64,000 bases of DNA from contig NZ_WOTN01000001.1 of NCBI RefSeq assembly GCF_010993745.1, forward strand, positions 2,979,235-3,043,234, given 5' to 3'. The notes below the pieces were generated by a model. It had not been told where the DNA came from, did not search any database, and saw nothing but the letters and a program-made list of their open reading frames with translations. A program made the translations under genes and the position numbers. This document shows, piece after piece, positions 1-64,000 of this stretch; position 1 is the first letter of the stretch, and each line of letters begins with the position of its first letter. This DNA comes from Fodinicola acaciae (GTDB taxonomy: Bacteria; Actinomycetota; Actinomycetes; Mycobacteriales; HKI-0501).

Positions 1-63
1 TCAGCAAGCTGGTCCTCCCAGGCATGACCGGACACGTTCCCACCCGCCGCCGGTGGCGTCATT

Positions 64-414
64 GTGGTCCTGGCAGTCGGTCGCTGGTATGTCACCACCT
101 CGATGAAGGCGAAGATCGGGCTCGGAGGGCTGTATGCCGTCGCCGCTCTGTTCCTGGCCCATGTCCTTGGCCTGGAACCTGGCATCCCAGCGTTCGTCGT
201 CATCGGCGTGGCCTCGCTCTTTCTGGTCCTCGTGGACGTCTGCCTACGGCCGGCGGTGACCCAGCGGCGCGCAGGTCGGACAAGATCCTGGCCCAGAACT
301 TCGCGCGGTGCCCTATTTCCTGATCGGAGCGCGCGTCCGCCATTGGGTGAGGTTTTCCTCGCGGCTGGGTGCATCGCCGGTAACTGGCCCGCCGGTCTGC
401 ACCAGCCCGTGTAG
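64..414 (+). CDS. Possible small membrane protein, or remnant
   Basis: A GTG-started frame of 116 codons. Residues about 15-60 are hydrophobic and could form two membrane helices (around GLYAVAALFLAHVLG and AFVVIGVASLFLVLV). After about residue 62 the sequence becomes Arg/Pro-rich and runs opposite the 3' end of the neighbouring TetR gene, which suggests the true protein once ended earlier or the gene is truncated. The same frame continues upstream to a stop at 25-27. No convincing ribosome binding site is visible. I do not recognise the family; a decayed small membrane gene is as likely as a live one. Confidence 0.3.
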   Translation: MVLAVGRWYVTTSMKAKIGLGGLYAVAALFLAHVLGLEPGIPAFVVIGVASLFLVLVDVCLRPAVTQRRAGRTRSWPRTSRGALFPDRSARPPLGEVFLAAGCIAGNWPAGLHQPV

Positions 415-984
415 TGCGAGGTCCAGGTATCGATGGGCGAGTTCGCGGTCACGTGTGGGGTTGCCCAGCAGAGGGCGGCGAGCGAGCTGGGTGATCAGCA
501 ACTCGAGGTCGAGCGCCGTGATCCCGGCCCGCAGGCAGCCATGGCGCCGGCTCTCCGCGATGACCTTGTCGATGGCATCGTGCACGTCGTCGGCGAGTGT
601 GATGAGTTCGTCGTCGGGATCGACTCGCCCCGCGAGCACGAGAAGCATGCTCGCCGGCGAGTCCAGATAACTGTGCATGAAACGAACGAAACCGTCCGAT
701 CCCAGCTGGCGGACCGATTCCCGCGCGGAACTGGCGAGGTCGGCCGCCTCCCGCATTCCCGTGGCGCACAGGTCGCGGAGAAGCTCGTTGCGGTCGCGAT
801 AACGCCGATAGAGCGACCCCTGCCCGACACGTGCACGTGCCGCGATCTCCGACATCGGCGCGTCTGGGTTGACCGCCAGCACCTCCGCGGCGGCGACGAG
901 GATCTGCCGGTCGTTGTCTCGCGCTTGTTTTTCCCTGCCGCGTAACGGCCGAGACTCGGACCGGGCGTCCCCCTGACCTGCCAT
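313..984 (-). CDS. TetR-family transcriptional repressor
   Basis: A 223-residue TetR/AcrR regulator. The N-terminal DNA-binding domain lies at about residues 25-72, with the helix-turn-helix around MSEIAARARVGQGSLYRRY. The C-terminal ligand domain resembles the SbtR-like group of TetR proteins. The ATG at 984 has a GAGG Shine-Dalgarno 5 nt away. The gene is divergent from an MFS pump, and the shared 95-bp intergenic carries two matching dyads (1002-1053). The inference is that it represses the pump and itself and is released by a pump substrate; the ligand is unknown. Confidence 0.9.
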   Translation of the reverse strand: MAGQGDARSESRPLRGREKQARDNDRQILVAAAEVLAVNPDAPMSEIAARARVGQGSLYRRYRDRNELLRDLCATGMREAADLASSARESVRQLGSDGFVRFMHSYLDSPASMLLVLAGRVDPDDELITLADDVHDAIDKVIAESRRHGCLRAGITALDLELLITQLARRPLLGNPTRDRELAHRYLDLALHGLVQTGGPVTGDAPSREENLTQWRTRAPIRK

Positions 985-1001
985 TGCCTCAGCCTACTTG
1001 A

Positions 1002-1053
1002 TCGGACAGAACTTGTCCGACTAGGCTCCTTTCTAGCGGACAAAAATTGTCCG
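1002..1053. promoter_or_regulatory. Twin TetR operator dyads between regulator and pump
   Basis: Two copies of CGGACA-N5-TGTCCG lie 34 bp apart, centre to centre. The first, 1002-1020, has perfect 7-bp arms (TCGGACA/TGTCCGA). The second, 1037-1053, also has perfect 7-bp arms with an AAA centre. Both sit between the divergent starts at 984 and 1080. Two identical 17-bp dyads at about three helical turns is classic TetR operator geometry. Confidence 0.8.
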
Positions 1054-1079
1054 TTCAATGTACGGCGGGAGGTTGGAGC

Positions 1080-2531
1080 ATGGATGTGTCATCGGTCGTA
1101 CGCTCGCGCACGGGCGTTGTTGGCTGGGGTGTGCTTCCGCTCTTGGTCGCGGCGCAGTTCGTGCTGGTGGTCGACAGTTCCATCGTGAACATCGCGCTGC
1201 CGAGTATGCGGTCGGATCTACACCTGTCGAACGAGGAACTGTCGTGGACAGTTAACGCCTACGTTCTGGCCTTCGGCGGTTTCCTGTTGCTCGGCGGGCG
1301 CTTGGCCGATCTTCTGGGCCGGCGACGGATGTTCGTCATCGGCCTCGCCCTGTTCACAATGGCCTCCCTGGCGGGAGGTTTCGCGCAGTCGTCGGCCTGG
1401 TTGTTCGGGGCTCGCGCTGCCCAGGGTTTGGGTGCGGCGATCACGTCACCAGCGGCTCTTTCGCTGCTGAGCACCATATTTGTCGAAGGTAAGGCGCGGG
1501 ACCGCGCCATGGGCGTGTGGGGCGCGGCGGTTGGCGCCGGCGGCGCGTTCGGTGTGTTGCTGGGCGGTGTGATCACCAGTGGGCTCGGCTGGCGTTGGGT
1601 GCTGTTCATCAACGTCCCGGTTGGGGTCGCCGTCATCGCCCTGGCGCCGATCGTGCTCCCGGCTGTCGCCACAACCGGCCGTGATCGCATCGATGTCGTC
1701 GGCGCGGTGCTGGTCACCGGCTGCCTCGGCGTCCTTGTCTGGGCACTTGTCGACATACCGCGGCTGGGCTGGGCTTCATCGGACTTCTTCGTACGCGTCG
1801 GCGTCGCGATCGTCCTGGGGGTGGCGTTCATCGTCGTCGAAGCGCGGAGCCGGCATCCACTCGTGCCGTTCTCGATTTTCGGTATTCGATCGGTGAGCGC
1901 GGCGAATGCTCTTAATTTCATGCTCAGCATGACACTGCTGGCGATGTTCTATTTCATTTCCCTTTATTTGCAGGAGGTGCTTCGCCTGAGTGCGGTCCTC
2001 ACTGGTCTGGCATACCTGCCGCTCACCGTCGGCATCACCGTGGCCTCGCAACTGGCGGGACGGATCGGCAACCGCGTCGACCTGAAGTACGTGACGGTCG
2101 CCGGTCTTGGTGTCCTCGGTTGCGGTCTGCTGTGGTTCAGCCGTTTACGACCAGAGGGCGGCTATCTCCTGGACGTACTCGGCCCGTCGATTCTGTGCGG
2201 CGTCGGCATGGGCTGCGCGCTGGTCGGTCTGACCATCACGGCCATGTCGGGCACCTCGCCCGGTCAGGCCGGTCTCGCCTCCGGCGTACTCACCACCACC
2301 CAGCAGATCGGCGGCGCTCTCGGGCTCGCGGTTACCAGCACCATCGCCGCGTCCGTTTCCAACGGCGGTGACAGTGCTCACGACATGGGCGCTCACGACA
2401 TTGAGTCGCTGACCAACGGCTACGGTGCCAGTTTTCTCCTGGCTGCCTGCCTTAGCGTCGTCACCGCCGTCGCCGCGATCTGGCTGTTGCGACCAACCCG
2501 CGAACGGCGGGCCATCGACACGTTCAATTAA
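1080..2531 (+). CDS. MFS drug efflux pump, DHA2 (14-TM) family
   Basis: A 483-residue inner-membrane proton-coupled exporter of the EmrB/QacA type. TM1 carries the family signature VVDSSIVNIALP (residues 31-41). Motif A is GGRLADLLGRRR (72-83), and motif C is the Gly-rich stretch GAAVGAGGAFGVLLGG. The length suits 14 helices. I chose the ATG at 1080 because GGGAGG lies 7 nt upstream; the frame opens at a TTG at 1047, inside the second operator dyad. Likely substrates are hydrophobic cationic drugs, but the sequence does not show which. It is divergent from its probable TetR repressor. Confidence 0.92.
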   Translation: MDVSSVVRSRTGVVGWGVLPLLVAAQFVLVVDSSIVNIALPSMRSDLHLSNEELSWTVNAYVLAFGGFLLLGGRLADLLGRRRMFVIGLALFTMASLAGGFAQSSAWLFGARAAQGLGAAITSPAALSLLSTIFVEGKARDRAMGVWGAAVGAGGAFGVLLGGVITSGLGWRWVLFINVPVGVAVIALAPIVLPAVATTGRDRIDVVGAVLVTGCLGVLVWALVDIPRLGWASSDFFVRVGVAIVLGVAFIVVEARSRHPLVPFSIFGIRSVSAANALNFMLSMTLLAMFYFISLYLQEVLRLSAVLTGLAYLPLTVGITVASQLAGRIGNRVDLKYVTVAGLGVLGCGLLWFSRLRPEGGYLLDVLGPSILCGVGMGCALVGLTITAMSGTSPGQAGLASGVLTTTQQIGGALGLAVTSTIAASVSNGGDSAHDMGAHDIESLTNGYGASFLLAACLSVVTAVAAIWLLRPTRERRAIDTFN

Positions 2532-2582
2532 ATTTCCATGCGCGAAAACGAAAACTTCAGGGAAGTCCGTCAGTTGCCGTGA

Positions 2583-4019
2583 CTACACCGCCGCCCATGG
2601 GGACAACGCCGGTTGATGCCCGGAATCGTCGGTCCAGGCCACGTACCCGTCCGGTCTGATCAGCAGTGCGCCCACCGCCGGTACCGAGCCCAGGACGGGA
2701 ATTTCCCAATCACGGGCGTCGCACTGGGCTTTGACGACCTTCACCCAGTCACCGGGCACCGACACGTTCGCGCCTAGATCAAGCAGGACGGGGTCGCCGG
2801 AATGGAGCAGCTCGTACACGTGGGTGCGGCCTGTTTTGGTCCGTACGTCCAGGTCGGGGACTCGGCGACCGATCAGCGGATGACCGTCACCCGAGGGGTA
2901 GTGGATGTCCAGGCCGGAAATCATGGCGCCCAGCGATTCGTTGACATCGGGCTGTTTGATCAGCTCCGCCATGATCTCCCGCAACGCGTCCACGTGCGGG
3001 CCCGGGCGAAGCAGCGCGGTCTGTGCGCGGGTGTTGTGCAATACGCGTTCGGCGACCAGACGTCGTTCTGTCTCATAGGTGTTCAGCAGTTGGTCGGACG
3101 CATGGCCGTGCAGCACCGCGGCAAGTTTCCAGCCGAGGTTGACGGCGTCCTGCATGCCGGTGTTCATTCCCTGGCCGCCGGCCGGGAAATGGATGTGTGC
3201 CGCGTCGCCGGCAAGGAGCACACGCCCGTTGCGATATTGGCTCGCGAGCCGCGCGGTGTCGTTGAAGCGAGACACCCAGCGGGGACTGTGCATGCCGAAG
3301 TCCGTCCCGGCGATCTTGAGCATCGACTCACGCAGGACTTCGAACGTCATGGGCGCATCCCGGTTGGTGACGACGTCGTCGTATTCCCCGGTCACCGCCC
3401 GATACCAGCCATTGTCGTTCCTGATCACGGAGAAGTCGCCGTGCCGGCCACGTTCGAACAGCAACATCCTGTCCGGTGGATTGAGCAGTTGGACGTCGCC
3501 CAGCATCGCGGTCAAGGTCGCGTCGGTGCCGGGGAAATCGATCCCGGCGAGCCGGCGGACCGTGCTCCGGCCACCGTCACAGCCCACGAGATACTTCGCT
3601 CGGACCCGCTCGCCACCAACGACGGCCTCGATGCCGTCGTCGTCCTGGCTTAGGTCGGTCACGGGAGAGGACCAGTGGACCCGGACACCGAGGTCGGCCG
3701 CGCGCTTTTCAAGGAGCAGCTCCACCTGGTGCTGCCACAACATGAGCCCGTACGGGAAACGGGTCGGGAATTCACTGAAATCCAGCCACAGCCCGGAGAA
3801 GTGGCCGAACTGCGTCGGACGGCCGTGCGCGATGAACTGGTCGGCCAGTCCACGCTGATCCAGCACTTCCAGGGTGCGGGGATGCATTCCGCCGGCCCGT
3901 TCCTCGTTCGTCCGGCGATCGGCGATCTGGTCGGTCAGCAGTACGTCCACGCCGGCCAGCGCGAGTTCGCCGGCGAGCGTCAGGCCCGTCGGCCCCGCGC
4001 CCGCGATGATCACGTCCAT
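2583..4019 (-). CDS. FAD-dependent aromatic monooxygenase, rifampicin monooxygenase (Rox)-like
   Basis: A 478-residue class A flavoprotein monooxygenase that uses NADPH and O2 to hydroxylate aromatic substrates. The dinucleotide-binding motif GAGPTG is at residues 7-12, the DG motif VGCDGGRSTVR at 145-155, and the GD FAD-ribityl motif at 271-272 (AGDAAHIHFP). The C-terminal thioredoxin-like domain ends in LLIRPDGYVAW. Length and C-terminal half match the rifampicin-inactivating Rox group closely, but polyketide hydroxylases share this layout, so the substrate is inferred only. The ATG at 4019 has AAGGGA upstream; an in-frame extension to 4121 looks untranslated. It is divergent from a TetR gene. 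Confidence 0.85.
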   Translation of the reverse strand: MDVIIAGAGPTGLTLAGELALAGVDVLLTDQIADRRTNEERAGGMHPRTLEVLDQRGLADQFIAHGRPTQFGHFSGLWLDFSEFPTRFPYGLMLWQHQVELLLEKRAADLGVRVHWSSPVTDLSQDDDGIEAVVGGERVRAKYLVGCDGGRSTVRRLAGIDFPGTDATLTAMLGDVQLLNPPDRMLLFERGRHGDFSVIRNDNGWYRAVTGEYDDVVTNRDAPMTFEVLRESMLKIAGTDFGMHSPRWVSRFNDTARLASQYRNGRVLLAGDAAHIHFPAGGQGMNTGMQDAVNLGWKLAAVLHGHASDQLLNTYETERRLVAERVLHNTRAQTALLRPGPHVDALREIMAELIKQPDVNESLGAMISGLDIHYPSGDGHPLIGRRVPDLDVRTKTGRTHVYELLHSGDPVLLDLGANVSVPGDWVKVVKAQCDARDWEIPVLGSVPAVGALLIRPDGYVAWTDDSGHQPALSPWAAV

Positions 4020-4152
4020 GTCGTCCCTTTCCGAATCCACGGTCGACGTACCCAGGTGAGCGTTCTCGCGAGACGACGGTCCCGTCGACCAACCAGCACC
4101 CGTGTCCGGCGTTCGCGCCAACTCGATCGCCGCTTGGTGTCCGCCGCTGGAA

Positions 4153-4186
4153 TTGACACTACATCTTAATTGGAACTTAGTGTCAA
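4153..4186. promoter_or_regulatory. Inverted repeat with face-to-face promoter elements
   Basis: TTGACACTA (4153-4161) and TAGTGTCAA (4178-4186) form a perfect 9-bp inverted repeat with a 16-bp centre. Each arm contains a consensus -35 (TTGACA), one per strand. Reading left, a 17-bp spacer leads to TGTAGT as a -10 for the monooxygenase gene. Reading right, CACAAT at 4201-4206 lies 7 nt before the TetR ATG, and a leaderless transcript would fit. A repressor bound here would block both directions. Confidence 0.65.
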
Positions 4187-4213
4187 AAGATTTGGCGTGT
4201 CACAATCGACGTC

Positions 4214-4867
4214 ATGAGCCTGCGGGAGCGGAAGAAGCAACGCACACGCGCCGCGCTACAGCGTCATGCACTGCGACTGTTCCGTGATCAGGGGTACGCC
4301 GAGACGACGGTGGACGACATCGCGGCGGCCGCCGAGGTCAGTCGCAGCACCTTCTTCCGGTATTTCGGCACCAAGGAGGACGTGCTCCTCTTCGACAACC
4401 TGGACCCGGTGATGTGCCGCATGATGGCCGCCGTGCCCGAGGGGACTCCGTTACTCGAGGCCGTGCGCGGCGTGCTGCGGGACTCCTTCGCCTCCCTCGA
4501 CGACGAGGCGCGCGGCATCGAGGAAGCCCGCGTGGAGCTGGCCCTGACGGTACCCGCCGTCGCCACGATCCTTCGCGAGCGCGACGCGTGGGGCATCGAA
4601 CAGTACACCAGGATGATCGGGGCCGCGACGGCCCGGGAGCCCGACGACCCCGAGGTGCTGCTGTTCAGCGCGATCCTGATGGCCGCCCGGCACGCCGCCC
4701 GGGCGCGTACGGACGCCGGACACGCTGAGCACTACCTCGACGAACTGGATGCCATGCTCGGCCGTCTCGCCGCCGGTGTCCCCCTAGCTAACGAACCCGT
4801 CCACACTCCGGCCGTGGCCGGCTATGCGGCGGAGCGTACGGCGTTCGAAAATATCGATCGGCCCTAG
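4214..4867 (+). CDS. TetR/AcrR-family regulator
   Basis: A 217-residue regulator. The HTH domain is at residues about 8-55 (TTVDDIAAAAEVSRSTFFRYFGTKEDVL), and the C-terminal half is of the MftR-like type with the EEARVELALTVPAV helix. The ATG at 4214 has no Shine-Dalgarno, and CACAAT ends 7 nt upstream, so leaderless translation is plausible. It is divergent from the Rox-like monooxygenase and shares the 4153-4186 dyad with it. The last 20-odd codons overlap, in antisense, a decayed carrier-protein fragment, so the C-terminus may be an acquired read-through. Confidence 0.88.
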   Translation: MSLRERKKQRTRAALQRHALRLFRDQGYAETTVDDIAAAAEVSRSTFFRYFGTKEDVLLFDNLDPVMCRMMAAVPEGTPLLEAVRGVLRDSFASLDDEARGIEEARVELALTVPAVATILRERDAWGIEQYTRMIGAATAREPDDPEVLLFSAILMAARHAARARTDAGHAEHYLDELDAMLGRLAAGVPLANEPVHTPAVAGYAAERTAFENIDRP

Positions 4868-5010
4868 GGGTCCTTGATCCCTAGGTGGGTGCCATGCGGT
4901 TTGAGCCTGGCGACCAACCGGAGTGCGGTGCGCGAATTGCCGCCCGCGTGGAAGAAGTCGTCGTCGAAGATCCACAGTTCTTCATAGATGTTGGGAAGCG
5001 GCGGAATCGG
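4790..5010 (-). pseudogene. Remnant of an NRPS/PKS carrier (PCP) domain
   Basis: On the minus strand one frame reads a phosphopantetheine-carrier signature, DDDFFHAGGNSRTALRLVARL, with the GGNS serine codon near 4935. After the phrase LGIKD the frame hits a stop, and a second frame continues with PIDIFERRTLRRIAG, the expected next helix of a carrier domain (usually a phrase like LRDLFERPTLAALA). One indel near 4864 therefore split the domain. No adenylation or condensation domain is visible nearby. The call rests on motif recognition only. Confidence 0.6.
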
Positions 5011-5481
5011 GTCACGCCGGGCCGGCATGTTGCGGCTGAGGTACCGTTGCTTCTTCGCCTGGCAGGTCGCGTTCGGATACCTCCCCCTGGTCATACCGCT
5101 GCGCGGTCTCCGACAGGTGCGAGCGTCGCCGCCAATCTGACAAGTGAGTTCGACAGGGTTGCATCCTTTCAATTAATGAGATTCAAGTGCTGACTCCTAT
5201 CGCGAAGAACGGTAGGGCTGGGGGACCGCCGAGACGATTGTGGTGGGAGGGGGTACGCGGGCAGATCAACGGGTTCTTCACCTGTGGCGGATCGTCGCCA
5301 AAACGTCTCGCAGGCGAGATCCAACCGGTCTCGCAAATTTTTCCCGGCGGCGGTGAAAACGGCCACCGCCGGCACACCAGCCGATCGACTACCGCGGCGG
5401 CGCACTGTGCTGATCGACGTTTGTCGGCTGCCCTGACAGCGAGATGACAGCAGACCGACAGCACCGCGCCCTAACATCGCG
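5011..5481. other. Gene-poor stretch upstream of the secreted pair
   Basis: About 470 bp without a supportable gene. Short frames exist on both strands (for example 5187-5447 on the plus strand) but show no recognisable domain, start context or conservation clue. The stretch carries the phrase TGACAGCGAGATGACAGCA (5434-5452), which recurs almost unchanged at 37418-37436 in another intergenic. It may hold distal promoter elements for the gene at 5522. Confidence 0.4.
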
Positions 5482-5497
5482 TGTACCAGCTGGTACA
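5482..5497. promoter_or_regulatory. 16-bp perfect palindrome before secreted-protein gene
   Basis: TGTACCAGCTGGTACA is a perfect 16-bp palindrome 25 bp before the start of the first four-cysteine secreted protein. Position and symmetry suggest an operator. The regulator is unknown and no other exact copy was noticed in the window. Confidence 0.5.
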
Positions 5498-5521
5498 TGT
5501 GGCATCACCGAAAGGGGCGCG

Positions 5522-5848
5522 ATGCGAATGTCGGCACGATGGGGTCGGGCCGCGGCAGCGACCGCGGCCGGCCTACTGGCCGCGATGGCCATGACCCTCT
5601 CCTCAGCCGGTCCAGCGGAGGCGGATCCGGGATTCTGTGGCGTACGCTCCGGCGGTCCGACGATGGTCGGCGGGGCCGCGGATAGTTTCGCCTATCAGGT
5701 CCGCAACCGTTGCGGCTACGGAATGAACATGCGGATACGCACACCTTCAGACGGCTTCGAAAGCAGTTGTGCGTGGGTTCCCGCCTACGGCGACACGGCG
5801 TTCTTCATGAGAATTCCCGATCCCAACTGGCTGATCATCATCTGTTGA
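5522..5848 (+). CDS. Small secreted four-cysteine protein, paralogue 1
   Basis: 108 residues. A Sec signal peptide (Arg-rich start, hydrophobic stretch TAAGLLAAMAMTL) ends near SAGPAEA, leaving a mature protein of about 75 residues starting DPGFCGVR. The mature part has four cysteines spaced 25, 19 and 25 and ends at the last Cys. The gene 14 bp downstream encodes a clear paralogue sharing ADPGFCGVR, VRN-x-C, a Cys at about 60 and DP-x-W-xxxxC. The spacing resembles small two-disulfide beta-sandwich inhibitors of the tendamistat type, but the WRY inhibitory triad is missing. The ATG at 5522 has AAAGGGG upstream. Confidence 0.75.
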   Translation: MRMSARWGRAAAATAAGLLAAMAMTLSSAGPAEADPGFCGVRSGGPTMVGGAADSFAYQVRNRCGYGMNMRIRTPSDGFESSCAWVPAYGDTAFFMRIPDPNWLIIIC

Positions 5849-5861
5849 CCAGGGAGCTGGC

Positions 5862-6173
5862 GTGAACAAGAAAAGAACAGCCGCCGTCGTGGCGGCCACC
5901 GCACTCGTTTTGGGATCGCTGCTGGCAACTACTGCCCCAGCAGCGGCGGATCCAGGTTTTTGCGGCGTACGACACGCTTATCTGCCCCCACCGCAGGGTG
6001 GCGGCGACCTGGTCTACGTGGTCCGCAACCAGTGCGTGACGACTTACAACTTCGAGGTTTTTCTGCCCAGTGCAGGAAAATCCACTGGAACGTGCCAGCC
6101 CGTCGTGGGCGGCGGATATGGCTATTACGCTTCCTACGTGGCAGACCCCGACTGGCAAGTCCGACTCTGCTGA
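5862..6173 (+). CDS. Small secreted four-cysteine protein, paralogue 2
   Basis: 103 residues, GTG start at 5862 with AGGGAG 5 nt before. The signal peptide (MNKKRT, then AAVVAATALVLGSLLATTA) is cleaved near AAA-DPGFCGVR. Four mature cysteines are spaced 24, 20 and 24, with the last as the C-terminal residue, exactly as in the gene before it. Conserved positions include FCGVR, VVRN-x-C and ADPDWQVRLC. It is probably exported together with paralogue 1 from one transcript that ends at the strong hairpin at 6178. Function unknown; a tendamistat-like fold is a hypothesis from cysteine topology. Confidence 0.75.
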   Translation: MNKKRTAAVVAATALVLGSLLATTAPAAADPGFCGVRHAYLPPPQGGGDLVYVVRNQCVTTYNFEVFLPSAGKSTGTCQPVVGGGYGYYASYVADPDWQVRLC

Positions 6174-6177
6174 TCGG

Positions 6178-6228
6178 TGTGAGCCGGCTCCGGGTTTGAT
6201 GTCTCCATCAAACCCGGAGCGGCTCACA
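6178..6228 (+). terminator. Strong intrinsic-type hairpin terminator
   Basis: A 15-bp stem (6187-6201 with 6206-6220) is extended by 8 more pairs (6178-6185 with 6221-6228) across a single bulged G at 6186; the loop is TCTC. It begins 4 bp after the stop of the second secreted gene. There is no U-tract, as is usual for actinobacterial terminators. Confidence 0.88.
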
Positions 6229-7185
6229 AGCAGAAAAGCGTCTCGGGTGAGGTCGCGGCGGATCAGGTGTGCCCAAACAAACCATGACCGCCCAGCCGCC
6301 CGGCGAAGGAAGCACGCCGCCACGCCGCACTCCGCCAGGCATCTACGGCGAACTGGGCCGCGGCGATCCGGAACCGATTTGCGTGCAGCGTCAGCACGTT
6401 CCTACCCCGCTGACCGGCACGGCGGTCTGATGCGGGGCGACGATCACATCGCCCCGAGACTTCCCACAAAGCAAAGAGAAATCGCGGCGACGACGCCTCT
6501 GTTGACGACGATCCGCCCCAGTCGGCGCGTCATGGTCGTGTTGGTGGTCGGGCACAACGCCGCTCTACAAGTCCGACCGGACGACAACGGCCGGCGTACC
6601 CATCGAGGTGGAGTCCATCCGCAACACCTGCATGGACTGACTTTCACATCCGCGCTTCGATGTGCGGTGTCAGCGACGATCTCCAGCAGTGCACGCTGCG
6701 CGTCGTTGACCTCCGCAAGAAGCGGATCGGTGTCCGGCTGGACATCGAGGCTGGCCGACATCATTGGATCTCCATGCAAGACGGGGTGACACCGGACCGA
6801 TTGCCACGGTTGACCACCCACCACCCGAACACGGGCAGCCGTACGGAATAACGGATGAGCAGATCACATGTCACCGCGGCGAGAATCTCGGCAAGACCCT
6901 CGTCAGGCTGTAACGGTCACCGGCAAATGTCGCTGTGCGGCCCTCGCCGGACATGCACTGGAGAGTGCGCCTCGACGCCGAAGACTCGCGGAATCACGCC
7001 GAGCACGACGCCAGGCGGCTCGTGGCCCGATCGCGCGGCCATTGTTTCCCTCGCGCGCGAACCTTGAGGACTGGCTCGAGCCGTATCCGTCGGTGTGCGC
7101 CATGCCGACCGCCAGCAGGATGATCACGGCGTGCGTACTCGGGTCGGTGCCGGGTGGGCCTGCGGTCCGGCGGTGGTCATCGGAC
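6229..7185. other. About 950 bp with only weak coding traces
   Basis: No gene here can be supported firmly. Two traces deserve mention. On the minus strand, 6760 down to about 6580 reads MSASLDVQPDTDPLLAEV then a helix-like NDAQRALLEIVADTAHR, and after an apparent frameshift MQVLRMDSTSMGTPAVVV, which looks like a broken small gene. On the plus strand, 6284-6430 is a 48-codon ATG frame with high GC3 (MTAQPPGEGSTPPRRTP...). Neither matches a family I know. The rest shows nothing. Confidence 0.35.
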
Positions 7186-8790
7186 TTACCGGATCTCGCG
7201 CCGGCGAAGCGCTGCCAGCCCGGCGGTCAGCAGGACGGCGGCCAAAACCGTCAGCCACACCAGCGGCGCAATCGTCAGATCCGCACCGGGAAGCCGGGGG
7301 ATGTGGGTGAACGGCGACAGGTCAAGCAGCCACTGGTCGAGCCGCAGCAACGGGCCGATCTCGCTGAGCAGCACGAACCCGACCAGAGCTACCCAGCTTG
7401 CCGCGATCCAACGCGGCACGGCTCCGACGACGAGGACGGCGACCCCGACCACGAACCACACCGCGGGCAGCTGGACGACCGCCGCGCCGACCATCGGCCA
7501 GATCCGCTCGGCATCGGCGTCCCGCGCGGCGGCGGCGACACCGGCCGCCAGGCCGGCGGCTGCCAGCAGCGCGACCGGGCCACCCACCGCGAACGCCAGA
7601 TGACCGGCGACCCAGCGCGTCCGGCTGACCGGCGCGGCCAGCGGCAACTCCGCACGCATTGTCGATTCCTCGGTACGCGGCCGCAGCGCCGCTTGTACAC
7701 CGTACGCCGCGGCCGCGATCCCACAGAACCCGAAGGCGACCGCCAGGAACGCGTCAGTCATCGCCTTCTGTCCGCCGAGGGTGGTGAACACCGCCTTCGC
7801 TTGCGGCGTGTCGAGCATGCTGCCGATGGAGCTGGTGAAGACGCCGTAGATCGCTCCGATCGCGGCGAATGCCGCCAGCCACCACAGAAACGCGGTGCGC
7901 TGCAGGCGCCAGGCAAGGGTGAATGGACCGCGCAACGCCGCCGAGGCGGTGGCCCGGCCCGGCCGTGCGGTCACGATCCCAGTCCCCAGATCCCGCCGCG
8001 AGGCCAGCGCGTACGCGACGGCGGCCGCGAGGACGGCGCAACCCGCCGGGAGCAGGAGCGGCCACCAGCGCTCGCCGGCGTACGGACGGACCTGCTGGGC
8101 CCAGCCGATCGGCGACAGCCACCGCAACGCGGCCACCCAACTACCCTCACGCGCCGTGTCACCCAAGGCGCGCAGCACGTAGGTGACGGCTAGTACGGAC
8201 AGCGCCAAGCCACGTGCCGTAGCCGCGCTGGCGGACAGCTGTGCGGTGATCGCGGCGATCCCGGCGAAGGCGACGCCGATGCCGGCCCAGCCGAGGCCGA
8301 ACGCGACCGAGCCGGCGACCGGCAGCCCGACCGCGACCAGACCCAGGCAGGTCAGCACCCCCAGCAAAAGGCAACCACCGACGCTGACCGCGGCGGCAGC
8401 TGCGAGAGCGGCGTAACGACCCACCGCGCCACCGCCGAGCAACTCGGACCGGCCGGCCTCCTCCTCACCTCGGGTGTGCCGGACGACCAGGAACGCCGCC
8501 AGCACACCAACCAGCGCGCCACCGGCGGCACCTGCCTTCGTCAAGGCGAGCGCGCCGAGCGAGGACGGATCGTAGACGGGGCCGTACAGTGCCACGAAAT
8601 ACGGAATGTCGTTGATCGCGGCGGCTGCCTGGACGCGCGACGCCACGGTCGGCAACAGCCCGACGGTGCCGGCCGCGGACAATGCCGCCATGCCTGCATA
8701 GAGCAGTATCCAGACCGGCAGCAGGACACGGTCGCGCCGCAAGGCGAGGCGTACCAGCTGTCCCGTGCCGGCGAACGACCCGGCGGTCAT
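7186..8790 (-). CDS. ABC-2 type exporter permease, tetronasin (TnrB3)-type
   Basis: A 534-residue polytopic membrane protein with about 12 hydrophobic segments arranged as two similar halves. Each half contains a loop with acidic/Glu-rich text ([13 protein letters not shown] near residue 105; [17 protein letters not shown] near 370), which is typical of the double-length permeases of tetronasin/polyether-type ABC exporters. It starts with an ATGA overlap to the ATPase gene upstream, so the two form a translationally coupled exporter. Substrate unknown; antibiotic or lipid export is usual in this family. Confidence 0.85.
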
Positions 8791-9722
8791 GACGGGCCGG
8801 CCTGGTAGTGCCGCAGGAACAGCTCTTCCAGGGTCGGTGGCTGGCTGGTCAGGTCACGAATGCCGGCCGCGGCAAGCCGGCCCAGCACCGCTGACAGCTC
8901 GGTGTGATCGACCTGGCAACGAATCCGGCTACCGTCGCGGCGTACGTTGTGGACGCCGGGCCACCTTGCCGGATCGGTGGTTGGATCCGCCAGGTCCACG
9001 GACACCGATGTCCGGGTCAGGTGCCGCAGCTCGGCCAACGTGCCGGTGTCGACGGTACGGCCGTTGCGGATGATGCTGACCCGGTCGCAGAGCGCCTCGA
9101 CCTCGGCCAGGATATGGCTGGACAGCAGGACCGTACGCCCGCGGCGGCGCTCTTCGTCGATGCAGCCCCGGAACAGGTCTTCCATGAGTGGATCCAGGCC
9201 GGCCGTCGGCTCGTCGAGTAGCAGCAGCTCGGCGTCCGCGGCCAGTGCGGCGATCAGCGCGACCTTCTGCCGGTTTCCCTTGGAATAGGCGCGGCACTTC
9301 GTCCGCGGATCGAGCTCGAACCGGTCCAACAGGTCGGCCCGGCGGCGCCGGTCGAACCCGCCGCGCAGCCGGCCGAGCAGATCGATCGTCTCGCCGCCGG
9401 TCAGATTTGGCCACAACGCGACATCGCCGGGGACGTACCCGACCCGGCGGTGCAGCCGGACCGCGTCCCGCCAGGGATCCCCGTCCAACAGCCGGACCGT
9501 ACCGCCGTCCGCGCGCAACAGTCCCAGCAGGATTCGCAATGTGGTGGTCTTGCCAGCACCGTTCGGGCCAAGGAATCCGTGCACCTCGCCGCGCCGGACA
9601 CGCAGGTCGAGCCCGCCGAGCGCCTGGACCCGGCCGAATGTCTTGCGCAGCCCCTGTATTTCGATGACGTTGCCCTCGGTCGGCACGGCCCGTTCCGCGC
9701 TGGCCGGCCGCGTCGCCGTCAC
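8787..9722 (-). CDS. ABC transporter ATPase of the tetronasin-type exporter
   Basis: A 311-residue ATPase. Walker A is GPNGAGKTT (52-60) and Walker [13 protein letters not shown]; the signature loop is YSKGNRQKV rather than LSGGQ, a known quirk of the tetronasin/DrrA-like group. The C-terminal accessory domain ends [14 protein letters not shown] at 9722 is preferred, with GAGAAGG upstream. That start overlaps, as GTGA, the stop of the universal-stress-protein remnant; its own stop overlaps the permease start as ATGA. It energises export by the permease at 7186-8790. Confidence 0.88.
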
Positions 9723-10096
9723 CGGTGCCTTCTCAGGTGGGTCGGGACGACGGCGGCCGAGCAGCTCGCTTCCCGCTTGCGGGTGTGGCTGACCGAGCCA
9801 GGGACGGGACCGGCCAGACCGCCGCGTCCACGGCTGCCAGACACCAGCAGTCGCGCGGTACGGGAAGCTTCGAGCAGCGCCGGAACGGCGAATTCCTCCA
9901 CCAGCTGCTCGGTGACCTCGATGCCAGGGAACGAAACCCGCCACGGCTCGGGCCGGCCGGCGATGGTGTCCCGCTCAGCCTGCGTGGCCGCTCGCCAGTC
10001 ACGGTAAGGAAAAGCCGCGGTGGTGGGAAGCAGGCGTGCGCTGTTCTCGCCAACGGCGGGTATGGCGCGTACGGCCACTCGGCAGGTGTTTTTCAT
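9719..10096 (-). pseudogene. Universal stress protein, truncated and divergent
   Basis: A 125-codon frame whose C-terminal half reads like the last 75 residues of an actinobacterial UspA domain: [18 protein letters not shown] then RGGLAG-x5-GSVSHT, and a final SCSAAVVP strand where functional copies have SCPVAVV. The nucleotide-binding GS-x-GRGG loop is kept, but the N-terminal Walker-like half (VDGS...) is missing. The ATG at 10096 has GGAGG 8 nt upstream and overlaps the previous frame as ATGA; the stop overlaps the ABC ATPase start as GTGA. It may still be translated as a coupling device, but not as a full Usp. Confidence 0.55.
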
Positions 10097-10395
10097 GGCG
10101 TGGCCTCCGGTGGCGTGTCGGAATCGCCGGCGCATCGCCGCTCCGCGCGGCCGATCCGCGCGAGCAGGGTCGGCATCGACTGCTCGAGGAGCAGATCGGC
10201 GTGTTCGCTCCAGCCGAGCCGTCGAAGAGCGACCTCGACGTTGAAGGTCACCGCGCCGCGGGAAATCAGGCTGAGAGGCGGTTGCTCGTCCTGTTGCGAG
10301 CGTGGCCGCATCCGCTCGATGTCTCTCATGCTGTCGACGCTAGGAGCAGCGGATTCGGCTCCGCAGAGCCGAAAGTCCCGGCACGACCGGGACAT
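10093..10395 (-). pseudogene. Fragment of an Acg-type (dormancy) nitroreductase
   Basis: A 100-codon frame whose middle reads SAAPSV and later LSLISRGAVTFNVEVALRRL followed by GWSEHADLL and LLARIG. These match the start of Acg/Rv3131-type nitroreductases (AAPSVHNTQPW..., ISCGAALFNLRLALRRLGY). The HNTQPW flavin-loop part is lost and nothing of the C-terminal two thirds remains. It lies between a DevR-like HTH remnant and a universal stress remnant, both typical partners in hypoxia/dormancy regulons, which strengthens a weak match. Confidence 0.45.
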
Positions 10396-10399
10396 TCGC

Positions 10400-10525
10400 A
10401 GCGTTGGCAGGCATGTTGGAGGCGTAGTTCTTCACGGTTTCTCCGCGATGACCATCGTCTCGGCGATCTGTCGGTTGGTCAGCCCGTCGGCGACGAAGGA
10501 GAGAATGCGCCAATGCAGAGCAGAG
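10400..10525 (-). pseudogene. DevR/DosR-like LuxR helix-turn-helix remnant, frameshifted
   Basis: The minus strand reads ILSFVADGLTNRQIAETMVI then AEK in one frame, hits TGA at about 10438, and continues after a one-base shift as TVKNYASNMPAN. Joined, this is the LuxR-type HTH of NarL/DevR response regulators (DGLTNRQIAE...AEKTVKNYVS...). A single missing A in the run GAGAAA(A)CCGTG explains the break. No receiver domain is left. The stretch from here to 10636 contains no other gene. Confidence 0.7.
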
Positions 10526-10636
10526 GCATGCCATTCCCTCGGTAACCACGTCACTACTGCGGACTCGAAGGCATCGATACGTGCACTCGCGGGTGCACGT
10601 ATCGAATCGGGCTGTCAGCTCCGTGAGGACCCGGGC

Positions 10637-11353
10637 TTACGAGCCTTCCACGAAGAGCGCGGCGTTCTGGCGTTCGAGTGCCTTGGAAACTCCGTCGTAC
10701 CAACCCTCGGCGACGGACGCCGCCAGCGGGTCGGGGAAGATGTCCTCCTCACCTTTCTCCACTCCGTCGAGAATGGCCCGCGCGACGGAATCGGGAGCCG
10801 CCTTGGATAGTTCGAGGCCTTTGGTCATGTCGGTGTCGACCGGTCCGCCAAGGACGGCGTGGACTCGTACGCCTCGGCCGGCCAACAGTGCGCGGGCTGA
10901 CTGCGAGAGGGACAGCGCGGCCGCCTTCGAGATCGAGTACGTCGGCATGAGCGGCACCGACGCGACGGCCGCGAGCGAGAGGATGTTGACGATCGCTCCC
11001 CCGGAATTCATCAGCAACGGCAGGAAAGCCTGTGTCACGGCGTACGTGCCGAACAGGTTGACGGCGAGCTGACGTTCGAGCCCGGCGCGGTCGGTCAGGT
11101 CACCGTAGACCGCCAGGCCGGCGTTGTTGACCAGGATGTCCAGCGACGGGACGTGCCTGGCGGCAGCCTGGATCTGCTCCGTGCTGGTCACGTCCAAGCG
11201 CAGCGCCGTGACGCGCTCGCCGGGGTGGGTCAGCGACCGCCGCGTGCCGGCGTATACCTGCTTTGCGCCTCTGGCCAGCGCTTCTTCGACCAGAGCCCGT
11301 CCGATGCCGCGGTTGGCACCGGTCACCAGAACGGTTTTGTCCGCGATTGACAT
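10637..11353 (-). CDS. SDR-family NAD(P)-dependent oxidoreductase
   Basis: A 238-residue classical short-chain dehydrogenase/reductase. The cofactor motif TGANRGIG is at 11-18, the NNAG structural motif at 76-79, and the catalytic Ser126, Tyr139 and Lys143 appear as ILSLAA...YSISK. The Asp54 region LRLDVTS fits the adenine pocket. The ATG at 11353 has an excellent AGGAGG 6 nt before; a longer frame to 11533 is not needed. It is divergent from an ECF sigma factor gene, which may control it. The substrate cannot be read from sequence. Confidence 0.9.
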   Translation of the reverse strand: MSIADKTVLVTGANRGIGRALVEEALARGAKQVYAGTRRSLTHPGERVTALRLDVTSTEQIQAAARHVPSLDILVNNAGLAVYGDLTDRAGLERQLAVNLFGTYAVTQAFLPLLMNSGGAIVNILSLAAVASVPLMPTYSISKAAALSLSQSARALLAGRGVRVHAVLGGPVDTDMTKGLELSKAAPDSVARAILDGVEKGEEDIFPDPLAASVAEGWYDGVSKALERQNAALFVEGS

Positions 11354-11380
11354 GCGTCCTCCTAGGAATGCGGCCCAGGC

Positions 11381-11402
11381 TGTCCGAGCCGCCGTTCGGA
11401 CA
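11381..11402. promoter_or_regulatory. Inverted repeat between SDR and ECF sigma genes
   Basis: TGTCCGA (11381-11387) and TCGGACA (11396-11402) form a perfect 7-bp inverted repeat with an 8-nt centre, just upstream of the SDR ribosome binding site. The half-site words are the same as in the 1002-1053 operators but face the other way, so it may be an mRNA hairpin rather than the same operator. Confidence 0.4.
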
Positions 11403-11504
11403 GACGCGAAGCGGCCGCGAAACTGGGCCTCGGCGGAGCGCCAAGTCCGTGCCTTGGCCGGCGTCCATACTTCGTACGCACACGGCGGGAGAGGGGTAAG
11501 GCGA

Positions 11505-12518
11505 GTGAGGACGGCCCACACGGACCTGATCACCCAGGCGCGCGCGGGGGACGGCGACGCGTTCCGGCAGCTGACCGAGCCATACCGGCGGGAACTACAC
11601 GTGCACTGCTATCGGATGCTCGGCTCCTTCCAGGACGCGGAGGACGCACTCCAGGACACGTTTCTGTCCGCCTGGCAGGCAATCGCGAGGTTCCAGGAAC
11701 GTGCCTCGATCCGCACCTGGCTCTACCGGATCGCCACCAACCGGTGCCTGGACACGCTCCGCTCGGCGAGCCGTCGTCCGGCTGAACCGTGGGACCTCAC
11801 CGAGATCGAGCCGCCTTCGCCGAGCCGGCTCGGCGAGGTCGCCTGGCTCGAACCCTTTCCCGACGCACTCCTTGACGGCGCGGTCGGCTCGCCGCCAGGC
11901 CCGGCGGCTCGGTACGAGCAGACCGAGGCCATCTCGCTGGCCTTCGTGGCCGCGCTGCAGGTCCTGCCGACCCGCCAACTGGCCGTACTCATCCTGCGTG
12001 ACGTGCTCGGCTATCCCGCCAAAGAAGTCGCCGCCATGCTCGACACGACGGTCGAATCGGTCACCAGCGCTCTCAAACGTGCTCGTGCCGGGCTGCACCG
12101 CCGCCTGGCGCCTGACGCCGATCACGAACCGCCTCCCGCGCCGGGCTCACCGACCGAGCAGGCGCTCGTCACGAGGTTCACCAAGGCGTACGCGTCCGGT
12201 GACATCGACGGCTTGCTCGCCTTGCTGACAGACGACGCCGTCGTCTCCATGCCGCCGATCCCGCTCGAATACCACGGTCGCAAGGACGTCACCCGCTTCT
12301 ACACCACCGTCCTTCGGCCGGGCTGGACATACGACTTCGTGCCGACGCGGGCCAACGGCCAACCAGCGCTCGGAACCTATGTGCACACCCCGACCGGCTT
12401 ACGTCACGGAATCGGCCTGGTCGTCCTCACCCTGAGCGGCGACCGGATCTCGGCCATCACCCGTTTCGACGCCGGCGTGCTTGCGTCTTTCGGCCTGCCG
12501 TCGGCACTCGCGAAGTGA
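11505..12518 (+). CDS. ECF sigma factor with SnoaL-like C-terminal domain (SigG/SigX5 type)
   Basis: 337 residues. Sigma region 2 is at about 8-75 (CYRMLGSFQDAEDALQDTFL), region 4 at about 140-195 (LPTRQLAVLILRDVLGYPAK, EVAAMLDTTVESVTSALKRA). A SnoaL/NTF2-like domain of about 125 residues follows (VTRFTKAYASGDIDGLLALL, DDAVVSMPPIP). This is the TIGR02960-like group, in which the extra domain replaces a separate anti-sigma factor. GTG at 11505 follows GAGAGGGGTAAGG. It is divergent from an SDR gene, a frequent kind of partner for sigma factors with this tail. The signal is unknown. Confidence 0.88.
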   Translation: MRTAHTDLITQARAGDGDAFRQLTEPYRRELHVHCYRMLGSFQDAEDALQDTFLSAWQAIARFQERASIRTWLYRIATNRCLDTLRSASRRPAEPWDLTEIEPPSPSRLGEVAWLEPFPDALLDGAVGSPPGPAARYEQTEAISLAFVAALQVLPTRQLAVLILRDVLGYPAKEVAAMLDTTVESVTSALKRARAGLHRRLAPDADHEPPPAPGSPTEQALVTRFTKAYASGDIDGLLALLTDDAVVSMPPIPLEYHGRKDVTRFYTTVLRPGWTYDFVPTRANGQPALGTYVHTPTGLRHGIGLVVLTLSGDRISAITRFDAGVLASFGLPSALAK

Positions 12519-12584
12519 ACCCCGGTCAAGCCCGGCAACGGGACTCCGCCTGATCGACAACCAGCATATTCCGGAAGGATCCAA

Positions 12585-12880
12585 ATGCCTGTCACTTACC
12601 TCGACGGGCTCGAAGGCCTCGGCGTCGACGGAAAACCAGCCTGGTCAAGCGAATCTACGACGCGCTTCACCGGGCCCATCCGTTCCCGGACGAGGTCCGG
12701 ATCGAAGTCAGGCGTACGATGCTCATGGAGCTCAACGACGCGGTCGTCGACGCGTATCGGCTGTCGAAGTTCATGATTTTCATCAACGAGTATCCGCTCG
12801 ACCGGGTGGCATTCGAAGGAGCCATTCACGCCGACAACGCACAACGCGTCGAAGACCAAAAAGAAGTCTATGGCAGGTAA
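12585..12880 (+). pseudogene. Tautomerase-family gene, frameshifted and internally shortened
   Basis: The start reads MPVTYLDGLEGLGVDGK; one base is missing in the A-run near 12632, after which another frame reads TSLVKRIYDALHRAHPFPDE then VRRTMLMELNDAVVDAYRLS, KFMIFINEYPLDRVAFEGAI and HADNAQRVEDQKEVYGR to a stop at 12880. Pro after the initiator Met and the repeated (V)KR/RR-helix pattern suggest the 4-oxalocrotonate tautomerase superfamily with two fused modules. The join FPDEVRI-EVRRTM looks like a deletion of the first module's end. Family assignment is from memory; the frameshift is directly visible. Confidence 0.55.
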
Positions 12881-12883
12881 AAC

Positions 12884-13137
12884 GGGAAGACCTGTCCTCC
12901 AGTGACCGTACGTACCTGCATCGCTTCCTGCCATGGGACCAGATCACCGACATCACCGTTCGTGAGAGCCAGGTCAATGGCGGCCTCCGCAAGCACGCCG
13001 TCGTCCACCGTGCCACCGGCCGACCGATCGTCCTGCCAGGCCTGCGCGCCTATCGAGGAGAAGGCGCGGCGTGGGACGAGTTCGACGTACACTTCAACGT
13101 CCTCAGCGATTGTCGGCGGCAGGCCAAAGCGATGTGA
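12884..13137 (+). pseudogene. Fragment of a bacterial PH-domain protein
   Basis: After the tautomerase stop, another frame reads LPWDQITDITVRESQVNGG, then LRKHAVVHRATGRPIVLPGL, WDEFDVHFNVLSDCRRQAKAM and stops at 13137. The order (LPW-x-x-I, hydrophobic strand, LPGL, WD, terminal helix) parallels the PH-like part of the intact gene at 13339 (LGWRDVQAIEV ... YVLPRM ... WDRVHQLRRQW). No start codon with a ribosome site and no membrane segment precede it, so this is probably a 5'-truncated paralogue. The 200 bp after it hold nothing recognisable. Confidence 0.45.
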
Positions 13138-13338
13138 CGCCGACCGCGCGGAGCGGAGACGTCGGCTCGGATCACGGCGACGACTCAACGGTCCGCCGGC
13201 TGATCCGCCAGTGGCGTGTCTCCAGGACGGCGCGCCGCACCGCTGGATCCCGCTCGACACGGGGACCGGTCCCGGCGCGACGGGATTATCGTTGGCGGGG
13301 GCTAAAAGGTGAAAAATAGGAGAGGGGACACGTCGGAA

Positions 13339-14127
13339 ATGGCCGCGTACTGGTATCAACGTCCGGCGTACGCTCGTCTCCTGGCCGTTTGTACGTGCGG
13401 CACTGTGCCATTGCCGATGATCCTCGCGTTTTCCGCGGCATCACTACCAGGCAAGCTGGTCATTGTCGCCGTCGCCGGCCTCGGCGGCATTGTCGCGTTC
13501 GGTACACTTTTCGCGTACGGGAAGGCATGTGCAGTGGTGGTGACGGCGGATCATTTGGTGATCCGGAGCCCCTTCCGTGTGCACATGCTCGGCTGGCGTG
13601 ACGTACAGGCAATCGAGGTCGTCCCGGACGCTCGGTGGCCTTTCCCGCTGAATATGGCCGAGGTCGTCGTGCGTGTATATGATGCGCAGGGCCAGTCGTA
13701 CGTCCTCCCGCGCATGACAGCGGCGTTCCGACGAGTCCGGTGGGACAGGGTGCACCAACTACGCCGGCAGTGGCAGTCCAACCGAGGGCCAGACTGGGTG
13801 CCGCTGGCATCAACAGCCGCCGCGATCGAACGCGAGAGCAGAAATCCCATTGCGGCTACGACATTCGCACTCGTCGCCGCCGGGGTCACCGGGCTGGTAT
13901 TCCTGGTGGTAGTTGTCGGCATTCTGGTCGTTGCCGTCTTGCTGTTTTCGGCGTCGCCACCGGACAGCGTCTTTGGCGTAGTGTCGGCGCTGTTGACGAG
14001 CACGCAGCTGTGGTCGGCTCCAGCCTATGCGGCGGTTTTCGTCACCACGTTGATCATCGTCGCGCTGTTTCGGCGATTCCGGTCGCGACACGCATTAGCC
14101 GGGCCAACGGACCACCGCCGCTCCTGA
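13339..14127 (+). CDS. Membrane protein with central PH-like domain
   Basis: 262 residues from the ATG at 13339, which has AGGAGAGGGG 10 nt before; a GTG at 13309 is an alternative start (272 residues). Two helices at about 15-65 (LAVCTCGTVPLPMILAF, KLVIVAVAGLGGIVAFGTL) are followed by a PH-like domain (VTADHLVIRSPFRVHMLGW through WDRVHQLRRQW) and two C-terminal helices. The topology puts the PH domain in the cytoplasm. Such proteins are common and uncharacterised in actinomycetes. The fragment just upstream looks like a paralogue. Confidence 0.65.
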   Translation: MAAYWYQRPAYARLLAVCTCGTVPLPMILAFSAASLPGKLVIVAVAGLGGIVAFGTLFAYGKACAVVVTADHLVIRSPFRVHMLGWRDVQAIEVVPDARWPFPLNMAEVVVRVYDAQGQSYVLPRMTAAFRRVRWDRVHQLRRQWQSNRGPDWVPLASTAAAIERESRNPIAATTFALVAAGVTGLVFLVVVVGILVVAVLLFSASPPDSVFGVVSALLTSTQLWSAPAYAAVFVTTLIIVALFRRFRSRHALAGPTDHRRS

Positions 14128-14230
14128 CTCCTCGCGGCTAGGTCGATTGACCGCACACGCCAGACCGGACGATCGTCGCGCCGACCGTCATTCACCGGCG
14201 CCGAACCTGGCGAGATCGTACGCGCCGACA

Positions 14231-14839
14231 TCACTCGACCTGCGACATGATCGCCAGTGGATGGCCGTCCGGATCGGCGAAAAACGCCATCCACTCCTCC
14301 AATCCGGAATCGTGCCGGAAAATCATGTGCGGAGCGTGGGTGAACTCGATGCCGCGCTCACGCAGCTCGTCGTACGCGGCCCGGATGTCGCCGACCCGGA
14401 AGTAGAGCACCGACTGCTCGCCTTTTGGTTCCTCGGCCTGGCTGAGGAAAAGCCGCGTGCCGGCACAGTCGAAGAATGCCAGATCGCCGAAGGTGAACAG
14501 ATGCGGCAGGCCAAGCACCTCGCCGTACCACTTGACCGCACGCGGGATGTCTGTGACCGTACGGGAAATCTGACCCAACTCGCCGATCATCGCCGTTCCT
14601 CCTCCAGGCTTTCGCAACGCACTGCCGGCCGGAACGCCGCGCCACGCACGCAGCGCCGCGCGGTCCGCCACGCCGAGCTTGCGAACTGCGTTCGCGACGT
14701 GGAACTTCACCGCGTCCAGGCTGATGCCGCGGCGGACCGCGATCTGCCGGTTGGTCAGGCCGTGCCGTACGGCGTCGACCGTCCGCCACTCCGCCGGCGT
14801 CAACACGTCGGGGTGCGCCGGCCGGCCGCGCTTGCTCAC
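14231..14839 (-). CDS. LuxR-type HTH fused to a VOC/glyoxalase domain
   Basis: About 202 residues in two domains. Residues about 10-70 are a LuxR/NarL helix-turn-helix (LTPAEWRTVDAVRHGLTNRQ, IAVRRGISLDAVKFHVANAV). Residues about 85-200 are a vicinal-oxygen-chelate domain (MIGELGQISRTVTDIPRAVK, WYGEVLGLPHLFTF, FFADPDGHPLAIMSQ), ending in the usual DPDGHPL strand with a metal-site Glu. The GTG at 14839 is the likely start; no Shine-Dalgarno is seen, and TATCTT lies upstream, so leaderless initiation is possible. An enzyme-like domain coupled to a DNA-binding domain suggests a ligand-sensing regulator. It is divergent from a STAS gene. Confidence 0.8.
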   Translation of the reverse strand: MSKRGRPAHPDVLTPAEWRTVDAVRHGLTNRQIAVRRGISLDAVKFHVANAVRKLGVADRAALRAWRGVPAGSALRKPGGGTAMIGELGQISRTVTDIPRAVKWYGEVLGLPHLFTFGDLAFFDCAGTRLFLSQAEEPKGEQSVLYFRVGDIRAAYDELRERGIEFTHAPHMIFRHDSGLEEWMAFFADPDGHPLAIMSQVE

Positions 14840-14898
14840 GACAGCCAAGATAGCGCCGGACGCGCCGAATTACCCTCCCCCTACCACCGGAGCTGGCC

Positions 14899-14944
14899 GT
14901 CCTTTATGGACCGGAACAGCCAACCGGCCCGGTCCATAAAGGAC
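14899..14944. promoter_or_regulatory. Large inverted repeat between HTH-VOC and STAS genes
   Basis: A perfect 16-bp inverted repeat (14899-14914 with 14929-14944) with a 14-nt centre lies between the divergent starts. Each arm is itself a small dyad (GTCC-TTTAT-GGAC on the left, GGTCC-ATAAA-GGACC on the right), so it can be read as two operator half-pairs 32 bp apart. This fits cooperative binding by a dimeric LuxR-type regulator, most simply the HTH-VOC protein itself. Confidence 0.6.
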
Positions 14945-14989
14945 CTTCGGCCCGAGTTTTCCCATCGCCATCGTCATAGTGTGCGAACC

Positions 14990-15391
14990 ATGCCGGACCT
15001 CCTGTCTCCCGCTCGGCGGTCGCGGACCTGGACGAGCACCGACAACGCCGTCCTGGTCCGACTGTGGACGCTGGCCGGAACACCGGTCGTACGGATGCAC
15101 GGCCGCCTCGGCACCGCGGCGGCCGCGCCGGCCCGTTCGGCGATGGAGGCCGCGTTGGCTTACCGCCGCAGGACGATCGTCCTCGACCTCGGTGACTGCT
15201 CGCATGAGGACCGCACCGCGCGAACGCTCATCCTGATGATGCGACGGCACGCCGAACGACACGGCGTGCGACTTCAACTCGCCGGCGCCTCGTCCGAGCT
15301 GGTCGCGGAGTTGACACGCTCCGGCCTGTACGGACTGTTCGACTGGTCGGACGGCACAAACGAGACCAATACTGTTCGCAGCGAAATCTAA
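14990..15391 (+). CDS. STAS-domain protein, anti-sigma factor antagonist type
   Basis: 133 residues. The STAS fold is visible as VVRMHGRLGTAAAAPARSAM then ALAYRRRTIVLDLGDCSHED and LILMMRRHAERHGVRLQLAG. In canonical antagonists the DLSG/DLxxV loop carries the phosphorylated Ser; here the loop is DLGDCSHED, with a candidate Ser one turn on. ATG at 14990 has no clear Shine-Dalgarno; CATAGT ends 9 nt before, so the message may be leaderless. No anti-sigma kinase gene is nearby, so the partner is unknown. It is divergent from the HTH-VOC gene and shares its operator region. Confidence 0.7.
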   Translation: MPDLLSPARRSRTWTSTDNAVLVRLWTLAGTPVVRMHGRLGTAAAAPARSAMEAALAYRRRTIVLDLGDCSHEDRTARTLILMMRRHAERHGVRLQLAGASSELVAELTRSGLYGLFDWSDGTNETNTVRSEI

Positions 15392-15429
15392 ATCCAGCCT
15401 CCGCCACACGCGTAAAGGACGATCACCGA

Positions 15430-15660
15430 CCGCGACCCAGACTTCGTCGGCGGAGAGCGTGATCCGGTGGAGCTATGCCGGAGTATGCGCGGCAACCAGG
15501 TCGGTGATCCGGCTTCAGATCTCGGATCTCGTCAGTCAGCTCACAAATCCGGTGAGCCACGTACCGCTGGGGTCGGCGACGATCCGTACGGTCCTGAGTC
15601 GGTTGCTCGCCAGCGCTCAGGCGTTGATGGCCGATGCCTTGGCCAGCTTGAACATTTCGC
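15430..15660 (-). pseudogene. Probable IS110-type transposase remnant
   Basis: On the minus strand one frame reads QRYVAHRICELTDEIRDLK; after a one-base shift the next words are RITDLVAAHTPA. The combined text resembles the coiled helix of IS110-family transposases between the DEDD catalytic part and the C-terminal Tnp20-like domain (RIxxLTDEIxxLxxxITxLVxxxAPxLL). No inverted repeats, target duplication or catalytic motif remain. This is the only content I can name in the gap between the STAS gene and mgtA. Confidence 0.35.
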
Positions 15661-15694
15661 CTGGCCAGACACGACGGCGGGAGGCCACTCACTT

Positions 15695-15728
15695 GGCGTG
15701 GTCAGGGACCGGAGTCCCTGACCACGCC
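15695..15728. terminator. 15-bp perfect hairpin upstream of mgtA
   Basis: GGCGTGGTCAGGGAC (15695-15709) pairs perfectly with 15714-15728 around the tetraloop CGGA. There is no U-tract. It lies 300 bp past the STAS gene and 53 bp before mgtA, so it could end either the STAS transcript or antisense transcription. An attenuator role in the mgtA leader cannot be excluded. Confidence 0.7.
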
Positions 15729-15781
15729 GGCCATTGGTCGGTGGCGCCGCTGTCGCCGGTGCGTGACGGTACGAGCATGGT

Positions 15782-18418
15782 GTGCGAACTCTGGCGGTGC
15801 CGGTGAGCACGGTGGTTGCCGGCCGTCCCGGTGACGGTTTGACCGCCGGCTGGTTGCCGGCCGAGCAGGCGGCAGCGATGCCGTCCGCCGCGGTCCTCGC
15901 GGAGCTCGGCTCGTCCGCTGATGGCCTCGATGACACGGAGGTGGCGCGGCGGCGAGCCTGGTACGGCGCCAACGCCGTGCGTACGCACCGAGTGTCGGCG
16001 ATGCGCGTGTTGGGCCGCCAGTTCCGGTCGGCACTTCTGGGCTTGTTGTTGGTGGCCGTCGTGGTGTCGTTTTTCGTCGGACAGCGCACCGACGCTGTCG
16101 TGATCGGCGTGATCCTGGCGGTCAGCGTCGGCTTGGGCTTCGTCAACGAGTACCGATCGGAACGGGCCGGCGCCGCGTTGCACGACCGGATCCGGCACAC
16201 TGCCGTCGTGATCCGGTCCGGCCGGGCCGGTCAGGTGGACGTGACCGAGCTGGTGCCAGGCGACGTCGTACGCGTCGAGCTGGGTGCGGTGGTGCCGGCC
16301 GATCTGCGGCTGCTGGAGACGACCGAGCTGGCCTGCGACGAAGCCGCCTTGTCCGGAGAGTCGGTGCCGGTGGACAAATCCCCCGAGCCGGTGCCACCGG
16401 ATACGGAGCTGGCCGAGCGGTCCTCGTGCGCGCTGATGGGAACCGTGGTCCGGTCAGGCTCCGGGACGGGTGTGGTGGTCGCGACCGGCGCACGTACCGT
16501 GTTCGGCGGCATCGCCGTCGGCTTGGGACGACGCCACCCTCCGACGGAGTTCCAGACCGGCCTGGCCCGGTTCTCGATGATGCTCGCGTGGGTCGCCGGC
16601 GTACTCACCGCGGTGATCTTCGTGATCAACCTGGTGCTGCACCGGCCGGTGATCGACGCCATCCTGTTCAGTCTGGCGATAGCCGTCGGGATCACGCCGC
16701 AGCTGTTGCCGGCCATCGTGACCACCAGCCTGGCCATCGGCACCCGCCGGCTCGCCACCAAACGGGTCCTGGTCAAGCGGCTGGTGTGCGTCGAGGACCT
16801 GGGTAACGTCCAGATGTTGTTCACCGACAAGACCGGCACCCTCACTCAGGGACGCATCGACCTGCGGGAGGTCATCGGCACCCCCCGGACGTTGCTCTAC
16901 GGCCTGTTGGCCAACGAGGCCGTTCCGGCCGACGGTGCGGCGGTCGGCGGGAACTCCCTCGACCAGGCGCTGTGGCGGGCCGCTCAGGCCCACGACCAAC
17001 CGACTGGCGACTACCGGCAGGTTGACCTGGTGCCGTTCGACCATCAACGTCGCACTACCAGCGCGCTGCTGGACGGTCCCGACGGCCGGATCGTGGTGGT
17101 CAAAGGTGCTCCGGAGGACATCATCTCGCGCTGCGCCGAGGTGCCGGACGAGATCCGTACGGCGTTGGACGACCGGTTGGTCGCCGGCTCCAGGGTCATC
17201 GCGGTGGCCGCGCGCACCGCACCCGAGCTGCGCGTACTCGCCGACACAGACGAGCGGGACCTGGTCCTCACCGGACTGTTCGTGTTCTCGGATCCACCCA
17301 AGACCGACGCCAGGCAGGCACTCGGCCGGCTGCACGCGCTGGGGGTCGGCGTGAAAGTCCTGACCGGCGACCATCCAACGGTGGCCCGGAAGGTGTGCGA
17401 GGACGTCGGTCTACCCGTCACCGGCGTACTCACCGGTGCCGAGTTGGCAACGATCGATGACGACGACCTGCCGGCGATCATCGCCTCTACGACGGTGTTC
17501 GCACGTGTCAGCCCCGAGGACAAGGCCCGGCTGGTACGGGTCCAACGCCGCAGCGGCACCGACGTCGCGTTCCTCGGCGACGGCGTCAACGACGCATTGG
17601 CGCTGCACGCCGCCGACATCGGAATCTCGGTGGACACCGCCGCCGACGCGGCCAAGGACGCCGCCGACGTACTGCTGCTGGACAAGGACCTCGGTGTTCT
17701 CGCCGACGGCGTCACCGAGGGCCGGCGGATCTTCGCCAACACCATCAAGTACGTGCTGATGGGAACCTCGTCGAACTTCGGCAACATGTTCTCGGCAGCC
17801 GGCGCGTCGGCGTTTCTGCCGTTCCTACCGATGCTGCCGTCGCAGATCCTGCTCAACAACCTGATCTACGACCTGACCCAGATCGCCATCCCCACCGACC
17901 GCGTCGACCCCGACCAACTCGCTCGTCCGGCGCACTGGAACCTGCGCGAGGTCCGCCGGTTCATGTTCACCTTCGGTCCGCTGTCGTCGATTTTCGACTT
18001 CCTCACCTTCGCCGTACTCCTCGGCGTCCTGCACGCGGGGCCGGCCGAGTTCCGTACCGGCTGGTTCGTCGAATCGCTGGCCACCCAAACCCTGGTCGTG
18101 TTCGTGATCCGCAGCCGTACGCACCCGATCTGGCGCAGCCGTCCCAGCAGCCCGCTGATCGCCGCCGCGGCCGGCGGCCTCGCCGTCGGATGGCTCATCC
18201 CCTACCTGCCGATCGCGGCACCGCTCGGGTTCACCTCCCTGCCGGCGGCCTACCTGCTCGTCGTCGCCGGCCTCGCGGCCGCCTACCTCGTCCTCGTCGA
18301 AACCGCCAAACGCACCCTGCTCTCCCCCACCGACCTCCGCCACCCCGCACCTCCGCTACCCCGCACGACCCCGCAACGACGTACCCACCGGCGCGCCGCG
18401 CGGTTCACGACCCGATGA
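15782..18418 (+). CDS. mgtA: Mg2+-importing P-type ATPase (MgtA/MgtB, P3B)
   Basis: An 878-residue P-type ATPase. The phosphorylated Asp is in DKTGTLT (Asp349), the actuator TGES analogue is SGESVPVDKS, and the nucleotide/hinge motifs are KGAPEDI and GDGVNDALAL. TM4 reads SLAIAVGITPQLLPAIVTTS, the P3B signature, distinct from Ca2+ or heavy-metal pumps; the C-terminal membrane part includes NNLIYDLTQIAIPTD. The GTG start at 15782 is one of several close options. It imports Mg2+ using ATP. It stands alone; no Mg-sensing leader was recognised apart from the hairpin at 15695. Confidence 0.9.
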   Translation: MRTLAVPVSTVVAGRPGDGLTAGWLPAEQAAAMPSAAVLAELGSSADGLDDTEVARRRAWYGANAVRTHRVSAMRVLGRQFRSALLGLLLVAVVVSFFVGQRTDAVVIGVILAVSVGLGFVNEYRSERAGAALHDRIRHTAVVIRSGRAGQVDVTELVPGDVVRVELGAVVPADLRLLETTELACDEAALSGESVPVDKSPEPVPPDTELAERSSCALMGTVVRSGSGTGVVVATGARTVFGGIAVGLGRRHPPTEFQTGLARFSMMLAWVAGVLTAVIFVINLVLHRPVIDAILFSLAIAVGITPQLLPAIVTTSLAIGTRRLATKRVLVKRLVCVEDLGNVQMLFTDKTGTLTQGRIDLREVIGTPRTLLYGLLANEAVPADGAAVGGNSLDQALWRAAQAHDQPTGDYRQVDLVPFDHQRRTTSALLDGPDGRIVVVKGAPEDIISRCAEVPDEIRTALDDRLVAGSRVIAVAARTAPELRVLADTDERDLVLTGLFVFSDPPKTDARQALGRLHALGVGVKVLTGDHPTVARKVCEDVGLPVTGVLTGAELATIDDDDLPAIIASTTVFARVSPEDKARLVRVQRRSGTDVAFLGDGVNDALALHAADIGISVDTAADAAKDAADVLLLDKDLGVLADGVTEGRRIFANTIKYVLMGTSSNFGNMFSAAGASAFLPFLPMLPSQILLNNLIYDLTQIAIPTDRVDPDQLARPAHWNLREVRRFMFTFGPLSSIFDFLTFAVLLGVLHAGPAEFRTGWFVESLATQTLVVFVIRSRTHPIWRSRPSSPLIAAAAGGLAVGWLIPYLPIAAPLGFTSLPAAYLLVVAGLAAAYLVLVETAKRTLLSPTDLRHPAPPLPRTTPQRRTHRRAARFTTR

Positions 18419-18561
18419 AAGCTCGCAGGAACCGCCGGTCCGCGCTCCGATCGATCGATACGTGCAACCAGATGACGCGCCATGATCGTTGCCACCGCTC
18501 TGAGCGCTGTCCTGTCGGCGCTGATGCTCGTAATCGAGCTCGTTCTGCCGTCGAGTGCGAT

Positions 18562-18782
18562 TCAGAACAAACCGGACAACCGCGAGTCCTCGTCCCATTG
18601 TGCGAACCGCCGACGGTCGATCAGTCGATGCGCGACCCAGAATGCGAACCAGGCGGCCAGAATCGCCTCGGCGAGTCGTTCGGCGCCGGTGCGATCGCGT
18701 TCAGCATGGCCCGCAACCGGCCGATCTCGGCGGCCACCGTCTCCAGGTCGCTCAGCTCCGTCTTCGGCACGACGTCAGCCAT
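18562..18782 (-). pseudogene. Small one-helix membrane protein gene, frameshifted
   Basis: The ATG at 18782 opens MADVVPKTELSDLETVAAEI then GRLRAMLNAI, a coiled-coil-like start. Near 18690 the open frame becomes implausible (SPRRFWPPGS...), while a shifted frame reads TGAERLAEAILAAWFAFWVA then HRLIDRRRFAQWDEDSRLSG to a stop at 18562, giving a convincing membrane helix. One indel therefore separates the halves. The start overlaps the CHAD remnant's stop by 8 bp, so the two were probably one operon. Confidence 0.55.
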
Positions 18783-19209
18783 GGCGGGTGTCTCGCTGCG
18801 GCCCGATCCACCGCCGGAGGCTGGCCGCGGTCTGCCGCCACCGGCCGGTGAGCTGGCGCTGAAGTGTACGTGCGTGATCGGCTTCCCGTTGGTAGAGGAC
18901 GCCGTACGTGAAGGCGTCCTCGCCGGCTTCGTACGCCGCGCCGGCCAGCTCCAGCAGGACCGAGCGGGCCACGACGGCATCCTGGTGGTCGACGGCATCG
19001 CCTACGGCGACCCCGGCCACCGTCTTCGCCGGCCGGCGTGCGGCCTTCGCCATAGGGCCGGTGAGCAGCGCGTCCAGCTCGTCCAGCAGGCGGAAGTAGC
19101 GATCACTGTCCAAAGTGGACGTTAGCTGGTCCAGGGCCACTTGGTGGTCGGCGTGCAGAGCCGTCGCGCCGCGCCGCACGGCATGAACTGCACGGAATCG
19201 CCTGTACAA
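18775..19209 (-). pseudogene. CHAD-domain protein remnant
   Basis: A 144-codon frame resembling only the second half of a CHAD (conserved histidine alpha-helical) domain: a helix ALDQLTSTLDSDRYFRLLDE with LDALLTGP, then a jump to DHQDAVVARSVLLELAGAAY followed by EAGEDAFTYGVLYQREADHA. In full CHAD proteins about 40-50 residues with the HxxRKxxKRARY motif lie between these parts, so an internal deletion is inferred. No CYTH domain is upstream. CHAD proteins bind polyphosphate; this copy lacks the basic centre. Confidence 0.65.
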
Positions 19210-19282
19210 CGAGGCAGCCTTCGGTTGTCGTGAGATCCACTTCGCCCTACGGCAGTCGCATGCCGAGAATTCGTCTCCTCGG

Positions 19283-19777
19283 CTACCTCTCTAGGGCCCA
19301 GTCCTGATATACGGACTTGTTGCAACCATAGCTTCGAAGCCCGAACGCGTAACTGTGATCGATGCACCCGTACGTCGCATTGTTTTGAAACCACATGAAC
19401 AAATAGCCTCCACTCGAGTAGATCCCCACTGAGAATTGCTGGAAAGGTAGTCCGTTGCATGCCGTCGCGCGGAGGTGAAACTGGAAGCTGTCGTCGACGC
19501 AGGCGTTCGTCATGTAGTTCCGCACGCTCCACAGCGAACCTGACGAGTTGAGCTTCTGCAGCCAGAAAGACTGGTACCCGTTGTTGAGACAGTTAATGGC
19601 ACGCAGGCCAATCGAGCTGTCGTCGAGACAGAATCCTGTCGAACGGTTGCGCAGATGATACCAACCGGACTCGACGCTCTCCACGCTCGCAGTGGCACGC
19701 ACAGGATTATTGAACGCAACCACCGTAAACATCAACGCCAACAGTGTCATCGTTGCCAGAAGTCGGGTTCTTCGCAT
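19283..19777 (-). CDS. Secreted ricin-type beta-trefoil (lectin-like) protein
   Basis: 164 residues, ATG at 19777 with GAAGGAGG about 12 nt upstream. The signal peptide MRRTRLLATMTLLALMFTVV is cleaved near VRATAS. The mature part shows three trefoil repeats, each with a C-(L/V/I)-D motif and a closing Q-x-(F/W): FCLDDS...YQSFWLQ, ACVDDSF...FQQFSV, GCIDHSY...YQDWAL. LR-A/S-x-x-C pairs give probable disulfides. Such stand-alone RICIN domains bind carbohydrate; nothing else is attached. A longer frame back to 19939 adds an unlikely N-terminus. Confidence 0.85.
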   Translation of the reverse strand: MRRTRLLATMTLLALMFTVVAFNNPVRATASVESVESGWYHLRNRSTGFCLDDSSIGLRAINCLNNGYQSFWLQKLNSSGSLWSVRNYMTNACVDDSFQFHLRATACNGLPFQQFSVGIYSSGGYLFMWFQNNATYGCIDHSYAFGLRSYGCNKSVYQDWALER

Positions 19778-19939
19778 AATTCTCCATCCTCCTTCAATCC
19801 GCGGGGTACATGTCTGTTTTACCGGCAACGACCGGGAGAAGTGGCGGTTCCAGCTGTTGATACGTACAACTGCGTATGCCTGAACAACGAGTGAGTCCGG
19901 ATGAATGTCACTGATCTGCTCGCCGTCATGTACAGCCAT

Positions 19940-20153
19940 CCCCGCGACGCTGCCGGCGGTCTACAGTAGGGAACGTCACCCCACTTGCGCAGCCGCTGGC
20001 GTGTATGAACGCTGAGAACATGGCACCGACGGCTCGCTTGACGAGTGGCGGACCGGCGGGACCGGCGGTCCCTGTCCGGCCACCGCAGGACCGCGTCAAA
20101 TCGCACGTTCCGGTCGCAGCGGATCACGACGTGAGGCTGAACGTCCCAGGCAG
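19940..20153. other. Intergenic, nothing recognised
   Basis: No gene, hairpin or repeat that I can support. It presumably holds the promoter of the beta-trefoil gene (minus strand). Frames crossing it (for example 20005-20454 on the plus strand) have no domain and no start context. Confidence 0.4.
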
Positions 20154-20276
20154 TCAGAAACCGCCAGACAAAAACTCAAAAAGAAGCGCGATCAAACCAC
20201 GAATTATGTCCAACGAAATTTCGGCGACTACCTGCGGAATGCGTCGTCGCTTTCCGGCATTCACGATCACGAGCAC
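20154..20276 (-). CDS. Possible 40-residue membrane peptide
   Basis: A GTG at 20276 with AGGGAG 6 nt before opens 40 codons: VLVIVNAGKRRRIPQVVAEI, then SLDIIRGLIALLFEFLSGGF. A basic N-terminal part is followed by an amphipathic/hydrophobic C-terminal helix, a layout seen in small membrane-active peptides. It lies 105 bp downstream of, and co-directional with, the YcxB-like pair. GC3 is lower than in neighbouring genes. No family is recognised. Confidence 0.3.
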   Translation of the reverse strand: MLVIVNAGKRRRIPQVVAEISLDIIRGLIALLFEFLSGGF

Positions 20277-20380
20277 CGGCGACTCCCTGGAGTTGCTAGA
20301 AGTGATGAGACAAACATTATGGTGTCCGTGGATCCATGCGCGGAGCCCGCAACGCATGGGAACTACCGCACACTGCCATG

Positions 20381-20893
20381 TCAGCGACGTGCGCCTGTGC
20401 GCATTCGGCGCAGACGGATCCCGCAGTCGGCGAGGATGTCGTGGAGTGCGGTGATGTCCGCGTCGGTGAGAGCAGAATGCGGCACCGGTATCCATCCGGC
20501 CTCGGCCACCAGCATCAGGATAGGCCCGGTCTCGCGGACTTTCCGTACCGACGACCATGGAATATCCGATTGGACGGTCGGTGTGGTGATCCGGATGCCG
20601 CGCTCACTGAGCCGGTAGTCGCGCAGCCTTTCCGGTTGCCGCAGCAGTTTTCCAAAGACAATCTCCCTGTATACAAAAGGGGAAATAATCGCGGCGACGC
20701 CGAGAACGACCAGCATGGCGCCGAACAGAGCCGCTGATCCGAAACGCAAAGGGACCAGGAACATCAGTCCGATCAGCGCAACGACGGCACCGATGACCGG
20801 TGACCAGTGGACGCGCCAACCCAATACGGCCCGAGTCAGTGCGCGCGCATAGCCGCGGTCCAGGGGGACTTGGTAGTTCACGTCGATCATCAT
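20381..20893 (-). CDS. YcxB-like two-helix membrane protein, paralogue 1
   Basis: 170 residues. An N-terminal cytoplasmic strand (MMIDVNYQVPLDRGYARALT) precedes two adjacent helices (VIGAVVALIGLMFLVPL, LFGAMLVVLGVAAIISPF) and a C-terminal PH-like YcxB domain (YRLSERGIRITTPTVQSDIP, WSSVRKV, ending in a helix). The IPW-x-x-V motif is the YcxB hallmark. It starts with an ATGA overlap to the similar gene upstream. Function of the family is unknown. Confidence 0.75.
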   Translation of the reverse strand: MMIDVNYQVPLDRGYARALTRAVLGWRVHWSPVIGAVVALIGLMFLVPLRFGSAALFGAMLVVLGVAAIISPFVYREIVFGKLLRQPERLRDYRLSERGIRITTPTVQSDIPWSSVRKVRETGPILMLVAEAGWIPVPHSALTDADITALHDILADCGIRLRRMRTGARR

Positions 20894-21384
20894 TTTGCCC
20901 CAGCGAGTTTGCGGTTGATAAGGAATGTCTCCAGCTCGGCGACGTCCGCGGGTGCCATGGCCGCGGCGGGTAGGACCACCTGGGTGCCGCCGAACAGGTG
21001 AAGCCGGAACGTCGCACCGGTTCGGCGCGCCGCCCGCACTCCCGTCCAGGCGAACCGGCTGGTGGCCGACGGCGTGCTAACGGCGATCTCTTCGTCGGTG
21101 AGGTGGTAAAGCCATCGTCGCGGTATCCGGGACAGTCGCAGCCAGGCGCGGAGGGTCGAGACAAGGGGTACGGTCGCCACGATCAGTCCGACGATCATGA
21201 ACGCGGTGCCAACGGGTTGAACGTCTGAGTCGTGGTCGAACCAAAGGTAGGTGTAGCAGGCGAGTCCTATGAGAGCGAAGACGGCTCCCATGACGGCGGC
21301 CCTGAGCCGCACGGGCATGGCTCTCGCCCATAGCACGGTGCGGGCATGCCTGCTGTTCGCCGGGAATTCAATGTGAATGTCCAC
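20890..21384 (-). CDS. YcxB-like two-helix membrane protein, paralogue 2
   Basis: 164 residues with the same plan as the next gene: a short beta start (MDIHIEFPANSRH), two helices (VMGAVFALIGLACYTYLW, GTAFMIVGLIVATVPLV) and a C-terminal PH-like domain (YHLTDEEIAVSTPSATSRFA, WTGVRAARRTG, VLPAAAMAPADVAELETFL). Its stop overlaps the start of paralogue 1 (20890-20893), so the two are translationally coupled and could form a hetero-oligomer. It sits 40 bp downstream of the fused sigma factor gene on the same strand, so a single transcript is possible. Confidence 0.75.
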   Translation of the reverse strand: MDIHIEFPANSRHARTVLWARAMPVRLRAAVMGAVFALIGLACYTYLWFDHDSDVQPVGTAFMIVGLIVATVPLVSTLRAWLRLSRIPRRWLYHLTDEEIAVSTPSATSRFAWTGVRAARRTGATFRLHLFGGTQVVLPAAAMAPADVAELETFLINRKLAGAK

Positions 21385-21423
21385 TCGACGTTTCCTTCGG
21401 TGATCGATTGTCGGATACGCAGC

Positions 21424-23049
21424 TCAGGGAGCTAGCGGGGATCGGATCTGGGTGAAACGCACCCCGTCGGTGGTGAGCAGGTAGAGCATGCTCGCGGCTG
21501 CGGACGGTCGCACCAGACAGGCTTGTTGATCGGCCGTTTGGACTAGGTCAGCGGCAGCGAAATCCCGGCTCACAGCGTCGAAAGTCAGGCCATGATCCCG
21601 GCTAACCGCCAGGTTGGCGACATCGACGACACCAGGCTCTTGGGTGACGAGGAGGTTTCCGTTGGGAAACGCGCAGGCGGAAAAAGGAAAAAGAGGGGCG
21701 TCTACTTTGCCCCGGGCGATCCAATCCCTGCCCCGGTTGGTGCTGACGATGACTCGAAGCTGACGGATGCCGTCGTCCTGCAAGACGTACGCGGTTGGCC
21801 CGCTTACCGCCGCGGCGCCGTATTGCGCGATGTCCCGGGTTTTCCAGCTTCGCCCCTCGTCGTCACTCGTCGCCACGTACCGGCCCGACACCAGTTGCCA
21901 CAATGTGCCGTCACTGCCGCGGAACATGCTCATCGAAGCGTCACCCGTGCCTCCGGGGTTCGCGAGCGCGTATCGTTTTCCGGTTGCCGGATCGGCCGTG
22001 CCGATGCGGCAGACGTCACCTGAGCACCGTGGCACAAGTGGCCAGCCGGCTGGCACCGTGGCTAGCGGCGGTCCGGCGGCGGGTGCCGGTTGCCGTATCC
22101 AGGTGTGACCGCCGTCTGTCGTCAGCATGTCGCCGAGCTGTAGGTGGTCTCGCGACAGCAGCACCGGCGGCACGGTCCGTTGGACATTGATCCCCTCAGG
22201 CAGTCCCCATGCCTTCCAGGTCCGGCCGGCGTCGACCGTCCGAGCCATCGCGAGCCGGCTGTCCGCCGTCTCCACCAAGGCGTAGAACGAGCTCACGTCG
22301 ACCGCGCCCAGCTGCCACACCCGGTGAGCGCCTGCCAACGCCACCGGTCTGGTCAGCACCTCCGGACGTGCCGGCACGATGACGAAAACCAGCAGCAGCG
22401 CGGCAGCCACCGCGAGTGCGCCACCGGCAAACCCGGTGAGCCGGCGGCGCAGCTTGCGCCGTCGTCCGCGCTGGTAGGCGGCCGGCAGGTCGGGGCCGGT
22501 GGTAGCGGCGGCCGTACGCACCCGCGCGGCCGCTGCGGACAGGTCCGATTCGTCGATGTTCTCGTCGAGGAGGGCCGCCAGCGCCGAACGCCCGCGCGCC
22601 AGCCGCGACTTGACCGTACCGACCGATACTTCCAACGACCACGCGATCTCCTCGAGCGACTGGTCGCCGAAATAGAACCGTACGAGCGTCTCGCGCTGTG
22701 CGAGCGGAAGCTGCGCCAGCGCGTCGAGCACGGCGACCCGGTCCGGTGACGGTGTGCCATCAGCCGTGTCGATCGCCGCCAATTCCAGCCGCTCGGCGTG
22801 GCGCTTGGTGCGCCGCCAGCGAGCGCGGATCACGTTGCGCGCGACCGTGTGCAGGTAGGCTTCCGGGCTGTCGCTCGCCAACACCCGCGACTCGATCGCA
22901 ACGGCACGCGCGAACGCCTCCTGGACGGCGTCCTGCGCCTCGTTGAGGTTGCCGGTGAGCGCGTACATGCTGGCCACCAAGCGGGGATATGACCCACGGA
23001 AGAGCCCCTCGAGTCCTCCGCTGGCCATCTCCGTCACCTCGTCGATCAT
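21424..23049 (-). CDS. ECF sigma factor fused to a membrane-anchored Asp-box sensor domain
   Basis: About 541 residues in one uninterrupted frame. Sigma region 2 is at 16-82 (ALTGNLNEAQDAVQEAFARA), region 4 at 103-158 (LPLAQRETLVRFYFGDQSLE, EIAWSLEVSVGTVKSRLARG), a basic linker at 185-205, one transmembrane helix at 206-226 (TGFAGGALAVAAALLLVFVI) and an extracytoplasmic part at 230-541. The last contains five Asp-box/BNR-like repeats (TVDAGRTW, TTDGGHTW, SDDEGRSW, STNRGRDW, SRDHGLTF), implying a beta-propeller. No zinc anti-sigma motif is present. Start uncertain: ATG 23049 or 23028. The split version is at 28927-30584. Membrane tethering, and release by proteolysis, is inferred. Confidence 0.8.
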   Translation of the reverse strand: MIDEVTEMASGGLEGLFRGSYPRLVASMYALTGNLNEAQDAVQEAFARAVAIESRVLASDSPEAYLHTVARNVIRARWRRTKRHAERLELAAIDTADGTPSPDRVAVLDALAQLPLAQRETLVRFYFGDQSLEEIAWSLEVSVGTVKSRLARGRSALAALLDENIDESDLSAAAARVRTAAATTGPDLPAAYQRGRRRKLRRRLTGFAGGALAVAAALLLVFVIVPARPEVLTRPVALAGAHRVWQLGAVDVSSFYALVETADSRLAMARTVDAGRTWKAWGLPEGINVQRTVPPVLLSRDHLQLGDMLTTDGGHTWIRQPAPAAGPPLATVPAGWPLVPRCSGDVCRIGTADPATGKRYALANPGGTGDASMSMFRGSDGTLWQLVSGRYVATSDDEGRSWKTRDIAQYGAAAVSGPTAYVLQDDGIRQLRVIVSTNRGRDWIARGKVDAPLFPFSACAFPNGNLLVTQEPGVVDVANLAVSRDHGLTFDAVSRDFAAADLVQTADQQACLVRPSAAASMLYLLTTDGVRFTQIRSPLAP

Positions 23050-23091
23050 CGTCACATGGTGCAGAGTCGACTCGGCACGCAAAGGTTCCCG

Positions 23092-24203
<1,112 letters not shown>

Positions 24204-24344
24204 CCGAGCGACGCCGGGGTTTCCCCCGAGCGGCGCGATAGCGAGACTACACCACGGGCTGAGTCGCACTGGCAGCCAGGTCCGGGGGAGGATGGGAGGG
24301 GCCTACATCGCACCGTAGGCAGCCAGTCGCAGGGAGGTATGACC

Positions 24345-24644
24345 ATGAGCACCATGACCAAGGTCGCGTTCGTCGCCGGGCTGGCCATCGGGTACGTGCT
24401 GGGGACGCGGGCCGGTCGCGAGCGGTATGACCAGATCCGCCGGGTGGCCAGGGCCGTACGGGAGAATCCGACGGTCCAGGAGACGGCCGGGATCGTGCAG
24501 GCACAGGCCGGCAACGTGATGGCGAGTGCCAAGGAGGCGGTCGCGGAGCGGCTCGCGCACACGCCGGTCGGCGAGCGGTTCTCGTCGGTCTTCGGCGCGC
24601 AGGAGAGCGCTCCTGGCGTCAACGGCAAAGGCCCGGCCAGCTGA
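24345..24644 (+). CDS. YtxH-like small membrane-associated protein
   Basis: 99 residues. An N-terminal helix (KVAFVAGLAIGYVLGTRAG) is followed by a charged amphipathic segment (RERYDQIRRVARAVRENPTV) and an Ala-rich helix (AQAGNVMASAKEAVAERLAH), the YtxH/DUF883 pattern, with the TRAGRERYDQI motif common to actinobacterial members. AGGGAGG ends 7 nt before the ATG at 24345; an earlier ATG at 24339 is too close to it. Possibly an envelope-stress or general-stress protein; the family's role is unclear. Confidence 0.75.
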   Translation: MSTMTKVAFVAGLAIGYVLGTRAGRERYDQIRRVARAVRENPTVQETAGIVQAQAGNVMASAKEAVAERLAHTPVGERFSSVFGAQESAPGVNGKGPAS

Positions 24645-24652
24645 GGCGAGCG

Positions 24653-25168
24653 CTACGGCTGGGGTGGCGCGGCGGAGCGGGCGGCGACCTCGATGAGGTC
24701 GGCGACCTGTGCGCGTACGGCCGGATCCGTGTGGTCGGTGCCGGCGTCATAGCGCGCCACCCAGGTCAGGCCGTCGACGCCTGGTACGCGCCGGCCGACG
24801 ACCCAGACGCCGCCGGAGACGAGCTGGTGGTGCGCCGAGTACGCGACGCTGCGGGTGACCCGCGTGCGGATCTCCGGCGGCAGGTCGCCGGGCTCGGCCA
24901 GCCGCAGCGCGATCGGCTCGCCGTCGGCGACCACGCCGTCGGCCACGTCGACGGACGGGATGACGGTGAGTACGCCGTCGCCCCAGCCGGCCTTGTGGAT
25001 CTGGTGCCACCCCAGCCGTACGTCGGCGGTGCGCAGGCCGGCCGTGGTGGCGACGATCATTGAGCCGTCGTCCGTACGGCCCCAGGCGACGATGCGCTCA
25101 CCGGTGCCGGCGACGGCCTGCGCCTCGGCCGGCGGACGGCGGCCGAACAGGCGGCTGAAGACCGACAT
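24653..25168 (-). CDS. Conserved hypothetical protein downstream of dnaG
   Basis: 171 residues, cytoplasmic, mostly beta-strand. It begins MSVFSRLFGRRPPAEAQAVA, a short basic lead, then ERIVAWGRTDDGSMIVATTA and GLRTADVRLGWHQIHKAGWG. The pattern of short strands and WHQIHKAxW suggests a small PH-like or scaffold fold. The ATG abuts the dnaG stop directly (TAGATG), so it is translated from the dnaG message. I recall similar proteins next to dnaG in other actinomycetes, but know no function. Confidence 0.75.
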   Translation of the reverse strand: MSVFSRLFGRRPPAEAQAVAGTGERIVAWGRTDDGSMIVATTAGLRTADVRLGWHQIHKAGWGDGVLTVIPSVDVADGVVADGEPIALRLAEPGDLPPEIRTRVTRSVAYSAHHQLVSGGVWVVGRRVPGVDGLTWVARYDAGTDHTDPAVRAQVADLIEVAARSAAPPQP

Positions 25169-27058
25169 CTACAGGCCGCCGATCGCCTGCTCGCGCAGCC
25201 CGCGACGGTGCTGCTCCAGCGCGAAGAGCTCGCCGCTGAGCCGCGCGAACTCGTCCGGCTTCTCCACCGGGTTGAGCCGCTGCAGCTTGTTCTTCAGCGG
25301 AGCGATCTGGCGTACGACCGCGATCTCCTGCAACCGGGCGAGCAGCACCGCGGCGTACCTGGCGTCGACCTCGCCGTCGCGGCGGACCGGCTCGACGGCG
25401 AGCTCACCGATCACGCTCTGCGCGACCAGGTCGTCGCAGCCGTCCTGCAGCCGCTGGACCCACTCGGGTCCGGAGGTGCCTTCGACCACCCCGCCGGCGG
25501 CGGCGATGGCCTCGCGGATCGCGACGTACACCGGATGCGTGTACGCGACGGCCTCGACAGCGTCGAACATCGGCCCGGCGAGCACCGGGTCCTGTACGGC
25601 CAGCTTCAGCGCCTCGCGCTCCACCGCCAGCACCGGGTCCTCCGACGACGGCCGCTGCACCGCCGGCTCGGTCGGCACCTCGGCGGCCGGCGCGGACGGA
25701 CGCTGGCCACGCGCGACGGCGTTGGCGGCCTCGGCGACCGCCCGGGTCACCGGCTCGATCTCCATGCCGAGCCGGCCGGCCAGCCAGCGCGCGTACTCCG
25801 GCCGCTGCGCGCGGTCTTTCAGCCGCGCGACATGTGGCGCGCAGGCCCGCATCGCGGCGACCCGGCCCTCCACCGTGTCCAGGTCGTATCTGTCCATTGT
25901 GGACTGCAGGACGAAGCGTACGAGCGGAGTGCGGCGCTCGATCAGGTCGCGTACGGCCATGTCGCCGTTGGCCAGCCGCAGCTCGCACGGGTCCATGCCG
26001 TCGGGGCTGACCGCGATGAACGTCTGCGCGACGAACCGCTGGTCCTCCTCGAACGCGCGCCGCGCCGCCTTCATGCCGGCCTCGTCGCCGTCGAAGGTGA
26101 AGACGACCTCGCCGCGAAACTCGTCCTGGTCCATCAGCAGCCGGCGCAGCACGCTGATGTGCTCGGCGCCGAAGGCGGTGCCGCAGGTCGCGACGGCGGT
26201 CGGCACGCCGGCGACGTGACAGGCCATCACGTCGGTGTAGCCCTCGACGACCACCGCGCGGTGCCGCTTGGCGATCTCGCGCTTGGCGCGGTCGAGGCCG
26301 TACAGCAGCGAGGACTTCTTGTAGATCGGCGTTTCCGGTGTGTTCAGGTATTTCGGTCCGTCGTCGTCATCGAGCAGCCGGCGCGCGCCGAAACCGACGA
26401 TGTCGCCGTTGAGCTCGCGCAGCGGCCACAACAGCCGGCCGCGGAACCGGTCGATCAGCGTGCCGCGCCGCGACTGCTTGGCCAGGCCCGCGGTGACCAG
26501 CTCGTCCTCGGTGAACTTGCGGCCGCGCAGGTGCTTGGTCAGTGCGTCCCACTCGGTCGGCGCGAAGCCGCAGCCGTATTCGGTGGCGACCGCCTGGTCG
26601 AAGCCCCGCTCGGCCAGATACTGCCTGGCCGGCCGTGCGCCGGGAGTGCCGAGCTGCTCGGCGTAGAACTCGGCGGCGGCCACGTGCGCCTCGACCAGCC
26701 GCTGGCGCTGGCCGGACCGCTTGGGCTGCTGGACCGTACGGCCGCCAGGGCTTTCCTCGTACGTGAGCGTGAGGCCGGCCCGCGAGGCCAGCCACTCCAC
26801 CGCCTCGGTGAAGCCGAGCATCTCCGACTCCATCACGAAGGTGATGACGTCGCCGCCGGCGCCGCAGCCGAAGCAGTGGTAGAAGCCGCGCGCCGGGCTG
26901 ACCGTGAACGACGGCGTCTTCTCGTCGTGGAACGGGCACAGGCCCTTCAGGCTGCCGCCACCGGCCGACCGCAGCGTTACCCTGGTCGAGACCACCTCGG
27001 CGATCGGCGACCGCTCGCGTACCAGTGCGATGTCGGTGTCACGGATACGGCCAGCCAC
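25169..27058 (-). CDS. dnaG: DNA primase DnaG
   Basis: 629 residues. Makes RNA primers for lagging-strand synthesis with DnaB. The CHC2 zinc finger is C41-P-F-H44...C62-F-G-C65; the TOPRIM catalytic core shows VVEGYTDVMACH and FTFDGDEAGMKAARR; an RNAP-like basic domain lies between. The C-terminal 180 residues form the DnaB-interaction domain. GTG at 27058 starts VAGRIRDTDIALVRERSPI, as in relatives; there is no Shine-Dalgarno and TAGACT lies 7 nt upstream, so the mRNA is probably leaderless. Confidence 0.97.
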   Translation of the reverse strand: MAGRIRDTDIALVRERSPIAEVVSTRVTLRSAGGGSLKGLCPFHDEKTPSFTVSPARGFYHCFGCGAGGDVITFVMESEMLGFTEAVEWLASRAGLTLTYEESPGGRTVQQPKRSGQRQRLVEAHVAAAEFYAEQLGTPGARPARQYLAERGFDQAVATEYGCGFAPTEWDALTKHLRGRKFTEDELVTAGLAKQSRRGTLIDRFRGRLLWPLRELNGDIVGFGARRLLDDDDGPKYLNTPETPIYKKSSLLYGLDRAKREIAKRHRAVVVEGYTDVMACHVAGVPTAVATCGTAFGAEHISVLRRLLMDQDEFRGEVVFTFDGDEAGMKAARRAFEEDQRFVAQTFIAVSPDGMDPCELRLANGDMAVRDLIERRTPLVRFVLQSTMDRYDLDTVEGRVAAMRACAPHVARLKDRAQRPEYARWLAGRLGMEIEPVTRAVAEAANAVARGQRPSAPAAEVPTEPAVQRPSSEDPVLAVEREALKLAVQDPVLAGPMFDAVEAVAYTHPVYVAIREAIAAAGGVVEGTSGPEWVQRLQDGCDDLVAQSVIGELAVEPVRRDGEVDARYAAVLLARLQEIAVVRQIAPLKNKLQRLNPVEKPDEFARLSGELFALEQHRRGLREQAIGGL

Positions 27059-27105
27059 GGCCGGAAGTCTAGTCCGGCTCCGGCGTCGCGCTCGCGGCCC
27101 ATGCC

Positions 27106-27159
27106 GAGGGTGACGTTTTGACGGACGGCACACCGAAAACGGCACCCTCGCGAGGGTCA
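27106..27159 (-). repeat. 3'-end element, copy 1 (terminator-like)
   Basis: Plus-strand text GAGGGTGACGTTTTGACGG (27106-27124) recurs exactly at 31807-31825 and in shortened, inverted form at 51213-51227. On the minus strand the element follows the MarR stop at once: a perfect 14-bp palindrome ACCCTCGCGAGGGT (27144-27157) plus a long-range stem in which GAGGGTG-x-CGTTTT pairs with AAAACG-x-CACCCTC. It probably ends the MarR transcript, and is also tail-on to dnaG's promoter. Confidence 0.6.
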
Positions 27160-27606
27160 GAGCGTGGCGACCAGGCGGGCGAGCGCGGGGATGGCGGCGG
27201 TGATCGCGGCCCGGTCCTGCTCGGCCAGGGTGGCCAGGGCCGCGCCGATCCGGCGTTCGTGGGCCGCCTGCCAGTCCGACAGCTTCTGCCGGCCGGCCGC
27301 GGTGAGCGTGAGCAGGCCGGCGCGCCGGTCGGCCGGATCGGCCTGCCGGTCGACCAGGCCGGCGTCGATGAGCTGGCTGGCCAGCCCGCTGACCGTGTTG
27401 GCGGCCAGCCGCAGCTGGCTGGCCAGGTCGCCGATCCGCAGCGACGGCACCTCACCGAGCGCCTGCATCAGCTCGACCTGCGCGATCGGCAGCGACTCGT
27501 ACGGATAGTCGGTGCGGATGCTGCTGCGCAGCGCGCGCCGCAGCCGCGCGACCACGTCGGTCAGCGCGGCAACGTCGCTCTGCCTCGCCGGCTCGGAGAT
27601 GACCAT
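27157..27606 (-). CDS. MarR-family transcriptional regulator
   Basis: 149 residues. Winged helix at about 40-105: recognition region SLRIGDLASQLRLAANTVSG then LASQLIDAGLVDRQADPADR and the wing RRAGLLTLTAAGRQ; dimerisation helices at both ends. It is divergent from an MFS transporter (27698). The intergenic contains ACCGATTAGCTCGGT next to the transporter's -10 box, a fitting operator. Probably represses the pump in the absence of a phenolic or drug ligand. Confidence 0.9.
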   Translation of the reverse strand: MVISEPARQSDVAALTDVVARLRRALRSSIRTDYPYESLPIAQVELMQALGEVPSLRIGDLASQLRLAANTVSGLASQLIDAGLVDRQADPADRRAGLLTLTAAGRQKLSDWQAAHERRIGAALATLAEQDRAAITAAIPALARLVATL

Positions 27607-27664
27607 CGAGCGAGCTTAACCGCCGGCCAGCGGCACTATGACCGGAATCTCCGCCACGTCGGCC

Positions 27665-27691
27665 ACCGATTAGCTCGGTCACAGATATAAT
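27665..27691 (+). promoter_or_regulatory. MFS promoter with overlapping operator dyad
   Basis: A perfect TATAAT -10 at 27686-27691 ends 6 nt before the GTG start at 27698, so the transcript should be leaderless. The dyad ACCGA-N5-TCGGT (27665-27679) overlaps the -35 position, where a bound MarR would block RNA polymerase. Confidence 0.65.
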
Positions 27692-27697
27692 TTCGGT

Positions 27698-28849
27698 GTG
27701 CTCGGTCGTCTGCTCGTCGAACCCCGGCGACCAGCGGTCGTACGCAACCGGTCGTACGCGCCATGGCTCGCGGTCGCGGCCGTCGGCATCGGCGCTTTCA
27801 TGGGTCAGCTCGACGCCAGCATCGTGACGGTGGCACTCCCCCGGATCCAGGCCGATCTCGGCGTCTCGGTCGGCGCGGTCGAGTGGGTCTCGCTGGCGTA
27901 TCTGCTCACGCTGATCGGCTGCGTGATCGGCGTCGGCCAGCTCGCCGACCGATACGGACGCAAGCTGTGCTATGTCTACGGCTTCGCCCTGTTCGCGCTC
28001 GCCTCGCTCGGCGCCGGACTGTCGACCTCGCTGACCGCGATCGTGTTTTTCCGTGTGCTGCAAGGCATCGGCGCGGCGATGCTGCAGGCCAACAGCGTCG
28101 CGCTGATCGCCACCAGCCTGCCGCGGCACCGGCTCGCCCGCGGCATCGGCATCCAGGGCGCCGCGCAGGCGGTCGGCCTCGCGCTCGGTCCGGCGGTCGG
28201 CGCGCTGGTGGTCGCGCATTGGGGCTGGCCGGCGATCTTCCTGCTGAACGTGCCGGTCGGTGCGGTCGGCATCGTGCTCGGCCTGGTCTTCCTTCCGCGT
28301 ACGCGCGAGCTGTGCCGCGAGCCGTTGCGCTGGCGCGACCTGCTCACGTCGGTACGCCGGCCGCTGCGCGGCCTGGTCGCCGGCCTCGGCTCGTACGCGG
28401 TGCTCTTCGGCGTGCTGTTTCTCGTGCCGTACACGTATCACGGCCCCGGTTGGGTCCTCACCGCGCTGCCGGCGGCGATCGCCGTCACCGCGCCGATCGC
28501 CGGTGCGTTCGTACGCAATGCCGGCGTCGGCATGCTGATCGCCGCCGCCGGCCTCGCCGCGCTGCCGTGGACCGCCGGCAGTCCGCTGGCGCTGGCCGGA
28601 GCGCTGGCGATCACCGGTGTGGGCATCGGCGCGTTCACACCGGCCAACAACGCCGGCATCATGGCACTCGCGCCGGCCGGTCGCGCCGGCGTGACCAGCG
28701 GCGTCCTCAACCTGACGCGCGGCCTCGGCACGTCGGCCGGCGTCGCGCTGACCGGGGCCATCTACGCCGCCACCACCAGCCTGCCGGTCGCCGCGTACGC
28801 GCTGGTCGCCGTCGCTCTGGTCGCCGCCCTGGTCAGCCGCCGCCACTGA
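27698..28849 (+). CDS. MFS transporter, DHA-type multidrug exporter
   Basis: 383 residues. TM1 signature GQLDASIVTVALPRIQADL, motif A GQLADRYGRK, and motif C-like GAAQAVGLALGPAVGALVVA. It is related to 14-helix EmrB pumps but about 90 residues shorter; the region after residue 215 is compressed (RGLVAGLGSYAVLFGVLFL onward), so perhaps 12 helices remain. The GTG start is leaderless behind TATAAT. It is regulated with the divergent MarR gene. Substrate unknown. Confidence 0.85.
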   Translation: MLGRLLVEPRRPAVVRNRSYAPWLAVAAVGIGAFMGQLDASIVTVALPRIQADLGVSVGAVEWVSLAYLLTLIGCVIGVGQLADRYGRKLCYVYGFALFALASLGAGLSTSLTAIVFFRVLQGIGAAMLQANSVALIATSLPRHRLARGIGIQGAAQAVGLALGPAVGALVVAHWGWPAIFLLNVPVGAVGIVLGLVFLPRTRELCREPLRWRDLLTSVRRPLRGLVAGLGSYAVLFGVLFLVPYTYHGPGWVLTALPAAIAVTAPIAGAFVRNAGVGMLIAAAGLAALPWTAGSPLALAGALAITGVGIGAFTPANNAGIMALAPAGRAGVTSGVLNLTRGLGTSAGVALTGAIYAATTSLPVAAYALVAVALVAALVSRRH

Positions 28850-28926
28850 CCCGTCCGGTCGCGTGCACCCTGGCACTGGTGCCGTTCGTCAGGGATCAGT
28901 GAGAACGGCAGACAGGCGGGGAGACC

Positions 28927-29427
28927 ATGACGACAGATGCGGCGGCCGCGCTGGAGCGTCTCTACCGGGACGCGGCGCCGCGGCTCGTGCTGGCCGCGTA
29001 CGCGCTGACCGGCGACCTGGACGAGGCGCAGGAGTGCATGCAGGAGGCCTTCGTGAAGGCCTGTGCGCATCCGGCGCGGATCCTTCGTGCGGACAACCCG
29101 GTCGCCTGGATGCGCACGATCACCGTCAACGTGGCGCGCGACCGGCTGCGCCGCAAGCGCCGGTTCCGCGTGCTGCACCGGCTGCTCGGCCAGCCCGACG
29201 ACGTACCGGCCGCGACCCCCGACCGGGTGGCGATCCTCGGCGCGATCAAGCGGCTGCCGATCGAGCAACGCGAGGCGGTCGCCCTCTACTACCTGGCCGA
29301 CCTGGACGTACGCGAGATCGCCGAGATCGTCGCGGCGTCGGTGAACACAGTGAAATCCCGCCTGCTGCGGGGCCGCCAGGCCGTGGCCGCCGCGCTCGGC
29401 GAATCCGTCCCGGGAGGTGCCAAATGA
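28927..29427 (+). CDS. ECF sigma factor (SigE-like group)
   Basis: 166 residues. Region 2 is at about 10-75 (AYALTGDLDEAQECMQEAFV, AWMRTITVNVARDRLRR), region 4 at about 100-155 (LPIEQREAVALYYLADLDVR, EIAEIVAASVNTVKSRLLRG). GGGGAG precedes the ATG. Its stop overlaps the start of the next gene as ATGA, and the next gene encodes a membrane-anchored Asp-box protein, presumably its anti-sigma sensor. The sigma part is the closest in-window relative of the fused protein at 21424-23049. Confidence 0.92.
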   Translation: MTTDAAAALERLYRDAAPRLVLAAYALTGDLDEAQECMQEAFVKACAHPARILRADNPVAWMRTITVNVARDRLRRKRRFRVLHRLLGQPDDVPAATPDRVAILGAIKRLPIEQREAVALYYLADLDVREIAEIVAASVNTVKSRLLRGRQAVAAALGESVPGGAK

Positions 29428-30584
29428 CCGACCCACTGGAGACCCAGGCCGCTGCCGGCAGGTCCGCGCTGCTGGAGGACATGCGCCTGCCGGCGTTCGA
29501 CACGCTGCGCGGCGCCAGCCGGCGACGCAGGCTGCACAACGGCCTGCTTGCCGCCGCGGCGATCGTGGTTGTCGCCGCGGTCGCGCTGATCGCCACGTTC
29601 CGGCCGCACACAGGCCGGCCGGAGGGCGGCGCGATCGTCGCCAAGACCATCGAGAAACCGGCGCAGGTCGGCCGCTGCTCGTTCCATCCGCTGAGCGAGA
29701 AGGTGATCTTCCATGTCTTCTACGCGTACAAGGGCTGCCTGCCCGACGAGGCGACCGGCCTGAGCTACGCGGTGACCACCGACGGCGGCCGGCACTGGAA
29801 GCTGTACGAGGCGCCCGTCGACGATCCCACCTGCATCGACCTCGTGCCGGTCGGCCCACATGACGCGATGATGTGCGACTACATCACCCACGACGACGGC
29901 GTCACCTGGGTCAAGCGGCCCGGCCCCGCCGCCGACGTGCCGTCGATACCGGCAGGCTGGCTGGCGATCGCGTCCGGCCCCGACCAAAACGTCCTCACCG
30001 CGGTCAACCCGCGGACCGGCGAGCAGGCACGGCTCGCGAACGGCAGCGCGATCGGGCCGAGCACCCCGAGCGAGGCGCCGATCCTCGCTCCGGACGGGTC
30101 GATCTGGGTGGTCCAACGGCCCGGCTACACGCCAGGGACCGGACGGATCAGCCCCGACCGCGGTCGCACCTGGCACTCGGTGGTGCTGCCGGCGCCGTTC
30201 CAGAAGACGCCACTGCTGTCGCTGACGACCACCGACGGCCGGACCGGATATGCCCTCACCGCGGACGGGACCAAGGCCTGGGCGCTGTTCCGTACGACCG
30301 ACGGCGGCGCGACCTGGTCGACGGTGCGACGCGGCATCACCGACGTCACCGGCAACCTGCTGCCAGGGCCCGGCACCGCGGTGATCGAGGCCGGCGACGG
30401 CCCACCGCGGATCAGCACGGACGGCGGCCGCACTTTCCGGCCGCTGCCAGACACCACCGGCACGTACATGGAGCGCACGCCGACCGGGGTGTACGTGCTC
30501 CGTAAGGACGGCGAGGCAAGCACGAAAGAAGTCCAGATCGCCGGGCCGTCGCTGCGGTTCAGCACCGTCAAGTCGCCGGTCTAA
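29424..30584 (+). CDS. Membrane-anchored Asp-box sensor, probable anti-sigma partner
   Basis: 386 residues. A 39-residue cytoplasmic N-terminus (with [15 protein letters not shown]) precedes a single helix at 40-59 ([20 protein letters not shown]) and a large outside domain. That domain has five Asp-box-like repeats ([40 protein letters not shown]), as in sialidase/Ycf48-type propellers. No HxxxCxxC zinc motif is present, so if it is an anti-sigma factor it is not of the ZAS class. Translationally coupled to the sigma gene. The stop overlaps dgt's stop tail to tail. Same plan as the fused protein at 21424. Confidence 0.8.
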
Positions 30585-31786
30585 CGCGCGCCGAGACGGT
30601 TGGCCCAGCGTTCGATGGACGCGTCGGTGAGACAGGCGACCTGGTCGACGATCACCCGCAGCCGCGCCGCGTCGTTCGGCGCGGCTGTCCACAGTGGACG
30701 AAAGACCGGGTCGAGCGCGTCCGGCGCGCGTACGGTCAGCGCCGTCACGACGCCGGTGACCAGCTCACGCTGACGCGCGTACGCCCACTGCGCGTCTCGC
30801 CGCTGCATGACCCACCGCCAGGCGATCGCCTTCAGCAACGCACACTCGGCTCGGGTCTGCCGTGGCACCACCAGATCGGCGGCATAGCGCGAAAGGGGCC
30901 CTGGCCCGTACGCGGCACGCGTCGCCTCCACCGCCGCGGCGCTGAAACGGCCGGTCAGGGTGCTGGTCAGCGCCTTGAGCGCGGCTTGGGCACGATGGCC
31001 GCCGTCGTAATCGGAGACCGCCAGCAACGCCGGATGCGTACGAAACTCCTCGAGCACGGCGGCCAGCTCGCTCGCCGTCTCGTCGCTGTACATCCGCGCG
31101 GCGAGGCCGGCCAGCTCCAGCCGCTCGTCTGGATCGTCCAAAGTGGACACCTTGATGAAACCGGCGTGCACACCGTCCTCGACGTCATGCACCGAGTACG
31201 CGACATCGTCGGCCCAGTCCATGACCTGCGCCTCCAGGCAGCGGCGCCGACCCTCGGCACCGGCACGCAGCCACTCGAAGACCGGCAGGTCGTCGGCGTA
31301 GACGCCAAACTTCCGGCTTTCGCCGCGAGGCCACGGATATTTGCAGGTCGCGTCGAGGCTGGCGCGGGTGAGGTTGAGGCCGGCGCCCTCGACCTTGGCC
31401 TCCAGCCTGGTGAGCACGCGCAGCGTCTGCGCGTTGCCTTCGAAGCCGCCGCACGCGCCGGACACCGCGTCCAGCGCGTCCTCGCCGTTGTGGCCGAACG
31501 GCGGATGACCGAGGTCGTGCGCGAGACCGGCGGTGTCGACGATGTCCGGGTCGCAGCCGAGCGCGGCGCCGAGCTCACGCGCGATCTGCGCAACCTCCAG
31601 CGAGTGCGTCAGCCGGGTCCGTGGAAAGTCGTCGACACCGGCCGTGACGACCTGTGTTTTGGCCGCCAGCCGGCGAAAACCGGCCGAGTGCAGCACGCGC
31701 GCGCGGTCACGCTGATACGGCGTACGGTCGGCGCCGGTCGGCTTGGCCGGCTCGGCGACCCACCGCTGCTCGTCATGTGCGTCCAC
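30581..31786 (-). CDS. dgt: Deoxyguanosinetriphosphate triphosphohydrolase-like protein
   Basis: 401 residues, HD-domain dNTPase that cleaves dNTPs to nucleoside and triphosphate. Metal site: [16 protein letters not shown] supplies the first His, [20 protein letters not shown] the HD pair, and [10 protein letters not shown] the late Asp. The N-terminal [20 protein letters not shown] is typical of the bacterial type-2 dGTPases. GTG at 31786 lacks a clear ribosome site; TAGGCT lies 6 nt upstream. Located between ppdK and dnaG, a conserved neighbourhood in actinomycetes. Confidence 0.93.
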
Positions 31787-31806
31787 ACGACGAGCCTAAC
31801 CACCGT

Positions 31807-31872
31807 GAGGGTGACGTTTTGACGGTCGGCGCGCCCCGATCGACCGCCAAACCGTCGACCTCGCGAGGGTCA
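31807..31872 (-). repeat. 3'-end element, copy 2 (terminator-like)
   Basis: Shares the 19-mer GAGGGTGACGTTTTGACGG (31807-31825) with copy 1 and the segment CGCGAGGGTCAGAGC at its other end, spanning the ppdK stop codon. The interior differs but can still fold (GACGGTTTG and CGTCAAAAC are near-complementary). As in copy 1 it directly follows a minus-strand gene, ppdK, and lies before the next gene's start region. Confidence 0.6.
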
Positions 31873-34533
31873 GAGCACCGCGGCGCGGCCGCCTTCCAGT
31901 CGTGCCACCGGTACGCGGAACGGCGAGCACGACACGTAGTCGAGGCCGACCTCGTGGAAGAAGTGCACCGACGCCGGGTCTCCGCCGTGCTCACCGCAAA
32001 TGCCGAGCTTGAGATCCGGCCGCGCCGCGCGCCCCTCCTCGGTGGCTATCCGGACCAGCCGGCCGACACCTTCGACGTCCAGCGACTCGAACGGCGACAC
32101 GCCAAAGATGCCGCCTTCCAGATAGCGCGCGAAAAACGCGGCTTCCACGTCGTCACGCGAAAAACCCCACGCGGTCTGGGTCAGGTCGTTGGTGCCGAAG
32201 GAAAAGAAGTCGGCGGCACCGGCGATCTGGCCGGCGGTCAGCGCCGCGCGCGGCAGCTCGATCATCGTGCCGATCGACATGTCCAGCTCGACGGACTGCT
32301 CCTCTGCCACGGTGGCGAGCACCTTTTCCGTCTCGTCGCGGATAAGTTCGAGCTCCTGCACGGCGCCGACCAACGGGATCATGATCTCCGCGTGCGGGTC
32401 GCCACCGGCTTTCCGGCGCTCCGCCGCGGCTTCGGCGATGGCGCGCACCTGCATCGCGAAAAGCCCCGGGATGACGATGCCGAGCCGTACGCCGCGCAGG
32501 CCGAGCATGGGGTTCTGTTCGTGCAGCCGGCGTACGGCGTCCAGCAGCTTGCGATCTTTCTCGTTGGACTTCCCCTGCTCCTCGGCGATCGCGACGCGTA
32601 CCGACAGGTCGGTGAGATCCGGCAGGAACTCGTGCAGCGGCGGGTCGAGCAGCCGTACGGTCACCGGCAGGCCGTCCATCGCCTCGAAGATCTCCACGAA
32701 ATCGCCGCGCTGCAACGGAAGCAGCTCGGCCAGCGCGGCCTCGCGTTCCTCCTTGCCGTCGGCCAGGATCAGCCGCTCGACGTGCTGTCGCCGCTCGCCG
32801 AGAAACATGTGCTCGGTGCGGCACAGTCCGATGCCGGTGGCACCAAACCGGCGAGCACGGGCCGCGTCCTCACCGTTGTCGGCATTCGTCCGTATGCCGA
32901 GCCGCCGTACGCCGTCGGCGTGCGTGATGATCTTGTCGACGGCCTGCACCAGATCATCCTCTTCTTTCAGCGTACCTTCGAAATACTCGACCACCGGCGA
33001 GTCGGTGACGGCCACCTCGCCGAGGAAGACGTCACCGGTGGAGCCGTCGATGGAGATCACGTCCCCCTCCGACACCACCGTGCCGTCCGGCGCGGTCAGC
33101 TTCTTGCCTTTGGTGTCCACGTCGAGCTCTTCGGCGCCGCACACGCAGGTTTTCCCCATGCCGCGCGCCACCACGGCCGCGTGCGAGGTTTTTCCGCCGC
33201 GGCTGGTGAGAATCCCCTCTGCGGCGATCATCCCGTTGAGGTCGTCGGGGTTGGTCTCGCGGCGCACCAGGATGACTTTCTCGCCGTCGTGGGCCATCCG
33301 CACGGCCGTCGGCGAGTCGAAGACCACCTTGCCGACGGCGGCGCCAGGCGAGGCGTTCATCCCCTTGGTCAGCTTCTTGCCGTCGGACCTGTCGCCGAAA
33401 CGCGGAAACATCAGCTGCGCCAACTGATCGCCGGTGACCCGCCGCAGCGCCTCGTCCCTGTCGATCAGGCCTTCGTCGATCAACGCCGTGGCAATGCGGA
33501 AAGCCGCGGCGGCCGTACGTTTTCCGACCCGGGTCTGCAACATCCACAGGTTGCCGCGCTCGATGGTGAACTCGATGTCGCACAGGTCCTGGTAGTGGTT
33601 TTCCAATGTGGACATGATCTCGAGCAGCTGGTCGTAGGACTTCTTGTCAATCTTTTCCAGGTCTGCCAACGGCACCGTGTTGCGTACGCCGGCGACCACG
33701 TCCTCGCCCTGCGCGTTTTGCAGGTAGTCGCCGTAGATCCCCCGCATGCCGGTGGACGGGTCGCGAGTGAACGCCACGCCGGTGCCGGAATCCGCGCCGA
33801 GGTTGCCGAAGACCATGGCGACGATGTTGACCGCCGTGCCGAGGTCGGCCGGGATACGCTCCTGCCGGCGATAGAGGATGGCGCGCGGCGAGTTCCACGA
33901 CTGGAAAACGGCGTAGGTGGCCAGATCCATCTGTTCGCGCGGATCCTGCGGAAAGTCGCGACCGGTCTGGTCGTGGATGATCTGCTTGAACTTCTCGACC
34001 AGGCCGCGCAGGTCGTCGGCGTCCAGGTCGACATCGGCCTGCACGCCTTTGGCGCTTTTCGCGTCCTCGATGGCCGACTCGAACAGCTCGCCGTCGATGT
34101 CGAGCACGGTTTTGCCAAACATCTGCAGAAGTCGCCGGTACGAGTCCTGCGCGAACCGCTCATTGTCGGCCTGGCGCGCCAAACCCTGCACGGACTCGTC
34201 GTTTAGGCCGACGTTCAGAACAGTTTCCATCATTCCCGGCATCGAGAATTTGGCACCCGAACGCACCGACACCAACAGCGGATCCGTCGGGTCGCCGAGC
34301 TTCTTGCCCATCGCCTTTTCCAGCGCTGCCAGGTGTTCGCAGACCTGGCCGGCCAGCTCGTCCGGCGCCGAACCGGTGCTCAGATATGCCTTGCAGGCCT
34401 CGGTGGTGATGGTGAAACCCGGTGGCACCGGCAGGCCGAGATTGGTCATCTCGGCGAGGTTGGCCCCTTTTCCGCCGAGCAGGTCCTTCTGGTCCTTGTT
34501 TCCTTCGGCGAAGTCGAACACGTATGTGGTCAC
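31870..34533 (-). CDS. ppdK: Pyruvate phosphate dikinase
   Basis: 887 residues, the usual length. Interconverts pyruvate + ATP + Pi with PEP + AMP + PPi. The ATP-grasp N-terminal domain starts FDFAEGNKDQKDLLGGKGAN; the swivelling phosphohistidine loop GGKTSHAAVVARGMGKTCVC is near residue 450; the TIM-barrel C-terminus contains GTNDLTQTAWGFSRDD and the catalytic Cys in ICGEHGGDP. GTG start at 34533 with GAGGAG 9 nt upstream and a GC-rich leader of about 100 nt. A repeated 3'-end element follows its stop. Confidence 0.96.
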   Translation of the reverse strand: MTTYVFDFAEGNKDQKDLLGGKGANLAEMTNLGLPVPPGFTITTEACKAYLSTGSAPDELAGQVCEHLAALEKAMGKKLGDPTDPLLVSVRSGAKFSMPGMMETVLNVGLNDESVQGLARQADNERFAQDSYRRLLQMFGKTVLDIDGELFESAIEDAKSAKGVQADVDLDADDLRGLVEKFKQIIHDQTGRDFPQDPREQMDLATYAVFQSWNSPRAILYRRQERIPADLGTAVNIVAMVFGNLGADSGTGVAFTRDPSTGMRGIYGDYLQNAQGEDVVAGVRNTVPLADLEKIDKKSYDQLLEIMSTLENHYQDLCDIEFTIERGNLWMLQTRVGKRTAAAAFRIATALIDEGLIDRDEALRRVTGDQLAQLMFPRFGDRSDGKKLTKGMNASPGAAVGKVVFDSPTAVRMAHDGEKVILVRRETNPDDLNGMIAAEGILTSRGGKTSHAAVVARGMGKTCVCGAEELDVDTKGKKLTAPDGTVVSEGDVISIDGSTGDVFLGEVAVTDSPVVEYFEGTLKEEDDLVQAVDKIITHADGVRRLGIRTNADNGEDAARARRFGATGIGLCRTEHMFLGERRQHVERLILADGKEEREAALAELLPLQRGDFVEIFEAMDGLPVTVRLLDPPLHEFLPDLTDLSVRVAIAEEQGKSNEKDRKLLDAVRRLHEQNPMLGLRGVRLGIVIPGLFAMQVRAIAEAAAERRKAGGDPHAEIMIPLVGAVQELELIRDETEKVLATVAEEQSVELDMSIGTMIELPRAALTAGQIAGAADFFSFGTNDLTQTAWGFSRDDVEAAFFARYLEGGIFGVSPFESLDVEGVGRLVRIATEEGRAARPDLKLGICGEHGGDPASVHFFHEVGLDYVSCSPFRVPVARLEGGRAAVL

Positions 34534-34745
34534 GGCGCGGGCTCCTCACCGGCAACGGCGGCGGCCCGGCGTGCCGGACGGGTTTGTCCGTCTCCACCGG
34601 GCCGTACGGGGGGTGTGTGCTCCGAGGCTAGTTATTTCCCCCCTTTCCCGCAGCCCGGCTGTGAGCAGCCACACCGATCAAGGAGCACCGGACCGATCAA
34701 GCGAGAGAATCACGTCACTTCGGCGTTTCGGATTAGAGTCTGGGT

Positions 34746-35051
34746 ATGTCTGTTGTGAAGATCAATGCGATCACCGTCCCGCGCGAGGCCGGGCCGGAGC
34801 TGGAGCGGCGGTTCGCCAACCGGCACGGCGCGGTCGACTCGGCGCCAGGTTTCGTCAGCTTCAAGCTGCTGCGGCCGGTGTCCGGCGACGACCGCTACTT
34901 CGTGGTGACCGAGTGGGAGTCCGACGAGGCTTTCCAGGCCTGGCGCGAGGGACCGATGATGGCGGCGCATTCCGGTGAGCGCGCCAATCCGGTGTCGACC
35001 GGCGCCGACCTGCTCGAGTTCGAGGTCGTCCAGTCCTCTACGGCAAAGTAA
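34746..35051 (+). CDS. mhuD: MhuD-type heme-degrading monooxygenase
   Basis: 101 residues, one ABM ferredoxin-like domain. The residues that define mycobacterial MhuD are at the same positions: Asn7 (VKINAITVP), Trp66 (EAFQAWREG) and His75 (MMAAHSGERAN), giving ruffled heme binding and non-canonical opening to mycobilin-type products. Probably releases iron from heme in the cytosol. The ATG at 34746 has TAGAGT 6 nt upstream and no Shine-Dalgarno, so it is probably leaderless. The 3' end overlaps the convergent methyltransferase by 14 bp. Confidence 0.85.
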   Translation: MSVVKINAITVPREAGPELERRFANRHGAVDSAPGFVSFKLLRPVSGDDRYFVVTEWESDEAFQAWREGPMMAAHSGERANPVSTGADLLEFEVVQSSTAK

Positions 35052-35718
35052 AATAGACCATCGGGTTGTCGGTCGAGTCGCGGATCGGCTCGGCCAGCCC
35101 GAGGTCGCGGCGCAGGTCCATGAGCCGCTCGTACGCTCCGTCGCGGCGCGGCTTGGCGGCGGTGAACGACGCGATGCCGCGCTCGGCCAGATGCCGCATC
35201 AGCACAGCGCCTTCACTGAACGGGATCGGCCAGCGGAAGTGATACACGTCGTGCACGCTGACCGGCGTACCACTTTTCAACGCTGGAAACAGATTTTTCA
35301 CATACCAATGCGCAAACCGCGCGCTGTGCGCGGCATCGATGAAGACATAGTCGGGGTCGAGGTCGCGCCACTTCTCGCGTACGTCGCCGTGATGGAAGGT
35401 CCGGTTGCGGGCCAGGTCGTCCGGCACGTGCCGCTCGGAGCTGTCGATCAGGTCGTACGAGTGCAGGTGCCCCGCACCGTTGTCCTTCAGCGCGCGCAGG
35501 ATCCAGGTCGCCGACCAGCCGTGCAGCGCGCCGATCTCGACGACCGTACGCGGCCGCGCGTCGCGGACGCGCAGGTAGGTGATCTCCGCTTCGATGTCGT
35601 CCAGCTGCGCTTTCACCTTGCCGGTGAACGTCGTCAGCAGCTGTCGCTGCGCGTCACGCACCGCGGCCAGGTCGTTGGCGTACTTCCGGTAAAGCTCAAC
35701 CACCGTCGCCAGATCCAC
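35038..35718 (-). CDS. Class I SAM-dependent methyltransferase
   Basis: About 226 residues. Motif I is VVEIGALHGWSATWIL, the acidic end of strand 2 is YDLIDS, and motif IV is DYVFIDAAHSARFAHWY followed by VSVHDVYH. The strand order and the HDVYH post-motif resemble the CmcI/Methyltransf_24 group acting on small metabolites or sugars. GTG at 35718 overlaps the preceding zincin-like gene by 23 bp; a longer frame to 35760 is possible. Substrate unknown. Confidence 0.8.
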   Translation of the reverse strand: MDLATVVELYRKYANDLAAVRDAQRQLLTTFTGKVKAQLDDIEAEITYLRVRDARPRTVVEIGALHGWSATWILRALKDNGAGHLHSYDLIDSSERHVPDDLARNRTFHHGDVREKWRDLDPDYVFIDAAHSARFAHWYVKNLFPALKSGTPVSVHDVYHFRWPIPFSEGAVLMRHLAERGIASFTAAKPRRDGAYERLMDLRRDLGLAEPIRDSTDNPMVYFTLP

Positions 35719-36181
35719 GCCCCTGATCCTGCCAGGCGACGAACCGGTGCTCCACGCCATAGGCCTCGGCCTCCTGCGGCGCGGCCGTCATCGGGTCCAA
35801 CGGCTTGCGCGTCACCAGGCGCGTCAGCAGTGTCCCGGCGGCGCGGCCGAAGTACGAGGTCAGGAAGGCCAGCTGGCCGCCGGCGTACTGGTGCACGTGG
35901 ACGAGCTCGTGCACATAGATCGACTCCTGCCACGACCCAGCGCGTACGAACACGTCGGTGTCCAACGTCATCGCGCCGGCGCGCGGTTGCAGCCGCAGGA
36001 CCCAACCGCCTTCGTGGAAGACCGGATGCCTGGCGCGGCCGGCGTTGAGCAGCGCGCCGTCGGCCGGGTTGTGCCGCGCGTACGCGTCGATGTCGGCGTC
36101 CCAGGACGGGTCCGGCGTCAGCGGTCCGGTCGAGGTCGCGATCGCGCGCTCCCGTACGAACCCCAGCACGCCGCCCACCAT
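35696..36181 (-). CDS. Zincin-like protein with HELVH motif
   Basis: 161 residues. The centre reads SWQESIYVHELVHVHQYAGG, an HExxH zinc site (HELVH) of the DUF4157/eCIS-core-like kind, preceded by a long stretch without signal peptide. A third ligand could be the Glu in EAEAYGVEHRF near residue 145. A cytoplasmic protease-like or scaffold role is possible. The ATG at 36181 shares its A with the dusB stop (TGATG), and the gene overlaps the methyltransferase downstream, so dusB, this gene and the methyltransferase form one coupled operon. Confidence 0.7.
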   Translation of the reverse strand: MVGGVLGFVRERAIATSTGPLTPDPSWDADIDAYARHNPADGALLNAGRARHPVFHEGGWVLRLQPRAGAMTLDTDVFVRAGSWQESIYVHELVHVHQYAGGQLAFLTSYFGRAAGTLLTRLVTRKPLDPMTAAPQEAEAYGVEHRFVAWQDQGRGSGDGG

Positions 36182-37374
36182 CAGCCGCCGGAGGTCTCCA
36201 GCTCGGCACCGAACGGCGGGTCGGCGCACTCGGCCGACGCCAGCCACCCCTCCGGAAGCGCGACGCGCCGAGCGCCGGTGCCGCGGCCGCGCGGCGTGCC
36301 GAGCTCGTCGACCGGATACGGCTGGTCGAGGTCGAGCTTGCCGAGCAGGTCGTCCAGCTCGGCCAGGCTGGATGCCATGCCGAGCGCGCGGCGGATCTCG
36401 CTGCCGACCGCGAATCCCTTCAGATACCAGGCGACGTGCTTGCGGAAGTCGGTCACGCCACGCTGCTCGCCGAGGTGCCCGGCCAGCAGCTCGGCATGCC
36501 GGCGCATGGCCACGGCGACCGCACCCAGCGGCGGCAGCGCGCGCTCCGGCCGGCCGTCGAAGGCGGCGGCCAGGTCAGCGAACAGCCACGGCCGGCCGAG
36601 GCAGCCGCGGCCCACGACGACGCCGGCGCAGCCGGTCTCCTCGACCATCCGCAGGGCGTCGTCGGCTTCCCAGATGTCGCCGTTGCCCAGCACCGGCACG
36701 TCCAGTGCCGCGGCCAGCTCGCCGATCGCCGACCAGTCGGCGGTGCCGCCGTACATGTCCATGGCCGTACGCCCGTGCAGCGCCACCGCCGCGACGCCGG
36801 CGTCCTGCGCGATCCGGCCGGCACGCAGGAAGGTCAGGTGGTCGGGGTCGATGCCCTTGCGCATCTTCACCGTGACCGGCAGGTCGCCGGCCTCGCGTAC
36901 GGCCGTGCCGACGATCCGTTCGAACAGCCGCCACCGCCACGGCAGCGCCGACCCGCCGCCGCGCCGCGTCACCTTCGGCACCGGACAGCCGAAGTTGAGG
37001 TCGATGTGGTCGGCCACGTCCTCGTCGACGATCATCCGTACGGCCCGGCCGACGACGACCGGGTCCACGCCGTAGAGCTGCACCGACCGGGGCCGCTCGT
37101 CGGCGTCGAACCGGACCATCTTCATGGTCTTGTCGTTGCGCTCGACCAGCGCGCGCGTCGTGATCATCTCGCACACGTACAACCCCGCGCGAAGCGGTTG
37201 CTGCGCTCGCCGCGTCCGATCGATGCTCACGAACCCGTCGTCTTCGCAGTGCTCGCGACACAGCCGGCGAAAAGGCGGATTCGTAATGCCGGCCATCGGG
37301 GCGAGCACGACCGGCGGCCACACGGCGATCGGCCCGAGCCGCAGCTCGGTCGCCTGAACGGTCGCGGTCGTCAT
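36181..37374 (-). CDS. dusB: tRNA-dihydrouridine synthase
   Basis: 397 residues. FMN enzyme that reduces uridine in the tRNA D-loop. PMAGITNPPFRRLCRE starts the barrel; the catalytic Cys is in IDLNFGCPVPKVTRRGGGSA; FMN-phosphate contacts are in VLGNGDI and VVGRGCLGRPWLF. The C-terminal RNA-binding helical domain contains RKHVAWYLKGF. The ATG at 37374 carries GGAGGA directly before it, with TATCCT another 6 nt back, so the leader is extremely short. Part of the conserved block near dnaG and glyS. Confidence 0.95.
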   Translation of the reverse strand: MTTATVQATELRLGPIAVWPPVVLAPMAGITNPPFRRLCREHCEDDGFVSIDRTRRAQQPLRAGLYVCEMITTRALVERNDKTMKMVRFDADERPRSVQLYGVDPVVVGRAVRMIVDEDVADHIDLNFGCPVPKVTRRGGGSALPWRWRLFERIVGTAVREAGDLPVTVKMRKGIDPDHLTFLRAGRIAQDAGVAAVALHGRTAMDMYGGTADWSAIGELAAALDVPVLGNGDIWEADDALRMVEETGCAGVVVGRGCLGRPWLFADLAAAFDGRPERALPPLGAVAVAMRRHAELLAGHLGEQRGVTDFRKHVAWYLKGFAVGSEIRRALGMASSLAELDDLLGKLDLDQPYPVDELGTPRGRGTGARRVALPEGWLASAECADPPFGAELETSGG

Positions 37375-37570
37375 TCCTCCAGGATAGGTAACCCGGTCAC
37401 GGCACCCGACATCGATGTGACAGCGAGATGTCAGCATTGCCGGTTAGCGTCTAGATCGTCAGTTTTCTCCGCTAACGGCGCCGGCGCCTACTGCCAGCAG
37501 GCCGAGCGGGGCGCCTGGGGTTACGTGACGGTGTGAGCCGCAGCAGGGCCTGATCCCGGTCAAGCCCTGC

Positions 37571-39532
37571 TCAGCCCTGCTCCAGCCAGGCAAGCTGCTC
37601 GGCGCTGAGCTCCACGTCGAGCGCGCGCAGCGAGCCGGCGGTCTCGCCGAGCGTACGCGGCCCGATCAGCGGAAACGTCGGAAACGGCTGGTGCAGCACG
37701 TATGCGAGCGCAACGGCCGTCGCCGGCACGCCGAGCGTCGCGGCCAGCTTCTCCGCGCGCGCCAGCCGGCCAAAGTTGGCGTCGCTGTAGTAGCAGCGCA
37801 CCAGCTCCTCGTCGGACCGGTCGTCCGGCCGCGCGCGTCCGGCGAAGAAGCCGCGTGCCTGGCTCGACCACGGCAACAGCGGCACCTGGCGGTCGCGCAG
37901 CCAGCGCCGCGACTCGGCGTCGGTCACGTGCTCGCAGCCGGCCCACGGCACCGCGTACGCCTCGGCGAGGCTGAAGTGGTTGCTGAGCCCCGCGAAGATG
38001 GCGAGCCCGTTTTCGCGCGCGTACGCGCTGGCCTCGTCAAACCGCGGCAGCGTCCAGTTGGAGACGCCGTACGCCCGCACGCGACCGGCGGCCAGCTGCT
38101 CGGCCATCGCGTCGACGAACTCGCCGACCGGCACGTCGGTGTTGTCACGGTGCATCAGATACAGATCGACGTGGTCGGTGCCGAGATGGTCGAGAGTTTC
38201 GGCCAGCTGCCGGCCAATCGCGGCCGGATCACAGCGCGGTGTATGCGCGCCTTTGCCGACGATGACGACCTCGTCGCGTACGCCGCGGCCGCGGATCCAT
38301 TGACCCAGCAGGGTTTCCAGCCTGCCGCCGCCGTAGTGATATGCGGTGTCGAACGCGTTTCCGCCTTGTTCAAGGAAATCGTCGAACATCACCGACGCGT
38401 GCGTGAGGTCGCGTTGGTTGTCGACGCCCATCAGCAGCCGGGAAATGTCCTTGTCGATGCCGGGAATCCGGCCATAGCGCATCTTGTGGTCGGCTCGACG
38501 GCTCAGCGGCCGGCCGTGCACCGTCGGGACCGTACGCTCGGACGGGTAGGTCAGGCCGATCGCCTGTCGCCAGCTGTCCAGCACGGTCGCGTTGCCGAGG
38601 CTGTCCGACCAGGTCAGCTGTGGTGCCTGCCGGTCGGCGAGATGATCGGCGACCGCGTCCGCCTCGAGCGCGTACTGGTGCGCCGGCGCGACCGTCACCT
38701 CCGCCGGCTCCTCCCCCACGCGATGGACGACGATCCTGGCCGGCCCGGCCGGCGGCGGGACCCACGGGTCAGGCACCTCGAGAAACCCGTCACTGCCGAT
38801 GACGCGTACGGTGTGCGGCACCGCCAGCCGTACACCGGTCGTGACCTGTGCCGTTATTCCACTCGCGAAACGCAAAGTCGCCACGGCCCACTCGTCGACA
38901 CCGGTCGCGCCGAGATGTCCGCTGCCGGTGACCTCGACCGGATCCGCGTACGCCTGACCGACCGCCGCGCCGGCGATCAGCCGGGCCATCGACACCGGAT
39001 AGCCGCCGACGTCCAGAATTCCGCCGCCGCCGAGCTCCGGATCGACCAGCCGTCCTTCCGTCGCCGAGCTGGCGAACGCGAAGGACGCCTGGATCTGTTG
39101 TACGGTCCCGACAACACCGCGCCTGATCAGCTCGACGAGCTTTGCCGTCTGCGGATGGCAGCGATACATATACGCTTCCATAAGGAAAACGTCGTGCCGG
39201 CGCGCCGCCTCGATCGCCGCCATCACGTGCGCCGCGTTGACCGCCAACGGTTTCTCGCACAACACGTGCTTGCCGGCCTCCGCAGCACGTACGACCCATT
39301 GCGGATGCAGCGGATGCGGTGTCGCGATGTAGACGGCCTCGACTTCGGCGTCAGCCAGCAGTTCCTCGTACGAACCGTACGACCGACTGGCGCCATGCCT
39401 GGCCGCGAAATCCGCCGCCCTGCCGGCGTCGCGGCTCGCGACCGCCACCAACCGGCCGCTGCGCGACTCCGGCAACTCACCGGCAAACCGCGCCGCGATG
39501 TTGCCGGGTCCGACAATTCCCCACCCCAGCAT
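37571..39532 (-). CDS. Fusion: Gfo/Idh/MocA oxidoreductase plus aldo/keto reductase
   Basis: 653 residues. Residues 1-325 are a Gfo/Idh/MocA dehydrogenase (GIVGPGNIAARFAGEL Rossmann start; EKPLAVNAAHV motif; C-terminal beta-sheet domain). Residues about 335-653 are an aldo/keto reductase (FDTAYHYGGGRLETLLGQWI; catalytic Tyr in AYHYG; VDLYLMHRDN; YGVSNW). Both use NAD(P)H, so the chain could run sequential sugar redox steps with channelling. ATG 39532 follows GGGAGT. Downstream of a secreted glycosidase gene on the same strand, which fits sugar use. Similar fusions exist in other actinomycetes, as far as I recall. Confidence 0.88.
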   Translation of the reverse strand: MLGWGIVGPGNIAARFAGELPESRSGRLVAVASRDAGRAADFAARHGASRSYGSYEELLADAEVEAVYIATPHPLHPQWVVRAAEAGKHVLCEKPLAVNAAHVMAAIEAARRHDVFLMEAYMYRCHPQTAKLVELIRRGVVGTVQQIQASFAFASSATEGRLVDPELGGGGILDVGGYPVSMARLIAGAAVGQAYADPVEVTGSGHLGATGVDEWAVATLRFASGITAQVTTGVRLAVPHTVRVIGSDGFLEVPDPWVPPPAGPARIVVHRVGEEPAEVTVAPAHQYALEADAVADHLADRQAPQLTWSDSLGNATVLDSWRQAIGLTYPSERTVPTVHGRPLSRRADHKMRYGRIPGIDKDISRLLMGVDNQRDLTHASVMFDDFLEQGGNAFDTAYHYGGGRLETLLGQWIRGRGVRDEVVIVGKGAHTPRCDPAAIGRQLAETLDHLGTDHVDLYLMHRDNTDVPVGEFVDAMAEQLAAGRVRAYGVSNWTLPRFDEASAYARENGLAIFAGLSNHFSLAEAYAVPWAGCEHVTDAESRRWLRDRQVPLLPWSSQARGFFAGRARPDDRSDEELVRCYYSDANFGRLARAEKLAATLGVPATAVALAYVLHQPFPTFPLIGPRTLGETAGSLRALDVELSAEQLAWLEQG

Positions 39533-39666
39533 GCCACTCCCCAGTCGGCGACAATCTCCCCTCGCCGCCGACGCTACCTCGTGGCCACCGGTCCGCACGC
39601 GTCCACATCAGGACCGGTATTTCCGCCGGAAATCAGCATTAATCACATCGACACCTCCTCGGCAGG

Positions 39667-41220
39667 TTAGCCGGGGAGTGCGTAGCCGAGGAGTTGTTCC
39701 GTACGCTGGCCTTCGCAGTTTGCCTGGCCGGAGACGAAATGGTCGCCGTTGCCGACCAGATAGCAGCGATAGAGCGGCACGCTTCCGGCGACCTGCGTGG
39801 CGTAGATCGACCCGACCGGGCCGAGCGGCCGCAGTCCTTCGCAGGTGATGTCGCGACTGATCAGGTTGTGGCCGCCGACCTGGCATTCGTAGAGCGGCAC
39901 GGTGCCGGCCGCCGGGTCGCGGAGCAGCCGCCAGCTGTTCTCGGCGCTGAAACCGGCCGGCAGCTGCCGCGTCGAGGCCCAGTGTCCGCGGCTCGGGTTA
40001 TAGCCGCGGACCAGCCGGGTGTACGGCAAAGTCTCGAATCCGCAGGAAAGTTGCGGCGGGTTGAGGTCGTTGCGGTTGGCCAGGGCCCAGGTGCTCCACG
40101 CCGGTTTGGCGGTGCCGTCGGAGTTTCGCAGGCCAAGCCCGAGACCGCCGGCGACCTCGGCCGGGTGGTCGACCATCCGGTGATAGACGTAGTTGCTGAT
40201 CCCCGGCGTGCCGAGGATGTTACGCAAGCCTGTGCAGATCGCCGCCGCCTGTTTCTGCGGCGACGACGGGGAAAGCGAGTTGACGCCGCTCTCGGTCAGC
40301 TGGATGTCCCAGGTCCACGGGCTGTTCGGGAACGTCGCTCGCAACCAGCCGGCCAGTACGCCGATGTTGCCATAGCTGACGATCGGATAGTCGTCGGCGC
40401 CGAACACGTTGCTGCGCAGATCTGGCGCGTACGGGTGGAAAGCGACATGCCATTGCCGCGCTCCGACGCGCGCGTTCAGGCCTTTCAGCACGGTCTGGCC
40501 GGACAGCGTGGAGTCCGGTTTCTCCAACTCGACGCCAAACTGGTGGTCCAGTGAGATCAGCACCTTCGCGGTCGGCTGCTCGAGCGCCACCCGGTCGTAC
40601 GCGGCGATGTAGTTGTTGGCGATCTCGTCGAGCCATTTCGTGGTGTCGCAGGCGACTCCCTGGCCGCAGCCGATGTCGAACCAGTCGTTGGTGTTGACCT
40701 CGTTGTCGACCACGAAGTCCGCGATACGCCCGTGGCCGTGCAGGCCGTCATAGCGTTGCGCCAGCATGCCGACGAACCGGCCGTAGTCGGCCGGATCGTT
40801 GGGAGTGCAGAAGATCTCGAAGCCGGCCGCCACCGGACTGCACGGTTTGCCCTGCCTGGCCCAGGCCGGTGTGCCGTAGCCGACGCCGGTCACCACCAGG
40901 CCGAGCGCGCTCCACTGCTGGATGGCACTGTCCACATCGGACGGTACGACGAAACACTGGCCGTCATACTCCTGCTCGCCGGCGTCGCACGGCGCCAGCC
41001 GCCGGTCGGCCTGCCAGGAGGCCCAAACCAGGTTCATCGACACGCCGCCGGTGTTGTTGCCGGCGATTTCCTGCTTGTTGGACCAAAAGTCCGGTTGCAG
41101 GGACTTTATCCGGTATGCGTCACGGGTGGGATACGGCAGAGCGGCGGCCGCCGCCGGCGTGGCGACGACCGCCGGGACAAAGCTGAGCAGCACGCACAGA
41201 AACGCCAACCGCAGTCTCAT
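39667..41220 (-). CDS. Secreted glycoside-hydrolase-like protein (DUF5722) with lectin-like tail
   Basis: 517 residues. Signal peptide ([20 protein letters not shown], cut near AAAA-LPYP). The main domain reads like a (beta/alpha)8 glycosidase: [30 protein letters not shown] with an acid at the strand-4 position (NE), and [13 protein letters not shown] with a second Glu (TES). This matches the DUF5722/GH39-like layout. The C-terminal about 90 residues hold three DUF5648-like units ([30 protein letters not shown]) that probably bind sugar. No Shine-Dalgarno before ATG 41220. Confidence 0.78.
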
Positions 41221-41293
41221 GCTGATGGACGTACCGTACAACGGCGATCAGTTCAACAAGATCGCGCGGACCACCCGAAAAACGCATCTAGGG

Positions 41294-41311
41294 TCTAGTA
41301 GTACTACTAGA
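41294..41311. promoter_or_regulatory. 18-bp perfect palindrome overlapping the metQ stop
   Basis: TCTAGTAGTACTACTAGA is a perfect 18-bp palindrome that contains the metQ TAG stop (41307-41309) and lies 74 bp upstream of the glycosidase start. It is AT-rich against a GC-rich background. It could be an operator for the glycosidase gene or part of the met-operon terminator; symmetry favours an operator. Confidence 0.5.
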
Positions 41312-42125
41312 ACGCAGGCAGCACAGCTCCGCGGTAGGTGTCCTGGATGTACTTGCGCACCTGTGGCGAGTGCAGCAGCTGCTCCAGCTTCTGGATCCGC
41401 GGGTTGGTCTGGTCGCCGTTGCGCACCACCAACAGGTTGGCGTACGGGTTGTTCACGCCGCTTTCCAGCGCCAGCGCGTCCCTGGTCGGCACGAGCTTCG
41501 CCTCCAGCGCGTAGTTCCCGTTGATGACGGCCAAGTCGGCGTCCTGCAGCGACCGAGGGATGGAGGCCGGGTCCAGTTCGACGATGGACAGGTTCTTGGG
41601 GTTGCTGGCGATGTCGTTCCGGTCCGGCGTGACCTTGTTGGCGTCGTTGAGGGTGAGCAGCTTGTTGGCGGCCAGCAGCTTCAGCGCACGGCCCTCGTTG
41701 CTCGCGTCGTTTGGCACCAGGACCTTCGCGCCGTTCGGCGTGGCGGCCAGGTTTTTCACCTTCTTGGAATAGATGCCCAGCGGCTCGATGTGGACGCCTT
41801 TGAGCGCCACGAAGTCATAGCCGCGCTCCTTCTTCTGCTCGTTCAGATACGGAACGTGCTGGAAGTAGTTCCCGTCGAGCTGGCCGTCCTGCAGCGCGAC
41901 GTTGGGCTGCACATAGTCGGTGAAGGTCACGACCTGCAGGTTGAGGCCGGCCGCCGGGGCCAGGTTTTTCTTGACGTATTCGAGGATCTGCGCGTGCGGC
42001 ACCGGGTTGGCGCCGATCTTCAGCGGCGCGTTGGGGTCGGTGGACACGGCGGCCTTGCCGGCACCGCAGCCGGCCAGTGCGAGCACTCCGGCCAGCATCA
42101 GGGCAGCGAGGCGTACGGGACGCAT
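41307..42125 (-). CDS. metQ: Methionine ABC transporter, substrate-binding lipoprotein MetQ
   Basis: 272 residues, NlpA family. Lipoprotein signal with lipobox LALAGCG (Cys20). The mature domain opens LKIGANPVPHAQILEYVKKN and contains FTDYVQPNVALQDGQLDGNY then FQHVPYLNEQKKERG, the ligand-contact segments of methionine-binding proteins. Binds D/L-methionine outside the membrane and delivers it to MetI/MetN. The genes run metN-metI-metQ on the minus strand. Confidence 0.94.
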   Translation of the reverse strand: MRPVRLAALMLAGVLALAGCGAGKAAVSTDPNAPLKIGANPVPHAQILEYVKKNLAPAAGLNLQVVTFTDYVQPNVALQDGQLDGNYFQHVPYLNEQKKERGYDFVALKGVHIEPLGIYSKKVKNLAATPNGAKVLVPNDASNEGRALKLLAANKLLTLNDANKVTPDRNDIASNPKNLSIVELDPASIPRSLQDADLAVINGNYALEAKLVPTRDALALESGVNNPYANLLVVRNGDQTNPRIQKLEQLLHSPQVRKYIQDTYRGAVLPAF

Positions 42126-42156
42126 GATGTCTTTTCTCCAGTTTCTGTTGCGAAAA

Positions 42157-42807
42157 TCAGCGATGTGCGAGTTTGCGGGCCAGCCGGTCGCCGAGGAACT
42201 GCAGCACCTGCACGATGACCAGCAGCAGGACGACGGTCGCGACCGCGACGCCGGTGTCAAACCGCTGATAGCCGTAGGTGATGCCGAGGTTGCCCAGTCC
42301 CCCGCCGCCGATCGCGCCGGCCATCGCCGAATAGCTGACGAGCGCGACGACAGTGACGGTCACGCCGGCGATCAGCGACGGCAGTGCTTCGGCCAACAGG
42401 ACCTTCACGACGACCTGCCAGCGCGTCGCGCCGAGCGAGATCGCCGCGTCGACGGTGCCGGCGCTCACCTCACGCAGCGAGGTTTCCACCAGCCGGGCCA
42501 AAAACGGAATGGCTCCGATGGTGAGCGGCACGATGGCCGCGGTTGAGCCGATGGTCGTGCCGGTGACCAGCCTGGTCACCGGAATCAGCGCCACCATCAG
42601 CAGGATGAACGGGATCGATCGGCCGATGTTGACCACCGCGCCGAGGATCCAGTTGAGCACCGGCATTGGCCGCAGGCCGTGTCGGTCGGTCAGGACCAGC
42701 AGTACGCCGAGCGGAATGCCACCGATGGTCGAGAAAACCGTGGCCACCAGCACCATGTAGACGGTTTCCCATGACGCTGCCAGCAGATCGGGCAACAGCT
42801 CGGTCAT
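42157..42807 (-). CDS. metI: Methionine ABC transporter permease MetI
   Basis: 216 residues, five hydrophobic helices. The cytoplasmic EAA-loop reads ISLGATRWQVVVKVLLAEAL, which docks to MetN. The start overlaps the metN stop (ATGA at 42804-42807), so the two are translationally coupled. The helix text (RSIPFILLMVALIPVTRLVT) matches MetI/YaeE permeases well. Confidence 0.94.
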   Translation of the reverse strand: MTELLPDLLAASWETVYMVLVATVFSTIGGIPLGVLLVLTDRHGLRPMPVLNWILGAVVNIGRSIPFILLMVALIPVTRLVTGTTIGSTAAIVPLTIGAIPFLARLVETSLREVSAGTVDAAISLGATRWQVVVKVLLAEALPSLIAGVTVTVVALVSYSAMAGAIGGGGLGNLGITYGYQRFDTGVAVATVVLLLVIVQVLQFLGDRLARKLAHR

Positions 42808-43808
42808 GCGACGACCTTCTCCGCGGTGGTGATGACCTTGGCGCGTACGCCCGAGGTCGCCAGGAAGTCGAGCAATGGCTCGACCGGACCACCGCCGTCC
42901 ACGGCCAGCCGTAGATGTCCGACGCGACGGCCGCCGATCGACGACACCGCACCGCCGACGAGGACGGCGTCGATGTCCAGCTGTCGCGCCAATTCACTGA
43001 TGAGCGGCCGGTCGACCGCCTCGTCGGCCAGCGTCACGTCGATGAGCGTACGGCCCGGAATCGGTGCGGTGTCCACCAAAACCGGCAGCAACGCGGCCGC
43101 GAGCCGCGAGTCCGGCCGCAGCACGACCTCGCCGACCGGGCCGTGCTCGACCACGCGACCATCCGACAGCAGCGCGACGTCGTCGCAGATTTCCCGCACC
43201 ACGGCCATTTCGTGCGTGATGACGACGACCGTGAGGCCGAGCCGGTCGGTCAGCTCGCGGATCAGGCCGAGGACGCTGCGGCTCGTGTCCGGATCGAGCG
43301 CGCTGGTCGGCTCGTCACACAGCAACACCGACGGACTCGCCGCGAGGGCGCGAGCGATGCCGACTCTTTGTTGCTGGCCACCGGAAAGCTGCGCCGGATA
43401 GGCATCCGCGCGGTCGGCCAGGCCGACCAGCGACAGCAGTTCGCCGACGCGTCCGGCTCGCTCGGCCTTCGGCATGCCGGCGATTTCCAGCGCCAGGGCC
43501 ACATTCGCGGCGGCCGTACGGCTGGACAGCAGGCTGGCGTGCTGGAAGACGACACCGATCCGCCGTCGCTGCTTGCGCAACTCGCGTTCCGGCAGCGCGG
43601 CGAGGTCGATGCCGTCCACCACGATCGACCCCGAGGTCGGTTTTTCCAACAGGTCGACGCAACGCACCAGCGTGCTCTTGCCGGCACCGCTCGGGCCGAC
43701 CACGCCGAGAATCCGGCCAGCGCCGGCGGTGAGGGTGACGCCGTCGAGCGCGGTCACCTCACGGCCGGGCAGCCGGTATTTCTTGGTCAGGGCACGGATG
43801 TCGATCAC
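42804..43808 (-). CDS. metN: Methionine ABC transporter ATPase MetN
   Basis: 334 residues. Walker A GPSGAGKST, signature LSGGQQQRVGIAR, Walker B VLLCDEPTSALD, switch His in VVITHEM. The C-terminal 80 residues are the NIL (ACT-like) domain that binds methionine and shuts transport off from inside (IDVTLADEAVDRPLISELAR; VGGAVSSIGGRRVGHLRLAV), which supports methionine over other amino acids. First gene of metNIQ. A Cys-containing leader reading frame may precede it (43858-43920). Confidence 0.95.
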   Translation of the reverse strand: MIDIRALTKKYRLPGREVTALDGVTLTAGAGRILGVVGPSGAGKSTLVRCVDLLEKPTSGSIVVDGIDLAALPERELRKQRRRIGVVFQHASLLSSRTAAANVALALEIAGMPKAERAGRVGELLSLVGLADRADAYPAQLSGGQQQRVGIARALAASPSVLLCDEPTSALDPDTSRSVLGLIRELTDRLGLTVVVITHEMAVVREICDDVALLSDGRVVEHGPVGEVVLRPDSRLAAALLPVLVDTAPIPGRTLIDVTLADEAVDRPLISELARQLDIDAVLVGGAVSSIGGRRVGHLRLAVDGGGPVEPLLDFLATSGVRAKVITTAEKVVA

Positions 43809-43857
43809 CGAAAGACGGACTCTTCCTGCGGGTCGGAGCGGAGCGTACGGGAAAGGC

Positions 43858-43920
43858 TCAGCTCTGACAGGAGGTGCCGGGTGGCACCGGCAGGTGAGTC
43901 AGGCGGTGACGGCACAGCAC
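43858..43920 (-). promoter_or_regulatory. Possible leader peptide upstream of metNIQ
   Basis: A GTG at 43920 opens 20 codons, LCRHRLTHLPVPPGTSCQS after the start residue, ending at TGA 43858, 50 bp before metN. The frame can extend back to a GTG at 43968 (36 codons). It has two Cys codons, and a hairpin (GGTGCC-GGGT-GGCACC, 43873-43888) sits inside it. Short Cys-containing leaders upstream of sulphur genes are known in actinomycetes, so ribosome-mediated attenuation is possible. No SAM-I or SAM-IV riboswitch core was found in the 220-bp leader. Confidence 0.3.
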
Positions 43921-44030
43921 CGCGTACGCCTTGCGGCGCGCGGACGTCGTTGGCTGGTCACCGGACACAATGCGCAAGAAAAGCACGCCGGACGGCCGCG
44001 GTCCAGCTTTCGTGACGATCCTCTCGTCGG

Positions 44031-44882
44031 TCAGGCCGGTGTGAGCGTGGACCGCTGCCGGCCGAGGCCGTCGATCTCGATCTCCATCACGTCGCCGGCG
44101 GCCAGATACGGGAAACGACCGGACAGCGCGACGCCTTCCGGCGTGCCGGTGTTGACCAGGTCACCCGGCTCCAGCACCAGATATTGCGAGAGGTCGTAAA
44201 CCAGTTGCGCGACCGAGAAAATCATGTCGGCGGTGTTGGAGTCCTGCCGCGGCTCGCCGTTGACCCACGAGCGCAGGCCGAGCTTCTGCGGGTCGGTCAG
44301 CTCGTCGGCCGGCACCAGCCACGGTCCGAGCGGGTTGAACGTCTCGGCGCACTTTCCCTTCGACCATTGGCCGCCAGACTGCTCGATCTGGAAGGCGCGC
44401 TCGGAAACGTCGTTGCTCAGCACGTAACCGGCGACGTACGACAGCGCCTCCTCCGGCGAGGACAGATAGCGCGCTCGCTTGCCGATCACGACGCCCAGCT
44501 CCACCTCCCAGTCCACTTTGGACGATCCCGGCGGCAGCAGCACCTGGTCGCCGGGACCGACGATGGTGTTGGGATGCTTGAAAAACAGGATCGGCTGTTT
44601 CGGCGGCTCGGAGCCGGACTCGGCGGCGTGCGCCGCGTAGTTCTGGCCGATGCACAGCACCGCCTGCGGCCGCGCGATCGGCGCGCCGATCCGCAGCGCG
44701 TCCGCGTTGTCGATGACGTCGAGCCGTTTCGCGGCAATCGCCTCGCGCGCTGCGGCGACGCCTCCTCCCGCGAGGAAGTCACCGGTGATGTCCGGCGTCA
44801 GCGCGGACAGGTCATAGACGGTGTCTCCGTCGCGCACGGCCGGACGCTCGGCGCCACGGTCTCCCAGGCGAAGCAACTGCAC
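44031..44882 (-). CDS. Fumarylacetoacetate hydrolase (FAH)-family protein
   Basis: 283 residues. The C-terminal FAH domain has the metal triad in PGSSKVDWEVELGVVIGKRA (E-x-E) and SNDVSERAFQ (Asp), with the active His in the preceding FKHPNTIVGPG loop and GQNYAAHAAES at the domain start. Members cut C-C bonds in 2-keto acids (fumarylpyruvate, ureidoglycolate lyase-like, 2-keto-3-deoxy sugars); the precise substrate cannot be told. GTG 44882 follows GGAGGAG at 6 nt. Between the met operon and the YhgE gene, with no obvious pathway partner. Confidence 0.88.
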   Translation of the reverse strand: MQLLRLGDRGAERPAVRDGDTVYDLSALTPDITGDFLAGGGVAAAREAIAAKRLDVIDNADALRIGAPIARPQAVLCIGQNYAAHAAESGSEPPKQPILFFKHPNTIVGPGDQVLLPPGSSKVDWEVELGVVIGKRARYLSSPEEALSYVAGYVLSNDVSERAFQIEQSGGQWSKGKCAETFNPLGPWLVPADELTDPQKLGLRSWVNGEPRQDSNTADMIFSVAQLVYDLSQYLVLEPGDLVNTGTPEGVALSGRFPYLAAGDVMEIEIDGLGRQRSTLTPA

Positions 44883-44927
44883 AGCGGTCTCCTCCAACTT
44901 TGGCGGTTATGCCGAGTATAGGAAATG

Positions 44928-46829
44928 TCAGGTGGAGCGCAGACGCAATGCGGCGGCCGGCAGCGTACGCCTCCGATCGGTGACGAAAACCATCGTGATG
45001 GAGCCGATCACCAGCCAGACCAGCAGCTCGACGATGCCGCTGACCGCGCCACCGGTGCCACTGCTGACCGCACGCAGTGCCTCCATCGCCCCATGCGTTG
45101 GCAGATACGCCCCAACTGTCGTGAAAACCGCCGGCACGGTGGAAATCACACCGGTCGCGATCGTCCACAACAGGATCGCCACTGACAGGAATCGGCCGGG
45201 CCGCTTGAAAATCGCCACGAAGGCCTGGTTCACAACCGTGAACGTCAGCGCGGCGAGCAGGCCGACCGCGAAGAAGCCGAGCCAGCCGACCAGGTTGAGC
45301 TTGAGGATCGGTACGAACACCAGGCTGAGCACCGCGGCCACGATCAGCGAGATGGCGATTCCTGGTTGGGCGGCGAGGAAAATCGTCCGCCAGGACGGCT
45401 CACGCGACATCAGGACACTCGGCGGCACCGCACGCGTGACGACGTACGTAGTGAGAGCGCAGCACCACAGCGCCAGCACCACGAAGAACGCGGCCGCGGT
45501 GTGGCCGAAACCGGCGTCGGTGATCGAGCCGGCGGCCACCGGTGTCGCCGCCACGTTTTTCAGGTGCGACCGCTGTTCCGGCGTGTACGTGGGGATTTGC
45601 GCGGCGCCACTGTCCAATCCGGACGCCAGCTTCTTCGCACCGGCATCAGCCGACGACATGCCGGTGGCGAGCTGTCCGGCACCGGAGGAAAGTTGGTGCG
45701 CACCGCCGCTGAGCGTACGCGCGCCGCTGGCCGCGCTCGCGATGCCGCCGGCCAGTTGTCCGGACTTGCTGGCCAGCTGTGCCGTGCCGTTGGCGACCTG
45801 GTTGGCACCGTTGGCCAACGCGGTGATGTTGTCGCGGATCGACACGGTGGCCGCGCGGATGGACGTACGCGCACCGTCGATTGACTTGGCTTCGGCGGAA
45901 AACCTGTTGGCGGCGGCCCGCAGATCGCGACAGAACTGAGGATCCGTGCCGTCGGACTGGCAGCGCGACGCGAGCTGTTGGAACTTCGCGGCGGCCTGCT
46001 GCGCCGACGGCAGCCGGTCGATGACCTGGATGACTTTGTTTGCCAACGGTACGAGCGCGTTGGCGAGTTGTTTGTTGCCATTGGCCACCTGCCGCGCGCC
46101 GGCCGCGAGTTTCTGTGTCAGCGCGGGCAGGTTGGCCGTCTGCTGCTCGGCCTGGGTCAGGCCGGAGGCGAGCTGACCGGAACCCGCGGCGAGCTGGCTG
46201 GCCCCGGTGGCCAGCTGGTGAGCGGCGGTGTTGAGCTTGCCGGTGCCGGTGGCCAGCTGGTTGGCGCCGTCGGCGGCGTCGCTGAGTTGGCCGTGCAGCG
46301 TGGAAAAACCGATGTAGATGTTGTCCAGGTAGGTCTGCACGACCTGCGTGTTGAGAGTGTCCACGGTGGCCTGCGCGACCTGCTTGCTGGCGATCGGATC
46401 CAGCACGCCGGCGTGGTTGGAGGTCTGCACGCTCAATGTCGCCTGCGCGGCCGACATCGGGTCGCTGTTGCCGGTCGACGTTGCTCTTGCGGAAAAGTTC
46501 GACGGAATGGTGACGGCGGCCGCGTACGTGCCGTCGGCCAGGCCGTTTTCCGCGTCCGCCGCGTCGGTCAGCACCCAGCTGTAGTTGGAGTCCGCGCTGT
46601 GCGTGAGTTTTCCGGCCAGCAGTCGGCCGAGCGGCACGATCTGGCCTTTCACGTTGACAGGCACGTCGGCGTTGACGACGGCCGCCTTCGCGGTGCCGTG
46701 GTCGGTCAGCGGAGCCCAGAAGGCCCAGGTGAGCGCGGCGGCGATCAACACCGGCAGGATGACCAGGCCGGCCCAGGTGCGCCAGGTGAGCGGACCCGTG
46801 GCGATCGCGCGGGCTGCGTATTTGAACAT
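44928..46829 (-). CDS. YhgE/Pip-domain membrane protein
   Basis: 633 residues. One N-terminal helix (GLVILPVLIAAALTWAFWAP), an extracytoplasmic region of about 380 residues rich in heptad-like repeats (QLATGTGKLNTAAHQLATGA and similar, the X-Q/G-L-A-x-G pattern) and five C-terminal helices. This is the YhgE/Pip architecture of ABC-2-like transporters and phage-infection proteins. The repeats predict a long coiled-coil stalk. Its ATG shares one base with the MMPL gene's stop (TGATG), so the two are co-translated and probably form one export machine. Confidence 0.88.
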   Translation of the reverse strand: MFKYAARAIATGPLTWRTWAGLVILPVLIAAALTWAFWAPLTDHGTAKAAVVNADVPVNVKGQIVPLGRLLAGKLTHSADSNYSWVLTDAADAENGLADGTYAAAVTIPSNFSARATSTGNSDPMSAAQATLSVQTSNHAGVLDPIASKQVAQATVDTLNTQVVQTYLDNIYIGFSTLHGQLSDAADGANQLATGTGKLNTAAHQLATGASQLAAGSGQLASGLTQAEQQTANLPALTQKLAAGARQVANGNKQLANALVPLANKVIQVIDRLPSAQQAAAKFQQLASRCQSDGTDPQFCRDLRAAANRFSAEAKSIDGARTSIRAATVSIRDNITALANGANQVANGTAQLASKSGQLAGGIASAASGARTLSGGAHQLSSGAGQLATGMSSADAGAKKLASGLDSGAAQIPTYTPEQRSHLKNVAATPVAAGSITDAGFGHTAAAFFVVLALWCCALTTYVVTRAVPPSVLMSREPSWRTIFLAAQPGIAISLIVAAVLSLVFVPILKLNLVGWLGFFAVGLLAALTFTVVNQAFVAIFKRPGRFLSVAILLWTIATGVISTVPAVFTTVGAYLPTHGAMEALRAVSSGTGGAVSGIVELLVWLVIGSITMVFVTDRRRTLPAAALRLRST

Positions 46830-49510
46830 CAGACGACCTCAAACTGCCTGGCCATCGCGACCGTACGGGTTGCGGGCGGCAGCACGTCTCGCAGGATTTC
46901 CGGATTCTGGCAGGTGAAAACGAAGGTGGCCGGCGTTCGGCCGAGCAGTTCGCGGAAAAGATCGCGTTGCATCGGGTTGACGACGGTGTCCAGGTCGTCG
47001 AGCAGGATGAGCCGGATGCCGTCGGCCAGCGCCGCGCGCACCTCGTCGGCCGCGGTTTCGGTGTCACGGCAGGAAATCAGCGCCACCCGCGTACGCACTG
47101 CGTGCGCGTGCGACGGCAGCACCAGGCCGAGCACCTTCAGATCGCCTTCCAGCCGCGACACGCGGCCGGCGATGGTGAACAACAGCGCGGATTTCCCGGA
47201 CGGTCCGGCGCCGTACAGACCGACCACCTCTCGCTCGCGGATGTGCAGCTCGATGCCGGCGAACACGGTGCGGTCACGATCGTCGCCGACACGCAGGTTG
47301 CGCGCGCTGACGACCTCGGTCGATCCCGGCGACGGCCAGTCGGCGAGCTTCAGCTCGTGCACCATCGCGTCGCCTTCGGCGTCGAAGATCGGCAGCTTGC
47401 GGTCCAGCCAGGTCGGCAGCCACCAGGCACGGTGTTTCAGCAACGCCAACACCGCCGGCACGAGCGTCATGCGTACGACGAAGGCATCGACGAACACGCC
47501 GACCGCGAGGCTGAACGCGATCGGCTTGATGGTCGCGCTGCCTTCCGGCACGAAGGCGGCGAAAACCGCGAACATGATCAGCGCTGCGCTCACCACCACC
47601 CGCGACGCCGACACGAAACCGGACTCGATCGCGTGCGAAGGATCGCCGGTGTGCACATAATCCTCGCGAATGCGCGACACCAGGAATACCTCGTAGTCCA
47701 TGGCGAGGCCGAAAAGCACACCCATCAGGATGATCGGCAGGAAGCTGATGATGCTGCCGGTGTGCTGCACGTTGAGCAGGCCGGCCAGATGTCCTTGTAC
47801 GAAAACGAAAGACGTCGCGCCGAAGGCGACTCCGACGGACAGCAGATAACCCAGCGTCGCCTTGATCGGCACGGCCACCGACCGGAAGACCATTGCCAGC
47901 AACACCAACGAAAGTCCGACGACCAGGATGCCGAAAGGCAGCAACGCGTCGCCGAGCTGAGCCGACACGTCGATGCCGACCGCGGTCAGGCCGGTGACCG
48001 CGGTCGCCGTGCCGTATTTGGCGAGGAAATGTGGCTCCAGCGCGCGTATCCGCTTCACCAGGTCCTCGGTCTGCGCCGTGTCCGGACCGGTCGTCGGGAT
48101 CACCTGGACGATGCCGGTGTCGGCCTTGGGGTTGGGCGTGGCCAGCGGCACGGCGGCGACACCTGGCATCCCGCGGATCTCGTCGGCGATCTTGTCCATC
48201 ACCCCAACGGGATCCGTGGTGGCCACGATGTCGGCGGTGACCAGCAACGGACCGTTGAAGCCGGGACCGAAGTGCTCCGCGATCACCTCGTAGGTCGTAC
48301 GCGCCGGACTGCCTTCCTCCTCGGTGCTGTTGTCCGGCAGGGCAAGCCGCAGGCTCATCGCCGGAATCGAACAGATAGCAAGGAAAGCGACGATGACCAC
48401 CACCGTCACGGCCGGAGCCTTGGTCGCGAACCTGACCCAGCGATGGCTCCACGACACTCGCACCGCGCGCTTTTTCCGCCTGCGTACGCGCGGACGCAGC
48501 CGCTCGCCGGCGAAACCGAGCAACGCGGGGATCAGAGTCACGGCGATCAGTACGGCCATCGCCACCGCGACCGCCGCGCCGACCCCCATGATGGTGAGAA
48601 ACGGGATGCGCGCGACAGCCAGTGCCAGCAGCGCGATGATCACCGTCAGGCCGGCGAAAATCACCGCCGAGCCGGCGGTCGCGGTGGCGCGCGCGATCGA
48701 CTCCTCGACCTCCAGGCCGTCGGCCAGCTGGTCTCGGTGGCGTGACAGCAGGAAAAGCGCGTAGTCGATGCCGACGGCCAGCCCCAGCATCACCGCGAGC
48801 ATCGGCGCCGTCGACGAGACCGAAAACACCGCCGTGGCACCGAAAATCAGCGCGACCGAGATGCCGACGCCGAAGATCGCCGTCAACAAGGGCATTCCGG
48901 CCGCGATCAGCGAACGGAAGACGATGACCAGCACCATCAGCGCGATCAGCACGCCGAGCGCCTCGGTGATGCTCAGTTTCGGGACCTTGTTGGAAAACGC
49001 GTCGCCACCGGCGTACACCACCGCGCCAGGGACCAGTTGTTGCTGCAGTTCGTGCGCGACCGCGGACATCCCCTGCTTGGCCTGCGGCGACACGGCGGTC
49101 AGGCTGACCTTGAGCGGCACCGCGATCATCGCGGCGCGGTGGTCCGGCGACACGGCGTTGTGGATGTGCGCGTCGAAAGGATTCACGACCGTCGCCACCT
49201 GCGTGACCTTCTTGAGCCTCGCGGCCGCGTCGGCGACGGCCTGCTTGGTGGCGGCCGTGTCGACGCGCTGGCCGCTCGGCACCAACACGACCAGCTGCGC
49301 CGTCGTGCCGCTCAGCTCCGGAAAGACGTGGCCGAGGTGGTCGAGCGCGTCCTGCGACTCCGAGCCGGGGATGGCGAAGGTGTCGTCGGTGCCCTTGTTG
49401 ACCAGCAGGGCCAGACCGCCGACGGCGACCAGCGCCATCAGCCAGACGACGACCACCAGTCCTCGACCGCGTGCGGCCGCGCGACCCAGCCGGTAGAGGA
49501 ACGACGACAC
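46829..49510 (-). CDS. MMPL/RND-family transporter with C-terminal ABC-like ATPase domain
   Basis: 893 residues. Two MMPL halves, each one helix plus a large loop plus a five-helix bundle, with the proton-relay motif VGIDYALFLLSRHRDQLADG in the first and GLAMDYEVFLVSRIREDYVH in the second. After residue about 690 an unusual soluble domain follows: VGLYGAGPSGKSALL (Walker A, Lys near 772) and RLILLDDLDTVVNPMQRDLF (Walker B near 835) with no LSGGQ. MMPL pumps export lipids using the proton gradient, so an attached NTPase is odd. GTG 49510 follows GGAGG. Confidence 0.88.
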   Translation of the reverse strand: MSSFLYRLGRAAARGRGLVVVVWLMALVAVGGLALLVNKGTDDTFAIPGSESQDALDHLGHVFPELSGTTAQLVVLVPSGQRVDTAATKQAVADAAARLKKVTQVATVVNPFDAHIHNAVSPDHRAAMIAVPLKVSLTAVSPQAKQGMSAVAHELQQQLVPGAVVYAGGDAFSNKVPKLSITEALGVLIALMVLVIVFRSLIAAGMPLLTAIFGVGISVALIFGATAVFSVSSTAPMLAVMLGLAVGIDYALFLLSRHRDQLADGLEVEESIARATATAGSAVIFAGLTVIIALLALAVARIPFLTIMGVGAAVAVAMAVLIAVTLIPALLGFAGERLRPRVRRRKKRAVRVSWSHRWVRFATKAPAVTVVVIVAFLAICSIPAMSLRLALPDNSTEEEGSPARTTYEVIAEHFGPGFNGPLLVTADIVATTDPVGVMDKIADEIRGMPGVAAVPLATPNPKADTGIVQVIPTTGPDTAQTEDLVKRIRALEPHFLAKYGTATAVTGLTAVGIDVSAQLGDALLPFGILVVGLSLVLLAMVFRSVAVPIKATLGYLLSVGVAFGATSFVFVQGHLAGLLNVQHTGSIISFLPIILMGVLFGLAMDYEVFLVSRIREDYVHTGDPSHAIESGFVSASRVVVSAALIMFAVFAAFVPEGSATIKPIAFSLAVGVFVDAFVVRMTLVPAVLALLKHRAWWLPTWLDRKLPIFDAEGDAMVHELKLADWPSPGSTEVVSARNLRVGDDRDRTVFAGIELHIREREVVGLYGAGPSGKSALLFTIAGRVSRLEGDLKVLGLVLPSHAHAVRTRVALISCRDTETAADEVRAALADGIRLILLDDLDTVVNPMQRDLFRELLGRTPATFVFTCQNPEILRDVLPPATRTVAMARQFEVV

Positions 49511-49535
49511 TGTCTCAGCCTCCGTGACCTGCGAC

Positions 49536-49573
49536 GATACATCCTGTATCCCGATGCAGAGCGTATCCGATAC
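49536..49573. promoter_or_regulatory. TetR operator sites between MMPL and its regulator
   Basis: GATACATCCTGTATC (49536-49550) is a perfect 6-bp dyad with a 3-bp centre. GTATCCGATAC (49563-49573) repeats the half-site words around one base. TACACT at 49571-49576 is a likely -10, 7 nt before the TetR ATG at 49584. Both sites lie between the divergent starts (49510 and 49584), so one regulator can shut both directions. Confidence 0.7.
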
Positions 49574-49583
49574 ACTGCGCATC

Positions 49584-50249
49584 ATGCCAGCAGAGGTGAC
49601 CGAGGGCATGTCGGAGCCGCGTACGACCAGGCGGCGCGCCGAGACGCGCCGCAAGCTCATCGCGGTGGCCTACGAGGTGTTCACCGAGCACGGCATCCGG
49701 GACGCGCCGGTCGAGCTGATCTGCGAGCGCGCCGGCTTCACCCGCGGCGCCTTCTATTCCAACTTCGGCAGCAAGGAGGAGCTGTTCCTGGCCGTCTACC
49801 AGGAGCAGATGCAGGCGCAGCTGAGCCGCCTGCGGGACACCGTCGACGCGGTACTGGAGGAGTCGGCGCCGCACGACCACGAGACGCTGCGGACCGCCAT
49901 CGCGCGGGTCGTCCAGCTGTTCATGACGCCGCTCATCCCGGACACGCAGTGGTATCTGGCCAACATCGAGTTTCGCGTGCAGGCGCTGCGTCAGCCGGAG
50001 CTGCGCGCACAGACCGACACCGCGCAGGAGTTCTTCCACGCCGGACTGGCCGAGATCCTCGAGGCGACGCTGGAGCGGGTCGGCATGAGCCTGATCGTCG
50101 ACCCACACGACGCCGTGCACGTGCTGGTCTCAATGTGTGAGACGGCGATGGAACGCGCGGTCTTCGAGGAACACCCGTCACCGCTGGAAAACCGGATCGT
50201 CACCGACGTGCTTCCGAAGGTGCTGGCCGCGCTCATCCAGCCGGCGTGA
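49584..50249 (+). CDS. TetR-family regulator of the MMPL/YhgE operon
   Basis: 221 residues from ATG 49584 (213 from ATG 49608). HTH at about 20-65 (APVELICERAGFTRGAFYSN, FGSKEELF). The first ATG has no Shine-Dalgarno but a -10-like TACACT 7 nt upstream, so it would be leaderless; the second has weak GAGG context. Divergent from the MMPL gene with shared GATACA/TGTATC sites. TetR regulators next to MMPL pumps usually respond to fatty or lipid-like ligands. Its stop overlaps the next gene's GTG. Confidence 0.88.
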   Translation: MPAEVTEGMSEPRTTRRRAETRRKLIAVAYEVFTEHGIRDAPVELICERAGFTRGAFYSNFGSKEELFLAVYQEQMQAQLSRLRDTVDAVLEESAPHDHETLRTAIARVVQLFMTPLIPDTQWYLANIEFRVQALRQPELRAQTDTAQEFFHAGLAEILEATLERVGMSLIVDPHDAVHVLVSMCETAMERAVFEEHPSPLENRIVTDVLPKVLAALIQPA

Positions 50250-50662
50250 CGCACCATGGAGAGGTGACCGACGAGCCGAGCCGCCATGTCCTCAAACGTC
50301 TCAAGCACGAAGCCAACGCCTGGCTGTGTACGCTGCGGCCGGACGGGTCGCCGCACCTGACGCCGATCTGGTTCGTCTATCGCCCCGGCACGTGGTGGAT
50401 CGGCAGCAGCGTACGCAACCGCAAGATCCGCAACATCGAGGCCGATCCGCGAGTGTCACTGGCACTGGAGGACGGCGAGTCACCGGTCGTCGCGGAAGGC
50501 ACCGCCGTCGTCCATCACGACAACTTCCCACCGGACATCGTGGCGGCGTTCGCGGAGAAGTACGACGGCTGGGACGTGCTCGCCGAATACCCCACCGGCG
50601 GTGCGCGCGTACTCGTCGAGGTGACGACGACGCGCTGGCTTCTGCAGGGCATCGCACAGTAG
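50246..50662 (+). CDS. PNPOx-like / F420-dependent FMN-binding split-barrel protein
   Basis: 138 residues. Small split-barrel of the pyridoxamine-phosphate-oxidase superfamily: EANAWLCTLRPDGSPHLTPI, WFVYRPGTWWIGSSVRNRKI, NIEADPRVSLALED. The pattern (TLRPDGxPHxTPxWF, RKxRNI) is the TIGR03618/FDOR-B type common in actinomycetes, binding F420 or FMN to reduce quinone-like or unsaturated compounds. GTG 50246 overlaps the TetR stop as GTGA, giving a two-gene unit; a GTG at 50264 is an alternative. Confidence 0.82.
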   Translation: MTHHGEVTDEPSRHVLKRLKHEANAWLCTLRPDGSPHLTPIWFVYRPGTWWIGSSVRNRKIRNIEADPRVSLALEDGESPVVAEGTAVVHHDNFPPDIVAAFAEKYDGWDVLAEYPTGGARVLVEVTTTRWLLQGIAQ

Positions 50663-50720
50663 CTCGCCACGGCAGCACGAACAAACCAGACCGGGGTGTG
50701 GCTGGCTCGCCGGAGGAGCC

Positions 50721-51119
50721 ATGGCGTCCCGATAAGTGGCGGGACGGTCCATTATGTGGGATCCAGAGGCATGTGGAGCGCTAAATGTCCATTTTGTGAA
50801 GTCCACCGCGATTACCAGAGGCTGTGACTAGTGAGACTGGCAATGCTGTTTGTGACTGCCGACCTGTGCAGATGTCCGATTTGATGTCTTGTTAAACAAG
50901 TATTACGCAGTCGGCCCGCCTCACCGGCATTATCAGCCACACCAGTCACACCAGCACCACCCCGACCGCCACTCAATGTTCGCATGGCCCCCATACATGC
51001 GTCAGACGCACGTGAGGGGTCCCTACTACCAAAAGACAAACCGACAAGACGGTCATTTAGCGTTACAGCCCGACCGTTGGCATCCAGACCGACGGGTTGC
51101 TTCCAAAACGTGACCTGGC
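50721..51119 (+). repeat. Imperfect intergenic repeat element, copy A
   Basis: About 0.4 kb with no supportable gene. Three blocks recur, inverted, at 57004-57370: 50753-50800, 50869-50975 and 51084-51119. The middle block includes a 31-nt identity (50880-50910) centred on the dyad CTTGTT-A-AACAAG; the last block has a 21-nt identity (51084-51104). Copy A has about 100 bp not in copy B (50976-51080). It also has its own inverted pair: AGCGCTAAATGTCCATTTTG (50777-50796) and a partner at 51044-51064. The word ATGTCC-xx-TTTG occurs twice, 86 bp apart. Confidence 0.7.
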
Positions 51120-51212
51120 TTGCTCGTTCTCCCCGTCGGCGAGAACGAGCAAGCCCGGAGACCCAGCCCCGCCCACCGCCTCACCACCACCGGAGCTGGT
51201 CGCCAGCACCAC

Positions 51213-51239
51213 CAAAACGTCACCCTCGCGGTGGGGTCA
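51213..51239 (-). repeat. 3'-end element, copy 3 (short)
   Basis: Minus-strand GAGGGTGACGTTTTG (51227-51213) follows the response regulator's stop (51237) within 10 bp, with CGCG between, as in copies 1 and 2. It lacks the second arm. The downstream 51122-51153 region has another hairpin: TTGCTCGTTCTC and GAGAACGAGCAA pair around a CCCCGTCGGC loop, which could serve as the terminator proper. Confidence 0.5.
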
Positions 51240-51866
51240 GGACGCGCCGGCGCCGAGCAGCCAGCCGTTTTCCTCTGCCAGCCGCACCGCCTCCGCACGC
51301 GTACGCGCGCCCGTCTTGCCGATCGCCGACGACAGGTGGTTGCGTACGGTCCCCTCGCTCAGCCCCAGCTGGTGCGCGAGGTCGGCGACCGTGCCGCCGT
51401 CGCGCGCGGACCGCAGCACCTGGGCCTCGCGCGTGGTGAGCGGACTCTGGCCGGTGGCCAGGCTTTCCGCGGCCAGCGACGGATCGACGACGCGCAGGCC
51501 GCTCATCACGCGGCGTACGGCGTCGGCCAGCTCGCGCGCCGGCGTGTCCTTGACGACGAAGCCGCTCGCACCGGACTCCATCGCGCGGCGCAGATAGCCG
51601 GGACGGCCGAAGGTCGTGACGATCAGCACCTTGCACGACGGCACCGCCGCGCGCAGCGCCTTGCTGGCGGAGATGCCGTCCAGGCCTGGCATTTCGACGT
51701 CGAGCAGGGCCACGTCCGGACGCGTACGCCGGGCCGCGTCGACGACCTCGTCGCCCCGGCCGACCTCGGCGACCACCCGGATGTCGGACTCCAGGTCGAG
51801 CAGCGCGGCCAGCGCACCTCGGACGAGCTGCTGGTCGTCGGCCAGCAGGACCTTGATGTCGCTCAT
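51237..51866 (-). CDS. NarL/FixJ-family response regulator
   Basis: 209 residues. Receiver domain: acidic pair DD (11-12), phospho-acceptor Asp55 in VALLDVEMPG, Thr and Lys in VTTFGR and KDTPAREL. C-terminal LuxR HTH: LTTREAQVLRSARDGGTVAD, LAHQLGLSEGTVRNHLSSAI. Partner of the histidine kinase upstream (overlap of 4 bp at 51863-51866). Last gene of an ATPase-permease-kinase-regulator operon of the LnrJK/DesKR type; it probably controls this exporter. Confidence 0.93.
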   Translation of the reverse strand: MSDIKVLLADDQQLVRGALAALLDLESDIRVVAEVGRGDEVVDAARRTRPDVALLDVEMPGLDGISASKALRAAVPSCKVLIVTTFGRPGYLRRAMESGASGFVVKDTPARELADAVRRVMSGLRVVDPSLAAESLATGQSPLTTREAQVLRSARDGGTVADLAHQLGLSEGTVRNHLSSAIGKTGARTRAEAVRLAEENGWLLGAGAS

Positions 51867-53056
51867 GCGGCGGTGACCCTGAGCAGGAAGCCGCCTTCCG
51901 GCGCTCGGCCGACGGCGAGCCTGCCGCCGGCGGCCTCGACCCGCTCGGCCAGGCCGATCAGGCCGTGTCCGTCGGAGCTGGCCTCTGACGGACCGACGCC
52001 GTCGTCGGCGACCTCGATGCTGTCGGCGGTCAGCGTGACCCGGCAGGTGCCAGCGCCGCTGTGCCTCACCACGTTTGTCACTCCTTCGCGCAGCGTCCAG
52101 CCGAACAGCGCCCGTCGCGCGCCGGCCACCTGGTCGGCGCCGGACGGCAGCTCGGCCTCGATCCCGGCGGCGGCCAGCGCGGCGCGCGCACCGGCCAGCT
52201 CCGCGGCCAGCGAGCCCTCACGGTAGCCGGCGACGGTCGTACGCACGTCGGCGAGCGCGTCTCTGGCCAGCCGGTGCACGTCGGCGATCTCGTGGCCGGC
52301 CCGCACCGGGTCGACCTCGGACAACCGGCTGGCCAGCTCGGCCTTCACCGAGATCACGGTCAACGAGTGGCCGAGCACGTCGTGCAGGTCGCGCGCCAGC
52401 CTGGCCCGTTCCTCGCTGATGGCCAGCTCGGCGATCTGTTCGTTGGCTCGGCGCAGTGCGGCCGACTGCTGCAGGACCTTGCCGACACCCCACATGCCGA
52501 AGGTGGCCGAGGCCGCCATGAGTGGCATGAACTCCCAACCGTCGAAGCCGGCCCACCAGCCGATCAGCGCGCCACCGCCGATCGTGACAACACCGACCAC
52601 CAGCGCCTGCAGGCTGGACAGCATCGCGACGCCGGCGACGGCCACGTACAGCAGTGTGTAGAGGCCGGCGACGTGAGCAGCCGGCACGGTGAGCAGACCG
52701 AGCGCGGTGAGCACGATGATCGACAGCCAGCGCTCGCCGGGGACCAGCGGCTTCCGGGAATGCCACCTCCGGTTGAGTGCGAAGGTCGCGGTGTAGAGGA
52801 CCATGAACATCGCCAGCGCGGCGAGCCCGATCCACTTCCATGGCTCGCTGTCCGCCGTCACGAGGTAGGCGCCGGGGATCAGCAGATAGACCTGCCAGAT
52901 CGCGCCGTAGACCCAGCCGAACTTGCCGCTGCCGACGCCACTGCGCGCCTGGCCGTGGATCGGCCACCAGCCGGGCCGATCCTTGAGCGGCATCCCGATG
53001 ACCCCGGCGGGCTCTTCGCAGCCGCCGGGGTCAGGCCGGATCGTGGTCGCTGTCAT
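51863..53056 (-). CDS. Sensor histidine kinase, DesK/HisKA_3 type
   Basis: 397 residues. About six helices at the N-terminus (from WVYGAIWQVYLLIPGAYLV to FMPLMAASATFGMWGVGKV) act as the sensor. A coiled coil leads into the HisKA_3 dimerisation domain ERARLARDLHDVLGHSLTVI (phospho-His in DLHD). The HATPase domain has the N box LREGVTNVVRHSGAG and G boxes DDGVGPSE, GHGLIGLAERV. The start ATG 53056 overlaps the permease stop as ATGA; a longer frame to 53767 is a shadow of the permease. Confidence 0.92.
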   Translation of the reverse strand: MTATTIRPDPGGCEEPAGVIGMPLKDRPGWWPIHGQARSGVGSGKFGWVYGAIWQVYLLIPGAYLVTADSEPWKWIGLAALAMFMVLYTATFALNRRWHSRKPLVPGERWLSIIVLTALGLLTVPAAHVAGLYTLLYVAVAGVAMLSSLQALVVGVVTIGGGALIGWWAGFDGWEFMPLMAASATFGMWGVGKVLQQSAALRRANEQIAELAISEERARLARDLHDVLGHSLTVISVKAELASRLSEVDPVRAGHEIADVHRLARDALADVRTTVAGYREGSLAAELAGARAALAAAGIEAELPSGADQVAGARRALFGWTLREGVTNVVRHSGAGTCRVTLTADSIEVADDGVGPSEASSDGHGLIGLAERVEAAGGRLAVGRAPEGGFLLRVTAA

Positions 53057-53784
53057 GTACGGGAAGTATCCCGCCGGTAGGCCCACATCGCGAACAGTCC
53101 GATCACCACGGTGTACGCCGAGAGCGTGATCACCGCCTGCGGGCTGATGCCGGCGCCGGACAGCGGGTCGCGCGCCAGCGCACCGAGCCAGTACGACGGA
53201 GTGAACCTGGCGATGGTCGCCATGAACGCCGGCATGATCTCGACCGGAAACCACAGGCCGCCGAACATGCTGAGCAGCAGGAACACCGCGCTGGACACCA
53301 TGCCGGAGACTGCCGCGGTGGACAGGAAGCCGACGAACAGGCCGAGGATGCCGAACGGGATCGTGCCGAGCCACAGCGCGACCACGCTGGTCAGCCAGGT
53401 GGTGAGCGACATCCGTATGCCACCGACGGTGGCGCCGAGAGCGTAGACCACCAGGATCACCGGCAGCGAGATCAGCAGCGCGACGACCAGCCTGGTCAAC
53501 ACGTATGACCACGGCCGCAGCGGAGTGAGCCGGAGCAGCCTGTTCCAGCCGGTCTGGCGCTCGTACGCGACGCGCGAACCCCCGTTGAGCGACGCGGTCA
53601 TCGCGCCGAAGGCCGCCATGCTGGCCATGATGTATTTGAGCGCCGACAAGCCACCGGCCTGCTGCGACCCGTAGATCGGTCCGAAGATCATGAACATCAC
53701 CGCCGGGATGCCGATGCCGAGCAGCACGAACTGCGGCGCGCGCAGCACTCGGCGGATCTCCAACCACACGTACTGCCAGCTCAT
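53053..53784 (-). CDS. ABC-2 type permease
   Basis: 243 residues, six helices: FVLLGIGIPAVMFMIFGPIY near the start and AVFLLLSMFGGLWFPVEIMP in the typical ABC-2 position, with the cytoplasmic helix YERQTGWNRLLRLTPLRPW. Pairs with the ATPase gene upstream (ATGA overlap at 53781) and is coupled to the kinase gene downstream. Exporters of this kind next to a DesK-like kinase often protect against membrane-active antibiotics. Confidence 0.9.
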   Translation of the reverse strand: MSWQYVWLEIRRVLRAPQFVLLGIGIPAVMFMIFGPIYGSQQAGGLSALKYIMASMAAFGAMTASLNGGSRVAYERQTGWNRLLRLTPLRPWSYVLTRLVVALLISLPVILVVYALGATVGGIRMSLTTWLTSVVALWLGTIPFGILGLFVGFLSTAAVSGMVSSAVFLLLSMFGGLWFPVEIMPAFMATIARFTPSYWLGALARDPLSGAGISPQAVITLSAYTVVIGLFAMWAYRRDTSRT

Positions 53785-54701
53785 GTCGTCTCCTCCGCGG
53801 TGAGGGTCAGGAAGGCCTCTTCCAGGCCGAGGCTGCGTATCTCGATGTCGGTGGCCTCCGGAAAGGCCGGCAGCAGCGCGCGCAGTGCCGCGTCGGAATC
53901 CGAGCAACGCAAGGTGACGCGGTCACCGGCCACGGTGGCCTCCTCCACGCCTGGCAGCGCGGCCAGCCGGGCCGGCGTCGCGCCTGGCAGCCGGGCCTCC
54001 AGCCGGCGGCCGGTGGCCAGCGACCGGATCTGCGCGGCGGTGCCGTCGGCGACCACCTTGCCGGAGCGCAGCAGCACGATCCGGTCGGCGAACTCGTCGG
54101 CCTCCTCCAGATAATGGGTCGCGAAGAGCACGGTCCGGCCGCTGCCGGTGAGCCGCCGCATCGAGGCCCAGAAGTCACGCCGCGTCTGCACGTCCATCGC
54201 CGCGGTCGGCTCGTCGAGCACCAGCAGCTCCGGGTCGGAGACGATAGCCAGCGCGAACCGTACGCGCTGCTTCTGGCCGCCGGACAGCTTGGACGTGCGG
54301 CGTTTGGCCAGGTCGGCGATGCCGGCGCGGTCGAGCGCGGCGGCCACCGGCAGCGGCCGGCGGTGAAAGCTGCCATAGAGGCCGACCAGCTCGCGTACGG
54401 TCACGTCGTCGGCGAGCTGCGAGTTTTGCAACATCGCGCCGACCATGCCGGCGTCGGCGGCCTGCCGCACGGACCGGCCGAACAGCGTGATCGAGCCGGC
54501 GTCCGGCCTGGTCAGGCCGAGCATCATGTCGACGGTGGTGGACTTGCCGGCGCCGTTGGGGCCGAGCAGCGCGACGACCTCGCCGGCCGGCAGCGACAGG
54601 TCGAGCCCGTCGACGGCGGTGACGCCGCGATATCGCTTGGTGAGCCCGGTGAGCCGGACGGCTGGTGCGACCGTCTCACGGACCTCGGTGGTGATTGCCA
54701 T
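53781..54701 (-). CDS. ABC transporter ATPase (drug/antibiotic exporter)
   Basis: 306 residues. Walker A GPNGAGKST, Q-loop QNSQLADDVTV, signature LSGGQKQRVRFALAI, Walker B LLVLDEPTAAMD, H-switch FATHYLEEADE. The C-terminal accessory part ends LGLEEAFLTLTAEE as in DrrA/LnrL-type subunits. First gene of a four-gene coupled operon (ATPase, permease, kinase, regulator) with overlapping starts and stops throughout. Confidence 0.93.
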   Translation of the reverse strand: MAITTEVRETVAPAVRLTGLTKRYRGVTAVDGLDLSLPAGEVVALLGPNGAGKSTTVDMMLGLTRPDAGSITLFGRSVRQAADAGMVGAMLQNSQLADDVTVRELVGLYGSFHRRPLPVAAALDRAGIADLAKRRTSKLSGGQKQRVRFALAIVSDPELLVLDEPTAAMDVQTRRDFWASMRRLTGSGRTVLFATHYLEEADEFADRIVLLRSGKVVADGTAAQIRSLATGRRLEARLPGATPARLAALPGVEEATVAGDRVTLRCSDSDAALRALLPAFPEATDIEIRSLGLEEAFLTLTAEETT

Positions 54702-54769
54702 GCCTTGAGACTGCCGGCCGGCACCGACAGTTTCGCAGAGCAGGCATCATGGCCGGGCCATGACGGATG

Positions 54770-55396
54770 TCAGGGTCTGGCCAATGACCGTACGAGCTGG
54801 CCGAGCTGCTCGGCGTACCACTCCACGGACTCGGTCGAGAGCGGCTCGTCGATCCCCATCGCCTCGGCGATCGGCGGAAACAGCGCCGGTGCGGCGGCGG
54901 CCGCGAAGAACGCCAGCGCGATCGCACGCGGGTCGACGTCGGCCGGCAGCTCACCGGTCTGCTGCCGTTTGCGCAGGTCTTCGACGTGGTTGCGCATCCA
55001 CGTCGTACGCATCTCGGTCGCCTTCGGCTCACCGCCCGTGCCGTAGTCGCCGATCGACTCCCACACGAGCAGCCGGATCGACGACGCGTTGCCGGCGCCG
55101 CCTTTGGCGAAATTGGTCACGACGTCCGCGATGGGGGCGCGCTCTGGGTAGAGCGTGCGCGCGACCGCCCACCAGGTTTCGTTGACCGCCTCCCACAGGC
55201 CCTGTTTTCCGCCGAAGTAATAGGAAATCAGCTGCTTGTTGACGCCGGCGCGGTCGGCGATCCGGCTCACTCTGGCGCCGGCGAAGCCGTTGGCGGAGAA
55301 CTCGGCGACCGCGGCCTGCAGGATCAGCCGCCGGCTCCGCTCGGCGTCCCGCTGCCGTGCCTCGCCGGTCGGACTGCGGCGGCTTTCGCTACTCAC
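54770..55396 (-). CDS. TetR-family regulator
   Basis: 208 residues. HTH at about 25-70 (ARVSRIADRAGVNKQLISYY, FGGKQGLWEAV), preceded by a charged lead RQRDAERSRRLILQAAVAEF. The C-terminal half is helical with WESIGDYG. Divergent from the FAD monooxygenase at 55494; the intergenic has GTTAATTTGAC and GTTGACTAAC words that could be its imperfect operator. Probably represses the monooxygenase. Confidence 0.87.
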   Translation of the reverse strand: MSSESRRSPTGEARQRDAERSRRLILQAAVAEFSANGFAGARVSRIADRAGVNKQLISYYFGGKQGLWEAVNETWWAVARTLYPERAPIADVVTNFAKGGAGNASSIRLLVWESIGDYGTGGEPKATEMRTTWMRNHVEDLRKRQQTGELPADVDPRAIALAFFAAAAAPALFPPIAEAMGIDEPLSTESVEWYAEQLGQLVRSLARP

Positions 55397-55420
55397 AGGT
55401 CAACCCTAGCCGATCGACAG

Positions 55421-55465
55421 TTAATTTGACAGATGGTTGACTAACTCATCCCCACAGGTGATACT
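55421..55465 (+). promoter_or_regulatory. Promoter of the FAD monooxygenase gene
   Basis: TTGACT (55437-55442), a 17-bp spacer and GATACT (55460-55465) make a good promoter about 30 bp before ATG 55494. An imperfect inverted repeat, GTTA...TAAC (55420-55445), overlaps the -35 and would be a natural TetR site. Confidence 0.5.
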
Positions 55466-55493
55466 GACGTCATCACACGAAAGGATTTCAGTC

Positions 55494-56690
55494 ATGGCAA
55501 CGAATAGTCCCCGCATCATCATCGCCGGCGCCGGGATCGGCGGCCTCGCCCTCGCGCACGCACTGCGCCGCGAAGGCATGGACGTCGTCGTCTACGAACG
55601 CGACGAGGTTGTGCGTACGGCCGGCGTCGCGGGCGGCTCCGCTCGCGCACGCAACCAGGGTTACCGCATCCACATCGACATGAACGGCAACGCCGCGCTG
55701 GAGGCCTGCCTGCCGCCGGAGGTCTTCGAACTGGCCCGCCGGACCAGCGCCGGCAGCCGCTACAACTCCGGTCTCGTCGCCGGTTACACGCACCAGCTGC
55801 AGCGGGTGATGGCACAGGAGTTTCCGGGCGTCAGCGACGGTTCCGAGCCGCCGATCTTCGCGGTCGACCGTTACGCCTTCCGCAAGGCGTTGCTGACCGG
55901 ACTCGACGACACCATCCACTTTGGACGGACACTGACCGGCTACCAGGTGGATTCCGGCCGCGTACGGGTGAATTTCGCCGACGGCAGCAGCGACGAAGGC
56001 GACCTCCTGGTCGGGGCCGACGGCGTCGGCTCGGCCGTACGCCGGCAGATGCTGCCGGACGCCACCCAGAAAGACCTCGGCGTGCGGTGCATCTATGGCC
56101 GGATGCCGCTGAACGAGACGACCGACAAGCTCGTGCCGGAAGACTTCGACCGCGGTTTTTCCTGGGTCGCCGACGAAACCGGCTATGGCACGGCCTTCGG
56201 GACCGTACGCTTCCGGACTCCGGTCGAAGGTGCGACGGACTACCTGATGACCGTACTCACCGCCACACCGAAGCGGCTCGGCCTGACCGACGACGCGCTT
56301 TTCCAGCTGTCACCGGAAGAACTCTGGAAAATCACCCTCGAGGCCACCTCCGACTGGCACCAGACCGTACGCGACTTCTTCGGGAACGCCGACCCGGAGT
56401 CCTTCTTCCCCATCACCATCCGCGCCGCCGAACGCGTCTCACCGTGGCAGCCCGGCCCGGTCACCCTGCTCGGCGACGCCATCCACGTCATGCCCCCAAC
56501 CGGCGGCGTCGGCGCCAACACCGCACTCCGCGACGCTCAGACGCTGGCTGAGCAGCTGGTTTTGGTTGGCCATGGCGAAAAGGCGTTGGTTGAGGCGGTT
56601 GGGGATTATGAGAGCGTGATGCTTCCGCGCGGGTTTGAGACGGTGGAGGCGTCGTTGCGGATGGCCGGAGAGTATTTCGGCGAGGAGTAG
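55494..56690 (+). CDS. FAD-dependent monooxygenase (TetX/PHBH-like)
   Basis: 398 residues. GAGIGGLALAHALRREG (FAD Rossmann, residues 11-27), the DG motif LVGADGVGSAVRRQML and the GD motif TLLGDAIHVMPPTGGVGANT. No C-terminal thioredoxin-like domain, so it is of the shorter TetX/zeaxanthin-epoxidase-like type rather than Rox. ATG 55494 follows AAAGGA. Divergent TetR control suggests inducible detoxification of an aromatic or polyketide compound. The last 40 codons use more AT-ending codons (TTGGTT...GGGGATTATGAG) than the rest. Confidence 0.87.
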   Translation: MATNSPRIIIAGAGIGGLALAHALRREGMDVVVYERDEVVRTAGVAGGSARARNQGYRIHIDMNGNAALEACLPPEVFELARRTSAGSRYNSGLVAGYTHQLQRVMAQEFPGVSDGSEPPIFAVDRYAFRKALLTGLDDTIHFGRTLTGYQVDSGRVRVNFADGSSDEGDLLVGADGVGSAVRRQMLPDATQKDLGVRCIYGRMPLNETTDKLVPEDFDRGFSWVADETGYGTAFGTVRFRTPVEGATDYLMTVLTATPKRLGLTDDALFQLSPEELWKITLEATSDWHQTVRDFFGNADPESFFPITIRAAERVSPWQPGPVTLLGDAIHVMPPTGGVGANTALRDAQTLAEQLVLVGHGEKALVEAVGDYESVMLPRGFETVEASLRMAGEYFGEE

Positions 56691-56714
56691 GTTCGCGGTC
56701 CGGGTGCTGCGGTC

Positions 56715-57003
56715 CTAAAGGGGCGCAGCACCTGGTGCCGTGGTGGAGGTGGGTGGTTTCTGGTTGTGAGGTTGGTAAAGATGGGCGGTTTGAGGGTCCC
56801 CAGAGTGACTGGGCTTCTGGTTGTTGCGTTGGGGAGGTGGTTGCGTCTCTTTTTTGTTGCGGCGGGTGGCGTGGTTGGTTTTTCGCCTGCGCGGCGGGCG
56901 CTCCTGCGCGGAGGGCGACCTCAAGGGAGGGGGCGCGGGAACGCCAATCGGTGTGCACGAGGGGTGCGGACGGCGGTTGCGGGCGGGGCTGGTTTTGCCG
57001 GGC
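56715..57003. repeat. Left arm of a local inverted repeat beside copy B
   Basis: About 290 bp with no supportable gene; open frames here reflect GC-rich repeat text. The core 56879-56926 is inverted at 57455-57502 with one or two differences, and similarity continues outward (GTTGCGTTGGGGAGGTGG-type text against CCCAAAACGCAACAACC-type text). The pair flanks element copy B, so the whole 56.8-57.5 kb block could fold back on itself. Confidence 0.6.
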
Positions 57004-57370
57004 TTGCCAGGTCACGTGCGGGAAGCAACCCGTCGGTCTGGACGCCATCACAGCGTCCAGGGTGGTGCTGGTACGACTGCTGTGGCTGATAGTGCGGGTG
57101 AGGCGCATCGGCTGCGTAATACTTGTTTAACAAGACATCAAAACGGACATCTGTCACAGGCGAGCTATCACAGCAGCATTATCAGCCTCAGTAGTCACAC
57201 CCGTCACGGCCTCCGGAGATCACGGCGGCGTGAAAGCCTTGTTCCTTGCGTCCAACGCAAGGAACTCGACATTCATGCCATCCGCGACCCTCACAAGTCG
57301 GACATTTAGCGCTCCACACGCCTTTCCGTCCCACATACTGGACCCTCGCGCCTCCCATCGAGACGCCACG
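57004..57370 (-). repeat. Imperfect intergenic repeat element, copy B
   Basis: Inverted counterpart of 50721-51119. Shared blocks: 57290-57340 (GGACATTTAGCGCTCC core), 57060-57155 (with the 31-nt identity at 57112-57142 and the CTTGTTTAACAAG dyad) and 57004-57041 (21-nt identity at 57021-57041). Copy B has its own hairpins: a perfect 11-bp stem with a 3-nt loop (57241-57265) and an 8-bp stem (57038-57060), both absent from copy A. The minus-strand frame VLLNKYYA...HYQPQQSYQHHP is kept in both copies. Confidence 0.7.
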
Positions 57371-57430
57371 CAGGCCCGGCGCCCAGCCACCCCACACCAC
57401 CCAACCGCACACGCGGCACCCAACCCAACC

Positions 57431-57560
57431 AACAGCCAAACCCCGCGCACCCCTCCCCTTGAGGTCGCCCTCCGCACAGGAGCGCCCGCCGCGCAGGCGA
57501 AAACCCAACCACCCCCAAAACGCAACAACCAGAAAACGCACCACCTTAAACGCAACCAAT
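57431..57560. repeat. Right arm of the local inverted repeat
   Basis: 57455-57502 is the inverse of 56879-56926 (GAGGTCGCCCTCCGC...GCGCAGGCGAAAA text). Together with the left arm it frames element copy B. No gene is present between copy B and the glyS terminator. Confidence 0.6.
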
Positions 57561-57573
57561 AGAGAACCGCCCC

Positions 57574-57620
57574 CCAACCACAGAGAGAGCCGGCTCTCTC
57601 CAACCACAGAGAGAGCCGGC
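57574..57620 (-). terminator. glyS terminator hairpin with duplicated arm
   Basis: The minus strand downstream of glyS (stop at 57635) folds as an 11-bp perfect stem: plus-strand 57589-57599 with 57610-57620 around a 10-nt loop. The text CCAACCACAGAGAGAGCCGG occurs twice in tandem (57574 and 57600), so a second, alternative pairing is possible. Confidence 0.75.
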
Positions 57621-57634
57621 CCGTACAACCAAAA

Positions 57635-59014
57635 TCAACAGCCGACCAGCCGACCGCCGAGGTAGGACTCGACCTGCGAGATGGCGACGCGTTCCTGGGT
57701 CATCTTGTCTCGCTCCCGGATCGTCACCGCGTCGTCCTGGAGGGTGTCGAAGTCGATGGTGACGCAGTACGGGGTGCCGATTTCGTCCTGGCGGCGATAG
57801 CGGCGGCCGATCGCGCCGGCGTCGTCGAAGTCGACGTTCCAGTGTTTGCGCAGTGTGGCGGCCAGGTCGCGGGCCTTGGGCGACAGGTCTGCGTTGCGCG
57901 ACAAGGGAAGCACGGCGGCCTTCACCGGCGCGAGCCGGGGGTCGAGGCGCAGGGAGACGCGTACGTCCTCGCCGCCCTTGGCGTTGGGCGCCTTGTCCTC
58001 GGTGTACGCGTCGAGCAGGAACGCCATCATCGAGCGGCCCATGCCGGCGGCCGGTTCGATGACGTACGGCGTCCAGCGTGCCTTCTTTTCCTGGTCGAAG
58101 TAGGAAAGATCCGAGCCGGAGTGCTTGGAGTGCGTCGACAGGTCGAAGTCGGTCCGGTTGGCGATGCCCTCCAGCTCGCCCCACTCCGAGCCGGCCAGCC
58201 GGAAGCGATACTCGATGTCGACCGTACGCGTCGAGTAATGCGACAGCTTTTCCTTCGGGTGCTCATAATGCCGCAGGTTGTCGCGCGTGATGCCGAGGTC
58301 GACATACCAGTCCGTGCGCGTGTCGATCCAGTATTGGTGCCACTTCTCGTCGGTGCCCGGCTCGACGAAGAACTCCATCTCCATCTGCTCGAACTCGCGT
58401 GTGCGGAAGATGAAGTTGCCCGGCGTGATCTCGTTGCGGAAGCTCTTGCCGGTCTGCGCGATGCCAAACGGCGGCTTCTTGCGCGCGGCGGTCATCACGT
58501 TGGAGAAGTTGACGAAGATGCCCTGTGCGGTCTCCGGTCGCAGGTAATGCAGGCCGGAGTCGTCGTCGACGGCACCGAGATACGTGCGCAGCATGCCGTT
58601 GAACATCCGCGGCTCGGTCCACGCGCCCTTGGTGCCGCAGTTGGGACACGGGATGTCCTTGAGGCCGTTGGCCGCCGGCCGGCCCTTGCGCTCCTCGAAC
58701 TCCTCCTCGAGATGGTCGGCACGGAAGCGCTTGTGGCACGACTGGCACTCGGTCAGCGGATCGGTGAACGTGTCCACGTGGCCGGAGGCGACCCACACCT
58801 CCTTGGGCAGGATCACGGCGGAGTCCAGGCCGACGATGTCATCGCGGCTGGTGACCATCGAACGCCACCACTGCCGGCGGATGTTCTCCTTCAGCTCGAC
58901 GCCGAGTGGACCGTAGTCCCACGCCGACCGCGTGCCGCCGTAGATCTCGCCGGAGGCGAACACGAAGCCCCGGCGCTTACAGAGGCTGACGACAGTTTCC
59001 ACGAGATCGGCCAT
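57635..59014 (-). CDS. glyS: Glycyl-tRNA synthetase, class II homodimeric type
   Basis: 459 residues. Charges tRNA-Gly. N-terminal [20 protein letters not shown] and [20 protein letters not shown]; zinc-like pair CQSCHKRF and CPNCGTKG in the first insertion; motif 2 [20 protein letters not shown]; motif 3 [14 protein letters not shown]; then the anticodon-binding domain ending near [10 protein letters not shown] chose ATG 59014 (GGAGAG 4 nt before); ATG 59026 is in frame upstream. A strong hairpin follows the gene. Core gene of the conserved glyS/metal-transport neighbourhood. Confidence 0.96.
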
Positions 59015-59051
59015 GATTCTCTCCATCCGGCTGGCGGTCGGCGGAACACCA

Positions 59052-59081
59052 ACTACAAGTGTTCGTTGCTTCGATTGACAA
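59052..59081 (-). promoter_or_regulatory. glyS promoter
   Basis: Minus-strand TTGTCA (59081-59076), an 18-bp spacer and TGTAGT (59057-59052) form a good housekeeping-type promoter about 40 bp before the glyS start. No T-box specifier or antiterminator fits in the short leader. Confidence 0.5.
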
Positions 59082-59117
59082 GGCTAGCGAATTAGGGTCG
59101 GCGTCCAGTGACCCGGG

Positions 59118-59489
59118 CTAATCCGGATGAACCGGACCGGAGGCCTCGCCGACGCGTACGGTCCCGGCGTCGGCGGCCAGACCACTCGCCGACTCGGTGA
59201 CCTGTCCGTCCTCGACGGTCAGCAGCACCTCGTACGCACCGGCCTCCGGCATCGCCTCGGCGAGCAGCGGAGTGGCGTGCAGCTTGACGTCGTACGTCGA
59301 CAGCGCGCGGCGGAAGGCACCGACGTTGTCCCACTGCGTCACGATCGTCCAGAGCCGCGGGTCGTCGGCGGCGCGGCCGAGGTGGCCGCGTACGAACCCC
59401 GTGCAGGCGGCGAAAGCCTGCAGCGCGGCCTGCGCCCGCGCCGCGAACCCGCTGTCCGGTGCCACCTGGAACCGGCTGACGACGATCAA
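59118..59489 (-). CDS. ABM-domain (antibiotic biosynthesis monooxygenase-like) protein
   Basis: 123 residues. A ferredoxin-like ABM domain: MIVVSRFQVAPDSGFAARAQ, AALQAFAACTGFVRGHLGRA, LWTIVTQWDNVGAFRRALST, then a C-terminal tail with GAYEVLLTVEDGQVT. TTG start at 59489 with AGGAGGC 6 nt before. The Asn/Trp/His heme residues of MhuD are not present, so this is another ABM subgroup of unknown substrate. It lies between glyS and the DUF6703 gene, transcribed toward glyS's promoter region. Confidence 0.75.
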   Translation of the reverse strand: MIVVSRFQVAPDSGFAARAQAALQAFAACTGFVRGHLGRAADDPRLWTIVTQWDNVGAFRRALSTYDVKLHATPLLAEAMPEAGAYEVLLTVEDGQVTESASGLAADAGTVRVGEASGPVHPD

Positions 59490-59543
59490 GAAACTGCCTC
59501 CTGCGAGGATGGTGACCAGCAGTTGACATTACGGGAGGCACAC

Positions 59544-59825
59544 GTGTCGGCAGAATGGCGGGCCGCGATGCAGGAGCGGACGGCCGGTGTCGCGCTGCGG
59601 CTGTCCCGTGTCCCCCGGCTGCTGCTGATCCTCATCTTCGCGGCACTGGTCATCCTCGGCCTGGCCGGTCCCGGCCTGGTCGGCGCGATCCCGTTGCTGC
59701 TCATCGCCGCCTTCGTCGGCTGGCTGCTGTTGCTCGGCTGGGATCAGCGCGCGCCGGTCGAGCGGCTGATCCGGCTCGCCGTGCTGCTGGTCATCGTCGG
59801 CTTCGCGGTCTACAAGCTGGTCTGA
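59544..59825 (+). CDS. Small three-helix membrane protein (DUF6703-like)
   Basis: 93 residues from GTG 59544 with GGGAGG 7 nt before. A basic lead (MQERTAGVALRLSRVPRL) is followed by helices LLILIFAALVILGLAG, GAIPLLLIAAFVGWLLLLG and LIRLAVLLVIVGFAVYKLV; the WDQRAPVERLIRLAV loop is characteristic of this actinobacterial family. Followed after 7 bp by the yibE/F-type gene, hence probably one operon. Function unknown. Confidence 0.72.
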   Translation: MSAEWRAAMQERTAGVALRLSRVPRLLLILIFAALVILGLAGPGLVGAIPLLLIAAFVGWLLLLGWDQRAPVERLIRLAVLLVIVGFAVYKLV

Positions 59826-59832
59826 GTCGAGC

Positions 59833-61050
59833 GTGGGAGCTGGCCACGGACACGGGCAAGCCGCGCCGGCGAGCAAACGCGCGCGGCTGATCCTCTGGGG
59901 GACGCTGCTGCCGATCGCACTCGCGACGGTCGTCGGCCTGTTGCTGCTCTATCCGTACGGCGGCGTACACGTCGGCGTGCCGCAGCAATACCAGCCGTTC
60001 GTCACCGGACAGGCGATCATCGTCGACGGCACGGTCGCCGCGGTGTCGACCGAGACCTGTCCCGGCAGCGGTACGCCAGGCCAGGCATCCGGTCAGTGCC
60101 AGAAGGCCACCGTCCAGGTCACCAGCGGACCGGACGCCGGCAAACGCGTCGCCGTGGAGGTCGGCGCCGTCACCGGCACGCCACTGCTGTCGGCCGGCGA
60201 GCGGATCACCTTGGCGCGTACGACCGCCGGCGGCACGGTCTATTCCTTCAACGACTTCGCGCGTGGACCTGCGCTCATCGTCCTCGCCCTGCTGTTCGCG
60301 GTCATTGTCGTCGCCGTCGCGCGGTGGAAAGGTTTCGCGGCGCTGGTCGGCATCGGCGTCGCGGTCGCGATCCTGGTTTTCTTCCTGATCCCGGCGTTGT
60401 TGGCCGGACGCTCACCGGTCCTGGTCGGTCTGGTGGCGTCCTCGGCGATCCTGTTCGCCGTGCTTTACCTCGCGCACGGCCGTACGGCACAGACCTCGAC
60501 CGCGCTTTTGGGGACATTGCTTGGATTGTTCATCAGCGCAGGCCTGTCCGCGATCGCGGTGGCGGTCACCCACATCTCCGGACTTTCCGGTGAGGACGCG
60601 GCAACCCTGCAGGTGGCGACCGGATCCGTACCGGTGTCCGGCCTGCTCCTGTGCGGTTTCCTGGTCGGCGCGCTCGGCGTACTCAACGACGTCACGGTCA
60701 CGCAGGCCTCCGCGGTGTGGACGATGGCCGACACCGACCCGGCCGCGAGCGGTCGCCGGCTTTTCGCGCTCGGCATGCGAATCGGCCGCGACCACATCGC
60801 GTCGGCGGTCTACACGCTGGTGCTCGCCTACGCCGGCTCCGCGCTGCCGATCATGTTGCTGATCACGATTTCCAAGCAGCCACTGGGTTTGGTGCTGACC
60901 GGCGACCAGGTGGCGGTGGAGCTGGTACGCAGCCTGGTCGGCGCGATCGCTCTGGTGCTGTCCGTGCCGATCACGACGGCCCTGGCCGCGGTGGTCGTAC
61001 GGTCCCGCTCGACGGTCGCCTCCCGCCGACCCGGCGCTCACCGCGGCTGA
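59833..61050 (+). CDS. YibE/F-family membrane protein
   Basis: 405 residues. An N-terminal helix (LILWGTLLPIALATVVGLLL), an outside OB-like region of about 110 residues containing a CPGSGTPGQASGQC pair that may form a disulfide, then seven to eight helices including VGLVASSAILFAVLYLAHGR and the polar GALGVLNDVTVTQASAVW motif that defines YibE/F. GTG start. It is near glyS in other actinomycetes too, as I recall. Role unknown; possibly transport. Confidence 0.85.
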   Translation: MGAGHGHGQAAPASKRARLILWGTLLPIALATVVGLLLLYPYGGVHVGVPQQYQPFVTGQAIIVDGTVAAVSTETCPGSGTPGQASGQCQKATVQVTSGPDAGKRVAVEVGAVTGTPLLSAGERITLARTTAGGTVYSFNDFARGPALIVLALLFAVIVVAVARWKGFAALVGIGVAVAILVFFLIPALLAGRSPVLVGLVASSAILFAVLYLAHGRTAQTSTALLGTLLGLFISAGLSAIAVAVTHISGLSGEDAATLQVATGSVPVSGLLLCGFLVGALGVLNDVTVTQASAVWTMADTDPAASGRRLFALGMRIGRDHIASAVYTLVLAYAGSALPIMLLITISKQPLGLVLTGDQVAVELVRSLVGAIALVLSVPITTALAAVVVRSRSTVASRRPGAHRG

Positions 61051-61120
61051 CATACCGCGACGTAAGAAGGCGCGAGAAGACTCCGGTCGCACAAAGAAAC
61101 AGCGACAAAAGGAGTCGGCA

Positions 61121-61624
61121 ATGCGCCGCGAGGTCGGGATCCTGCTGGTCGTGGTCGTCGCCACGGCCGCACTGTCGGGTTGCGGTGCGCTCGGCAAACC
61201 CGCCACCAGCAGCTCGAAAGGCGACCCCAACCCGTTCACCAGCGCCTCGGCTCTGCCGAAGAAACCCGACCTCAACCCGCCGGCCGGCACGCCGGTGACG
61301 ATCACCGATCTGAGCGTCCAGGAGACCATCACCTGCGACAACAACGCCGTCACGCTCGGCGGCGGTCAGAACAGGATCACCCTGCACGGCAGCTGCGCGA
61401 GCGTCGACATTTCCAGCGCCTTCAACAATGTCGACATCGACCAGACCGGCTCGCTGACGATTGACGCGCTCGGCAACGGAAACCTGGTCAACGTCAAGCG
61501 TACGGACCGGATCGCCATCAACGCGTCCTACGGCGTCGAGCTGATCTGCTCCACCAACCTGGCCGGCACCGGCAAGCCGGCGATCAGCAACCCGAACACC
61601 GCCTCAAACGACGTCAGCTGCTAG
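61121..61624 (+). CDS. DUF3060-type lipoprotein
   Basis: 167 residues. Lipoprotein signal MRREVGILLVVVVATAALSG with Cys21 in the lipobox LSGC. After a Pro/Ser-rich linker the C-terminal DUF3060 repeats form short beta-turns (ITCDNNAVTLGGGQNRITLH, GSCASVDISSAFNNVDIDQT), predicting a small right-handed beta-solenoid. Two Cys pairs may be disulfides. ATG 61121 follows AAAAGGAG. Anchored on the outside of the membrane. The stop overlaps the convergent metal permease gene by 11 bp. Confidence 0.83.
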   Translation: MRREVGILLVVVVATAALSGCGALGKPATSSSKGDPNPFTSASALPKKPDLNPPAGTPVTITDLSVQETITCDNNAVTLGGGQNRITLHGSCASVDISSAFNNVDIDQTGSLTIDALGNGNLVNVKRTDRIAINASYGVELICSTNLAGTGKPAISNPNTASNDVSC

Positions 61625-62429
61625 TGCGTACGACCAGACGCGCCAGCAGGCCATGGCGCGGTGAGGCCACCAGAGAGACGACGAAAGCCAGCGCTGCCAA
61701 CAAAGTGATCGAACCACCGGCCGCCACGTTGTAGAGGCTGGAAATCAGCAGGCCGCCGAGGCCGCTGCCGACGCCGATCGCCACCGCGATCGCGGTCGTG
61801 GCCCAGATCCGGTCGGTCCACAGTCGAGCCGCGGCGGCCGGCGCCACGATGAGCGCGACCGACAGAATCGTTCCGACAGCTGGCACCGCGGTCACGACGA
61901 CGGCCTCGACCAGCACGAGTACGAGCAGGTCGAGCAGCCCGACCCGATAACCGGCGGCCTGCATGCCGGCGGAGTCGAACGCGCCGAAGACGAGTTCCTT
62001 GAACAACGCGGCCACAACAAGCAACACGAGCGCCGCGATCACCGCTGTCGTCAGCACGTCCGAGACCTGGACGGTCAGCACCGAGCCGACCAGATATGCG
62101 GACAGATCCTTGGTAAAACCGGCCTGCGCCGACATCAACGCGACACCCAAAGCAAAACCGGCCGACAACACGACACCGGTCGCGGCGGTGCTGTCCTGCT
62201 TACGTGACAACAAAGTCACCGCGCCGGCCACCAGCAGGCCGACCAAGGCACCGCCGAGATAGAGGTTGGCGCCGATCAGCACCGCGACAACCACACCGGG
62301 GAAAGTCGCGTGTGTCATGGCCATCGTGAAAAACGACAGCCGCCGCAGCACGACGTGTACGCCCACGACGCCGGCCAGCCCGCCGACCAGGACGACCTCG
62401 ACGATCGCGCGGACGAGGTAGGAGCTCAT
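61614..62429 (-). CDS. Metal ABC transporter permease (ZnuB/SitD family), second copy
   Basis: 271 residues, eight helices. Typical ABC-3 text: GGLAGVVGVHVVLRRLSFFT with MAMTHATFPGVVVAVLIGAN, FGAFDSAGMQAAGYRVGLLD and VPAVGTILSVALIVAPAAAA. Imports Zn2+ or Mn2+. It starts with a 4-bp overlap to the other permease gene (62426-62429). Two permeases suggest a heterodimeric SitCD/TroCD-like channel rather than the ZnuB homodimer. Confidence 0.9.
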   Translation of the reverse strand: MSSYLVRAIVEVVLVGGLAGVVGVHVVLRRLSFFTMAMTHATFPGVVVAVLIGANLYLGGALVGLLVAGAVTLLSRKQDSTAATGVVLSAGFALGVALMSAQAGFTKDLSAYLVGSVLTVQVSDVLTTAVIAALVLLVVAALFKELVFGAFDSAGMQAAGYRVGLLDLLVLVLVEAVVVTAVPAVGTILSVALIVAPAAAARLWTDRIWATTAIAVAIGVGSGLGGLLISSLYNVAAGGSITLLAALAFVVSLVASPRHGLLARLVVRTSS

Positions 62430-63277
62430 CGCGTCACCACCCGCCGCACACCCGCGTACGCGAGCGCGAGGACGTACGCGACGACCAGAGCCAGGACGAC
62501 GGTCGCGCCGGACGAGAGTCGTACGCCACCGAAAACCGAGGCGCCATAGCTGGTCACAAGGCCGGCGTATCCGCCGGCGACACCGACGACACAGCCGATC
62601 GCGACGACCAGCGACAGCCGGTCGCTGATCAGCCGGGCGGTGGCAGCCGGCACCACCAGCAACGCGATCACCAAAATCGTGCCGACCGCCTGCACGGCGG
62701 CGACGACGACCAGCGCCACGATGACGTTGAGGATCAGGTCGAGTACGCCGACCGGATAGCCGGCGGCACGCGCGCCTTCCGCGTCGAAGGACCGGAAAAC
62801 CAGCTCTTTGCCGATGATCGCCAGCACCAGCACGACAATCGCGGCCACCACGGCGGTTTCCACCAGCTGCCGCGCGGAAACCGTGAGCACGTGGCCGAAC
62901 AGGAACGTCGTCAGGTCGGAGGTGTATTCGGTCTGTCGCGACACCACGACGACACCGATGGAGAACATAGCCGTCAGCAACACAGCCAATGCCGCGTCCG
63001 AACTCACTCGCCGCGCGGCGGTCAGTACGGTCAGCGCGACGGCGGTGAGCACGCCGGCGATCAGTGCGCCGACGAAGATGCCGCCCTCCCCCGCGACCAC
63101 GAAACCGATGACCACGCCGGGAAAAACCGTGTGTGTCAAGGTGTCGGCGGCGAATGCGAGCTTACGCAGCAACACGAAAGCGCTGACGACGCCACCGAGC
63201 ACACCGAGGATGCACAGCTCGATCAGCGCACGTGCCATGAACGGCAACGAAAACGGATCGACGAGAAGTGCGCTCAC
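62426..63277 (-). CDS. Metal ABC transporter permease (ZnuB/SitC family), first copy
   Basis: 283 residues. Signature segments FMARALIELCILGVLGGVVS, KLAFAADTLTHTVFPGVVIG, FRSFDAEGARAAGYPVGVLD and VQAVGTILVIALLVVPAATA. GTG 63277 overlaps the ATPase stop as GTGA, and its own stop overlaps the second permease, so ATPase-permease-permease is one coupled operon. Zinc is favoured by the glyS-side neighbourhood I recall from other actinomycetes, manganese by the two-permease layout; sequence alone does not decide. Confidence 0.9.
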   Translation of the reverse strand: MSALLVDPFSLPFMARALIELCILGVLGGVVSAFVLLRKLAFAADTLTHTVFPGVVIGFVVAGEGGIFVGALIAGVLTAVALTVLTAARRVSSDAALAVLLTAMFSIGVVVVSRQTEYTSDLTTFLFGHVLTVSARQLVETAVVAAIVVLVLAIIGKELVFRSFDAEGARAAGYPVGVLDLILNVIVALVVVAAVQAVGTILVIALLVVPAATARLISDRLSLVVAIGCVVGVAGGYAGLVTSYGASVFGGVRLSSGATVVLALVVAYVLALAYAGVRRVVTR

Positions 63278-64000
63278 GGCCGTGACACGATCACGTGATC
63301 GCCACGCAGTTCCAGGGCGTGTCCACCGTACGCGGCCTGCAACAGCTCCGGCGTCAGCGTCGCGTCCGGCGGGCCGAAGCCAAACTGGTGTTTGTTGAGC
63401 AGGCAAACCTCTTCGCACGCGACGTGCGCGAGCGCGAGATCGTGCGTACTCACCACCACGGCGGCACCATCGGTCTTGAGTTTCTCAATCGCGGCCAGCA
63501 AAGCGTCCTGGCTGACCGCGTCGACGCCGTTGAACGGCTCGTCGAGCAGCAGCAGCTTCGGCTGCGCGGCGATGGCGCGAGCGAGCAGTACGCGCTGGCG
63601 CTGGCCGCCGGACAGCGTGCCGAAGCGTGCCTTGGCGCGGTCGGCGAGACCGACCTGCTTCAGCGCCTCGGCGGCGATCGCCTTGTCGGTCTTGCCCGGC
63701 CGGCGCAGCCAGCCGACCTGGCGATAGCGCCCCATCAGCACGACGCCGGCGGCGGTGATCGGGAAGTCCTCGTCGAGCGTGTCGGCCTGCGGGACATACG
63801 CCACCTTGCCGCGCGCGGCGGCCGGCGACTGGCCGAGCACGGTGATCGCACCGCGGGCCACCGGGACCAGGCCGAGGATGGCCTTGATCAGCGTGGACTT
63901 GCCGGCGCCGTTGGGGCCGACCAGCGCGACCGCCTCGCCGGCCGGCACGGCGCCGTGCACGTCCTGGAGCGCGAGCACGGAGCCGTACGCGACCGTGACA
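63274..64000 (-). CDS. Metal ABC transporter ATPase (ZnuC/SitB family), 5' end outside window
   Basis: At least 242 residues; the frame is open to the window edge (VTVAYGSVLALQDVHGAVPA), so the first residues are missing. Walker A GPNGAGKST, Q-loop VPQADTLDEDFPIT, signature LSGGQRQRVLLARAI, Walker B LLLLDEPFNGVD, H-loop VSTHDL. This is the zinc/manganese importer class. The substrate-binding protein gene should lie just beyond position 64000. Confidence 0.92.
   Translation of the reverse strand, partial: VTVAYGSVLALQDVHGAVPAGEAVALVGPNGAGKSTLIKAILGLVPVARGAITVLGQSPAAARGKVAYVPQADTLDEDFPITAAGVVLMGRYRQVGWLRRPGKTDKAIAAEALKQVGLADRAKARFGTLSGGQRQRVLLARAIAAQPKLLLLDEPFNGVDAVSQDALLAAIEKLKTDGAAVVVSTHDLALAHVACEEVCLLNKHQFGFGPPDATLTPELLQAAYGGHALELRGDHVIVSRP

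Follow-up and report, generated by a model that had tools for sequence, protein, structure and literature searches.

A sigma factor fused to a predicted Asp-box membrane sensor in Fodinicola acaciae, and its two-gene relatives

The fused gene and its neighbourhood

The window, the whole stretch of 64,000 nucleotides of Fodinicola acaciae DNA analysed here, carries on its minus strand a gene in which a sigma factor and a membrane-anchored outer domain share one reading frame.

21424..23049 (-): fused sigma/transmembrane/Asp-box coding sequence, 541 codons and one terminal stop in translation
22801..23004 (-): residues 16-83, sigma-70 region 2 (Pfam PF04542 Sigma70_r2, 43.2 bits, over the cut-off)
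22579..22737 (-): residues 105-157, sigma-70 region 4 (Pfam PF08281 Sigma70_r4_2, 48.3 bits, over the cut-off)
22429..22560 (-): residues 164-207, basic linker, with HMM similarity to the cytoplasmic tails of split partners
22372..22428 (-): about residues 208-226, single transmembrane (TM) helix (hydrophobic segment at about 207-225 by hydropathy; helix 209-224 in the AlphaFold2 model)
21427..22371 (-): residues 227-541, extracytoplasmic domain, a predicted beta-propeller (AlphaFold2 and structural matches)
22216..22239 (-): residues 271-278, Asp-box 1, TVDAGRTW (loose pattern)
22099..22122 (-): residues 310-317, Asp-box 2, TTDGGHTW (loose pattern)
21844..21867 (-): residues 395-402, Asp-box 3, SDDEGRSW (loose pattern)
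21721..21744 (-): residues 436-443, Asp-box 4, STNRGRDW (loose pattern)
21580..21603 (-): residues 483-490, Asp-box 5, SRDHGLTF (loose pattern)

The initial annotation had described a single polypeptide, and this description is borne out: one frame of 541 residues holds sigma regions 2 and 4, a basic linker and one TM helix, with the basic residues on the sigma side of the helix. Both sigma regions exceed their Pfam cut-offs, identifying the protein as an ECF sigma factor. Among the NCBIfam families it matches the SigE family TIGR02983 best, with 113.9 bits where the cut-off is 141.55, and "SigE-like" is therefore the right wording. Translation may start at the ATG at 23049 or, in the same frame, at 23028, where a GAGGTG stretch precedes the ATG in the sequence. 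GC content at the third codon position runs from 0.87 in the sigma part through 0.84 in the linker and 0.79 in the TM part to 0.75 in the ectodomain; near the TM helix the first position slightly exceeds the third, and the second is lowest in every scanned stretch. The codon composition gives no sign of a change of frame, the linker included. A motif scan of the protein found no HxxxCxxC, its eight Pfam matches to an E value of 1 include neither a zinc-finger family nor FecR, and in place of a carbohydrate-binding module the Pfam matches contain BNR/Asp-box (PF02012), just above its cut-off at 28.4 bits against 27.

The five Asp-box repeats previously claimed for the ectodomain are found with a loose pattern, against at most 2 in 20,000 shuffles of the ectodomain, while a strict pattern recovers two. 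Structure prediction, which had been proposed as a check for a propeller after residue 230, gave a model (AlphaFold2, mean pLDDT 80.8, pTM 0.55) with an all-beta domain past the TM helix, whose structural matches are mainly propellers. The top Foldseek matches include GH74 xyloglucanase, YCF48 and sortilin, with rmsd mostly 7 to 20 A and low TM-scores owing to the several domains in the model; VIA-align superposes the model on several kinds of propeller over about 270 residues, with Z about 15 and rmsd about 4. As unrelated propeller families appear among the VIA matches at similar Z, only the fold is supported. A fusion from Catellatospora (L127), of a second kind discussed below, gave a comparable model (pLDDT 78.4, pTM 0.54; ectodomain mainly beta, sigma part poor), with YCF48 and sortilin as best structural matches. 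The ectodomain is thus a predicted Asp-box beta-propeller in both kinds of fusion, the matches indicating fold, not function.

The following genes and frames lie nearby.

20890..21384 (-): YcxB-like protein downstream, possibly in the same operon (PF14317, 23.4 bits, cut-off 23.3)
20381..20893 (-): second YcxB-like protein, overlapping the first (PF14317, 28.4 bits)
19283..19837 (-): protein weakly similar to ricin-type lectins, scoring under the Pfam cut-off
22989..23876 (+): recombinase frame beside the fused gene, in which recombinase and zinc-ribbon domains, but no resolvase N-terminal domain, were found
24128..24203 (-): tRNA-Asn
28927..29427 (+): sigma gene of a split paralogous pair (sequence matches)
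29424..30584 (+): its partner, with cytoplasmic tail, TM helix and Asp-box domain, starting in an ATGA overlap

The recombinase frame and the tRNA-Asn gene are perhaps the remnant of an integrated element. The split pair (28927-30584, plus strand) sits about 6 kb from the fused gene within the same window.

Paralogues, split relatives and the linker

The Fodinicola acaciae genome (8.86 Mb, 94 matches to sigma region 2) encodes two further full-length fused paralogues, 47% and 44% identical to the window protein over the matched part (44% and 43% when aligned), and a fourth fused copy (L031, C2:1138000-1145000) that stops early in the ectodomain. The frame that follows this truncated copy resembles, by inspection, an HNH-type protein. 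Altogether 21 related cassettes were kept from this genome, 4 of them fused, 16 split and 1 with no partner found; these were chosen as matches to the window protein and hence are no census. Two or more Asp-boxes are present in 15 split and 3 fused cassettes of the 21. Comparison of the called neighbours by blastp found no gene neighbourhood shared by the fused genes of this genome. From the same genus, a draft genome contains a full-length match (L049) with both parts in one frame parted by a single TAA, and, at a second draft locus (L060), the sigma and Asp-box parts share a frame interrupted between them by a single stop, and the sigma part is itself frame-broken; with these other frame breaks, the draft loci call for caution.

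The matches numbered 149: 116 split, 19 fused and 14 with no partner found, as judged from hydropathy and the longest partner frame, so that "no partner" may mean a missed one. One of the 19 fused matches, L164, was rejected as a frameshift artefact with region 4 out of frame, leaving 18. Thirteen short matches (in loci L048, L057, L058, L059 second, L060, L061, L118, L123, L124 and L143) had been dropped. Removal of six of the 149 (L033, the second of L039, two from L045, L056 and L164) left 143, which were thinned at 92% identity to 107 for the tree.

The usual arrangement is two overlapping genes, one for a SigE-like sigma factor and one for a single-pass membrane protein, in keeping with the annotation's remark that ECF factors are as a rule separate from membrane anti-sigma factors. 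The start of the partner precedes the stop of the sigma gene in 109 of 115 split pairs (L033 excluded), a count biased towards overlap, since the script searched from 60 bases upstream of the stop and accepted the first start codon it met; even so, 86 of the 115 have an offset of -5, -1 or -8. Given genes coupled and overlapping in this way, fusion through the loss of one stop would be easy. The missing zinc motif noted at the outset is likewise general: HxxxCxxC occurs in none of the 115 split-partner tails, and its absence is therefore no oddity of the fusion. These tails, measured to the TM helix, have a median length of 43 residues (range 34-92), with 94 of 115 under 50. Class I anti-sigma domains are reported to average about 101 residues, those below 50 being set apart as possible class II (PMC7406223).

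A profile HMM built from 43 tails of split Asp-box partners scores the window linker at 18.6 bits (residues 167-204) and that of the paralogue L029 at 18.1. Among controls, the best of 360 shuffles reached 12.0 bits and the second-best 8.9, with 161 of the 359 scored shuffles above 0, and the best of 114 C-terminal tails of split sigma factors reached 4.9. Seven of the 18 fused linkers do not exceed the best shuffle (L112, 12.0; L127 and L152, 11.8; L031, 10.3; L030, 6.9; L150, 6.2; L170, 1.6). The fusion linker thus appears to resemble the partner's cytoplasmic tail, a likeness carried by the 11 stronger linkers and by position. A profile search of the PDB with a 41-position tail profile, which has little power, returned two matches at chance level (best E 1.9), neither an anti-sigma factor by name. 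A hand-written juxtamembrane motif is found in 41 of 115 split tails, 17 of 18 fused linkers and 98 of 2300 shuffles, but it was devised post hoc and is not relied on.

Distribution and origin of the fusions

Public genomes were searched for relatives with two short peptide patterns from an alignment (A1), and the best 80 of 159 relatives were kept, representing 78 distinct loci; the share of fusions among them is no census. Among these loci, 58 are split and 15 fused, and no partner was found for 5. Leaving out L164, Asp-box fusions make up 11 of the 14 fused loci among these best 80 of 159 relatives, in Catellatospora, Catelliglobosispora, Rhizocola and Allorhizocola, and all 11 of these Catellatospora-type fusions adjoin trpS. 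Split pairs also stand beside trpS in Longispora (L141), Micromonospora (L153) and three more genomes (L094-L096). Four of them (L141, L153, L094 and L096) share a supported clade with the fused genes, L095 having been thinned out of the tree. Two other split pairs beside trpS, from Dactylosporangium (L140) and a Nocardioidaceae assembly (L100), take other positions in the tree and are perhaps not orthologous. The trpS locus is therefore split in some genera and fused in others.

In the tree of 107 sigma domains, the four Fodinicola acaciae fusions form one clade (SH-aLRT 100) and the Catellatospora-type fusions another (95), the latter nested in a clade (99) that also contains split Asp-box pairs. 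The starred branches force two changes and the whole tree requires five. A single origin of all Asp-box fusions, with both groups held as one clade, was rejected at a p-AU of 0.0191, in a test whose groups were named after the tree had been seen. The tree suggests that the same fusion of sigma factor and sensor arose more than once. Further sigma/TM fusions that have no Asp-boxes occur at L113 (Rhizocola), L150 (a Propionibacteriaceae assembly) and L170 (Catelliglobosispora); they are long branches of unsure placement.

A profile of the Catellatospora-type fusion matches 54 of 250 genomes from one family: 14 over the full length with no stop, spread over 4 genera, and 40 chiefly over the sigma part, of which three were inspected and are split. 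No uninterrupted full-length matches of the window type outside Fodinicola acaciae were found in 397 genomes of the order searched with the protein, in 394 genomes of the class, or in 397 genomes of the order searched with alignment A1, the three best candidates per genome being scored in each case. A scan of public genomes for related loci with the window protein alone gave no matches. The refuting condition set out in the annotation, homologues always encoded as two genes and a fusion confined to this assembly, does not hold, as fused copies are present in the same genome, in other named genera and in 14 of the 250 family genomes.

Candidate promoter and mode of control

A short distance upstream of the fused gene is one further feature.

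23064..23089 (-): candidate promoter of ECF type, GGAACC-N15-GACTC, 14 bases upstream of the ATG at 23049

This pattern, framed after earlier dyads had been seen and then counted, precedes 16 of the 143 cassettes, as compared with 0 for the reversed pattern and for 50 shuffles. Thirteen of the 16 carriers are trpS-locus genes (11 fused, L141 and L153), the others being the window gene, L035 and L109, so that about four lineages are represented. The whole Fodinicola acaciae genome has three such sites and none of the reversed pattern: one before the window gene, one before the split pair L035, and one, probably a chance occurrence, beside a secY-like gene (named by inspection). GGAAC-N16-CACTC stands upstream of the paralogue L029. 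The three intact fused genes share AACCT-N15-ACTC, which the truncated fourth copy lacks, and some shared dyad is also found in 12 of 680 triples of other cassettes; GGAACCT-N15-ACTC occurs three times in the genome, twice before fused genes, and its reversed pattern likewise three times. A blind search for dyads over the 21 Fodinicola acaciae cassettes gave nothing above shuffles, and a sigma-70 scan found no promoter. The GGAACC-N15-GACTC site is similar to ECF promoters that have a GGAAC -35 element, and on the simplest reading these sigma factors may transcribe their own genes.

The RsgI/SigI systems differ from the window protein in the type of sigma factor and in their sensors, and consist of two genes. 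Clostridium thermocellum, with nine RsgI proteins, also has several paralogous sigma/membrane-sensor systems in one genome, and the cleaved RsgI fragment is reported to be degraded by ClpXP (PMC12203970). IutY of Pseudomonas putida (ECF243) combines, like the window protein, an ECF sigma factor and a membrane regulator in one polypeptide, and the chain is reported to be freed by cleavage by Prc and RseP; its regulator, however, is a cell-surface-signalling anti-sigma factor with an outer-membrane receptor, whereas the window protein has an Asp-box propeller and no match to such a Pfam family (PMC5411451; PMC8999054). ECF52 (SCO4117), ECF48 and ECF53 of the Actinobacteria are also ECF sigma factors with a C-terminal TM extension, but a zinc-finger domain is described for them, joined in SCO4117 by a proline-rich region and a carbohydrate-binding module, where the window protein has no zinc motif and an Asp-box propeller (PMC8999054; PMC5826349). 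These fused groups are expected to work by proteolysis, and at least 26 ECF groups are listed as having extensions (PMC8999054). Systems of the TIGR02983 type, in which a SigE-like sigma gene overlaps a gene for a membrane protein, are homologous to the window protein in both halves and are its likely source, although they are two genes whereas the window protein is one chain that scores below the TIGR02983 cut-off. Membrane-fused ECF factors are thus known, and what is new here is the Asp-box propeller sensor, the lack of a zinc motif and the repeated fusion of a coupled SigE-like pair. The literature searched, outside which lie the 2021 ECF classification and the 2015 actinobacterial survey, yielded no paper on Asp-box sigma sensors, and a numbered ECF group may already contain these proteins.

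We favour, at a probability of roughly 0.55, a membrane-tethered sigma factor that derives from a fused sigma/regulator pair and would be released by intramembrane proteolysis, as for IutY. The fusion would have arisen when a stop was lost between two overlapping genes, one for a SigE-like ECF factor and one for a single-pass partner with an outer Asp-box propeller, since both halves are homologous to split genes and the locus of the relatives is split or fused according to genus. The product would span the membrane, sigma facing the cytoplasm and the propeller the exterior, as the basic linker suggests. Absent a signal, the short tail and the membrane tether would keep the sigma domain from RNA polymerase; a ligand or damage sensed by the propeller would lead to trimming and intramembrane cleavage, as reported for IutY, and the freed sigma factor could then transcribe its own gene from the GGAACC-N15-GACTC site along with a further regulon. 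With sigma and tail in a single chain, release could not depend, as it can for RsgI, on the cleaved fragment being destroyed completely, and intramembrane cleavage alone, or trimming that halts at region 4, would have to suffice. Peptidase M50 genes are present in Fodinicola acaciae, but as they also occur in 14 of 14 control genomes they support proteolysis weakly. In the Catellatospora-type fusion L127 region 4 ends at residue 153 and the TM segment begins within the next 30 residues, a spacing that speaks for tethering rather than for a folded inhibitory domain. So short a spacer in the Catellatospora-type fusions leaves little room for an inhibitory domain and is a point against our own preferred explanation.

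The tail might instead be a short anti-sigma segment of class II, like that of CnrY, on which the propeller shifts its grip across the membrane, with no proteolysis and with sigma working while tethered. The 94 of 115 partner tails shorter than 50 residues have the size set apart as possible class II, and CnrY is described as having two helices that wrap CnrH (PMC7406223), but the PDB search with the tail profile gave nothing significant, the initial part of the tail is missing in the Catellatospora-type fusions, and a single TM helix would be a poor conduit for a binding switch; we regard this as unlikely, if the most serious of the competing explanations. A copy that has decayed or lost its function within a degenerate mobile element seems to us improbable. 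The adjoining recombinase frame with no resolvase N-terminal domain, the tRNA-Asn gene at 24128 and the truncated fourth copy would fit decay, against which stand the intact 541-codon frame, coding in composition throughout and with five Asp-boxes, the promoter-like site that has been kept, and the two other fused paralogues, both intact. Slightly less credible still is a sigma factor bound permanently to the membrane and transcribing membrane-proximal DNA: the architecture is compatible and the linker is basic, but the literature searched offered no precedent, and the basic stretch is also found in split partners and so fits topology rather than DNA binding. That a sequencing or assembly frameshift joined two genes is barely conceivable and is rejected for this gene. 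One such artefact does occur among the relatives, at L164, but here the fused paralogues are 43-47% identical with a conserved linker, and the codon composition is continuous.

That the same pair of genes has fused repeatedly gives good grounds for a direct action of the membrane protein on its sigma factor, even though no known anti-sigma domain was found in it, and the membrane sensor thus probably controls sigma directly. More broadly, and with less confidence than we place in the preferred tethering scheme, we tentatively suggest that the SigE-like sigma factors of actinomycetes may be governed by an undescribed large class of membrane regulators, in which a tail of about 40 residues holds sigma with no zinc, one TM helix crosses the membrane and an Asp-box propeller often serves as receptor; each cassette might have its own extracellular ligand, and at least two fusions would have produced one-protein switches from membrane to promoter. 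Fodinicola acaciae alone has 18 or more Asp-box cassettes, of which at least 15 are split and 3 fused and intact, pointing to a large set of outward-facing propeller receptors. With these proteins one can test how a sigma factor may be silenced by so short a tail, or by a tether alone, and the fused form offers a compact natural component for sensing from membrane to promoter.

Sigma genes of this family also occur in tandem arrays, with four at one Fodinicola acaciae locus (L032, C1:2262000-2275500) and five at the locus L050 (G001:C59).
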